The notes below the pieces were generated by a model, which worked only from the letters and a program-made list of their open reading frames with translations, was not told the DNA's origin and did no database searches. A stretch of DNA of 39,929 nt from a virus. The position numbers were made by a program, and so were the translations under genes. Shown in pieces: positions 1 through 39,929 of this stretch (positions are counted from its first letter, which is position 1; each line of letters opens with the position of its first letter). The stretch covers positions 1 to 39,929 of the IMG/VR virus record IMGVR_UViG_3300033981_000431, one strand, 5' to 3'.

Positions 1-62
1 CATCCACCACATCCCCAAGAACAAGGGCAGGAGTGAAGACAATGCTGGTTCCGTTGTCTGCT
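1..62. repeat. Terminal direct repeat, left copy (contig overlap)
   Basis: Bases 1-62 are identical to 39868-39929. The copy lies inside the tail fibre gene, and reading through the join keeps the frame. This is best explained as assembler overlap of a circular map (circularly permuted or terminally redundant reads), not a biological end. Confidence 0.95.
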
Positions 63-664
63 GTGTAGTCTACGTTGCGCTGCTGAAGGGCGCCATTGAC
101 ATAGACCGTTTCCCTGCTGGCGGAATAAGCAAGAGTCCCACCGTAGTCTCCACCACCCAAAAAGGTAGTCTGACCGGCAGTAGCAGTCTTCCGCCACCGA
201 GTAACACCAGGAACTTCCAGATCACCATAGCGGTCATCCACGTACTTCTTGGTGGTTGCGTCCTGATCGTTGACCGGATTGGCGACGTTGGTGATCCGCT
301 GGCCACTGGCCGTCAGCAGGCCGGTCGCTGGATCAATGGAGATCGTTTGCTTGCTGTAGTCATCCAGCTCCTGCTCCAAGTACAGGTGCTGCAAGTTGGC
401 GGTGTCTAGGTCAGCAGCGACCAAGGTCGACCCGTCGGCAAAGTCCACCAGGACGTTGGTCACGGGCGTCACACGACGCACCTCAACCCGTTGGCCGGCC
501 GTGGGCGCTGTCGCCAGCTGCACGGTGGTGCTGTTGACGTACGTGTATGCGGTGTCCACGAACGCCACGTAGACCTTGACGTGTTCCCGGCGGATATAGC
601 CGAACGGAACAGCGAACTGGGTGGTCGACCCGTTGCCCGTGTACGTGGCGTAGGAGTAAGGCAT
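1..664 (-). CDS. Tail fibre protein, N-terminal part (gene continues at 39867)
   Basis: This is the virion-anchoring end of the tail fibre. The ATG is at 664-662, 7 nt after the stop of the giant ejection-protein gene, and the frame is open to base 1. It continues in the same phase at the other end of the contig: bases 1-62 equal 39868-39929, so position 10 corresponds to 39877. The joined protein is about 769 residues. The start (MPYSYATYTGNGSTTQFAVP) and the following segments (VRRVTPVTNVLVDF, LDTANLQHLYLEQELDD) match the N-terminal attachment domain of T7 gp17-type fibres, which binds the tail tube. The fragment is about 218 residues and GC-rich like the structural genes, whereas its distal part at 38.2-39.8 kb is AT-rich. 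No clear ribosome site precedes the ATG, so translation may be coupled to the upstream gene. Confidence 0.93.
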   Translation of the reverse strand, partial: MPYSYATYTGNGSTTQFAVPFGYIRREHVKVYVAFVDTAYTYVNSTTVQLATAPTAGQRVEVRRVTPVTNVLVDFADGSTLVAADLDTANLQHLYLEQELDDYSKQTISIDPATGLLTASGQRITNVANPVNDQDATTKKYVDDRYGDLEVPGVTRWRKTATAGQTTFLGGGDYGGTLAYSASRETVYVNGALQQRNVDYTADNGTSIVFTPALVLGDVVD

Positions 665-670
665 CGGTCG

Positions 671-3600
671 TTAGCGGGGGGTTAGGGACCAGGACGACTG
701 CATGCCGTAGGCGGCATCAAAGGTGGCCTGGGCTTGGGAGGCCTTGTTTTCTTCGATCATCCTCGCAAGGTTTGGTTCCGATGCCAAGAACTCAGCCTTG
801 ATGAAAGGCTTGTAGTAGTTGATCTCCTTGTTGATGCGGATGGCGCGGGCGCTCTGGGTGGCTTTGCTGGCCTCCGGGGGCGGCAGCTGCCAATAGCTGG
901 AACCAGGGGCCACCATGGCGCTCAAGCCCTGGTGCAGCGTTGATCCACGACCCGGTGGGATGAACTGGCTGGTGATCACGGCCAGCTTGTTCAGCTGGGT
1001 CTGGTTCATGCGGAAGTTTGGCAAGCCTAGCTCGTTGGGTCCCCAGATCTGAAAAGCGGTGCCGCGACCAGACAACCGACCCAGCTCGATGTCGACCGGG
1101 TCCTTGGAGCCCTCCTTGGTGGGGGTGAAGGCCAAGGGGCTCATGGCGTTGACGGCACCTTTGAGCCACGGCTGGTCCTGTGGCAAGTAGTTGACGCCCC
1201 AGACCTGCTCGATGGCGATTGGCTCACCGGTGAGGGGGTGCAGGATCGGTGGCAATTGATCCGACAAGCCTGGGATCCTGCTTGCAAACCGCTGCGCCAG
1301 CTCATGGGCAAAAGCAAACGGCTGCGGCAGCTCGGATTTCTCGATGGCCCGCTGGTACCCATCCGTGCCTTTGCGTGTGTTGTTGAAAATGGCCGGCATG
1401 AACCCAGCGAGACGTCGTTGGACGTAGCCAGAGAACGGATCGACCTGGCCCTCGGTCGGCACAAAGCTCTTGTCTTGCAGTTCGGAGACCAAATTGAAAA
1501 TCTCGCCCATGGACTTGTACATGTCCTTGGTGAATTGGGCAAAGCCGACCTGGCGGGCGGTCTCGGCAACAGACAAGACGAAGTTGGACGCCAGGATCTC
1601 CCGGTCCTCCTTTGGCAAGCTGTTGTTCAGGCTCATCTGCAGGCCAATCAACGAGAACACGTTGCTGACCGTGTCCAGGGCTTGCAGGTCCCACCACCGT
1701 GTCGTGTCACCAGTGGCCGGGTTCTTGAACCGGATGGAGTACGGCTGGGAGCCAAGGCGCTGCATCTTGGCCCTGGTTTGCGGGTTGTACGATCCGGGTC
1801 CACTGAGTTCAACGAAGCCGCTGGTGGCCAACATGACCCCACCGACGAGCGTCATGTACGCGGTGGCAATTTCGCCAATGGCCCGAGCCCTGGTGTTGCG
1901 GTCTTCGCTGAAGACATCCCGGTAAAAGGAGTCGACGAACGGAGCGCCAACACCCGTGGCCCGCATGGCGGCCTTAGTGATGTTGGCCGGGCTGGTGGGG
2001 AACGGATTCAAGATGCCCAGCGCTGGCGTGTGGTTGATTGCGTCTTTGAACGCCTTGGGCATCCAGCCAACGGCTTGACCGACGCCCATGCCCCGCTGCG
2101 CCCAGATGGGTGGCTCCTCCTGCATCCAGGCCAGGGCCCGCCTGTTGATCTCAGCGGTGTCAGTGATGCCCTCTTCCTTGGCCTTGGCAATGCCGTACTC
2201 GTAGCTCCGGGGTTGAAACTGGACGTCTAGGTCATCGGTGAAGTTGATCCAGTCCATCGCCGCCTTGGCATGGATCCCGGTGAACGCACCGTTCTCAATA
2301 GTTTTGTCGTTCAGGAGCACGTTGACCCACTGGTTCTCAATGCGCTCGTCGGTGATCTTGCTGGCCTCAGCCCAAGCCGCGTCACCAGTCAGTCCACGAC
2401 CTTCGGCTTTTTCAAGCTCCAGGCCCATGATCCGGCTCCATTCGGCGCTGGGGCCGATGAGTGACGAGAAGAACGTGTCCAGCGAACCCGAGACCCGACC
2501 AGAGACGCTCAGGAGCTTCCAGGCCTTGTGGGCAAACTGGGCCGGGATGTTCATGTTCTCAGGATCAATCCACCACGGGTTCTCCAATGTGTTGGCCGGG
2601 TCACGGGTTTCGCTAAAGAGCGACGTCTGACCGTCGCCTTGTCCCAGGTTCCGTTGGGCCAAGTCCATCGACGAGGCACCCAGGTTGCCGAAGCTCTCGC
2701 CAGTGCGAAACGATTCCCCGACCAAGCGGAAAGCGTTGGACCAGTTGGACACGTACTTGCCGTACATGCCCATGTTCAAGCCGGCCTGGCGCATGGCCCG
2801 GTACGCGGCCTTGTTGTCGCCTTTGAGGGCGGCGATGCCAGCTGTTCCGGTCTCAGCGATGGCCTGGTTGATGGGCATTGTGACGGCCCGGTACGCAGAG
2901 CCGACGAGCATCTTGGTCCAGGTCTTCGGGGACCAAAGCAGCGCAGCCCGGTACGCCTGCAGGAACATCTCTTGATTCAGCCGGCCGACGTCGACCTTGC
3001 TCACGATGCTGTTGAGCTTGGCTCGCATCCCAGGATTGCCGCGGCTGGAGATAGCGACCTGGGCGGCGACCTCGGTCATCTCGGTGGCTTCGGGGCTCAT
3101 GACCCCTTGCTCGATGTCGGACCTGATGTCGGGGTCGATCTTGCCCAGGATCGTGTTCAGGGGGTTGGCGATCTCGCCCTCGATGTCGGTGCCCATCGAC
3201 TCAGCTGTTGCTGGCATCTCGGGTTCCACGGCCGCCTTGGACCCGACGATGCGGTTGGCGACGTTGGTGTCGAAGATGACGGTCTCTGGGGCACCTTCGC
3301 CCAGCTCAAAGTCCGGGTTGAACCGGATGCCGGAGTAGCCCTGGCCCACGGCCCAATCGCGGACTGCGGCCTTCTGGGCTCCAGTCATGTACAGGTTCTC
3401 CTCAAACCGCTCAAGGGGGCCGAGGTTCAGTTCCTGCACCAGGTCGGCAATGCGCTTGTCCATCGCCACTAAGTCAAGGATCCGCACGTCGCTGGGCAAG
3501 TCGCCAGCTGCAGCGGCCTCGCCGTAGGCCCCTGCGTAACGCGGGTCATTGGCGAAATACACACCGCTGCCCAGCAAATTGCTGTTGGGGCCAGAAGCTT

Positions 3601-6600
3601 GGAACCCGTTGTCGATGATCGACTGGGCATTGGCTTCCGTCGTGCCGTGGTACAGGGGGGTCCCGGCTGGCACCTGCCTGTGCGTCGGGTCGAAGTCGTA
3701 CTTGATCTGCATCACGCTCAACCGCTGGCCGTCCTTGCGGGTGGCCGTCATCAAAGCGGTGTCGAGGCGGTGCTGGTCCTCAAGGCCAGACCACAACCGT
3801 TGCATCGACGCAGCGCGATCAGCCTCGTCCACAGCAGACTGCCACTCAATCGCGGTCATGCCGTTCTGGGCGGCGATGTGGTCCCGGTGGATCAGGTTGG
3901 CAGCGAGAGCCACCAGGTCCTGTTGAGACTTGGGGTCACCGCGGCGGGCGGCCTCAAGCCGGGTCACTGTTGACTCAACGGCCCACCCATCGGCGTCCAG
4001 CTGGTCCATGGCGGCCTTGACGACCGCTGGTTGGCTGTAGCTCTCGATGCCGGTCTGCTGGGCCCTGCTGGTCAGCATCTCGCCTAGGGCCCTGTTGCTG
4101 GCAATTAGGGTGTCTGGCGCGTTTGGCACGTACTGGGTGTTGCCCGAGCGGCTGGTGATCCGACGCACGTCACTGGCGCCCATCTGGGCAATTTCCTCAG
4201 GGGTCAGGTCCCCGGACTCCAGGGCCTGCAGGTTCTGGTCAATGCGCCGGGCGAACTCAGCGGGGTCCGGGGGATCGGCGGCGAACTGGACTTCCATGTC
4301 GCCAAGCTCAGCAATTTCCCTGGAGGACATGCCCGCTTTTAGTGCTGCCATGTTGCGGGCTCGACGACGAGCAAGGATCTGCTCATTTGTCAGCGGACCA
4401 CGGCTCTTGATTTCACCCAGTTTGGCTTTTTCAAACACGTCGTCCCAGGTCTTGAACTCACCGGTCTGCAAATAGCTGATGGCCCGGTCAACAAACTTTT
4501 TGATTTTTGCGAATCCTTCGGCAGGGGCTGGACCCAGGCCCCGCATGTAGCCAGAGAACGCCTCTGCCTGCGATTCTTTTAAGCTAATTGTTCCGTCGAG
4601 ATACTCGTCGCCAAGAGATGGGTTGGACTTGGCCGCCAATTCCCTGATTTGTTTCTCGGCACGAGCCATCACCTTGTACTCGCCGTCGGTCAAAAACCAA
4701 CGCTGAAGCCTGTGAAACGCTTCGTGGTACGTCGTTGCGATCATCTTGGCCCAGCCCAACGACCTTCCGTACGACGTCATTGCAATCCACATGATGTCGT
4801 CAGCCATTTCTCCCCTGTACTTGGGATAGCTCAATTGGCCAAGGGGTTGAGACTTGCGCCCAACAAGACTTATGTCTCCGTAAGCCTTGGCTTGATTAAC
4901 TCCGTAAACGGCTTCAATGCGATCAACAAGTCGCAAGTCAATCGGGCCACAGATCTCAGCTGCAATCAGGGCCAAGTAGCTTTCTTGGTCGCCGCCGATG
5001 CGGGTTTGTCCTGTGTACCCCTCGCCAACGGTGCCACCGACGCCGGTCTCAACGCTGCGCCAGCCCTCAAGATTGGGCAGCTCTGCGGAGAACTCATAGA
5101 ACTGCTTGTAAGCAGCCGCCACTTCTGGCGTTGCCCTGCCCATGGAAATGTCTTCGCGGGCCTTGGCCATGTCCAGGCTAGGGATCGCATCCGGATCAAG
5201 AATTTCCCCCTTGGCCCGCACCAGGTTCAGGGCCTGGTCAACGCTCATGGGCGCCAAGGGCGGCGTTGCCGTCCATGACACCAAGCTTTCGGCAGCGGAT
5301 TGAATCCGGCCCTCGCTGGTCCTGGCCGTGATCTTGCGGCTGGCCCCTGCAGGGATCTCGACTGCAGCGACGGGTGGCTCGATCGCAGCAGCGGCGGTCT
5401 GGATGGCACTGTCATCCCGGACTAGGGCCTTGATCTTGGCTTCAATCTGGGGCAGCTCGTATCCCTGCATGAGCTTGTCCCAGTTGGCGCTTCCACCAGC
5501 CAAATCAAACCAATCAGGGACGCCACCCAAGCGCTTGAAGGTGTCTAACCATTGCTGCTCGGTAATGCCCCAGCGCCCTCGGCCTCGGTTGTGCCCGCCA
5601 AGCCGTCGCGCCGTTTGAGCTGGATTTGCATTGGGGTCTAGCCGAACGCCAGGAGCTGGCAGCACTTCCGGGGTGATCGCCTCGCCCTGGACGTTGACGC
5701 CCCGACGACCGAGCCAGGTGCCCAGTTCACCAGCCAGCTCGGTGTCGCCAGCCTCCTCGGCCAACGCTTGGCGCTCCAGAGCGGTGGAGATGGTCTCGTT
5801 GTCAACGACAGGCGCCACGTCGACCGGCTTGGCCTGGATCGGCACCGGGTTTCCAGCGTTTTCAGGAGCCTTGACCTCCGGCAAAGACCGCAGGTCAATC
5901 TCCCTCTTGCCACCGGGCAGACCGAAGTCCCCGGTAAACACAATGCCGTCGTAGCCCTCCTGCTTGGCCACCCGTGCAACCTGGGCCACGGTGGCGGTCG
6001 CAGGGAGCCCTAGGAACCCACGGGCATCAGCCAGGTTCTCAGCCTCTAGGGGGTCAGCAAAGGTTGTGGCGGCAGGTTCAGCTGCGGCAGTTGGGGCCGG
6101 TGGCTCCTGGATCTGCTTGGCCACAGCTTCGTCCTGAAGCAACCGCGGCCCATTCATCTCCTCAGAGATTGCGTCCCTCAACCGCTGGAGATTGAACTGC
6201 ACCAGGTTCGCCGCGGCCTTGGAGCGACCTGCCCCTTCTGGCAGCTGGGCCGCCAGCTCGTTCAAGATGTTGCGGACCGGACCTTCGTACGCGGTGACCC
6301 TGTTGAATACAGCCACAGCTTCAGCCGCCATCTTGCGAGCGGCTTGGCTGCCTTCGACGTTGATGGTGTTACCGGCGGCCTCCAGGTAACTGGTGTTCTT
6401 GGCCTGGGATGCAGCGGTCAGGGCCCGCATTTCCCCCGAAAGCTTGTTGAACGCAGCGGTCCTGATGTCGATCAAGGCCACAACGTTGCTGGTCTTGAGC
6501 ATCTCCTCAAACCCAGGCAACACAGGACCTGCGTCACCGCCTCCGGTGCTGGTGCTGGCGAACTTGGCCTCCTGCATGGCCTGGACAATCTTCTCGGCCG

Positions 6601-9076
6601 ACCACTTGCCAGCGATTGCTTGCTTGGCGACGTCGCTGATGATTGCGTCGTCAACCCCTTCGGCAGAGCCCAAAGCCACGGCCTTGGGGGTGGGCAGGCT
6701 GCCGGTAGCGGCTTTGTCAAACAACCACTGAGGCAAGCGACTGAGGGCCACACCTTCGCTGGCCAGCTTCCCGTTCAGGTTGACGTTCTGAAGGCGCAGG
6801 TCCTCGATGGACATGCCGGTGTCCCGGAGAAGCTTGCCGGCATCAACAGCGGTGCCCCTGTCATCCTTGATGTTCTGCAGTGCTGCAACGACGCGGGCTT
6901 CTGCGGCTGTCGCGGCCTCGATGAACTGCACATTGATCATCGGGAACCCACTGCGTACAGCAAGCTCATGCCGGTTGTGGCCGTTTGCGACGTAGATCTG
7001 ATTGACAGGCCCAAGCTCGCCCAGCTTGTCCCGCCAAACGCTGATGACGCCTGCGTACCGGGGGTCGTAGACGTTCTCCTCAGCAAGCGATCCACTGCGG
7101 CCGGTGGCCGTCTGGCCCTCTGCTTTGTACTGGAAAACCTTTGGTGCAACAGCAGCGTCACCAGTCGGGATAGTGGCAACCTGCTCGTAGGCCGGCTGGT
7201 TCATGCCTGGCAGCTGGCCCTGGGGCACCGCTGCAACCTCAGGCGCAGTCACCACCTCCTTGGCGGCCTCGGACTGCAGTCGTTGTGTCGCTACAACCAG
7301 CTCGGCTTGAGCCTGTTGCAGGGCCGCTGCTGCAGCTTCTGGCGTCGGTGGTGCACTGGGGGCCGGGATGGTGCGCTGGGAGCCGGGGTCCGGCATTAGG
7401 CCAAGCTCGACGCCTGCGTCTTCCCGGGCCTTGCGGCCGATCGACGTCAGCTGCCAGGACTTCAGGCGCTTGCCTTCGACGTCGACCCCTTTGGTGATCT
7501 CAAATCCAAGCATCCGGTCGACGATGTCGGCTTGGACCTGGATGTTGGTCAGCGGGTTGCCAAGCACATACGGCTTGTTGCTCTTCGCTGGGTTGGCATC
7601 CATGTACAGCTGCTTGCCGATGTCCCACATGGACCACGACTGGCTGCTGGCATTGGGGCCAAGCTCGATGCCAAGCTTGGCAACCGCGTTGTTGAACGAG
7701 GCCCGGAGTTTCTGCGACGTCGCCTCAATCGCAATCTGATCCTGGCCAGCCAAGGCCTGTGCATACCTCTTGCCACTGGCGTTCAGCGGGCCAGCGTCAG
7801 GCCTGACGTCGCTGTAGTTCAGCTTGGCGGTGTACGAGTCAACCGGAAGCGACTGCGGGGCCTGGGGCTCCAGACGTCCTTGGATCTCGACGCCGGTCTT
7901 TTCCCACAACGGCTGACGACGCAGGCCCTGGTAGTACGCCACAGACGAGAACGCTGGCTTGCCGGACACGACACGCGGCGCTGGTGCAGCAGCAGGGGCT
8001 GGAGTTCCCGCACTTGGGACACTCGGGTCGACGGCAGCCGCAACCGGTGCCGTAGTTGCATCCTTTACGGCTTGATCAGCCTGGCCAACCTTGATCGTGC
8101 CCTGGATGACGTCGGCAAGTGCTCGCTTGGTGGCACCTGCCATGGCGCCAATGCCACGGAAGCCCGTGCCCAAGCCACCGCCCAAGGGCACCGACCAGAT
8201 CAGGTCGTTGATGGATTGCTTGATGCGGGCCTGCTCAACCGTGTCATTCGGGTCGGCCAACAGGCCCCTGGCCACAACACCCTCAAACACTGAGCCCTTG
8301 ACCGTCTCGGCCAAGCTGTCGCTCAACGTCTTGTCAGTGGGCTTGGTGGCGTAGTAGGTGGCAATGGCGCTAGGGATGGCACCAGAGACGGCTTCTTCCG
8401 CAAAGATGCCGGCAACACGCTTGGCGCCACCAGCAGCTTTCAGGCCAGCAGTCGCGGCTTCAAAGCCAGTGGCCACCCTGGACACGCCAGGCAACCCACG
8501 CACCAAGGCCTGTGCTGGGGCCCCGGCTCCACGGGCAACGGCGAAATACGGGACAAACCCAACGATGCTGGCAGCGACGTCCTCGACCGGGTTCTTGGGT
8601 TCAACGCGCATGTCGTCGTAGTTGGCCCACTCGGGCAGCCGCACTCGCGTGGCACTGGGGGCGCCGGGGCCCCTGGATGGGATCTTGACGTCCATAGGCG
8701 ACGTGCCTGCTGCCATCTGCTCCCGGGCCAGACGTGCTCGGTCGATCTCAAGCCGAGCTGCATCCACAGCCCGCTGACCGCCTGCCGCCAGGGTCCGGCT
8801 GACTGATTGACCCAGGGCCGTCGTCGGCGCAGCTTCCCTCGACGCAGCTGCAATGCTTTTGTTCAGGTCCCCGGTCTGCATGAACGTGGAGACACCAGTC
8901 CCGAGAGCAGTGATCTGCTTCATGGGGTTGAAGTCGTTCAACGTCCCCATGAATCCACCGCCGGCCGATGGCTGGGGCTTGGGTTTAGGTGGAGCCCCGG
9001 CACCCATGCCGCCCGTTGACACATAGACCCGGCGCTCTTCCCCGGTCTTGGGGTCGCGGATCGTTTGGATAGGCAT
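671..9076 (-). CDS. Giant internal virion/ejection protein, gp16 position, polyvalent domains
   Basis: This 2801-residue protein sits between the gp15-like gene and the tail fibre, exactly where T7 has gp16 (about 1318 aa), and is more than twice that length. Visible segments: an Ala/Gly-rich membrane-compatible N-terminal third; a ParB/sulfiredoxin-like segment with NGHNRHELA near residues 698-706; an HEAFH zinc-peptidase motif at 1451-1455, with a downstream ESQAEAFSGYM stretch that could give a third ligand; an ADP-ribosyltransferase-like segment with LYHGTT near 1808-1813, GSGVYFA near 1837-1843 and a GYSGIRF...ETVIFD ending; and a long Ala-rich helical C-terminal third. This mixture is typical of 'polyvalent' proteins injected with phage DNA. 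By position it should be ejected into the cell to help the genome cross the envelope. The enzymatic activities are inferred from motifs only. I see no lytic transglycosylase domain here, unlike T7 gp16. Confidence 0.88.
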   Translation of the reverse strand: MPIQTIRDPKTGEERRVYVSTGGMGAGAPPKPKPQPSAGGGFMGTLNDFNPMKQITALGTGVSTFMQTGDLNKSIAAASREAAPTTALGQSVSRTLAAGGQRAVDAARLEIDRARLAREQMAAGTSPMDVKIPSRGPGAPSATRVRLPEWANYDDMRVEPKNPVEDVAASIVGFVPYFAVARGAGAPAQALVRGLPGVSRVATGFEAATAGLKAAGGAKRVAGIFAEEAVSGAIPSAIATYYATKPTDKTLSDSLAETVKGSVFEGVVARGLLADPNDTVEQARIKQSINDLIWSVPLGGGLGTGFRGIGAMAGATKRALADVIQGTIKVGQADQAVKDATTAPVAAAVDPSVPSAGTPAPAAAPAPRVVSGKPAFSSVAYYQGLRRQPLWEKTGVEIQGRLEPQAPQSLPVDSYTAKLNYSDVRPDAGPLNASGKRYAQALAGQDQIAIEATSQKLRASFNNAVAKLGIELGPNASSQSWSMWDIGKQLYMDANPAKSNKPYVLGNPLTNIQVQADIVDRMLGFEITKGVDVEGKRLKSWQLTSIGRKAREDAGVELGLMPDPGSQRTIPAPSAPPTPEAAAAALQQAQAELVVATQRLQSEAAKEVVTAPEVAAVPQGQLPGMNQPAYEQVATIPTGDAAVAPKVFQYKAEGQTATGRSGSLAEENVYDPRYAGVISVWRDKLGELGPVNQIYVANGHNRHELAVRSGFPMINVQFIEAATAAEARVVAALQNIKDDRGTAVDAGKLLRDTGMSIEDLRLQNVNLNGKLASEGVALSRLPQWLFDKAATGSLPTPKAVALGSAEGVDDAIISDVAKQAIAGKWSAEKIVQAMQEAKFASTSTGGGDAGPVLPGFEEMLKTSNVVALIDIRTAAFNKLSGEMRALTAASQAKNTSYLEAAGNTINVEGSQAARKMAAEAVAVFNRVTAYEGPVRNILNELAAQLPEGAGRSKAAANLVQFNLQRLRDAISEEMNGPRLLQDEAVAKQIQEPPAPTAAAEPAATTFADPLEAENLADARGFLGLPATATVAQVARVAKQEGYDGIVFTGDFGLPGGKREIDLRSLPEVKAPENAGNPVPIQAKPVDVAPVVDNETISTALERQALAEEAGDTELAGELGTWLGRRGVNVQGEAITPEVLPAPGVRLDPNANPAQTARRLGGHNRGRGRWGITEQQWLDTFKRLGGVPDWFDLAGGSANWDKLMQGYELPQIEAKIKALVRDDSAIQTAAAAIEPPVAAVEIPAGASRKITARTSEGRIQSAAESLVSWTATPPLAPMSVDQALNLVRAKGEILDPDAIPSLDMAKAREDISMGRATPEVAAAYKQFYEFSAELPNLEGWRSVETGVGGTVGEGYTGQTRIGGDQESYLALIAAEICGPIDLRLVDRIEAVYGVNQAKAYGDISLVGRKSQPLGQLSYPKYRGEMADDIMWIAMTSYGRSLGWAKMIATTYHEAFHRLQRWFLTDGEYKVMARAEKQIRELAAKSNPSLGDEYLDGTISLKESQAEAFSGYMRGLGPAPAEGFAKIKKFVDRAISYLQTGEFKTWDDVFEKAKLGEIKSRGPLTNEQILARRRARNMAALKAGMSSREIAELGDMEVQFAADPPDPAEFARRIDQNLQALESGDLTPEEIAQMGASDVRRITSRSGNTQYVPNAPDTLIASNRALGEMLTSRAQQTGIESYSQPAVVKAAMDQLDADGWAVESTVTRLEAARRGDPKSQQDLVALAANLIHRDHIAAQNGMTAIEWQSAVDEADRAASMQRLWSGLEDQHRLDTALMTATRKDGQRLSVMQIKYDFDPTHRQVPAGTPLYHGTTEANAQSIIDNGFQASGPNSNLLGSGVYFANDPRYAGAYGEAAAAGDLPSDVRILDLVAMDKRIADLVQELNLGPLERFEENLYMTGAQKAAVRDWAVGQGYSGIRFNPDFELGEGAPETVIFDTNVANRIVGSKAAVEPEMPATAESMGTDIEGEIANPLNTILGKIDPDIRSDIEQGVMSPEATEMTEVAAQVAISSRGNPGMRAKLNSIVSKVDVGRLNQEMFLQAYRAALLWSPKTWTKMLVGSAYRAVTMPINQAIAETGTAGIAALKGDNKAAYRAMRQAGLNMGMYGKYVSNWSNAFRLVGESFRTGESFGNLGASSMDLAQRNLGQGDGQTSLFSETRDPANTLENPWWIDPENMNIPAQFAHKAWKLLSVSGRVSGSLDTFFSSLIGPSAEWSRIMGLELEKAEGRGLTGDAAWAEASKITDERIENQWVNVLLNDKTIENGAFTGIHAKAAMDWINFTDDLDVQFQPRSYEYGIAKAKEEGITDTAEINRRALAWMQEEPPIWAQRGMGVGQAVGWMPKAFKDAINHTPALGILNPFPTSPANITKAAMRATGVGAPFVDSFYRDVFSEDRNTRARAIGEIATAYMTLVGGVMLATSGFVELSGPGSYNPQTRAKMQRLGSQPYSIRFKNPATGDTTRWWDLQALDTVSNVFSLIGLQMSLNNSLPKEDREILASNFVLSVAETARQVGFAQFTKDMYKSMGEIFNLVSELQDKSFVPTEGQVDPFSGYVQRRLAGFMPAIFNNTRKGTDGYQRAIEKSELPQPFAFAHELAQRFASRIPGLSDQLPPILHPLTGEPIAIEQVWGVNYLPQDQPWLKGAVNAMSPLAFTPTKEGSKDPVDIELGRLSGRGTAFQIWGPNELGLPNFRMNQTQLNKLAVITSQFIPPGRGSTLHQGLSAMVAPGSSYWQLPPPEASKATQSARAIRINKEINYYKPFIKAEFLASEPNLARMIEENKASQAQATFDAAYGMQSSWSLTPR

Positions 9077-9130
9077 GGATCAGTTGGCGATGGGATCAGT
9101 TTGGACTGTTGCCGTCAAAGAACCAAGCCT

Positions 9131-11875
9131 TCAACGAAGATATTTGCGGGCAGCCTTTTGCACCTCTGGCTTCTGGGCCTGGCTTCCGCCTGGCAACGAC
9201 GGCCACGTGTTGCGCAGGAGCCGGTCTGCTTCGTCGTAACGACCGGCCTGGATCGCCGCGTAAGCCTTCTTGTTGTAAGTGCGAATCCAAGCAGCTGACG
9301 CTTTTGCGGACCTGTTGTAATCCGGGTCCCGTGGATCAATGCCACCTGATGCCGCGATGGCTTCCTTGGCAAAGGGCGGGAACGCTTGGAAATAGCCACG
9401 GCCGGCTGACCCTTTGGCGTTGGGGATGTTGCGGATTCTGGTTTCGATGTAGGCCAAGCGCTTCATGTAACCGTCGACCCTGGCCTGTGGAGTGACGGTC
9501 GACTGGGTCCTGGCAGCAACCACTGGCCGCATTGTGGCCGCGACGGTTGGTGCAGCTGCAGCCGGTGGCACCAGCAAGTTGCCCAGGGCACCAGCAACAA
9601 TTTGGATGCCAGCTAAGGCGTTGTTTTGCTGGGGACTCGCCCGACGTGCAGGTGTTGCCCTTGAAATGTCCTGGCCGTCCAGGGCCTGGATCTTCTGACG
9701 CTCGTTTTCCGGCACATCAATGCCAAGCAATTTGAATTGATTCAAAATCACCTCAGACGGCTTCTGACCACCAGTGCCTGTCGTCAACACCTTCATCAAG
9801 GTCCTGAAGTTCTGGCTGGCATTGCCGTTGAGCAAGGCCGTGACGTCGCGGTCCCAGGACTCAAGCTTCATCAACGGACGGACCTTGGCACTGGACCGCA
9901 GTTGGTTGGCTTCCCGGGGGGCAATAGTGCCGCGGCTCCAGTTGCCGGTGTTCTTCCGAATCAACTCGGTGGTGTTGTCGTAGGTGGGGGCCTGGGTGCC
10001 ACCGACGTCCTCACGCTTGCGGAGACCAAAGTTGCTGTTGGCCCACAGCTGATTCAGTGCCTGCACCGGATCCTTTCCATCCTTAATGGCTTGGTACACG
10101 ACTTCGTGAGACCTGCGACGTGCGTCGTCTCGGAACTTGTACAGGGCCTGGGACTCAAACGACGTGACGGTGGAATCGCCGTAGGAGTTAGGGCTGCCGA
10201 TGTACAGCTCCCAGTCCTTGGTCTTGTCGTCGATGCGCTTGTTGATGTCCTTGTCGTAGGTCCGCACCTCCTTGGAGCCCTGGGCCGACAGCGTGGTCTG
10301 GATGCTGATGGCCGTTGCGCTGGTGATCCGGCCAGCATCTAGGTCCGCCTGCAGTTGAGCTGTCAACCTGTTGCGGGCAGCCTCGTCGCCAACTGTATTG
10401 GCCAGCTGCTGGGTGTACCACAAGGCCCGTTGCTCCTGGACCGGCTTGACAAAAGTCTCAGTGAACTGACGCTCGGACGCATCAAGCTGCGAGAACATGG
10501 CTGCCCGCTTGATGCCGTCAGGTTCAACAGCCGCCCGATTCCGCTCGGCCTGGAAGAAGGCCTTGATGGCAGCCGGATCAGAACGACGCCCCTCCGGCAA
10601 GGCTGCGGCCAGTCGGGTGTCGTAGGCCTGCTGCTCCTGGATGCCAGCCATTTGGGACTGCTGGGTGTTGTCTTGGATCAGGCTGGCGTTGGCCTTGGCC
10701 GCCAGTTGGTCATAAAGGGCCGGGCCGCCCAACGTGTTGACAAGGCGCAGGGATTCGTTTGGGGTCCCGTCCGCCTTGACTCGCTGGTCGATAGGGCCAG
10801 TCATCACCCCGCCCAGGGGTCTCAACAAAATGTTTACAGAGATATAAGCGCCTCGTTGCTTTACGGCTGCAAGGGCTTGTGTCATAAACCGCTCCGGATA
10901 TTTGTCCCTCAGATCCGCCTTCTGCTCCTCGGTCAAGGGCAGGTAATTGATCGCCTCTATGTCGGACTGGATCTTGCGAGTCGCGATCTCCCTAGCCTCG
11001 TCCGGCGACATGCCGTTGACAATGTTGGCGACGTACTCCTGAGCGCCGGCCTGCTGGTTGTAAGTGATCTGCTCGGTAAGCCTTATGGCTTGGTTCGTGT
11101 TGTACCTTTTCCGCTGGACTTGGCGGGCCTGAAGCTGCGCTTGGATGATGACGCCTTGGTTCTTGGCGTAGCCCTGGGGCGACATCTGCCCACCAGCAAA
11201 CAGCAGGTCAGATTCGTACTCCAAATACGTGGGGTCCTCGGGCGACAACGTCTTGATGTCGACGTTCGTGCCATCCGCTTTCTTGATGACGGAGGTGTTG
11301 GCGATGAGGTCCGGCAAGCTCAGGGCCGCGTTCTGGATTGCGTTCTGTTCAACGGAGCGCTCCAGCCAGTATTTGCCAACCGAGGAGTTCTGTTTCTCTC
11401 GGACAACCTGCAGCATGCGGGCTGCATCTGGGTTCCCCAGGGCCGCAGCTTTCTCCAGGTTGGCAGCCAGGTCGGCAATGCCACGGGCTGGACCAAACCT
11501 GCTGGCTTGGCCAACAAGGGCCCCAGTGGCTGCCTCTTGCCTCTTGTCCTCTTCTTTCTTGTTGGCGAGCCATGTCTCACCAAAGTTCTGCAGGGTGGAG
11601 CTGAACCCACCCAGGGCCTTGGACAGGTTCGCCAGATCCTGACCGGGATTCGGCAGATCCGGTGGCGCAAAGAGCTTGGGAGGTCCACCCAGCGTTGGTG
11701 CCCCAACCCGCTGGAACGTATCGACGGGTGTCGCCCGTGGTTGCAGGGACGGGGCATTGATTGAGCCCTGGGCCAAGGCGCCACCAGATGCGTCCGTGGG
11801 TATGCCGCCCAGGAGTTGAGCCGCCGACGCACGGCTGGCTTCGCCGTAGGACTGACCGGTTGATAGACGTGCCAT
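9131..11875 (-). CDS. Internal virion protein, gp15-like, with C-terminal lysozyme-like domain
   Basis: This 914-residue protein occupies the gp15 position between the gp14-like and gp16-like genes. The N-terminal 100 residues are Pro/Gly/Ala-rich. The middle is mostly helical, rich in Q, A, D and R, as in T7 gp15 core proteins. The last 120 residues form a muralytic domain resembling lambda-type lysozyme/transglycosylase. Evidence is LAYIETR with candidate catalytic E811, then SAGRGYFQ, then a terminal WPSLPGGS near 891-898, which echoes the WASLPG motif of that family. Likely role: part of the ejected core that opens a peptidoglycan hole and extends the DNA channel. In T7 the muralytic domain is in gp16 instead. 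A 54-nt gap to the next gene holds nothing recognisable. Confidence 0.85.
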   Translation of the reverse strand: MARLSTGQSYGEASRASAAQLLGGIPTDASGGALAQGSINAPSLQPRATPVDTFQRVGAPTLGGPPKLFAPPDLPNPGQDLANLSKALGGFSSTLQNFGETWLANKKEEDKRQEAATGALVGQASRFGPARGIADLAANLEKAAALGNPDAARMLQVVREKQNSSVGKYWLERSVEQNAIQNAALSLPDLIANTSVIKKADGTNVDIKTLSPEDPTYLEYESDLLFAGGQMSPQGYAKNQGVIIQAQLQARQVQRKRYNTNQAIRLTEQITYNQQAGAQEYVANIVNGMSPDEAREIATRKIQSDIEAINYLPLTEEQKADLRDKYPERFMTQALAAVKQRGAYISVNILLRPLGGVMTGPIDQRVKADGTPNESLRLVNTLGGPALYDQLAAKANASLIQDNTQQSQMAGIQEQQAYDTRLAAALPEGRRSDPAAIKAFFQAERNRAAVEPDGIKRAAMFSQLDASERQFTETFVKPVQEQRALWYTQQLANTVGDEAARNRLTAQLQADLDAGRITSATAISIQTTLSAQGSKEVRTYDKDINKRIDDKTKDWELYIGSPNSYGDSTVTSFESQALYKFRDDARRRSHEVVYQAIKDGKDPVQALNQLWANSNFGLRKREDVGGTQAPTYDNTTELIRKNTGNWSRGTIAPREANQLRSSAKVRPLMKLESWDRDVTALLNGNASQNFRTLMKVLTTGTGGQKPSEVILNQFKLLGIDVPENERQKIQALDGQDISRATPARRASPQQNNALAGIQIVAGALGNLLVPPAAAAPTVAATMRPVVAARTQSTVTPQARVDGYMKRLAYIETRIRNIPNAKGSAGRGYFQAFPPFAKEAIAASGGIDPRDPDYNRSAKASAAWIRTYNKKAYAAIQAGRYDEADRLLRNTWPSLPGGSQAQKPEVQKAARKYLR

Positions 11876-11878
11876 GGG

Positions 11879-12583
11879 TTATTCCCTCTTGAAGCCCCAG
11901 TAATTTGTTTTGAGGCCAGCCCCTTTCATGGACGAAGCCGTGCTTATGCCAGTCTGGACGCCACCGATGGCAGCACTGGCCCCCTGCAACAAGAACGGCG
12001 CCATGCTTGGCGCCTTCTGGTACAAGGGTTCCAGTGGATCCAACACCGGCTGCTGGATGTACGGCTGCTGGCTGGCGATCCGGGATCCACGTTCAGCCGC
12101 AACCCCTTGTTTCTGGAGCTGGACTTGGGTGCCAGTGAACGCCAGGTTCTGGCTGGTGGCGTAGTCGAACTGGGCTTGTTGCCGGTAAAAGTCAGCCACT
12201 AGGTTGTCGACAGTGTTACCCAAGCGGCCGGAGGCAATGATCTCGCCTCGGGCCTTGGTCCCCGCGATGGCGCCCTTCTGCGTCTCCTGACTCGCAGCTG
12301 CCTGCTCCTGCATCAGCCGGGAGTTGAGGGCTGCGATGTCGTTGGCGTAAGCGTTGTCGGCCATCAAGCGATTGATCCGCATCAGCTCTTCCTGCTGATT
12401 GGCCCGCATCTGCTCAAAGTTCCGAGTGGAACCGGCCTGCATCTGCTGAAACGCAAAGTTTTGCTGGGCTTGGGCATTGGCGAAATTAACCTGCTGCTGC
12501 GCGGCCTGGGCGCCAGCCACCGCCTGGCCAATGCCAAGGCCGGCGCTGACGACGCCCATGATGATTGGGATTGGTCCGCACAT
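11879..12583 (-). CDS. Internal virion protein, gp14-like
   Basis: This 234-residue protein starts with a hydrophobic segment (PIPIIMGVVSAGLGIGQAVAG, residues about 4-24), followed by a long Q/A/N-rich helix. It ends with a Gly/Ala-rich stretch and NYWGFKRE. Its size, the order between gp13- and gp15-like genes, and the N-terminal membrane segment plus Gln-rich helix fit the internal virion protein B (gp14) of T7-like phages. That protein is ejected first and forms the outer-membrane part of the channel. It lies only 3 nt from the next gene. Confidence 0.85.
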   Translation of the reverse strand: MCGPIPIIMGVVSAGLGIGQAVAGAQAAQQQVNFANAQAQQNFAFQQMQAGSTRNFEQMRANQQEELMRINRLMADNAYANDIAALNSRLMQEQAAASQETQKGAIAGTKARGEIIASGRLGNTVDNLVADFYRQQAQFDYATSQNLAFTGTQVQLQKQGVAAERGSRIASQQPYIQQPVLDPLEPLYQKAPSMAPFLLQGASAAIGGVQTGISTASSMKGAGLKTNYWGFKRE

Positions 12584-12587
12584 AGCT

Positions 12588-13055
12588 CTAGATCCTCACG
12601 AACTCATGGAACAGCCGACCTTCTGTTCCGAATCTGGGGTGCGACGAGATGAAGGTAAACCCCATCCACCGCAACCACTTGATATGCACCACGTTACGGG
12701 CATCTGCGAAATTGAAAAGGACCTTGTACCGGCGCTGCACCCGATCCAAGTGGTCCCTGGCTTCCCGTAGGAACCGCATGGAGTTCAGGCGATCGCGCAC
12801 CAGGTCATCGGTGCATAGCATCCAGATGGTGCCCAGGTCGTCTCGTTGCGGAACGACGCCCCACATGCCCATGGGCCTGCCGTCCCGCCCGATCATGGTC
12901 ATGCAGGGGTCCCCGGCAAAAAAGCTGTGCAGCAGGGACTCCTGGGGAGCGTGACCAGAGAACGCCCGCACCTCGGCCACGTCCTCGTCCCGCATGAACT
13001 CGGCCACATACGGAATATCGGCAACCCTGGTGGGCCTGGTGTACGCAGATGTCAC
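12588..13055 (-). CDS. gp13-like virion assembly protein (GNAT-fold)
   Basis: This is a protein of about 155 residues downstream of tail tube B. The sequence has GNAT acetyltransferase-like features: an N-terminal DIPYVAEFMRDEDVAEV helix, a central PMGMWGVVP strand region, and a late RNVVHIKWLRWMGFTF segment. It matches the gp13-type proteins of T7-like phages, which are needed for virion morphogenesis. I chose the GTG at 13055 because it overlaps the tail tube B stop as GTGA and puts the family's N-terminal helix at the start. An ATG at 13091 would add 12 residues with a 40-nt overlap and no ribosome site. Catalysis as an acetyltransferase is not supported. Confidence 0.8.
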   Translation of the reverse strand: MTSAYTRPTRVADIPYVAEFMRDEDVAEVRAFSGHAPQESLLHSFFAGDPCMTMIGRDGRPMGMWGVVPQRDDLGTIWMLCTDDLVRDRLNSMRFLREARDHLDRVQRRYKVLFNFADARNVVHIKWLRWMGFTFISSHPRFGTEGRLFHEFVRI

Positions 13056-15703
13056 AGACGCGCAGCTCGAGTGTGGTACCAACCTTCCCATTCTGCGGAC
13101 TGAAGGCGACAGGGCAGCGGTGAGGAGCTGGTGATCTCGATCTTGGCCTCGATGTTCTGAGCCATGACCGGCACCCGGAACTTGGAAGTGCGGAGAGCCA
13201 GCTCGCCCAGGCTGACCTCCTGGTCCCCAATCTCAAAGCCGGTGTACGGGTAGGTCTGGGTGTCCCGGCCGCGGGGGGTGACCTTGATGCTGAACGACGA
13301 CGACTTGTCGAACAGCATGGTCCAGGTGCGGAGCTGCAGCTTGGGTCCTGCAATCACAGCCATGCCACCACCGGGGGGCTGCTCCTTCAGGTACTGGGTG
13401 CTGAACTCGTACAGCATGTCGTACAGCTCACCCACGAAGAACTCAGCGCCAGTCAAGTCCCCACGGACCGTGAGGGTGCCGTTGCCACCGGCTCCACCAG
13501 CTGCAGTGGACGACAGGACCTGAACGACCTGGCCGTGCTGCAGGGTGTTGCCAGCAAAGAACCGGCCAACCACGGCCATGTTGCTGGTGCTGGTGTTGAT
13601 GGGGTACGGCAGGGTAATGGTGCTCTGGACATCGAGACCACTCGGCGTCGTCAACGCCACGGAGCAGCTGGCCTCCGTGGTCTTGCGGTCCAACAGCATC
13701 TCCACCGTCGTGCCGGCGTCCACAGCGTCCGGGTGAGTGACAATGCGCTCCAAGTACACGGCATCGGAATACTGGACCACGGCATATAGATCGCTTTCGA
13801 TTAGGTCTATGCCAATGACGCTCTTGCCGGCGTTGAACTCCCAGTAACCCCAGGCGCTTTGCAGCTTGTTGTCCCCCTGGAACAGGAACTTGTAGAGGTA
13901 GATGCGCCTGGGCTGGCTCTTGGACACGGCATAGATCGCCTCCTCCGCTGCTGTCGCAATCAAGTTCGACAGGTCTGATGGCAAGAACCGTGGCACCGCT
14001 GCCGTCACTTCCTCCGACGTGGGCACCGGGCCTGATGCGTCCGGCAAGAAGAACTCCCTCAGCCCCCCGTACTCGCCTCTGGGCACAGGGAAGTACATGG
14101 TGCGACCCACGATCACCGGGTCCACCGCTTGGCTCATCTCAAACGCTGTGATCTGGGTGATGGTCGCGGTCTTAGGTGTCAACGACGCAGCGATTGCATT
14201 GCCACCACTCAACCGGAATTGCCCGTTGCGACTGAAGACCAGCAGCACGTCAGCAAAGGCCAGGCTCGACGTCAGCAGGTTGATTTTTCTGCTGCCGGCA
14301 CTGAGATCAATGGGGTCGGAGTCGACCACGGTCTGCACGGACTCGGGCCAGAACCTGTCGTACGCATCAGCTGCCGACAGGATGACGTTCTCATCAGCCA
14401 ACAACGCCAGTCGGTTGCGGAACAGGTTGACGTTCTGGATCGTGGACCCAACAAAGCTCGGGTTCGGTGCGGTGATGGCGTCACCAGCCACCCGGCCGGA
14501 CCACGTGAACTTCCGAAACGTGAAGGTGCCGTCGGTTTCTCGCACCAACACGTGCGGCATGGTTGTCGCATCGAACAGGTACTGGATGGCAGGGGCCACG
14601 GTCTCTTGCCAAATGCCATGGCCAAAGCCAGAGCCCGCGTTGGCCACAAACTTCACGTAGTAGTCGTCGGCGCCAGTGGCCGCGGCCCCCGTGATCTCAA
14701 CGATGAACCCGTGCTCAGCGGTGACGGGCAGGTCGCTGATGCTGTCGATGGTTCCCTTGATGGCGACAGTGGCCAGGCCGGTCTTGGTGTCGGTGGAGCT
14801 CAACGTGTAATCGGTCCCGTCGTTCTTGGCGATCCGCACGACGTACTGGCCGGTGCCGTTGGTAACGGTGAACGTGCCGCCCAGTGCTGTGGCCAAGGCG
14901 GTCCTCAGGGCCGCAGCGATCTCAACTGTGCTTGGGCTGTAGTTCGGCTCATGCACCATGGTGGCGGTGCCCGACGTGGTGCCAGAGCTGGTGTCCGTGT
15001 AGGTGAATGTGTCGACGCCAGTGACCGTGACCGTAAACGTGCCTGACGTTCCGTTGCCGGTAACGATGGTCATGTCCACCTGGTCTCCAGTGACCAGGCC
15101 GTGGGCCGTAGCCGTCACCGTTACGGTGCTGCCGCTCCTGGTGTACGAAGACGCGATGCGTTTGCCACCTGCTGGCAGCGTCGTGTACGAGACCGTGGTG
15201 GAATTGACGGTGATGCTGTACGTGGTGGCGTACTCAGCGGACCGGATAAACACCATGCTCTTGGTGCCCCAGGTGGGCGACGTCGTGGCTGCCATGGCCA
15301 CCGTCTTTTCCCGGTTCACGATGAACGTGTAGTCGGCCACCGAGGCCACTCGGAACACGGCACTGGGTTCGCCAGTGATGTTGAGATACGACGTGCCGTC
15401 AGGCTTGGCCACCGTCTTGACAGAACCATCCAGGCCAAAGACTTTGATGTCGTTGTCCAGGATCAAAACCAGGTACCGGATGGCGCCATCCCTGTCGACG
15501 ATGGTCGTGAATGGGCGGCTGGAGCCAGCTGATCCCGAGAACAGCTTGGCCACGTGTTGAGCTGGTGGTCGCTTCTTCAGCCCTTCCACGGGGCTGGGCA
15601 TGCAGTTGACCATTTGCTCGCATTGGGACGCCAGTCGCAAGGCCGCTGGTTGCTGACTGACCCCGTTGATCAGGTTGGGTATAGAGCTACTGATCAGAGG
15701 CAT
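13052..15703 (-). CDS. Tail tubular protein B (gp12-like nozzle)
   Basis: This 883-residue protein begins MPLISSSIPNLINGVSQQPA, the signature start of T7 gp12-family nozzle proteins, with RPPAQHVAKLF soon after. Length (T7 gp12 is about 794), order after tail tube A, and mixed beta-strand composition all agree. The middle (residues about 180-250) is a Thr/Val/Gly-rich insert (VTVTATAHGLVTGDQVDMTI), probably an inserted Ig-like or beta-sandwich decoration. It forms the distal tail nozzle and fibre-attachment surface. It starts 3 nt after the tail tube A stop. Confidence 0.95.
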   Translation of the reverse strand: MPLISSSIPNLINGVSQQPAALRLASQCEQMVNCMPSPVEGLKKRPPAQHVAKLFSGSAGSSRPFTTIVDRDGAIRYLVLILDNDIKVFGLDGSVKTVAKPDGTSYLNITGEPSAVFRVASVADYTFIVNREKTVAMAATTSPTWGTKSMVFIRSAEYATTYSITVNSTTVSYTTLPAGGKRIASSYTRSGSTVTVTATAHGLVTGDQVDMTIVTGNGTSGTFTVTVTGVDTFTYTDTSSGTTSGTATMVHEPNYSPSTVEIAAALRTALATALGGTFTVTNGTGQYVVRIAKNDGTDYTLSSTDTKTGLATVAIKGTIDSISDLPVTAEHGFIVEITGAAATGADDYYVKFVANAGSGFGHGIWQETVAPAIQYLFDATTMPHVLVRETDGTFTFRKFTWSGRVAGDAITAPNPSFVGSTIQNVNLFRNRLALLADENVILSAADAYDRFWPESVQTVVDSDPIDLSAGSRKINLLTSSLAFADVLLVFSRNGQFRLSGGNAIAASLTPKTATITQITAFEMSQAVDPVIVGRTMYFPVPRGEYGGLREFFLPDASGPVPTSEEVTAAVPRFLPSDLSNLIATAAEEAIYAVSKSQPRRIYLYKFLFQGDNKLQSAWGYWEFNAGKSVIGIDLIESDLYAVVQYSDAVYLERIVTHPDAVDAGTTVEMLLDRKTTEASCSVALTTPSGLDVQSTITLPYPINTSTSNMAVVGRFFAGNTLQHGQVVQVLSSTAAGGAGGNGTLTVRGDLTGAEFFVGELYDMLYEFSTQYLKEQPPGGGMAVIAGPKLQLRTWTMLFDKSSSFSIKVTPRGRDTQTYPYTGFEIGDQEVSLGELALRTSKFRVPVMAQNIEAKIEITSSSPLPCRLQSAEWEGWYHTRAARL

Positions 15704-15706
15704 GAC

Positions 15707-16315
15707 TTAGCGGCGCAGGGCCCAGGCGGGCTTGTACGTCATGAAAACATCAGTGTGGTTGGGATTGCCACGCAGCCAGTTGTGCTCGCCCCGGGTCGCC
15801 TCCTCCTCCATGAACTGGCTACGGGCTTCGGCTTCGGCAGCAGCGTTGATCTTTGACAGATCAGCTGAGCCCAGAATCGCTTCCTGCAACTGACGGCCAG
15901 CCTTGATCGTGAAGTATTGGTGGGCGTACTCAGGCACCTCGTCCCACTCCAGGATGTAGGTGACGTCAGCACGCAGGTCTTCGTCAAACTCGTAGCTGCC
16001 GGCCCGCCGGTCGTACAGCCTGGCCCCGCGCTGGATGACGTCGACGTCTGGGTAGGAGTAGGGGTCAACCTTGACCCGGCTGACATTGGCGCCAACACTG
16101 ATCTCAGACGTCACGGCGTCCCGCATCAGCAGGCGCTCGTAGTCGGTGTTGAACGACCAGCCCTCTGACTGAACCTTGCGGCTGGTGTCGTTCAGCATGT
16201 CTTGCGCTTGCTGGGCCAGGCCGAACTGCCCATCAAGGCCATTGACCGGTGCTTCACCAAGCATCTGCAGCACCCGGTTCACGGCTTCCAAGAACGTGGT
16301 GCGAGCAAGGGCCAT
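15707..16315 (-). CDS. Tail tubular protein A (gp11-like adaptor)
   Basis: This 202-residue protein starts at the ATG at 16315, with GGAGG 6 nt upstream. MALARTTFLEAVNRVLQMLG and a GLDGQFGLAQQAQDMLNDTSRKVQ region are typical of gp11-family adaptors that join the portal to the nozzle. T7 gp11 is 196 aa. An in-frame start further upstream at 16357 would run through the capsid terminator and is rejected. The RBS sits in the 3' flank of that terminator, so expression depends on read-through. Confidence 0.94.
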   Translation of the reverse strand: MALARTTFLEAVNRVLQMLGEAPVNGLDGQFGLAQQAQDMLNDTSRKVQSEGWSFNTDYERLLMRDAVTSEISVGANVSRVKVDPYSYPDVDVIQRGARLYDRRAGSYEFDEDLRADVTYILEWDEVPEYAHQYFTIKAGRQLQEAILGSADLSKINAAAEAEARSQFMEEEATRGEHNWLRGNPNHTDVFMTYKPAWALRR

Positions 16316-16328
16316 GGGAAACCTCCAG

Positions 16329-16355
16329 AAAAAAAGGGGGGACCGGAGTCCCCCC
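16329..16355 (-). terminator. Rho-independent terminator after the major capsid gene
   Basis: On the minus strand a perfect GC hairpin, GGGGGGAC/TCCG/GTCCCCCC-type, is followed directly by seven T. It starts 11 nt after the capsid stop and lies before the tail tube A RBS, the same place as T-phi in T7. Confidence 0.93.
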
Positions 16356-16366
16356 ATATTGGACCG

Positions 16367-17350
16367 TCAGCTGGTGGCGGTGTAGATCTCGATCGCGCAA
16401 TCGGGACGCAGGATCCCGGTGCCCAGGGCCATCGAGGCAACCATGAAGGTGCCTTGCCACAGGGCATGCACGTCAGCGCCGGTCTGCTCCATCTTGAGAT
16501 CCATCAGCTTCACGGTGCCGACGGCTTGCTTGTTGAAAGCAAGGGCGACGGAATCCGTGAAGTTGGCGGCGTAGTCGTTCTGCTCCCCGGTGGCCGCAGA
16601 GCGGTTGGTGGTAGGGAGGTGGTTCGACTTCAGGATGGTGATGCCAGCAACCTTCAGCACGGTGCCGTCGGAGTACGCACCAGCGCCGCCCCAGTCGCGG
16701 TTGATCACGTCGGTGGTCTGGACGAGCTTGTAGTACTCGGCCGGAGCCAGGACGCAGTAGCGATCCATCTCGGGCAAGTTGTTCTCATCCATCCGCTGGG
16801 CAGCGGAGAAGAGAGCGGTGGCCAGCTGGGCACCAGTGATGGCAGCCTTGCTGGTGGCGATGATCTTGATGCGGGTGCCGCCGGGCAGGTCGGTGTTGAA
16901 GTTGGTGGCGGTACGTGCAGCCTTGGCGATCGTTGCCGCAATGTTGCGGTCAAAGGTGTACGCCAGGGCGTTGCCCATCTCCGCAGAGTACGGAGAGCGC
17001 ACGTCCCAGTGGTTCTTGGCCTCGTCGATGTCGGCAACAAACACGTTGGACACGAGCTTGTCGTCGATCTTGATGACAGCCTCAGCGTTCTTCACTGCGG
17101 TGCCCGTCAGCATGGTGCCGGGGGTGTGGTACGCAGCGGAATTCAGACCCACGATCGGGAATGAAGCTGACTTGCCGCTGGAGATGGTGCGGACAGTGTG
17201 CAGAGGCTCAAAGATGGTGGCCTTACGGAACGCGGTGAGAACCTCACCGGCCCAGACCTGAAGGAACAGGGCGTTGTCACCGGCCCAGGTGCCACCACCT
17301 GCAGCGTTAACAAGGCCAAGACGTGAAGCGGTAAAATCGGGGGCTGCCAT
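16367..17350 (-). CDS. Major capsid protein (gp10-like)
   Basis: This 327-residue protein has the HK97-fold capsid pattern of T7-like phages. It has an N-terminal arm (DFTASRLGLVNAAGG), an AGDNALFLQVWAGEVLTAF helix, a long LTGTAVKNAEAVIKIDD strand, a DIDEAKNHWDVRSPYS spine, and the late LNHxx-like NRDWGGAGAYSDG loop. The start is the ATG at 17350, with AGGAG 8 nt upstream. The frame is open to 17401, but those codons lie in the leader and look non-coding. Terminators on both sides isolate this gene as its own transcript. No frameshift product (gp10B-like) is evident. Confidence 0.95.
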   Translation of the reverse strand: MAAPDFTASRLGLVNAAGGGTWAGDNALFLQVWAGEVLTAFRKATIFEPLHTVRTISSGKSASFPIVGLNSAAYHTPGTMLTGTAVKNAEAVIKIDDKLVSNVFVADIDEAKNHWDVRSPYSAEMGNALAYTFDRNIAATIAKAARTATNFNTDLPGGTRIKIIATSKAAITGAQLATALFSAAQRMDENNLPEMDRYCVLAPAEYYKLVQTTDVINRDWGGAGAYSDGTVLKVAGITILKSNHLPTTNRSAATGEQNDYAANFTDSVALAFNKQAVGTVKLMDLKMEQTGADVHALWQGTFMVASMALGTGILRPDCAIEIYTATS

Positions 17351-17488
17351 TGCTGGGCTCCTAGGAAAGGGTTGGGGGTTACCCCGACGCCGGGCTCCCA
17401 TTCACGACCGGGTGTCCACCGCAGTGGGCCGTCGAGGATTTGTGAGTGGGTCTAGGTGTAATCAGTGTACGGATAAATGCAAGCCATG
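17351..17488 (-). promoter_or_regulatory. Capsid-gene leader, presumed to contain its promoter
   Basis: This 138-nt non-coding leader lies between the scaffold-side terminator and the capsid ATG. It contains small hairpins (GGGG-TAA-CCCC and CCAC/GTGG types) and the capsid RBS. A segment GACCCACTCAC about 90 nt before the ATG resembles GACCCGGCTCGC at the early promoter candidate. No convincing sigma70 -35/-10 pair was found. A promoter is inferred mainly because a terminator stands upstream. Confidence 0.4.
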
Positions 17489-17514
17489 AAAAAGCCCCCC
17501 ATTGGAATGGAGGG
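17489..17514 (-). terminator. Rho-independent terminator between scaffold and capsid genes
   Basis: The minus strand forms CCCTCCATT/CC/AATGGGGGG, nine pairs with one G-U, then C and five T. It begins 18 nt after the scaffold stop codon. Confidence 0.8.
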
Positions 17515-17531
17515 CCCGGACAACCTGACGA

Positions 17532-18374
17532 TCAGAAGATGCTGGACCGTCCAAGTTTCTCCTGCACCTTTCTCTGATAAGCAGGGTCCTTGCTGTACCT
17601 GGGATCCGACATGGCTTCGACCAGTTGAGCTGTGCTCTCAAATTTGTCGCTGCTGCCCTTGGAGGCACGGCCACCAATGAGCTTGGGCTCACGACCCTCC
17701 ACTGCTGTGTACCGGGCATAAAGACCAGTAACCGCCATCTTCACTGCAGCCATGGGCTGGGTGTTGATGATCTGGTTAAAGCCCTCGACCTCCTCGGGTG
17801 ACAGGTTGTCACCGGCCCACTGGATCATCTTGCTGTACTCGGCCTCACCGCCAAGGGATTCCTTGATGGACGCCACCTCCTTGACCGACAGTGCCGTGTC
17901 TTGCGCTGCCTTGTACTGCAGCCCAGACAGGTACGCATCGACCATGTCCCGGTTGAAGCCGGCCTCGGCCAGCTGGTCGTAGTCCTCGGACTCCAAGGTG
18001 CCCGACTGTTGCCAGCGGACATTCATCTCCTGGAAGTCGATGCCGGCTTCGTTGAGCTTCCCGCCGATCAGGTCCCCGTAGATTTCACGGGCATCGCCAG
18101 CGGGCTTGTCGGTTTCGTCGTCGCTGCTATCGGTCTCGTCGTCGTCTTCAGCAGCGTCGTCGTCTTCAGCTTCTGGAGCGGTTGACTGACCACGGCTGAG
18201 CTTGGTCTGCAGCTCCTTGTACGCCTTCTCTAGGTCTTCGACGGACTTGTACTTGCCGGCCAAGAGTTCAGCTGGCTTCTCGTCTCCGTCACTTGCCAAG
18301 GCGGCAAGCATCTCCTCGTTCTCAGGCGACAGGGCCGGGCTCTCGTTCTGGGTGATCGTGATAGCTTCAGGCAT
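17532..18374 (-). CDS. Capsid scaffolding/assembly protein (gp9-like)
   Basis: This 280-residue protein lies between portal and capsid. It has a very acidic stretch (EAEDDDAAEDDDETDSSDD, residues about 68-86), a KYKSVEDLEKAYKELQ helix near 41-56, and a basic C-terminus (RKVQEKLGRSSIF), the usual form of T7-type scaffold with a capsid-binding C-terminal helix. It is expelled after procapsid assembly. T7 gp9 is 307 aa. The gene is followed by a terminator. Confidence 0.92.
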   Translation of the reverse strand: MPEAITITQNESPALSPENEEMLAALASDGDEKPAELLAGKYKSVEDLEKAYKELQTKLSRGQSTAPEAEDDDAAEDDDETDSSDDETDKPAGDAREIYGDLIGGKLNEAGIDFQEMNVRWQQSGTLESEDYDQLAEAGFNRDMVDAYLSGLQYKAAQDTALSVKEVASIKESLGGEAEYSKMIQWAGDNLSPEEVEGFNQIINTQPMAAVKMAVTGLYARYTAVEGREPKLIGGRASKGSSDKFESTAQLVEAMSDPRYSKDPAYQRKVQEKLGRSSIF

Positions 18375-18385
18375 TGGCTTGATGA

Positions 18386-18619
18386 TTAGTTGATGGTGAT
18401 GGATCCGTCGTCACCGAACGTGGCGACAGGCTCTGGACCTGGCTGGACTACAGGCCTTGCCTCTACATAGTTGATGACGATGTCTTCATACGGGAGGCGC
18501 TCCGGCACCTGGGCCGGTGGGCCCACTAGGGATACCGGGCGCTCTTGGGGGGCTGGGGAGGGCGTTGGGCTGGGCTCCTGGCTGGGTTGGGTCTGTGCCG
18601 TCTGCGAACTGCGGGCCAT
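18386..18619 (-). CDS. Small Pro-rich protein overlapping the portal 3' end
   Basis: This 77-residue protein is Pro/Ser/Gln-rich in its first 40 residues and ends with a more ordered YEDIVINYVEARP and ATFGDDGSITIN. It overlaps the portal gene by 134 nt in another frame. It has one of the best ribosome sites in the genome, AAGGAG 7 nt before the ATG, and fills the portal-scaffold gap, ending 11 nt before the scaffold start. The function is unknown; virion or head-assembly involvement is inferred from position. Confidence 0.72.
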   Translation of the reverse strand: MARSSQTAQTQPSQEPSPTPSPAPQERPVSLVGPPAQVPERLPYEDIVINYVEARPVVQPGPEPVATFGDDGSITIN

Positions 18620-20246
18620 AGGGTGCTCCTTCTTGGGTGTAGTTGTTGGCGACTTGCGCCATGGCCGATGACTTGAGGCCAGTCATCAGCATTTCACGCT
18701 GAGCCGCTTGTTGTTGTTCGGCTTGCGCGGCAGCTGCCTCTTGCTGCAGCTGGTCCCTGGACTTGACCAGGTTGGTGGTGTCAATGGATTCGCTGGCAGC
18801 AAGACGCCGCAGGGCTTCATCGACGTTCACGAACTTGGCAATCACCTCGGGGCCCAGGGTCTGGGTGGCAGTGGTGATGAACTGGATCAACTTGTTCCGG
18901 TCATCACCACGACCGATGGCTTCCAGGCCTGTCACTGGTCTGGGGTTGACCAGTGGCACACCGCCCTGGCCCTTCGGGAAAGCCGCAAGCTTGCGCTGTT
19001 TCCGCAGCACATGCAGCAACCGACGCACCAGGGGCAGCTGCAACTCTTGAGTCAGGATTGAGTACAGGCCACCGATGCCGGCCTCTAGCTCCTGGCTCAT
19101 GTAGCGGATCTCTTCCGCTGTCACTCTTTCCCCTCGTCGTTGGATCGCGGTGTTCAGGAGAAACGCAAACTGCAGTCGGGCCTCGATCCGTTCAATGGTG
19201 CTGTTGGCGATGTTCAGGTCTTGGGCCTTCTGAGTCTGGATGACGGTGACGTCAGCAGCGTTGCCTTGGACGATGGCTCCGTTCTCAGCGTTGGCCAGGG
19301 TGCGGGGCCTGGTGGTGCCGTTGGGATTGACAAGGAACAGAACCTTGGCGGCAGCGGCTGCCCCCTCGATGATGGCTTGATACAGGCTCTCCAGGGCCAA
19401 CAGGTCCCCGTAATACTCCTCGATGTAGGAGCGGCCGTACTCCTCACTGTCCACCCGGTTGAACCGAAGGGGGATCCAGGGATTCACGTCGCCGTCGCAC
19501 ATGCCATGGGACCCAGGGATCTCTTTGCCCTTGGCTTCCTGGTACCAATGAACCTTGCCTTCCTCGTACTCGACGTGGGTGTAGAGCTTGATGGTCTTCG
19601 ACGTGGTACCGGACTCGTATGCGTCCTCTTCATCCAGGTCGTCGTACAGCCCCACGGGCAAAGCGTCGGGGTACACCTCCTCCTCGACCACGATCTCGGT
19701 GACGGACCCCATCGGGTCACGACACACGACAAAGCGATTCAGGTGAATCACCTTGATGCCGTCTTCCGCCACGTACAGGAGCACGTTGCCCCCGACCAGC
19801 AGGTGCTTGAAGGCTTCGTGCATCGAGGCCCGGCCGTTGGCCACCTCGAACGCAGACATGCCAGCTCGCTCGACCTGGACCAAGGCGGTGTCCAGTTCCG
19901 TCTTGATCTCTGGCCCTTGCTCCGCAACCCGTAGCGCGAGGTCGTCGATCTCAAGCTTGAAGAAACTGGAGTTCGGTGGGAACAAGGTGATCAGCAGCTT
20001 GCTGGCGAGATAGTTCACACCCCTTGCGCCAAGGCTTTGGTACGGGGTCTTCAGCCGACCACGGTCCCCTTGCCCTGCATCGGGGATGAGGCCTGGGATC
20101 GTGACCTTGCTGCAATCCCGGGCGCGTTGCAGGTACGGGTCCCGGTTGATTTGCAGCTGGCCGTACCTGGCCGCAGCCGTGCCACCGTCCTCCCCGTACG
20201 GTTTGGGCTGGCGGTCAACGCTGCTGGTCAGGTTGAGTTCCATCAA
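18486..20246 (-). CDS. Portal (head-tail connector) protein, gp8-like
   Basis: This 586-residue protein forms the dodecameric portal. T7 gp8 is 536 aa. Recognisable parts are the N-terminal RDCSKVTIPGLIPDAGQGDR, GARGVNYLASKLLITLFPPN, a VIHLNRFVVCRDPMGSVTEIV strand region, the ESLYQAIIEGAAAAAKVLFLVNP helix, and RVTAEEIRYMSQELEAGIGG before the C-terminal helices. The last 60 residues become Pro/Gly-rich and share DNA with the next gene. The start overlaps the upstream gene as ATGA. Confidence 0.95.
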   Translation of the reverse strand: MMELNLTSSVDRQPKPYGEDGGTAAARYGQLQINRDPYLQRARDCSKVTIPGLIPDAGQGDRGRLKTPYQSLGARGVNYLASKLLITLFPPNSSFFKLEIDDLALRVAEQGPEIKTELDTALVQVERAGMSAFEVANGRASMHEAFKHLLVGGNVLLYVAEDGIKVIHLNRFVVCRDPMGSVTEIVVEEEVYPDALPVGLYDDLDEEDAYESGTTSKTIKLYTHVEYEEGKVHWYQEAKGKEIPGSHGMCDGDVNPWIPLRFNRVDSEEYGRSYIEEYYGDLLALESLYQAIIEGAAAAAKVLFLVNPNGTTRPRTLANAENGAIVQGNAADVTVIQTQKAQDLNIANSTIERIEARLQFAFLLNTAIQRRGERVTAEEIRYMSQELEAGIGGLYSILTQELQLPLVRRLLHVLRKQRKLAAFPKGQGGVPLVNPRPVTGLEAIGRGDDRNKLIQFITTATQTLGPEVIAKFVNVDEALRRLAASESIDTTNLVKSRDQLQQEAAAAQAEQQQAAQREMLMTGLKSSAMAQVANNYTQEGAPYGPQFADGTDPTQPGAQPNALPSPPRAPGIPSGPTGPGAGAPPV

Positions 20247-20563
20247 GCTACTCCTGGTATGGCGAGTGTCGTCATCTGCGGCAAGTCAGTCCGAAGCTTG
20301 CGACGACCGGTGCCGGCCCGCATGGACTGCGCAGTGGCTTGGTCCATGGTTTCAATCGCTGATGCTGCAGCCATGGCCCCTTCGTTCGGAGCAGGTGGCG
20401 GGGGAGCCTTGCTGATAGCCAACTGCTCCCGGTACTGGGCCTGCTGGGTAGCGGCCTGTTCCTGCTGCATGGCCATTTGCTCCCGCTGGAGCTTCATCTG
20501 CTCCTCCTGCATCCGGATCTGAGCGCTGTTGTCAGGCGCTTGCCCCCCGCCACCAAAGCACAT
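20243..20563 (-). CDS. Small Gln-rich pre-portal protein
   Basis: This 106-residue protein directly precedes and overlaps the portal gene (ATGA). It starts MCFGGGGQAPDN, then has an amphipathic Q/E/M-rich coiled-coil segment (residues about 16-50), an APPPPAPNE linker, and a basic tail (GRRKLRTDLP). The position corresponds to T7 gp7.3, a small virion/tail assembly protein, but sequence similarity is not obvious. It is probably a structural protein. Confidence 0.75.
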   Translation of the reverse strand: MCFGGGGQAPDNSAQIRMQEEQMKLQREQMAMQQEQAATQQAQYREQLAISKAPPPPAPNEGAMAAASAIETMDQATAQSMRAGTGRRKLRTDLPQMTTLAIPGVA

Positions 20564-20566
20564 GGA

Positions 20567-20746
20567 TCAATCCTCGTTTTGCTGTTCAAGATAAACGGCC
20601 CGCAGCATGCGTACCACCTGGCGGCAGCCCACTGCCATCCAGATCTCTCGATCAGATGCAGCTGGATCAGGACAGGCTTCGGGGTAAACCTCGTCCAGCT
20701 GTTTCAACAGGGCCTCGTCGATTGGTGGCCAGAGTGCGTCATCCAT
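20567..20746 (-). CDS. Small conserved-type phage protein (59 aa)
   Basis: The frame MDDALWPPIDEALLKQLDEV...YLEQQNED fills the gap between exonuclease and the pre-portal gene. Its ATG overlaps the exonuclease stop (ATGGATGA) and its stop lies 3 nt before the next ATG. The composition (PPIDEALLKQLDEVYPEACP, then an IWMAVGCRQVVRMLRAVYLE helix) resembles a short protein seen in the same place in T7-like phages of cyanobacteria. Function unknown. Confidence 0.75.
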   Translation of the reverse strand: MDDALWPPIDEALLKQLDEVYPEACPDPAASDREIWMAVGCRQVVRMLRAVYLEQQNED

Positions 20747-21497
20747 CGGTCTTCATGGCGGGGTCACGGTCCGGGTCCCACAGCTCGACGGTACCGGAGG
20801 TGAAGTCGTAGTCCCCGTAGCGCAGGATGCGAGCCATGCGGGCATTGAGCAAGGCAGCACCAAAGGTTTCGCCGCCCTTGCGGTATGCGTCAACGACGGC
20901 CGACCACATGGCCGGCAAGGTCTTGTGCTCAGCCAATAGCTTCTCTGCTTTCACCGGGCCAAACCCTTTCAAGCCGGGGTAATTGTCACTGGTGTCACCG
21001 ACCAGGGCCTGAGTCATCCAGTTCCTGTTGGCGTCCGCTAGGTCGTTGATCTCCATCTGGTCCATGCGCAGCAAGGGCCCCGGGATCGTGCGCATGTCTT
21101 TGTCGGCGGTGACCATGATCGGATTTCTGTACGACCCGTTGGTCATCAGGATCCCCATGACGTCGTCGGCTTCCAGGTTGACGTGGCACCTGACGTCGTA
21201 CTCGGACTCAAGCCAGGTCCTCAGGTCCCGCAGGCCCAGGGGCTTGCGGCGTCCGACCCGGTTGGCCTTGTACTCAGGGGAGAGCTGGTGCCTGAAAGTT
21301 GGGTACGACGACAGACACATGACCACGTCCTTGTGGCCGGTGGCGTCTTGCCACTTGCCCACCTGATGGGTCATGTAGTTCTTGGCGTCCGACTGCTCAA
21401 GGTGCAGGGTGTGAATCCATTCGTCCCAACGGATGTCGTATTCACAGGCTGAGCAAGCCGCGTACAGCAACCAGTCAGCGTCGATCAGCAGTGTCAT
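20739..21497 (-). CDS. 5'-3' exonuclease (gp6-like)
   Basis: This 252-residue FEN/PIN-type nuclease has acidic metal-binding clusters. These are LLIDADWLLY at the N-terminus, LEADDVMG and TADKDMRTIPG in the middle, and GDTSDNYPGLKGFGPVKA, the last being the helix-hairpin-helix DNA-binding segment. It degrades host DNA, removes RNA primers and prepares recombination ends, as T7 gp6 does (300 aa). It lies 3 nt after the helicase stop. Confidence 0.93.
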   Translation of the reverse strand: MTLLIDADWLLYAACSACEYDIRWDEWIHTLHLEQSDAKNYMTHQVGKWQDATGHKDVVMCLSSYPTFRHQLSPEYKANRVGRRKPLGLRDLRTWLESEYDVRCHVNLEADDVMGILMTNGSYRNPIMVTADKDMRTIPGPLLRMDQMEINDLADANRNWMTQALVGDTSDNYPGLKGFGPVKAEKLLAEHKTLPAMWSAVVDAYRKGGETFGAALLNARMARILRYGDYDFTSGTVELWDPDRDPAMKTDG

Positions 21498-21500
21498 GGA

Positions 21501-23114
21501 TTAGGTTCCGAAGTAATGAGACATGGGCACGACAAGGCGGCCGGTGTCTTGGTCGTAAAGCAACTTGTCGCAGGGACCCGTCGAACCAGAGAACCGGTTC
21601 TTCAGCACCCGCAGTTGCAGTTCGTTGCGTTCAGCGGTGTCGCCTTGCTGGTTCCTCTCGCAGCCGATGACCATGTCGGAGAGCTGCGCAATGGCATGGC
21701 TGCCACGCAGGTGACCCAGGCTGGTCTGGGCCCCCTCCTCATGGCCGCGGCCTTCTGGTCGCTTGAGGTGTGACACCAGCACCAGGCCAATGCCCGTCTG
21801 CTCCACCACCTGGCGCAGTTTGGTGCATGTCACGTCGATGGCACGCCTCTCATCCAGGTCCGTCAGTCCCGAGATGACGATGGTGAGGTGGTCAAGGACG
21901 ACGACGTCCACGCTTTCTGCATCAGCCAGGTAACGGATCTTGCCGATGAGGTGATCTGGATCCATGGATCCGAAGTGGTCATAGAGATAGCAACGACCAG
22001 TGCCAAAGACACGGTCAAAGCCATCTCGGATTTGATGCTCGTCGGCCGCATTGGGATCAAGGTGGATGGGCTTGTTCAGCTCGATGCCGACGATGCCTTG
22101 CATGGTGCGCTTGGTGCTCTCCTCCAAGGCGATGTAGCCCACCCGCAAGCCAGCCCGCAGGAAGTGGTGGGCCCACTCCCGGCACACGCTCGACTTGCCC
22201 ACGCCTGAGCCGGCGCACAGGGTCACCATCTCGCCACGGCGAAAGCCACGGGTCATGGCATCCAGCTGGGGCCAGGGGTAGGGACAAGCTGAGTCAGCAC
22301 TGGGCTTGATCAGTTCGTCCCAGAGATCGTTGGCATTGACGATCCCGTCGGGCCTGGTTGGCGTGGCCTTCCAGAGCAACTCACGAAGGACCTCTCCCTC
22401 GCCTGCCACCAGCATCTCGTTGGCGTCCTTGCGGGGCAACTGACACACGGCCACCTTGCCCAGGGGCAAGACAGCCACGCACTCAGCAGCAGCCTTGACG
22501 CCCGGCTCATCCGAGTCGAAGCACAGGACGATCCGCGCAAACTGACCCAGCCAGGTGGCGTTAGCAGCCAGGTACTTCTTCGCGGACTGGGCCCCGTTGG
22601 GCAGCGACACGACCGGGTACTTGTTGCCTTGCACCTGACTGACCGACATGGCGTCGATCTCGCCTTCGGTCACGGTGACAAAGAGCCCTGTCTCCTTGCC
22701 AAAGTTCTGGCGCCAGAGGTGCTGGCCCCAGAGCTGCAGATTGGATGTGTCACCCAGCCAGCTGAAGCGCTTGTCTGCACCACGTAGGTGTTGGGCCACC
22801 ACCTTGCCCGCTTGGTTGCGGTACGGCGCCACCTGGACGGGGCGTCCGTTGTGGGTGGAAAACCCGTAGCCGAACAAGGCGCAGGTCTCCTCCGCTATGG
22901 CCCGCTTGGGCAAGGCCCGGGCCTCGACAAACTCAAGGACCGGGGTGACTGGTGGTGGCAATGGCTCCATGCGGGGCTCTGTCTTTTCTGTTTTCTTTGG
23001 TTGCTCCTGGTACCCGCATCCGAAGCAGGTCGCGTGACCGTCGTCGTAGCGGGCCAGGTTGTTCTTCGACTTGCACTCGGGGCAAGCCTCATGCTTTAGG
23101 AACCTGGACGGCAT
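21501..23114 (-). CDS. DNA primase-helicase (gp4-like)
   Basis: This 537-residue bifunctional enzyme has a Zn finger with C11, C14, C30 and C33, a TOPRIM primase centre with TEGEIDAMS around E150, and a RecA-like hexameric helicase with Walker A GSGVGKS (K307). Downstream is a DVVVLDHLTIV Walker B region and a conserved LVSHLKRPEGRGHEEG segment. It unwinds the fork 5'-3' and makes primers. The start overlaps the endonuclease gene by 26 nt. In T7 this enzyme contacts gp5 polymerase, for which no gene exists here. Confidence 0.95.
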   Translation of the reverse strand: MPSRFLKHEACPECKSKNNLARYDDGHATCFGCGYQEQPKKTEKTEPRMEPLPPPVTPVLEFVEARALPKRAIAEETCALFGYGFSTHNGRPVQVAPYRNQAGKVVAQHLRGADKRFSWLGDTSNLQLWGQHLWRQNFGKETGLFVTVTEGEIDAMSVSQVQGNKYPVVSLPNGAQSAKKYLAANATWLGQFARIVLCFDSDEPGVKAAAECVAVLPLGKVAVCQLPRKDANEMLVAGEGEVLRELLWKATPTRPDGIVNANDLWDELIKPSADSACPYPWPQLDAMTRGFRRGEMVTLCAGSGVGKSSVCREWAHHFLRAGLRVGYIALEESTKRTMQGIVGIELNKPIHLDPNAADEHQIRDGFDRVFGTGRCYLYDHFGSMDPDHLIGKIRYLADAESVDVVVLDHLTIVISGLTDLDERRAIDVTCTKLRQVVEQTGIGLVLVSHLKRPEGRGHEEGAQTSLGHLRGSHAIAQLSDMVIGCERNQQGDTAERNELQLRVLKNRFSGSTGPCDKLLYDQDTGRLVVPMSHYFGT

Positions 23115-23472
23115 CGGCCCATGCGGTTGGGATGTTTCCTTCGCACCAGAGGAACCCGTGCCTCTCTGCCCACTGCCAGTACGTGAGGGACCGGGGTGCC
23201 CGGCTCAGCTTGGCGTCTGCCTTCATGAAGCAGAGCCTGATGTCCAGGCCTGGATGCTGTGCTTTGACGGCCGCCATCTTGCGCCTGTCCTCTGAGTCGA
23301 ACAGCCCCTTGGTCTCCACGATGACACCGTTCGGCAACACGAAGTCCGGGGTGTAAACCGCAGAGATCGTGTAACTAAGGGCCTGCACCTCGTACCCGAA
23401 CTGCAGGCCACGGGCCTTGAGACTGGCGGCAACTGATGCCTCGAACCTGGAGCGGTACCGACTAGAAGTCAA
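23089..23472 (-). CDS. Endonuclease I, Holliday-junction resolvase (gp3-like)
   Basis: The core matches T7 gp3: RSRFEASVAASLKARG, then YTPDFVLPNGVIVETKG with the D...E-x-K nuclease signature, then HPGLDIRLCF and a C-terminal AERHGF. The role is branched-DNA cleavage and host DNA breakdown. The TTG at 23472 gives about 127 residues and a short overlap with the SSB gene, and AGGGG lies just upstream. An ATG at 23583 would give 164 residues but a 122-nt overlap with the SSB acidic tail and an Arg-rich extension without family resemblance. The start is uncertain; the function is not. Confidence 0.85.
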   Translation of the reverse strand: MTSSRYRSRFEASVAASLKARGLQFGYEVQALSYTISAVYTPDFVLPNGVIVETKGLFDSEDRRKMAAVKAQHPGLDIRLCFMKADAKLSRAPRSLTYWQWAERHGFLWCEGNIPTAWADAVQVPKA

Positions 23473-24103
23473 ACCCCTCGTCTGTTGCCGCTCCCGTCGC
23501 GTCGAAGGGGACGCTTGCCTCCGTCTCGCTGGACGCCCATCCTCCGGCTTCCTCTTGAAATCCGTAGCTGTCGGCTGATCCACCGGATTCCACCAGGTCG
23601 ATGATTTGCACGGCCTTCAGGCGCAGCGTGATGCCGGCCCCAATCGCAGGCTGAAAAAACGGACACGCCTCGAACGACACACGACCGGTGGTGCCGGACC
23701 ACATGCTACGCAGGGATTCACGGTGCCTGACCGGAGCACCCGTGGCATCGAACAGGGCCGGTGATGCGGTCCATGCCCGGCCATCACGGTCCATGCCCTT
23801 GGCTTTCATCTTCACGCTCACCGTGAAACAAGGCTTGCCGTCGATCTCCTCGTACCCAAAGCTCGGGTCGACGGCCTTGAACTTCTGGCTCGGGGCCTGA
23901 GCCTTGAGACTGGCTTTATGGGCCTCGAACAAGGCGTCGAGCTGGTCGGCCATGGGCCCCGCCTCTTCCGCTGGGATGATGGCCGTCACTTTGTAGTGAC
24001 CCTCAGGACTGAACTTGGTTTCAGGTTCAATCAGCTTGGGGTACTTGAGCGTGGCCTTCGGTGTGGTCAGGCGCAGCTTGTCGACGTACTGGAAGTTGTT
24101 CAT
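23462..24103 (-). CDS. Single-stranded-DNA-binding protein (gp2.5-like)
   Basis: This 213-residue OB-fold SSB is of the T7 gp2.5/DUF2815 type. It has a LTTPKATLKYPKLIEPET start, HYKVTAIIPAEEA, KPCFTVSVKMKA, a VSFEACPFFQPAIGAGITLR strand pair, and an acidic C-terminal tail ending TDEGFDF, with the terminal aromatic typical of the partner-binding tail. T7 gp2.5 is 232 aa. It overlaps RNA polymerase upstream (ATGA at 24100-24103) in one operon. Confidence 0.92.
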   Translation of the reverse strand: MNNFQYVDKLRLTTPKATLKYPKLIEPETKFSPEGHYKVTAIIPAEEAGPMADQLDALFEAHKASLKAQAPSQKFKAVDPSFGYEEIDGKPCFTVSVKMKAKGMDRDGRAWTASPALFDATGAPVRHRESLRSMWSGTTGRVSFEACPFFQPAIGAGITLRLKAVQIIDLVESGGSADSYGFQEEAGGWASSETEASVPFDATGAATDEGFDF

Positions 24104-26502
24104 GTGACGAAGTAATCAGCGTTGTTTACGAGTTGGGGGTCGAACCCGCCAAGGCTTGGCCGCGGCGGGAGTTTGGCCTGTACATCCGGTGGCAACTGGG
24201 ACACAAGCTCATCAGCGATGGGCGTGAACCAGTCCCTGGTGTACATGCCAGCAAAGGTACTGCGGATTGTGGTCCGAAGTGTGGCCATCTCTGCTGGCGT
24301 CGTTGCGAAACAGTCATGGATCCCGCCGAGGTTGCGCACCCCAGCGGCATGGGCCTCGATGGTGACGGCAGCCATGTGGCTGGCATCAAGGCTATGGATC
24401 ACGTTAGGGCTGAGCCCGTTGCCCATCCGTTTGTGGTTCAGCCGGGTCGGCTGGTGGTTCGTCAACAGATCCATCGGCACCGGCGACAGGTGGTACAGGC
24501 GAACCCGGACCCCGCTGTAGTCCCAATACTCCTGGATCACAGGCACCCCTGATGGTGACGTCCAGCGCAGGGCCAGGCCAAGCTTTCCTGCTGCCTTGCC
24601 CACCTTGCGAAACCAGGACATTGCCGCCTTGGCTGGTGCAATCAGGGTCGACGTCTCCCGGTACAGGATCGTGGCCATGTAGTGGTGGGTCGACATGGCT
24701 CCGCGTTTGAAGCACCAGTTGTCCCGGCCCAACACTTCCCCGGCTCGGTCGTTGGCCCACCCGTGGCAGAAGTTGACCACGGCCTGGCGGGTGGCCGAGT
24801 ACGGGATCGTCATGACCACAGGCTTGGCCAACGTGCGATCAGGGGACAACTGCAGCCACCGGGTTGCGTGTTCGTCGCCGGCCGCAGCATCGGCCCGCAC
24901 CAGGTCGAGCACCCGCTGGAGCACGACGGCATAGATGTCCCGGGGAGCCTCGCTTGGCGTGAGATTCACGAGGGCTGCCATCTCCTCGGATCTCAGGAGC
25001 GCCGAGTAATGCTGGATCCCAGAGCACGTGCAGTCGAGGACGACAGGGTGGTGGCACACCCAGCCGTAGCCGTGCTGGCTGAACTGTTGGTACGCCCGGC
25101 AAAACGCAAGGAACTGCCAAGGGTCCTTGGCCCCAGCCCAGAAATCTTGGTTGCACCAAGGCTCCCGGCCAGCAGCTTCGATCTCCAGCTGGTGCTCATG
25201 CACCCAGGCCACACGGCCGGCCCAGGTCAACTTGTTGTGGCCGTACGTGTTGGCCCCGTGGATACGGAGCCAATCAGCTTCGGCCTCGGTGTTGATCGGT
25301 GTGCCGTTGGCAAACGACAGGAGCGACCGACCGATGTCGTTGGCCTGGGGCTGCAAGTACGGGGGCCGGTAGTAGTACCTGCCCCTGAAGTCACACTGCA
25401 CCGGGAAGTACAGCGCTGGCTCATCGCGCAGACGACGTGCCACCCACAGCTGTTTGGCTGCCGTGAACCTCTTGCCGGCCTCTCGATCGTTGCGGTCATG
25501 GAGCATCCGGGCCGTGTGTCGCCAGGCTGTGACGCCCTCGTCGTCGTCGGCCAGGTGCTTGGGGTACGGCGGGATCACATGCCCAGCACGGGGCAGCAGG
25601 CCACCAATGGGCAGGCTCTTGTCCCACGCATGGCTGACCTGGTCCAACATCCAACCGTTGACCCGCCAAGCCACACCCTGCTGGATGTTGGCGGCCACCA
25701 GGAACGCGTCGAACTCAGAAGACTGAGCTGCGATCAGGTCCCCGTTGTCCTTGAACAACGTGTTGCCAGGCAACCCTTCGGTCCAGTAACCCCCGGTCAA
25801 TGGGTCTGACCAATCCCGGGGCGGAACGATGGTGGGCAACGCAAAGGGACACAGCAGACGTTGCTGCTCCTCGGCGTTGCGAACCCACTCAAGCGCTGCA
25901 TCGGTGGCCCGCACACGTTTCACCGTGCGCATGGCCCCGCGCTCCTGGTACACCTCGATCAAACCGGTGTGCGATTCGACCAGGTGGACAAGGAACACAC
26001 CGACACTGAGCTTCTCTTGAGGGGTCCAGATCTCCGAGTTCTTCATGCGCATGGCATCAGCCCGCTTGTGCGCGAACCGACGACGCACCCGTTGGTGGGA
26101 CTTCAGTTCGTACTCGGATGCCCGGGCCAGCATGGTCTCAAGCCACAGCCGTTCAGCCAAGGCGTAGGCCAGGGCCTGAAACTTGGGGGCTTGAGTCAGC
26201 TGATCAATCACCACACGCATGGCCACCGCTGCGATCTTGTGGGGCGCCAGCTGCAGCAGCGGGCCCATGTGGGCGTAGCCACGGCCAGCACGTCCATCAC
26301 GCATCGCGTGGCGGTGCTTGCGCAAGTCCCTGATGATCCGGTCCACACCCATGGCAGCGAGTACGTCGCCATGGGTGGAGAGAGACTCCATGCCTTGCTC
26401 ACGGCGCTTGTTCATTCGGGAAACGAACGCATCAGCGCCGATCTGCAACATCTCACGCTCAAGGGCAAGCTGGTCCTCAAGCGTTGCCACGCTTCCAGCC
26501 AC
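24100..26502 (-). CDS. Phage single-subunit DNA-directed RNA polymerase (T7 gp1-like)
   Basis: This 800-residue polymerase (T7: 883) has all catalytic residues. These are D490 in LDCTCSGIQHYSALL (T7 D537), K560 and Y568 in KPVVMTIPY (T7 K631/Y639), and D730 in IHDCFATTP (T7 D812), ending in DYFVT, like the aromatic T7 'foot'. The start is a GTG at 26502, overlapping the preceding gene by 26 nt. The following LEDQLALEREM aligns with T7 residues near REQLALEHE, supporting it. It should transcribe middle and late genes from phage promoters. Confidence 0.96.
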   Translation of the reverse strand: MAGSVATLEDQLALEREMLQIGADAFVSRMNKRREQGMESLSTHGDVLAAMGVDRIIRDLRKHRHAMRDGRAGRGYAHMGPLLQLAPHKIAAVAMRVVIDQLTQAPKFQALAYALAERLWLETMLARASEYELKSHQRVRRRFAHKRADAMRMKNSEIWTPQEKLSVGVFLVHLVESHTGLIEVYQERGAMRTVKRVRATDAALEWVRNAEEQQRLLCPFALPTIVPPRDWSDPLTGGYWTEGLPGNTLFKDNGDLIAAQSSEFDAFLVAANIQQGVAWRVNGWMLDQVSHAWDKSLPIGGLLPRAGHVIPPYPKHLADDDEGVTAWRHTARMLHDRNDREAGKRFTAAKQLWVARRLRDEPALYFPVQCDFRGRYYYRPPYLQPQANDIGRSLLSFANGTPINTEAEADWLRIHGANTYGHNKLTWAGRVAWVHEHQLEIEAAGREPWCNQDFWAGAKDPWQFLAFCRAYQQFSQHGYGWVCHHPVVLDCTCSGIQHYSALLRSEEMAALVNLTPSEAPRDIYAVVLQRVLDLVRADAAAGDEHATRWLQLSPDRTLAKPVVMTIPYSATRQAVVNFCHGWANDRAGEVLGRDNWCFKRGAMSTHHYMATILYRETSTLIAPAKAAMSWFRKVGKAAGKLGLALRWTSPSGVPVIQEYWDYSGVRVRLYHLSPVPMDLLTNHQPTRLNHKRMGNGLSPNVIHSLDASHMAAVTIEAHAAGVRNLGGIHDCFATTPAEMATLRTTIRSTFAGMYTRDWFTPIADELVSQLPPDVQAKLPPRPSLGGFDPQLVNNADYFVT

Positions 26503-26800
26503 CCACGTAGCCCAACTTCAACAACGCCGTTGATGCAGTGTCAAACGCACCCTCCGGGAATGTTTTAATCCAGGCCTCGAACGCATTGCGCACGGTGTCG
26601 ACGGTGTCCGGTTCGAGGTTCAGGTCATCGGGTGCGTACGTCCAGTGAGAAGTGCCACCGATATACGGGAGCTGAAAGTAACCTAGGTACCAGCCATAGC
26701 CTTTGGCGTACCAAAGGACGTTGCCCTTGTTGTTGGCCTGTGACTTGGTTGGCATGTAGTCAACCGAGTAAACGTTTTCAGGAAGCAGATCGTTTGCCAT
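26477..26800 (-). CDS. Hypothetical early protein, 107 aa
   Basis: I recognise no family. The ATG at 26800 gives MANDLLPENVYSVDYM. The centre is aromatic and Gly-rich (LWYAKGYGWYLGYFQLPYIG), the C-terminus helical (TVDTVRNAFEAWIKTF). The sequence looks like a compact globular protein without membrane segments. It overlaps both the upstream gene (23 nt) and RNA polymerase (26 nt), so it is translated within the early operon. Confidence 0.75.
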   Translation of the reverse strand: MANDLLPENVYSVDYMPTKSQANNKGNVLWYAKGYGWYLGYFQLPYIGGTSHWTYAPDDLNLEPDTVDTVRNAFEAWIKTFPEGAFDTASTALLKLGYVGGWKRGNA

Positions 26801-27059
26801 TGTTGTTGGTGATAATAGTGATCTTGGTGTGAGTTGGATACCTGTTGGCCGCAAACTTCGCAGCCTCGGCCTTTGAGGTGGCACGGATCCGCTCGCGCAT
26901 TGGACGCATGCCGCTGAACGTGACAACTATTTCATAGAGCTTGGCATTTGGGTTCGATGTTCGACTTAATCCTTCACCAATGATGGCTCCGCTGTCATCG
27001 CGCCAATGCAAAAGGAAGTTTTCGACGGAAGCCTGGCTGCCCCACCCCTTGCTGCTCAT
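26778..27059 (-). CDS. Hypothetical early protein, 93 aa
   Basis: A small alpha/beta protein: LYEIVVTFSGMRPMRERIRA followed by SKAEAAKFAANRYPTHTKITII. The latter resembles a motif found in many short phage proteins in which an AEA..FA.NRYP helix precedes a strand. The function is unknown. The ATG overlaps the upstream stop (ATGA, 27056-27059). Confidence 0.78.
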   Translation of the reverse strand: MSSKGWGSQASVENFLLHWRDDSGAIIGEGLSRTSNPNAKLYEIVVTFSGMRPMRERIRATSKAEAAKFAANRYPTHTKITIITNNNGKRSAS

Positions 27060-27313
27060 TGGTCGGCCTCCGCTTTCAAGCGTTGAGCCACCTCAATCAC
27101 TGCCAGGTGGCACATCTTGTGCTCCGAGTACGGCGGGGCCCATGTCTCTACCTCCTTGGCCAACAAGCGCAACACTTCCCGCATGCGGTCAGGGCTGGTG
27201 ATGGTCATCGAGTTGTTGGCCAAGGACCAGAACGCATCCAGCATCCGGAGCGGAAGCGCCTCCATCGAGTAGACGACGACGGGGGGCTGGTTGTTGGTTG
27301 TTGGTTCAGTCAT
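27056..27313 (-). CDS. Hypothetical early protein, 85 aa
   Basis: An acidic helical protein after a Thr/Asn/Pro-rich start (MTEPTTNNQPPVVVYSMEAL). Helices include RMREVLRLLAKEVETWAPP and MCHLAVIEVAQRLKAEA. The ATG at 27313 is preferred to a GTG at 27319. It overlaps the preceding stop by 8 nt and the next gene by 4 nt. No family recognised. Confidence 0.72.
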   Translation of the reverse strand: MTEPTTNNQPPVVVYSMEALPLRMLDAFWSLANNSMTITSPDRMREVLRLLAKEVETWAPPYSEHKMCHLAVIEVAQRLKAEADQ

Positions 27314-27584
27314 CGGCACCCTTCAGCCTGTTAGCCACCAACCCTGCATAGCAAGCGATGTCACGCCAGTGGTCAGGTTTCCCTGGGTTCCCGGCAATGA
27401 TGCGCCCGATCTTGTGAGCGATCATGTCCAGACTCTCTTGCATGTCGGGGTCGAGCCTGCGGTCCAGCTCAGCGACGTGGTGGGTAATGACACGCTTCAG
27501 GTCTTGGGTGACCCGAGCGTGGACCACATAGTCCCCGTGTGTCCGGCCTCGTTCTTTTAAAAGGATGTTGATGTCTGTTGTCAT
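27306..27584 (-). CDS. DUF6378-type phage protein, 92 aa
   Basis: Contains KERGRTHGDYVVHARVTQDL followed by MIAHKIGRIIAGNPGKPDHW, the pattern of a widespread short phage family (DUF6378). These occur in many tailed phages, often near nucleotide or DNA metabolism genes. The biochemical role is not established. The start overlaps the preceding gene as ATGA. Confidence 0.85.
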   Translation of the reverse strand: MTTDINILLKERGRTHGDYVVHARVTQDLKRVITHHVAELDRRLDPDMQESLDMIAHKIGRIIAGNPGKPDHWRDIACYAGLVANRLKGADD

Positions 27585-27889
27585 GCGGCCTCTGGTGGTG
27601 TGGGTTGGTTGTTGGTGGATCCAAGGAATCGAGCTGCTTGTTGGCGGTCCCGGCGACCGAGCGCGGTCAACAGGTACCCCTTGGTGCTGGGCCTGATCAA
27701 TGCTGACTGATTCAACATCGACAGCTGTGCCTTGATGGCGCTTTGCAGCCACGCTGTCTCCCGGGTCAGGTAAGCCACGCGGACCGCTGTCTCCAGCTGA
27801 TCCAACGACAGGGCCTGTGGGTACACAAGCCACATCGCATCGAGTAGGTCGGACCGGAGCTGGGCCAACACAACGGGTTCGGGTTTCAT
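27581..27889 (-). CDS. Predicted winged-helix small protein, 102 aa
   Basis: Residues about 25-80 suggest a winged helix: SLDQLETAVRVAYLTRETAWLQ, then IKAQLSMLNQSALIRPSTKG and YLLTALGRRD, with the wing and recognition-helix spacing of small transcription factors. A disordered tail follows (STNNQPTPPEAA). A DNA-binding or early regulatory role is possible but only inferred. Overlaps on both sides are ATGA type. Confidence 0.75.
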   Translation of the reverse strand: MKPEPVVLAQLRSDLLDAMWLVYPQALSLDQLETAVRVAYLTRETAWLQSAIKAQLSMLNQSALIRPSTKGYLLTALGRRDRQQAARFLGSTNNQPTPPEAA

Positions 27890-28059
27890 TTGATTGGGTC
27901 GGCTGTTGGTAATGCTGCATCCTCGCCGGCCCGGTAAGCGCTGAGCACGTGCTGGGCCCAGGCTGCGGCGAGGATCACGGCTTGGCTGTTGGGCGTGGTG
28001 GTGTACCTGGCTCGCCACCAGGAGCGGTAGGCCTCCATCAATTCGTAAGCAGTGGGCAT
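27886..28059 (-). CDS. Hypothetical early protein, 57 aa
   Basis: A short helical protein, MPTAYELMEAYRSWWRARYT...LSAYRAGEDAALP. No family recognised. It begins after an 83-nt spacer with two hairpins and ends in an ATGA overlap with the next gene, which supports translation. An in-frame extension upstream would read through the hairpins and is rejected. Confidence 0.65.
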   Translation of the reverse strand: MPTAYELMEAYRSWWRARYTTTPNSQAVILAAAWAQHVLSAYRAGEDAALPTADPIK

Positions 28060-28090
28060 GAGGGTGCCTCGGGTGTGGGTGGGTGGGTGT

Positions 28091-28129
28091 TGCTGCTGTG
28101 AGGGCAGCAGAGAAGGGAGCACTGCTCCC
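28091..28129 (-). other. Two adjacent hairpins in an early-operon spacer
   Basis: GGGAGCA-C-TGCTCCC (28115-28129) is perfect, and TGCTGC/GCAGCA flanks a loop at 28091-28109. They lie in the 83-nt gap between the 129-aa and 57-aa genes. The minus-strand tract after the first is TTCTCT, so termination would be weak; RNA processing or stability is an alternative. Confidence 0.5.
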
Positions 28130-28142
28130 CTCCGTGCTGTCG

Positions 28143-28532
28143 TCAGACCACGCAGTCGGCGCTGGCCCGTGAAAGGGCCGCCATCAGCTGCTGGGCAGCG
28201 TCTAGGGTCCACAGCTTGGCGCTGAGGATTGGCGTGCTCCTGCCGTCCACATAGGCCAGCAGAATCCAGCCTTCGTTCTGACCAGGGCGAACCCCTAGCC
28301 GAAGCAGTGGCCCGGTGTGCGCTATCACTCGATGGTCCTGGCCGTCTGCATAGTCGAGCCAATAGATCTCATTGCCGTTGATGGCCAAGCCGTGTTCTGT
28401 CTTGAGGTTGAACTCCACCCAGGCATCGATGGCGTCGATGATCTGGCGAACGGTGATGCAGTGCTTCTCATCCGTTGGGATGGTGTGGAGCTGGTGCGTG
28501 TAGTCGCAGGGATAAAGGGTGGTGTTGTTCAT
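28143..28532 (-). CDS. Hypothetical early protein, 129 aa
   Basis: The ATG at 28532 (MNNTTLYPCDYTHQLHTIP) overlaps the stop of the upstream small gene as ATGA. A mixed alpha/beta sequence has ITVRQIIDAIDAWVEF, NGNEIYWLDYADGQDHRVI, NEGWILLAYVDGRSTPIL and a C-terminal helix (AAQQLMAALSRA). No membrane segment. Family not recognised. Confidence 0.72.
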   Translation of the reverse strand: MNNTTLYPCDYTHQLHTIPTDEKHCITVRQIIDAIDAWVEFNLKTEHGLAINGNEIYWLDYADGQDHRVIAHTGPLLRLGVRPGQNEGWILLAYVDGRSTPILSAKLWTLDAAQQLMAALSRASADCVV

Positions 28533-28669
28533 GGTCCGGGAAATTGGGTGCGGGTTGAGTGATCGGGGATCGACGTATAGGTGGGCCGCGGCAGTTGGGC
28601 CAAGGTCAAGAACCACAGGGTGGACGTGACCGAGGCCAGAGCCAGGACCGTTACGAGCGGGTGTCGCAT
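28529..28669 (-). CDS. Small predicted membrane protein, 46 aa
   Basis: The frame MRHPLVTVLALASVTSTLWF...RTQFPGP exactly fills the space between two early genes. The ATG is 3 nt after the upstream stop, and the stop overlaps the next ATG (ATGA). Residues 4-24 are a single hydrophobic segment, followed by a polar tail. It could be a small inner-membrane early protein. The function is unknown. Confidence 0.62.
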   Translation of the reverse strand: MRHPLVTVLALASVTSTLWFLTLAQLPRPTYTSIPDHSTRTQFPGP

Positions 28670-28672
28670 GGG

Positions 28673-28870
28673 TCAGCGCCTGTCGGTGAAGCTGTCAAAC
28701 CACGGGCCCATCCGTCGCGTTCTCGCTTTGGCGGTGGCGCTCGTGGCTGTGCTGCTGCTCGTTTCGGGGTTGTTGCAATGGGCTTGCGCCTCTTCGAGGG
28801 TCAGCCCCCGAGCAATGACCCGCCCCCGGCCGGGTTTGTTGAAGTAGTTCCGAACAATTGAATAGGTCAC
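28673..28870 (-). CDS. Conserved small phage protein, 65 aa
   Basis: Starts with GTG and contains IARGLTLEEAQAHCNNPETS followed by a Ser/Thr/Ala/Arg-rich stretch and RRMGPWFDSFTDRR. This RGLTLEEAQAHC...PETSS...RRMGPWFD pattern is a widespread short protein of actinobacterial and cyanobacterial phages. The function is unknown. Its presence supports phage identity and genuine coding. Confidence 0.83.
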   Translation of the reverse strand: MTYSIVRNYFNKPGRGRVIARGLTLEEAQAHCNNPETSSSTATSATAKARTRRMGPWFDSFTDRR

Positions 28871-28939
28871 GGTGATTTTCTGCGGTGTTGTTGTTGATGA
28901 AATAGGAGCCCGGTGTGGGCCCGGTGTGGTCGGGGCGGC

Positions 28940-29203
28940 TCAATACCCCAACCAAGTGAGCAGGGCGGCTGCGTCGTAGAGATCTGGCAGGGCATGGGCG
29001 CAGCAGTGGTTAACCCAGGCGCCGAAAGTCTCGCCGTGGCCTTGGAGAATGGCTTCCGTGTCGCTGTGGGTGTACCGGCCATCACGGCCGGCCCAACTCA
29101 GCATCGCGGTTTTGCCGTCGGCCAGCTCGGCCGCTGCGTGGCCAGGCTCGACCGAGAGGGTTTCGAGCAGGCGCTTGGCTGGTGTTGTTGTTGCTGTTGT
29201 CAT
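28940..29203 (-). CDS. Hypothetical early protein, 87 aa
   Basis: The ATG at 29203 gives MTTATTTPAKRLLETLSVEP. A central GKTAMLSWAGRDGRYTHSDT and a cysteine pair (NHCCAHALPDLYDAAALL) are visible. Family not recognised. The upstream in-frame extension to 29398 overlaps the preceding gene almost entirely and is rejected. Confidence 0.7.
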   Translation of the reverse strand: MTTATTTPAKRLLETLSVEPGHAAAELADGKTAMLSWAGRDGRYTHSDTEAILQGHGETFGAWVNHCCAHALPDLYDAAALLTWLGY

Positions 29204-29238
29204 GGCTTCAGGTCTGCGGATGGGATGGGTCTCAGGTC

Positions 29239-29421
29239 TCAGGCCAAGGCCAGGCGTACCCGGTACCGGGTGACACCCAGATGCTCGGCAATGCGGCGCT
29301 GGCTCCAGCCAGAGCGGCTCAGGCGTCGCGCCCGTTGCTCGGTGGACTCGGCGGCCCAGAGGAGCACCAGGACGGGCAGCAGCAGAGCTGCGAGGCACAA
29401 GGCCAGGAAGGACGTTGTCAT
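29239..29421 (-). CDS. First early gene: membrane-anchored HTH-like peptide, 60 aa
   Basis: The N-terminus is one hydrophobic segment (FLALCLAALLLPVLVLLWAA, residues 5-24), followed by ESTEQRARRLSRS and a helix-turn-helix-like C-terminus, GWSQRRIAEHLGVTRYRVR, resembling the HTH of resolvases and sigma-like domains. This layout, a transmembrane anchor directly joined to a DNA-binding motif, is unusual. It is the first gene of the minus run, about 57 nt after a promoter candidate, so it is expressed first. Whether the HTH binds DNA is inferred. Confidence 0.65.
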   Translation of the reverse strand: MTTSFLALCLAALLLPVLVLLWAAESTEQRARRLSRSGWSQRRIAEHLGVTRYRVRLALA

Positions 29422-29478
29422 GGATTTACTGCGGTTGGTTGTATTGCAACTCTGGACCTTTGGCCCGGTTGCTCTTGA

Positions 29479-29508
29479 ACTATAGCGAGCCGGGTCAAGT
29501 TGGGTGAA
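29479..29508 (-). promoter_or_regulatory. Candidate early promoter for the minus-strand run
   Basis: The minus strand reads TTCACC, 18 nt, TATAGT, a plausible host sigma70 promoter. The -10 end is also within CTCGCTATAG (29480-29489), close to the T7 promoter core CTCACTATAG, so it could serve the phage polymerase. It lies 57 nt upstream of the first ATG. Confidence 0.5.
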
Positions 29509-29764
29509 GTTTGGGGGGCGGCTTGTGATTTAGGGACCAGGGTCAAGAATGAGAACCATTCTCACCGGACCCCCTGGCCACCCTTGTCCAGACCCCCTGT
29601 CCAACCTGCGCACCTGCCTATCTGACAGGTACGCAATGGCCCAGACCCCTTGGCACCACTGGGCTCTGCCCGCTTCTGGACAGCCCCCAGGTCTATTTTG
29701 GACAAGCGGGAGCGACCCCGGAGGGGGGGGAGCCCCGCTGACGCCTATAGCGTAAGCCCTTCAC

Positions 29765-29818
29765 ATTTTTGGGTCAAAAATCTACCCAACAAAAGTCCCT
29801 CGCATTTTTGGACCAAAA
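29765..29818. repeat. Pair of related inverted repeats
   Basis: ATTTTTG-GGT-CAAAAAT (29765-29781) is a perfect inverted repeat. TTTTGG-A-CCAAAA (29806-29818) is a second, with matching flanks (CATTTTTGG...CCC), about 40 bp apart. A partial third copy, TTTTGGACAA, lies at 29696-29705. Confidence 0.7.
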
Positions 29819-29916
29819 TTTTCCCTTACTCGTCTTTGTCCACCCCTAATCCCACCCCCAAGAAACGACGTCCGCCATAATTTAATAAAGGTGAACATAG
29901 GTGTCTATAGTTCTCT

Positions 29917-30061
29917 ATGGTTTACCATGTATTTTCATCATCAGTACCAATGAAAGAAGATCCTGGTTAACCATATTCTCCTAGGTTAACCATGTACTTG
30001 GTATTACCTTACCTCCTAACCGCTTCCCTTCGGGAAGCTATACACTATGGTTAACCATAGT
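29917..30061. repeat. Cluster of four GGTTAACC-type palindromes
   Basis: ATGGTTTACCAT (29917-29928), TGGTTAACCA (29964-29973), GGTTAACC (29984-29991) and the perfect 18-bp palindrome ACTATGGTTAACCATAGT (30044-30061). Centres are 46, 19 and 65 bp apart. They lie in AT-rich non-coding DNA. They look like operators or initiator sites. Confidence 0.8.
30022..30038. other. Stable hairpin GCTTCCC-TTC-GGGAAGC
   Basis: A perfect 7-bp stem with a 3-nt loop between palindromes three and four. No T tract on either side, so simple termination is unlikely. Confidence 0.6.
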
Positions 30062-30092
30062 AGCTATATAGTATCTATATACTATATATAGA

Positions 30093-30112
30093 GGGGGGGG
30101 TAAGGCCCCCCC
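30093..30112. other. G8/C7 hairpin upstream of the plus-strand block
   Basis: Eight G, TAAGG, then seven C can pair as a 7-bp stem. It is directly preceded by a TA-rich tract, with a CTTTTTT tract about 27 nt further on. Possible leader structure, attenuator or unwinding site. Confidence 0.5.
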
Positions 30113-30233
30113 AGCTCTTAGGACAGCCAGCCCTTTCCACTTTTTTCTGCAGCCTTTCTTTCTTCACTCACGCACACATATGTACTACTGGTCCTGGGTC
30201 CTACCATTGGCCCATTAGCCCCCCTGTGCCCCC

Positions 30234-30482
30234 ATGGGTCGCCCTAACGAATCCGAGGCCTCAAGGGTCCTGTCGAACCTCCACACCGACCTGGCGCTCC
30301 ACTTGCGGTCCAGGCTCGACGATGGGTCCATCAGCACCGCTGAGCTCAACATCCTTCGTCAGTTCCTCAAGGACAACGGCATCTCAGCTCAACCGGTGGC
30401 CGGCACCAGCTTTGGGGACCTGGTGGCCTCCTTGCCGGACATGGATAAGATTGTGCAGATGCCCCGGCGCAAGGTCGCCTAG
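30234..30482 (+). CDS. Terminase small subunit (gp18-like)
   Basis: This 82-residue protein contains DLALHLRSRLDDGSISTAEL, FLKDNGISAQP and MPRRKVA, the pattern of T7-like small terminases (T7 gp18 is 89 aa). They regulate the packaging motor and recognise the concatemer. It is the first gene of the plus-strand block, downstream of the long control region. It is separated from the large subunit by seven genes, unusual for this phage type. Confidence 0.82.
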   Translation: MGRPNESEASRVLSNLHTDLALHLRSRLDDGSISTAELNILRQFLKDNGISAQPVAGTSFGDLVASLPDMDKIVQMPRRKVA

Positions 30483-30490
30483 AACCTCCC

Positions 30491-30904
30491 ATGCCTGATC
30501 CCGACGACATCCCATCTGGGTTTTACATCTCGACACCCACCAACAACGCCATCGCCAATGCCCCGGCCATTGGCATTGGCGCTGGCTACGGCGCTTCGGT
30601 GACCCAGGGAACCTCCAAGACCCAGGGCGTCACCATCAACGCCAAGGCTGGCGTCGTCACCATGCACAACGCTGCCCTGGCCGCCAGCGCTGCCGTCCAG
30701 TTCACGATGACCAACAGCGCCATCAGCGGCACCGACGTCGTCGTGACCTGCCAAGGCACGGGTGGCACCGCTGGTTCGTACCAGGCCCACTGCGTCGACG
30801 TCGGTGCCGGCACGGCCATTTTCCGCGTGGTCAACACCAGCGCCGGGTCGTTGAGCGAAGCTGTGACCCTGAATTTTGTGGTCATTGATTCCGTTGCTGC
30901 CTAG
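30491..30904 (+). CDS. Predicted structural protein, 137 aa
   Basis: An all-beta, Thr/Val/Ala-rich protein with TSKTQGVTINAKAGVVTMHN, AASAAVQFTMTNSAISGTDV and AGSYQAHCVDVGAGTAIF. It resembles small beta-sandwich virion proteins of marine phages (decoration or head-fibre type). No enzyme motif. It starts 8 nt after the small terminase stop. Function inferred from composition and context. Confidence 0.75.
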   Translation: MPDPDDIPSGFYISTPTNNAIANAPAIGIGAGYGASVTQGTSKTQGVTINAKAGVVTMHNAALAASAAVQFTMTNSAISGTDVVVTCQGTGGTAGSYQAHCVDVGAGTAIFRVVNTSAGSLSEAVTLNFVVIDSVAA

Positions 30905-30912
30905 GTGCTCTC

Positions 30913-31239
30913 ATGTCCAGTCCCATCGTCACCACCCTGGGCACCCTGACGTCGGCGGGGACCACGGGCTTCCAAGCCTTGGGCCCTCAGGACAACATCG
31001 TCTTCCAAGTGGCCGTGTCGTCGATCGGCACCAACGTCGTGATCCGGCTGGAGGGATCCCTGGATGCGACTGACTGGTTCAACCTTCACTCCACGGGTGA
31101 CGTCACAGTGACCGCTAACGGGGTCCTGGGCTACTCGTTGGTGCAAGTACCTGTGCCGTACGTCAGAGGCCGCTTGGTGAGCCTCTCAGGGGGCTCTCCG
31201 AGCGTTGTGTTCAAGGCGGCCCTGTCCACTGCTGGCTGA
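30913..31239 (+). CDS. Predicted structural protein, 108 aa
   Basis: A beta-rich protein, IVTTLGTLTSAGTTGFQALG, then NVVIRLEGSLDATDWFNLHS and VPYVRGRLVSLSGGSPSVV. The SLDATDWFNLHSTG segment resembles small Ig-like or jelly-roll phage virion proteins. It starts 8 nt after the previous stop. It could be a head decoration or tail accessory protein. Confidence 0.72.
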   Translation: MSSPIVTTLGTLTSAGTTGFQALGPQDNIVFQVAVSSIGTNVVIRLEGSLDATDWFNLHSTGDVTVTANGVLGYSLVQVPVPYVRGRLVSLSGGSPSVVFKAALSTAG

Positions 31240-31247
31240 GGACTCCC

Positions 31248-31406
31248 ATGCAAGCTCTTATGCTCACCATCCGGCCCACCGTGCTGGTGCCGATTTTTGG
31301 AGGCTTTGCCGAAGAAGGCGGCGGTGAGCCAGGGGACGATGGCGATGGCGATGGCTTTGCCGCGTTCCTATACTGGAGCGAAGACCTGTACATCGACTGG
31401 CGCTGA
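31248..31406 (+). CDS. Small acidic protein, 52 aa
   Basis: MQALMLTIRPTVLVPIFGGF, then a Glu/Gly/Asp-rich run (EEGGGEPGDDGDGDG) and AAFLYWSEDLYIDWR. It starts 8 nt after the previous stop and ends 3 nt before the next ATG, so it is a linked small gene. The acidic run could bind divalent cations; this is a guess. Confidence 0.62.
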   Translation: MQALMLTIRPTVLVPIFGGFAEEGGGEPGDDGDGDGFAAFLYWSEDLYIDWR

Positions 31407-31409
31407 TCC

Positions 31410-31778
31410 ATGGCAGCACCGAACATCAAAAGTGGATCGTCAGTCACCACGGTGACCGGCAAGACCGTCGGGTATGCGGTGACTACCTCGATGGCTGCAG
31501 CGCTGAGCAACGGCGCCAGCAGCGGCAAGGTGCTGAAAATCAATTCGGTGTACTGCGCCAACGTGGACGGCGCCGCAGCGGCTGACATCAGCCTAGAGCA
31601 TTACAACGGCACCACGGGCTTCGCCATTGGCAAGACCATCGCCGTGCCAGCTGATGCCACCCAGGTGCTGGTGACCCGCGAGGCGTACATCTACCTGGAA
31701 GAAGGCCACAGCCTCCGCGCACAGGCCAGCGCCGCTGGCGACCTGGAGCTGGTCATCTCCTACGAGGACATCAGCTGA
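31410..31778 (+). CDS. Predicted structural protein, 122 aa
   Basis: SSVTTVTGKTVGYAVTTSMA, GKVLKINSVYCANVDGAAAA and EEGHSLRAQASAAGDLELVI form a beta-sandwich pattern found in a common virion-associated protein of cyanophages and other marine phages. The stop overlaps the next ATG by 1 nt. Probable head or tail accessory protein. Confidence 0.76.
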   Translation: MAAPNIKSGSSVTTVTGKTVGYAVTTSMAAALSNGASSGKVLKINSVYCANVDGAAAADISLEHYNGTTGFAIGKTIAVPADATQVLVTREAYIYLEEGHSLRAQASAAGDLELVISYEDIS

Positions 31779-32332
31779 TGTTGGGCTTTAACGGCGGCTT
31801 GATGGGTGTCAGGCGTGTGCCGACAACTGGCGCAGCATCGGGGCTGTGGTTCCAGAACGAGCAAAGCGTTGCACAGCGGGCTGCAATCTGGCCTCTAGGC
31901 ATCACAAACTTCAATGTGGCATCTATTACTTACACTCAATCGTCTGTCTATGGCGGCGCCTCTGCTGCGACAAATGCAAATATGACAGACAGCAGCACTG
32001 CAAATACTGCCACTGCTACAAACGCTGACGCCCCCGGATGGGTTCGAATGGATTTAGGCCAACTGTACGTTGTAGGATCCGTCATAGTCGGCACTGGCAC
32101 TAGCTCTATTCCGGGCGGGTGGTCATATACTTACACCGAAAATTGCGACGTTCAATACTCGTCAGATGCTAGCACATGGACAACGGCATTTAATACGGGA
32201 GCGTTTGGCGCCAACGGCATATATACATTTACCGTTAGCTTTACCGCTCGCTACATAAGGATTGCAAACCCTAGTACATGGCTGGCATTAACTGAATTTT
32301 ATGCGCTTGCGCCAGGTCAGACTTATCCATGA
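31778..32332 (+). CDS. F5/8 type C (discoidin)-like adhesin, 184 aa
   Basis: After a Gly-rich start (MLGFNGGLMGVRRVP) comes a discoidin-like domain. Visible are GWVRMDLGQLYVVGSVIVGT, NCDVQYSSDASTWTTAFNTG and a FTARYIRIANPSTWLALTEF ending, the jelly-roll signature of carbohydrate-binding F5/8 C domains. A virion adhesin or decoration that binds surface glycans is likely. The gene is notably AT-rich compared with both neighbours and is followed, with a 4-nt overlap, by a chaperone-like gene, suggesting a transferred adhesin-chaperone pair. Confidence 0.8.
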   Translation: MLGFNGGLMGVRRVPTTGAASGLWFQNEQSVAQRAAIWPLGITNFNVASITYTQSSVYGGASAATNANMTDSSTANTATATNADAPGWVRMDLGQLYVVGSVIVGTGTSSIPGGWSYTYTENCDVQYSSDASTWTTAFNTGAFGANGIYTFTVSFTARYIRIANPSTWLALTEFYALAPGQTYP

Positions 32333-32748
32333 CCTTATACTCGCACTACACCGCCACCCCCGCGCATCTCCCCCACCGCATCCGCTTTGCGGACGGCAGC
32401 ACCCGCACGGACGCCAGCACCTTCACGCCTGACGAGCTGGAGCGTGCCGGTTACAGCGGCCCTTACGAGCGCCCCGAGTGCAACCCGAAGCTGGAGACGA
32501 TCGACTGGGACGCCGAGGCGCTTGAGTACATCGTGCGCCCCTACGGCTTCGATGAGCTGCAAACGCAGCACGCCAAGATCCGCGAACGGCGCATCGAGCT
32601 GCTGCAGTCCTGTGACTGGACGCAGATTGCTGACTACGACCTCGGCGCTGATCGTGAAGCCTGGGCCGCCTACCGCCAGGCCCTGCGCGACCTGGCCGAT
32701 GCGCCCAACCCGTTTGACATCACCTGGCCGCAGCCGCCCGCGCCTTGA
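32329..32748 (+). CDS. Tail-fibre assembly/chaperone-like protein, 139 aa
   Basis: The C-terminal half has RERRIELLQSCDWTQIADYD followed by REAWAAYRQALRDLADAPNP and DITWP, the signature of phage tail assembly chaperone domains, in which a DWTQ...WAAYRQALRDL...WP pattern is typical. It probably folds or loads the adhesin encoded just upstream. Overlaps are 4 nt at both ends. The gene is GC-rich unlike its partner. Confidence 0.8.
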   Translation: MTLYSHYTATPAHLPHRIRFADGSTRTDASTFTPDELERAGYSGPYERPECNPKLETIDWDAEALEYIVRPYGFDELQTQHAKIRERRIELLQSCDWTQIADYDLGADREAWAAYRQALRDLADAPNPFDITWPQPPAP

Positions 32749-34466
32749 TGACTTGGGTTGACCTTCCGGAACCGTTGTCCACGGACTTTCGGTTTTTCTT
32801 GGTTTTGGTCTGGCGCCACTTGAGCCTTCCGGATCCAACGCCGATCCAGCTCGACATTGCTCACTACATGCAACACGGCTCCAAGCGCCGCATTGTTGAG
32901 GCGTTTCGGGGCGTGGGTAAGTCCTGGATGGCCGCGGCCTACGTGCTGTGGTTGTTGCGTTTGGACCCCCAAAGAAAAATCATGGTGGTGTCGGCCTCCA
33001 AGACCCGGGCCGATGACTTCACCATGTTCTGCATCCGTTTGATCCGCGAGATGCCGATGCTCCAGGCGCTGGAGCCGGACCGAGACGAGCAACGATCCGC
33101 CGTGAATCGGTTTGACGTCAGGCCCGCCATTCCGGACCAGAGCCCATCCGTCAAAGCGGTCGGCATCTTTGGCCAGTTGACCGGGTCCAGGGCCGACTTG
33201 ATCCTGTCTGATGACGTGGAGACACCGACGACGTCGTGGTCTGTCGGCATCCGGGAGAAGCTTCTGGCTGCTGTCGGTGAGTTCAACGCCATCCTGAAGC
33301 CCGGCGGCGAGATCATGTTCCTTGGTACGCCACAAACTGAGGAGTCGATCTACAACAAGCTGGCCCAACGTGGATACGAGGTGCGCATTTGGCCGGCTCG
33401 GTACCCCGAGAAACCCGTCAAATACGGCGACCACCTGGCCCCCGTTGTCGCAGAGGGGTGCCCAGAACTTACAAATCAACCAACAGACCCAGGTCGTTTC
33501 AGCGAGATGGACCTGCTGGAGCGGGAGACGTCGTACGGCCGGTCGGCATTTGCGCTCCAGTTCCAACTGGACACCAGCCTCAGCGATGCTGAGCGGTTCC
33601 CGCTGAAGCTCGCGGATCTGATGGTCCTGGAGGTCTCTGATCACGCGCCAGAAAAGGTCGTGTGGTCGTCTGGGGCCGAGTACCGCATCAGCGATCTGCC
33701 GGCGGTGGGTTTCAACGGCGACTACTACTACCGGCCTGCCTACATCCACGGCACCTGGTTGCCGTTTCAGGGGTGCGTCATGTTTATTGACCCCTCTGGT
33801 CGTGGCCTGGATGAAACGGCTTACGCGATCGTGGCTCATCTCAACGGCAACCTGTTCTTGCTGGAGTCCGGGGCGTTCCGAGACGGCTACTCAGAACCCG
33901 TTCTGCAGGGCCTGGCAACGGCTGCAAAGCGCCAGAAGGTCAATCTGATCCTCCTAGAGGACCAGTTTGGCCAAGGCATGCTGGAGAGCCTTCTGAAGCC
34001 GTATCTACAGGTGCAGCATCCGTGCACCATTGAGACGGTCAGGTCCAATGTGCAGAAAGAACGCCGCATCATCGCGGCTTTGGAGCCCGTCCTGAACCAG
34101 CACCGGCTCATCGTCAGCCGATCGGTGATCGAAGGTGACGCCAAGACTCGTGACGACGAAGCCATCGAGAAGCGCCTGGCGTACCAGCTTTTCCACCAAC
34201 TGACGCACCTGACGGCAGACCGTGGTTGCTTGGCCCACGACGACCGACTCGACGCCTTGGCCGGTGCCGTCCAGTATTGGAATGAATCGCTGGCCATTGA
34301 TGAAGACCGAGCAATCAAGGAACGACAGTCAGAGCTTTGGGACCTGGAGCTTCAGGCGTACATGGGAGACCTTGAAGGAGCGCTTGATCGATCTCTTCTG
34401 GGCGGCAGCATTACGGATCTCGCTGCGGCCCCGGCCGCCACGGGCTGGATCAGGCCTCGTCGCTAA
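32745..34466 (+). CDS. Terminase large subunit (gp19-like)
   Basis: This 573-residue packaging motor (T7 gp19: 586) has Walker A RGVGKS (K59), Walker B ADLILSDDVE (D156/D157), and an RNase H-like nuclease with FIDPSGRG (D349), LLEDQFGQG and AHDDRLDALAGA (D499/D500). It cuts concatemers and pumps DNA into the prohead. It starts with a 4-nt overlap. Its orientation is opposite to the structural genes, unlike in T7. Confidence 0.95.
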   Translation: MMTWVDLPEPLSTDFRFFLVLVWRHLSLPDPTPIQLDIAHYMQHGSKRRIVEAFRGVGKSWMAAAYVLWLLRLDPQRKIMVVSASKTRADDFTMFCIRLIREMPMLQALEPDRDEQRSAVNRFDVRPAIPDQSPSVKAVGIFGQLTGSRADLILSDDVETPTTSWSVGIREKLLAAVGEFNAILKPGGEIMFLGTPQTEESIYNKLAQRGYEVRIWPARYPEKPVKYGDHLAPVVAEGCPELTNQPTDPGRFSEMDLLERETSYGRSAFALQFQLDTSLSDAERFPLKLADLMVLEVSDHAPEKVVWSSGAEYRISDLPAVGFNGDYYYRPAYIHGTWLPFQGCVMFIDPSGRGLDETAYAIVAHLNGNLFLLESGAFRDGYSEPVLQGLATAAKRQKVNLILLEDQFGQGMLESLLKPYLQVQHPCTIETVRSNVQKERRIIAALEPVLNQHRLIVSRSVIEGDAKTRDDEAIEKRLAYQLFHQLTHLTADRGCLAHDDRLDALAGAVQYWNESLAIDEDRAIKERQSELWDLELQAYMGDLEGALDRSLLGGSITDLAAAPAATGWIRPRR

Positions 34467-34488
34467 GCGACCTGGCACTAGGGCCTGG

Positions 34489-34710
34489 GTGATCCGGATC
34501 CCCGGTGAGTTCATTGGGTACGGGGGCACCAGGGAGCTGGGCTCTTTTCAGACCATCGTCGTTGCAGAAAACGAAGAAATGGCTTGGGACATTGCCACGT
34601 ACTGCGATGTCTGGGAACGTATCCCGTGGAAGGTGGACAACGTCCAAATCTTTCCCAAGACCCCTCTCGCCAGCGCAAATGTCGGTTATTCGTCTCGCAG
34701 ACGCAGCTAA
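34489..34710 (+). CDS. Hypothetical protein, 73 aa
   Basis: A GTG at 34489 with AGGG 7 nt upstream gives MIRIPGEFIGYGGTRELGSF followed by QTIVVAENEEMAWDIATYCD and a basic tail (SSRRRS). A compact alpha/beta protein of unknown family. It overlaps the endolysin start by 32 nt. The other frames here are less consistent. Confidence 0.65.
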   Translation: MIRIPGEFIGYGGTRELGSFQTIVVAENEEMAWDIATYCDVWERIPWKVDNVQIFPKTPLASANVGYSSRRRS

Positions 34711-35248
34711 ACACGACGCCGGCCTGCCGCATCAGCTGGCGGCTTGGAACGGGCTCCAGGAAACCCTGACGCCCAAGCAGCTCAAGGACTTTGCAGAGGC
34801 GTACAGGGCGGCCCCGGAGCCCAAGGTGGGCCTATTCCAGCCCGGATCCCCGTTCAGCTACAACCTGACCCCCAACGTGGCGTACGGCGAGCTCACTCAA
34901 CAGTCCGAAGCCCGCAGGTTCGTGGCTCAACATCAGTGCGACACGGCTCTGGTCCTGGCTCAGTTCGTCCAGAAGGCCCGGGATCACTTCGGTGGACCTG
35001 CAATCATCACCTCTGGCCACAGGCCCCCCAGGATCAACGCCCAGGTGGGTGGTGCCAGCCGTTCAGAGCACCTTTACGACGCACCGAACACCGGCGCCGT
35101 TGACTTCTACATCGACGGGGAGTCCATTTACACCTTGCAGACCTGGGCCGACAAGGAGTGGCCGTATTCCTTGGGTCTCGGGGCTCCCCGGGGTTTCATC
35201 CACGTCGGGATGCGCCCCGGCAAACCCCGGCTAAGGTGGGACTACTGA
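34679..35248 (+). CDS. Endolysin, M15 family peptidase
   Basis: This 189-residue protein has an N-terminal helical region, then TSGHRPPRINAQVGGASRSE followed by a second motif with zinc ligands H131 and D142 (SEH...GAVDF), and GFIHVGM with H175, the M15 D,D-/L,D-peptidase arrangement. It would cleave the peptide cross-links of the host wall at lysis. T7 uses an amidase instead. There is no signal peptide, so a holin is needed; the small membrane proteins at 35.5-36.2 kb are candidates. Confidence 0.86.
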   Translation: MSVIRLADAAKHDAGLPHQLAAWNGLQETLTPKQLKDFAEAYRAAPEPKVGLFQPGSPFSYNLTPNVAYGELTQQSEARRFVAQHQCDTALVLAQFVQKARDHFGGPAIITSGHRPPRINAQVGGASRSEHLYDAPNTGAVDFYIDGESIYTLQTWADKEWPYSLGLGAPRGFIHVGMRPGKPRLRWDY

Positions 35249-35258
35249 CACCAGACCC

Positions 35259-35312
35259 ATGAAAAAAGGCGGCAAAGGCACCAAGGGCGGCGGCGGCAAA
35301 AAGGGCTACTGA
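35259..35312 (+). CDS. Tiny Lys/Gly-rich peptide, 17 aa
   Basis: MKKGGKGTKGGGGKKGY. It starts 10 nt after the endolysin stop, and its stop overlaps the next ATG (TGATG). Comparable Lys/Gly mini-genes occur near the ends of T7-like cyanophage operons. It may bind nucleic acid or only couple translation. Confidence 0.5.
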   Translation: MKKGGKGTKGGGGKKGY

Positions 35313-35467
35313 TGGCTGACCCCAAGGCCGGGCTTTACATCAACATCAAGCGGAAGCGCGACCGGATCAAGGCCGGATCCGGTGAAAGCATGCGGAAGCC
35401 AGGGGCCAAAGGAGCCCCCAGCGCCGCTGATTTCAAGCAGGCCGCCAAGACCGCCAAGAAAAAGTAG
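35312..35467 (+). CDS. Small basic phage protein (DUF6321-like), 51 aa
   Basis: MADPKAGLYINIKRKRDRIK, then GSGESMRKPGAKGAPSAADF and a Lys-rich end. The KRKR(D)RIKAGSGE.MRKPG.KGAP pattern is a widespread short phage family (DUF6321). The function is unknown. It is the last gene of the plus-strand block; its stop codon lies in one arm of the terminator hairpin. Confidence 0.82.
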   Translation: MADPKAGLYINIKRKRDRIKAGSGESMRKPGAKGAPSAADFKQAAKTAKKK

Positions 35468-35478
35468 CCCTGGGCTAC
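35459..35478 (-). terminator. Terminator at the convergent gene junction
   Basis: GTAGCCC-T-GGGCTAC (35464-35478) is a perfect inverted repeat. On the minus strand it is followed by five T, so it ends the minus-strand run. On the plus strand no T tract follows. Each arm includes a stop codon of one of the converging genes. Confidence 0.85.
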
Positions 35479-35663
35479 CGCTTGACCAATGGGGTGATGA
35501 CGCCGGCCAGGATTTCAATGGCCCGGTACAGCTTCACGGCCATCCGGCTGTACTTGCCCAGGGCCTCGTTGTCCCGAGGGGTGGGTGTCAGGTTCACGAT
35601 GGCTACAGCAGCGCCATGGACGGCAATTGCAACAGCCACGTACTCAGCGATCCGAGGTGTCAT
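35475..35663 (-). CDS. Small membrane protein, holin candidate, 62 aa
   Basis: One hydrophobic segment (EYVAVAIAVHGAAVAIVNL, residues about 7-25), then TPTPRDNEALGKYSRM and an amphipathic end (IEILAGVITPLVKR). Similar AVH..A.AI.N.TPTP..D sequences are common in cyanophages. Size, membrane segment and basic C-terminus would fit a holin, but this is inferred. It overlaps the upstream gene by 20 nt and ends in the terminator. Confidence 0.72.
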   Translation of the reverse strand: MTPRIAEYVAVAIAVHGAAVAIVNLTPTPRDNEALGKYSRMAVKLYRAIEILAGVITPLVKR

Positions 35664-35889
35664 GGGTCGGAAGGGTGCTGGTTGCAGTTTGCCAGCCTTT
35701 GGCCAGGTTGTCTGCAGCCTCCTTGGCCAACCACCGGGTCGCCATCGCCTCGTGGTGCCAAGCGGCGTTCAACAGCTCTGCTGTGGCCAGGAGTCCTGAC
35801 CAGTCCTCGTTCTCGTACAGCTCCAGCAGCTGTCGCTGAACTCGCTCCTCGCTCAACTCAAGTTCAAGGCTGGGCTCAAATTGGTTCAT
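35644..35889 (-). CDS. Hypothetical protein, 81 aa
   Basis: MNQFEPSLELELSEERVQRQ, then LLELYENEDWSGLLATAELL and a helical NAAWHHEAMATRWLAKEAAD. An all-helical acidic protein resembling small cyanophage proteins of similar form. Overlaps upstream by 4 nt and downstream by 20 nt. The function is unknown; it is in the presumed lysis cluster. Confidence 0.75.
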   Translation of the reverse strand: MNQFEPSLELELSEERVQRQLLELYENEDWSGLLATAELLNAAWHHEAMATRWLAKEAADNLAKGWQTATSTLPTHDTSDR

Positions 35890-36161
35890 GGCCTTTTGCG
35901 TCTGTCGCCGCCGTCCCAAATGCTCTTGGCTTCCAGCGTGGTCACCCGTTGCTCAACGGAGTTCAAGCGGCCAAAGGTCTCCTTGCGATCGGCCTTGATG
36001 TCGATGTGCAGCTCCTCAAGCCTGCTGGCTACGTTTTCGACGGCCACCGTCAAGCGGGTCACCACCTCTCGACTGTTGGCGTTGCCGCGGATCGCGCCAG
36101 TGGTGCCCATGACGGTTGCCGTAAAAGCAGCGCCCACTAGGGCTGCGATGATTTCAAACAT
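35886..36161 (-). CDS. Membrane-anchored coiled-coil protein, 91 aa
   Basis: An N-terminal membrane segment (FEIIAALVGAAFTATVMG, residues 2-19), then a coiled coil from about 31 to 78 (VVTRLTVAVENVASRLEELH and later RLNSVEQRVTTLEAK), and a basic end RRKRP. This form occurs in phage lysis accessory or spanin-like proteins, but no lipobox is visible. The role is inferred from position beside the holin candidate. Confidence 0.75.
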   Translation of the reverse strand: MFEIIAALVGAAFTATVMGTTGAIRGNANSREVVTRLTVAVENVASRLEELHIDIKADRKETFGRLNSVEQRVTTLEAKSIWDGGDRRKRP

Positions 36162-36261
36162 GGTAAGCGCTGCCGTCGACCCACTTTAGCGGCCCTGCTG
36201 ATGCAGAGCCATTTGCGTCCAAAGCTGCGCTCAACCCCTTGGCGAGGTTGCTAAGCGCCAT
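36154..36261 (-). CDS. Very small protein, 35 aa
   Basis: MALSNLAKGLSAALDANGSA then SAGPLKWVDGSAYHV. It lies 12 nt after the tailspike stop and overlaps the next gene by 8 nt, so it is positioned as a true gene in the run. No family is known to me. Confidence 0.55.
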   Translation of the reverse strand: MALSNLAKGLSAALDANGSASAGPLKWVDGSAYHV

Positions 36262-36273
36262 GGTTTTCTTTCC

Positions 36274-38127
36274 TTAGAGGATGTAGGTGGACAAGTGCCG
36301 AGGGATGATCAGCGCCTGGCATAGATTTGCAAATCCGCCTACGCCCGTCCACGTGAGACTATTTGCTGTGGAACCGTCAAAACCAGCAGCAGATGGAGTT
36401 CCAAGCGTTGTCACGGCACCATCCGCTACCCAAGCACCAGACGTGTCGCGCTTAATGTTGGCATGGTAATAGCCCTGACCATAAGCAGTTGGATCCCAAA
36501 ACATTTCTGGTCGCAGAAGGTAAGAAGCAGTGCCGTCGCTAAACTTGACGATCAGCGTAGCCTTAGAAAGATTCGCCCAAATAGCCGAAGGAACTGTCGT
36601 ACTTGACGCAGTGAACGTCCTAGGTGCGTTTTGGGTGCTGCCAGAACCCGCGCCAATCCAGCCATCCACGTTCGGAAACGTGTTGTAAAAAGCTGGGAGG
36701 TATAGCGTCGTACCATTTGCAACACGAAACCCGGCAGCAAGCTGGCTCGACGAAGGGGTGAATCCGATGTACTCAATAGAACTTCCTACGTTTGGCGTAG
36801 AAAGCACCGGGCCATAGCTGATACAGTCAATGACTTCTTCAAAGCTAGTGCCTGAGTTGCGGTTAAAGGTTACGTTGGCTGTACCGTAGAACCGACACGA
36901 CCGGAATCTTTGTGTGCCAGAGAAGAAATAATGATTTGCTGCGCCAGGGGCGACGATGTTGCGGAACTGGCACCCTTCAAACCAAGCGGTGTGGTTGGAA
37001 AGTACAGAGGCCGTATTTTGGTAGTCAAAGGTGCAATCGTAGTAGCGAACGTCCGACCCTGCATTTGAAACGAAGCCAGCCGACGTGATAGTAAAAACAC
37101 AGCTGTTAAACTCAGTTGGAGTTGACGAACTGTTAAAGACAATCCAGCCTTGCGAGCCGTTGTAGTCGCCGCTGCCGTACTGGAAGTAAGAGTTTGATGC
37201 CCTGATCCTGCCTTGCGTCGTGAGGTTAAATACAAACACGCCAACCCGAAAGTCGATCACTCGACAGTTGTCAATCGTCAGATTGCACGAGCTGCCTTCC
37301 TCGATGTGGATAGTACGATCGTACTTTTGAACGAGGCAGTGCTCAATAGTTGCGTTGTAGTAGGTAGTGGCATACTCAAACGTACAACCGATGCGGCTGT
37401 AATTGCTGGAGTAACCGACAATGTTGCAGTGGGAGATCAGGACGTTCCCGTTTGCCTTGACGCGGCTGTGATAGACGCCATCGCCAAACGCATCAAAAGT
37501 ATTGTTCTGATACCAATGACCACCAACCTCGCTAAGCGCACAGTTTCGCACTTCGGACTGGTACGCGCCAGATGAGTTGATGCCGTAACCGTAAATCTTA
37601 CGAAGGCGACAGTTCTCGATCAGCACATACTCGGTCTGAGTGGCAATGCCCGTGACTAATTTCAGGTTCGCAAAGGTTGTTTCAGCCCACTGCTCTGGTA
37701 CGCCACGCCCGTCAATAACGAGCCCTCGGATCTCCGTGAACGTGTTAGTGCCAAGCGCAGCAGTTACAGCGCTTGTGCAATTTACGGAAATGATTGTGGC
37801 ACTAATGTTTGCAGTTTGCCTCAGCTCAGCTCCGTCCGACTCGATTACCAGCCCTTGACCATCAGCCAGCGTGACGGAAATAGCTCCAGACCCCAGCGCA
37901 TAGAAGCTGCTGGTCTTAGGAATCCATAGACGTGCGCCAGCTGCGACGGCTGCCGTTGCTGCTGCCTGGAGGGCCGCGCTGTCATTCGCCACGCCATCCC
38001 CAACGGCCCCAAAATCTTTTACGGATACAACATCCTTTAGCTTCGCCTCAACGGTCCTCTGAACAGCACCTGTTCCTGTTTGTATAAAGCCACCACCAAG
38101 GTCGGCTAGGTCTCGTGTTTTTGTCAT
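36274..38127 (-). CDS. Second tailspike, beta-helix (pectate-lyase-like) protein
   Basis: This 617-residue protein lacks the gp17 anchor. A short N-terminal RDLADLGGGFIQTGTGAVQR is followed by the same connector as the fibre (LKDVVSVKDFGAVGDGVAND) and about 400 residues of right-handed beta-helix turns, with many NCxF and YxxxIEHC-type rungs. The C-terminal 150 residues form a separate beta-rich tip. It is likely a polysaccharide-binding or -cleaving receptor protein attached through another fibre. Catalytic residues are not assigned. The gene is AT-rich. Confidence 0.88.
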   Translation of the reverse strand: MTKTRDLADLGGGFIQTGTGAVQRTVEAKLKDVVSVKDFGAVGDGVANDSAALQAAATAAVAAGARLWIPKTSSFYALGSGAISVTLADGQGLVIESDGAELRQTANISATIISVNCTSAVTAALGTNTFTEIRGLVIDGRGVPEQWAETTFANLKLVTGIATQTEYVLIENCRLRKIYGYGINSSGAYQSEVRNCALSEVGGHWYQNNTFDAFGDGVYHSRVKANGNVLISHCNIVGYSSNYSRIGCTFEYATTYYNATIEHCLVQKYDRTIHIEEGSSCNLTIDNCRVIDFRVGVFVFNLTTQGRIRASNSYFQYGSGDYNGSQGWIVFNSSSTPTEFNSCVFTITSAGFVSNAGSDVRYYDCTFDYQNTASVLSNHTAWFEGCQFRNIVAPGAANHYFFSGTQRFRSCRFYGTANVTFNRNSGTSFEEVIDCISYGPVLSTPNVGSSIEYIGFTPSSSQLAAGFRVANGTTLYLPAFYNTFPNVDGWIGAGSGSTQNAPRTFTASSTTVPSAIWANLSKATLIVKFSDGTASYLLRPEMFWDPTAYGQGYYHANIKRDTSGAWVADGAVTTLGTPSAAGFDGSTANSLTWTGVGGFANLCQALIIPRHLSTYIL

Positions 38128-38137
38128 TGGTAGTTAA

Positions 38138-38200
38138 TTAAGCGGCTTTGACGATGATGCTAGCACAACTATCGCTTTCGACGGCGATGACCTTACTCAT
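38138..38200 (-). CDS. Possible tiny gene between the two fibres, 20 aa
   Basis: MSKVIAVESDSCASIIVKAA lies in the 94-nt space between fibre and tailspike, starting with ATG and ending TAA. No strong ribosome site. It may be only leader sequence. Confidence 0.3.
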   Translation of the reverse strand: MSKVIAVESDSCASIIVKAA

Positions 38201-38221
38201 GTTCTAGGAGCAGGCATGGGT

Positions 38222-39929
38222 CTACACGTTAGTTGCGTCTGCGTTCCAGACAAATTGAGCGGTTCCAGTTGGCGTAGCGTTTACATTGATCCTGAAAGTA
38301 GTAGAGGTTACAGTGTCCACCCAGAACCGAGTAACTCCTGCTGCATCTGCTCCTAAACGAGCAAAGATTTCACTCGTTGAAGGAGTCACTCCTAACCCAT
38401 GAGTTACTGTCACAAACGTGTTGGGGTTGCTAATACTAGCTGTTCCGCTATTGCGTAAAGCAAATCCATTGATGCCAGACCCACGCCTATTCCCAGTACC
38501 AGAATCAACTAGCTTTGATTCAGAGTTGCAGTTTCTAAACGTGCAATCTGAAACCATACACTTAGATGACGTTGCAGTAAACTCAAGAGCCTTAGTGCCT
38601 GCTATGTTGTTTCCGCCAATAAACGAACATGAAGTAATTACATGATTTTCTCCACCGATTGACGCAAACGTGTTGGTGTAATTGTTGCCAAGAAAGGTGC
38701 AACCGGCAATAACTGAGTTGATTCCGCGAATGTCGATGTACTTAGTTGCAGACGAAATGGCACCAGGATCCTCGCCAATAACGCAGTTGACAATGCTCCA
38801 GTTGTCGCAATTAGCATTTGCTTGAAAAATTGCTGAAAGAGTATGGTTGCGTATTTGGCTAGAGCCAATGAGAAGCTGGTCAACACTGCTAGCCGTGTCA
38901 ACATAAATCGCCCTTGCGGCACTGCGAAAATAGCAGTTTGAAAATCTAAAATTGCGGTACCTGCTAGCTGTTCCCGAAAAGCGAATGTTGTTTGCAGATG
39001 AGTTACAAGTGTCAAAGTAAACACTTGTCCAGAAAATAGTTGCGCATGTATCTCGGTGAGCAACACCGTTGGGGGCAATGTCTACACCACCATGCTGGTG
39101 CCCATTGACAAAATAAATGCCGTCCGACCCTTCAATAGAAACTGCGTAATCAGGCCTTTGGCTAGGATGAGTTGAAGGATCCTGAGTAAACAGTTGGAAG
39201 TTTGTGATGTGAATGTCGGAATTATTATTGGCCGTGCTTTTGAATACAAGCTGATGAGAAGCAGCGGTTCCGACGGTGCGGCTGGTTTGATGCGTGTCGA
39301 GGTTGGTGATGTAAACTTTGCCGCACCCATCCAAAGTCAGGCAGTTCCATCCGCCGTCCAACGAAACCGAGTGTATAAAGCCGTGGAGCGCCCTATTAAA
39401 TAGAAGCAGGGTTCCTGCGGTTGCATTACCAGATGCAAGAATCCGCAAGTTTTGAACTGAAGCTCGGTAAATTGCAGACGATCCGCCACTTGCCTCAAAC
39501 TTGATTACATCATAGTTAGGGCTTTGCGCTTCAATTACAGCTGAAGACGGGCTCTCACCGCAAAGACCAACATTGCTGGAAGACACAATCAGCGAAGCCG
39601 TTACTTTGTAAGTTCCCGCTGGGAAAAAAACGGTTGCGCCTGATCGAAATGCGCTGATTACTTTTGTCTGCGCGTAATTGATAGCAGCTTGAATTGCTGT
39701 AGTGTCATTTGCAACCCCATCACCAACCGCCCCAAAGTCCTTTACGGACACCACATCCTTGAGTTTGAAATCAACAGTCCTAGTAACCGCACCAACACCC
39801 CCCTGCGTCCAATAGACCCCACTGGCCTGATCGGTGGTAATACCAGCAGCGTTATTGACACAGTGAACATCCACCACATCCCCAAGAACAAGGGCAGGAG
39901 TGAAGACAATGCTGGTTCCGTTGTCTGCT
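38222..39929 (-). CDS. Tail fibre protein, distal beta-helix part (gene starts at 664)
   Basis: This is the C-terminal portion of the tail fibre, read in phase from base 1 across the circular join. After the gp17-like anchor comes a connector (LKDVVSVKDFGAVGDGVAND) that opens a right-handed beta-helix of the pectate-lyase-3/tailspike type. Repeated turns rich in N, S, V and I follow for about 350 residues. The last 80 residues (GVTPSTSEIFARLGADAAGV region) look like a small beta-sandwich trimerisation or tip domain. Role: host receptor recognition, possibly polysaccharide cleavage; no catalytic residues can be assigned by eye. Codon use is clearly more AT-rich than in the anchor, suggesting the distal module was exchanged. 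An internal GTG at 39877 could be mistaken for a start, but the upstream open frame and anchor domain argue against it. Confidence 0.92.
   Translation of the reverse strand, partial: ADNGTSIVFTPALVLGDVVDVHCVNNAAGITTDQASGVYWTQGGVGAVTRTVDFKLKDVVSVKDFGAVGDGVANDTTAIQAAINYAQTKVISAFRSGATVFFPAGTYKVTASLIVSSSNVGLCGESPSSAVIEAQSPNYDVIKFEASGGSSAIYRASVQNLRILASGNATAGTLLLFNRALHGFIHSVSLDGGWNCLTLDGCGKVYITNLDTHQTSRTVGTAASHQLVFKSTANNNSDIHITNFQLFTQDPSTHPSQRPDYAVSIEGSDGIYFVNGHQHGGVDIAPNGVAHRDTCATIFWTSVYFDTCNSSANNIRFSGTASRYRNFRFSNCYFRSAARAIYVDTASSVDQLLIGSSQIRNHTLSAIFQANANCDNWSIVNCVIGEDPGAISSATKYIDIRGINSVIAGCTFLGNNYTNTFASIGGENHVITSCSFIGGNNIAGTKALEFTATSSKCMVSDCTFRNCNSESKLVDSGTGNRRGSGINGFALRNSGTASISNPNTFVTVTHGLGVTPSTSEIFARLGADAAGVTRFWVDTVTSTTFRINVNATPTGTAQFVWNADATNV
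39868..39929. repeat. Terminal direct repeat, right copy (contig overlap)
   Basis: This is the exact second copy of bases 1-62. Removing one copy gives a 39867-bp circular sequence in which the tail fibre frame is continuous. Confidence 0.95.

Follow-up and report, generated by a model that had tools for sequence, protein, structure and literature searches.

A phased palindrome array beside a predicted genome end in a T7-like cyanophage without a DNA polymerase

Phage T7 (V01146) carries short repeats next to its terminal repeat, in SRR (39539-39777), which stands between the right-end genes and the terminal-repeat boundary, and in SRL (161-400). The units read CCTAAGG, CCTATAGG or CCTAAAG and are spaced 11-12 bp in SRR and 13 bp in SRL. 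They are not known to serve any particular function, an operator role included. Packaging specificity in T3 and T7 involves gp19 and the terminal DNA of the right end, and RNA polymerase that pauses at the junction between concatemer units brings in gp18/gp19 (PMC3276506). For the small terminase subunit (TerS), DNA-wrapping models have been proposed and are contested (PMC9611059). The genome ends of P-SSP7 were determined experimentally (PMC3350473). MPP-C phages have been described without a DNA polymerase, and their replication mechanism was left open by the authors (PMC9860041).

The phage and its relatives

The window, the whole stretch analysed here, comprises the 39,929 nt of IMG/VR record IMGVR_UViG_3300033981_000431. 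Its assembly is circular, with ends that overlap by 63 bp, the expected product of terminal repeats, for which P-SSP7 is a precedent (PMC3350473). The gene set is T7-like and includes a single-subunit T7-like RNA polymerase (RNAP), gp2.5, endonuclease I, primase/helicase and a gp6-like exonuclease, together with portal, scaffold, capsid, tail tubes and gp18/gp19 terminase. A family-A (PolA-family) DNA polymerase was not found in the window, bearing out the preliminary description of a phage without its own enzyme. Among named phages, P-SCSP1/P-SCSP1u of the MPP-C cyanopodoviruses come closest, with identities of 74% for the large terminase subunit (TerL) and 47% for RNAP. Assigned from its genes, the window phage is a polymerase-less T7-like cyanophage of the P-SCSP1u kind, within the MPP-C cyanopodovirus lineage.

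Since megablast against named phages gave zero matches, relatives were drawn from IMG/VR by searches with RNAP and TerL, which yielded about 125. Contigs with pairs of GGTTAACCAT (L133, L136, L137, L138, L140, L142 and L148) were rejected as relatives because they encode no relative of the window phage; in the viral contigs L133, L136, L137 and L142 the pairs are spaced 12-13 bp, and no homology to the window phage was found. Upstream of the capsid gene (17401-17532) lie a terminator-like hairpin with a T-run and then a promoter-like block, GTACACTG....ACCTAGACCCACTC, conserved in relatives with capsid identities as low as 85%.

Anatomy and conservation of the array

As first described, four ATGGTTAACCAT-type palindromes lie within 145 bp, one of them a perfect 18-mer. 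Their spacings of 46, 19 and 65 bp hold when measured start to start, and the adjoining TA-rich stretch is real (Table 1). Single sites mean nothing, because one-mismatch copies of GGTTAACC are not rare across the window (11 found, 10 expected). The stretch 29841-30120 holds four one-mismatch and three perfect copies of the motif, at a GC content of 0.42 against 0.60. None of 5000 exact dinucleotide shuffles of this local stretch matched the palindrome cluster, and four sites within 145 bp arose in none of 100 shuffles of the whole window.

Table 1. Positions of the array, the predicted genome end and neighbouring genes in the window
Feature	Positions	Strand	Sequence or remark
Winged-helix gene	27581-27889		Kept also in relatives that lost the array
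Small HTH protein	29239-29421	-	Close relatives only
Sigma-70-like promoter	29479-29508	-	TTCACC-18-TATAGT, ahead of the early genes read leftward; matched by consensus only
C/G-run hairpin	29716-29736		17-37 nt inside the predicted end
Terminal-repeat boundary motif	29750-29780	-	TTTTTGACCCAAAAATGTGAAGGGCTTACGC; conserved 31-nt element left of the array
Mature linear genome, predicted left end	29752-29753	-	Terminal repeat leftward; from the 26-27-nt offset
Second boundary-motif copy	29789-29819	-	Diverged
Left box	29865-29887		ACGACGTCCGCCATAATTTAATA; conserved; possible leftward -10 region
Left arm	29890-29935		10-bp-phased half-sites CATAGGTGTC TATAGTTCTC TATGGTT...; copy number varies among relatives
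Palindrome 1	29917-29928		ATGGTTTACCAT; imperfect, one central mismatch
Palindrome 2	29963-29974		CTGGTTAACCAT; 10-bp perfect core 29964-29973
Palindrome 3	29982-29993		TAGGTTAACCAT; 8-bp perfect core 29984-29991
Hairpin	30022-30038		GCTTCCCTTCGGGAAGC; 7-bp stem; conserved, between palindromes 3 and 4
Palindrome 4	30044-30061		ACTATGGTTAACCATAGT; perfect 18-mer, includes ATGGTTAACCAT at 30047
Right arm	30062-30093		TA-rich phased repeats CTATATAG/CTATATAC
G-run/C-run inverted repeat	30093-30112		Outer end of the right arm
Right box	30170-30189		ACGCACACATATGTACTACT; conserved, upstream of TerS; single copy in the window
Terminase small subunit, TerS	30234-30482	+	PHROG 891
Terminase large subunit, TerL	32745-34466	+	PHROG 38

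The palindromes belong to a more extensive set of half-sites, TATAGGT/CTATRGTT, which recur at 10-bp intervals (in some cases 11 bp) in arms that point outward. The 10-bp period in the window has a z of about 4-5.5, and no shuffle was as strong (0 of 60 and 0 of 300). Most array-bearing relatives show periodicity with z of about 4 to 13 against Markov shuffles. The preliminary description had proposed a comparison with the homologous regions of relatives; these regions retain both the palindromes and the distances between them, so that the array withstands the refutation named in that description. The array recurs in about 25 distinct relatives with spacings of 46, 19-20 and 65-75 bp, palindromes 2 and 3 being nearly invariant in an alignment of 25 distinct copies. 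Differences in left-arm length are mostly multiples of the 10-bp unit.

Conservation is 0.88 in palindrome columns and 0.86 in their neighbours, so slight a difference that the whole region, not the dyads alone, must be constrained. Because the flanks are almost as conserved as the sites, we regard the region in its entirety, about 250 bp, as the functional unit. Covariation inside the palindromes showed no excess over shuffles. The hairpin between palindromes 3 and 4 is paired in 100% of sequences and has two compensatory pairs; distant relatives have a hairpin in the same place with different stem sequences. The earlier idea that several dimers could sit on this DNA fared well, since the sequence pattern makes a conserved multi-site protein-binding array likely. 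The phasing, the hairpin and the boundary motif at 29750-29780 had all been overlooked. Some relatives (L015, L046, L063, L150) have an insertion of about 40 bp directly after the right-box TACTACT, at window position 30190.

Boundary motif and predicted genome end

The array lies 110-360 bp outside a boundary motif shared by almost every relative for which enough sequence is available, P-SCSP1u and the array-less P-SCSP2 among them. A matrix built from 46 sites, all from the window's own lineage, was scanned over complete genomes of 75,000-92,000 positions each. In LUZ100 (37061) and Syn5 (45951) the right terminal-repeat boundary scored highest genome-wide; in P-SSP7 (44944) it ranked third and in T7 (39751) fifth. 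Of 300 trials with column-shuffled matrices, 1 performed comparably, success in at least two of these four phages being required. No convincing boundary motif was found in phiKMV.

The distance from motif start to terminal-repeat start is 27 nt in T7, T3, P-SSP7 and Syn5 and 26 nt in gh-1; the exception is LUZ100, where the annotated terminal repeat starts 39 nt from the motif. The right end of T7 reads ACCATAAAAATCTGAGTGACTA, then, from the start of the terminal repeat, TCTCACAG. On the basis of the 26-27-nt offset in known phages, the mature end is predicted at about 29753, with the genome running leftward into the early genes. A C/G-run hairpin lies inside this predicted end (Table 1), as it does inside the ends of T7, P-SSP7, gh-1 and LUZ100. 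Termini could not be seen directly at the contig ends of relatives. The palindromes are thus predicted to sit just outside the genome end, at the place of the subterminal short repeats of T7. For P-SCSP1u, whose record is linearised at an arbitrary point and not at the predicted end, the same rule would put the terminus between AAAAATCTGAGGGGTTA and ACG. The linear genome start can be predicted to about one base for the whole polymerase-less cyanophage lineage, whose published records lack it.

Several further features surround the boundary. In the window and several close relatives the motif stands in tandem, 39 bp apart (29750-29819), and of these copies only that near the C/G hairpin has the usual downstream sequence. 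An inverted repeat, ACCTG...CAGGT (29609-29633), lies within the predicted terminal repeat and is kept in the distant L117 and L127. The element TTTTTCCACC was considered as a DnaA box and rejected, as its bases vary and it belongs to the boundary motif. The window and the ends of T7, T3, gh-1, P-SSP7, Syn5 and LUZ100 seem to have a common signal, AAAAATCTGARKGG...TA up to the boundary and then a C/G hairpin. This signal, apparently valid for distant T7-like phages, could serve to predict genome ends in metagenomic contigs.

Readings of the array and comparison with known phages

We propose that the region concerns the genome ends more than the control of genes. With a probability of roughly two in three, the array is a concatemer-junction short-repeat region of the T7 type, on which a phased nucleoprotein complex would serve end formation and packaging. 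In the proposed layout, read on the minus strand, TerS is followed by the conserved box, a hairpin with phased repeats on either side, the boundary motif, the cut (about 29753), the terminal repeat and finally the early genes. Half-sites aligned along one face of the helix would be where an oligomeric protein loads on the DNA, the simplest candidate being the terminase (TerS/TerL) or a partner. The loaded complex would position cleavage at the boundary motif. The hairpin could help to regenerate the terminal repeat or to orient the complex during concatemer maturation and packaging. The position of the array, the boundary motif with its offset in known phages, the phasing and the hairpin are observed; what binds the array and how it acts there are inferred. 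In keeping with this reading, the array adjoins TerS, and regularly spaced short repeats stand between the right-end genes and the predicted terminal repeat, with the boundary motif beside them. Counting against it, the array is also flanked by divergent genes, a setting in which regulators bind. The 39-nt offset in LUZ100 and the lack of a convincing motif in phiKMV count against it as well. The boundary motif occurs without such an array in P-SSP7, Syn5, P-SCSP2 and a subclade bearing a winged-helix (wHTH) gene, so T7-type end formation in general can do without the array. On balance, the palindromes more likely aid DNA cutting and packaging than act as a gene switch or a replication start. 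Dozens of natural variants, with copy-number steps of 10 bp, loss of the array or exchange for a winged-helix gene, offer test material for the role of the T7 short repeats.

The preliminary description had suggested an operator array between two gene blocks or a replication initiation site, and neither proposal gained support. As an operator or activator array, the dyads and half-sites would bind dimers of a phage or host regulator that switch the leftward early and the rightward terminase blocks. This is unlikely, although the array does lie between divergent gene blocks, with a small HTH gene nearby. A conserved -10-like box adjoins the left arm, and its -35 region would be covered by half-sites. 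A winged-helix gene takes the place of the array in a sister subclade. Boxes of the cyanobacterial response regulators RpaB and SphR were considered as candidates for the 10-bp half-sites. However, the boundary motif with its fixed offset to mapped genome ends adjoins the array, and the other candidate early promoter (29508-29479) is about 400 bp away, beyond the predicted genome end. Similar T7 repeats stand at the same place and, to our knowledge, have no operator function. A search for a neighbouring gene that could supply an operator partner and whose conservation follows that of the sites found none. The small HTH protein was rejected as binding partner, since it is found only in the closest relatives and is missing from many array-bearing ones, the array being more widespread, and the winged-helix gene at 27581-27889 is kept without the array.

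The sister subclade carries its own plus-strand winged-helix gene upstream of TerS, exactly where the array would be. These genes fall into two unrelated-looking types (for example, L127 7550-7924 and L117 2037-2423). A TATAGGT-type array was found in none of the winged-helix-bearing contigs of this subclade, and the DNA polymerase is absent there as well. Profile matches are weak and mixed, one type resembling a replication initiation O-like protein (about 1e-4) and the other MarR/SarA-like proteins, and the gene was rejected as a replication initiator. It is doubtful, though conceivable, that the array offers a dedicated oligomer a platform for loading at the concatemer junction, phased with the helix, and that the winged-helix gene replaces it in the sister subclade. 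A cis-acting DNA scaffold and a protein would then perform one and the same task, be it end formation, origin choice or terminase control. The pattern in this subclade would also fit a regulatory role or a functional exchange of the array with the winged-helix gene.

A replication origin, with an initiator on the dyads or phased half-sites beside the TA-rich stretch, would answer the need created by the missing polymerase; we consider it very improbable. An AT-rich stretch, which an iteron-type origin would be expected to have alongside a co-conserved initiator gene, does adjoin the repeated sites. The window has no PolA-family polymerase, the host enzyme must be recruited somewhere, and the replication mechanism of MPP-C phages has been left open (PMC9860041). 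Yet polymerase-less relatives exist without the array, namely P-SCSP2 and the winged-helix-bearing contigs of L098, L127 and L091, and its loss in that subclade argues against a special origin for polymerase-less phages. Cumulative GC skew at the array has a maximum, not a minimum; no initiator gene was identified, and no DNA-binding protein was found that tracks the array. Promoters of the T7-like phage RNA polymerase, with CTATGG/CTATAGG cores as start sites and palindromes serving both strands, have hardly any likelihood and were rejected: the phage encodes such a polymerase and in some relatives the right arm carries, at its outer end, a T7-promoter-like ACTATAGGG, but the motif and its neighbours are confined to the array region and absent before the capsid and other late genes, the 10-bp spacing is too tight for separate promoters, and the G-run is swapped for a C-run in some relatives.

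Among described phages, P-SSP7 and Syn5 share the boundary motif 27 nt ahead of the terminal repeat, but both differ from the window in having a DNA polymerase gene and in lacking a short-repeat array. T7 resembles the window in the CTAWRG core of its repeats and in the boundary motif and C/G hairpin at matching distances. This core, chosen after looking, occurs 9 times in 239 bp of the T7 right repeats (1.0 expected) and 5 times in 340 bp of the window array (0.27 expected), and is also enriched in the T7 left repeats. Unlike T7, the window has 10-bp spacing, dyad units including the perfect 18-mer, a compensated hairpin inside the array and terminase genes that point away from the junction. 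No counterpart of the array was identified in the window at the opposite flank of the terminal repeat. LUZ100 also has phased repeats, with a 12-bp period. Prochlorococcus phage P-SCSP1u (OM416779) differs in GC content (39% against 60%) and shares with the window a divergent TerS, the boundary motif and, according to its authors, the absence of a polymerase. It too has a phased array, of three units only, with ATCTTAGATAT repeated three times at 11 bp.
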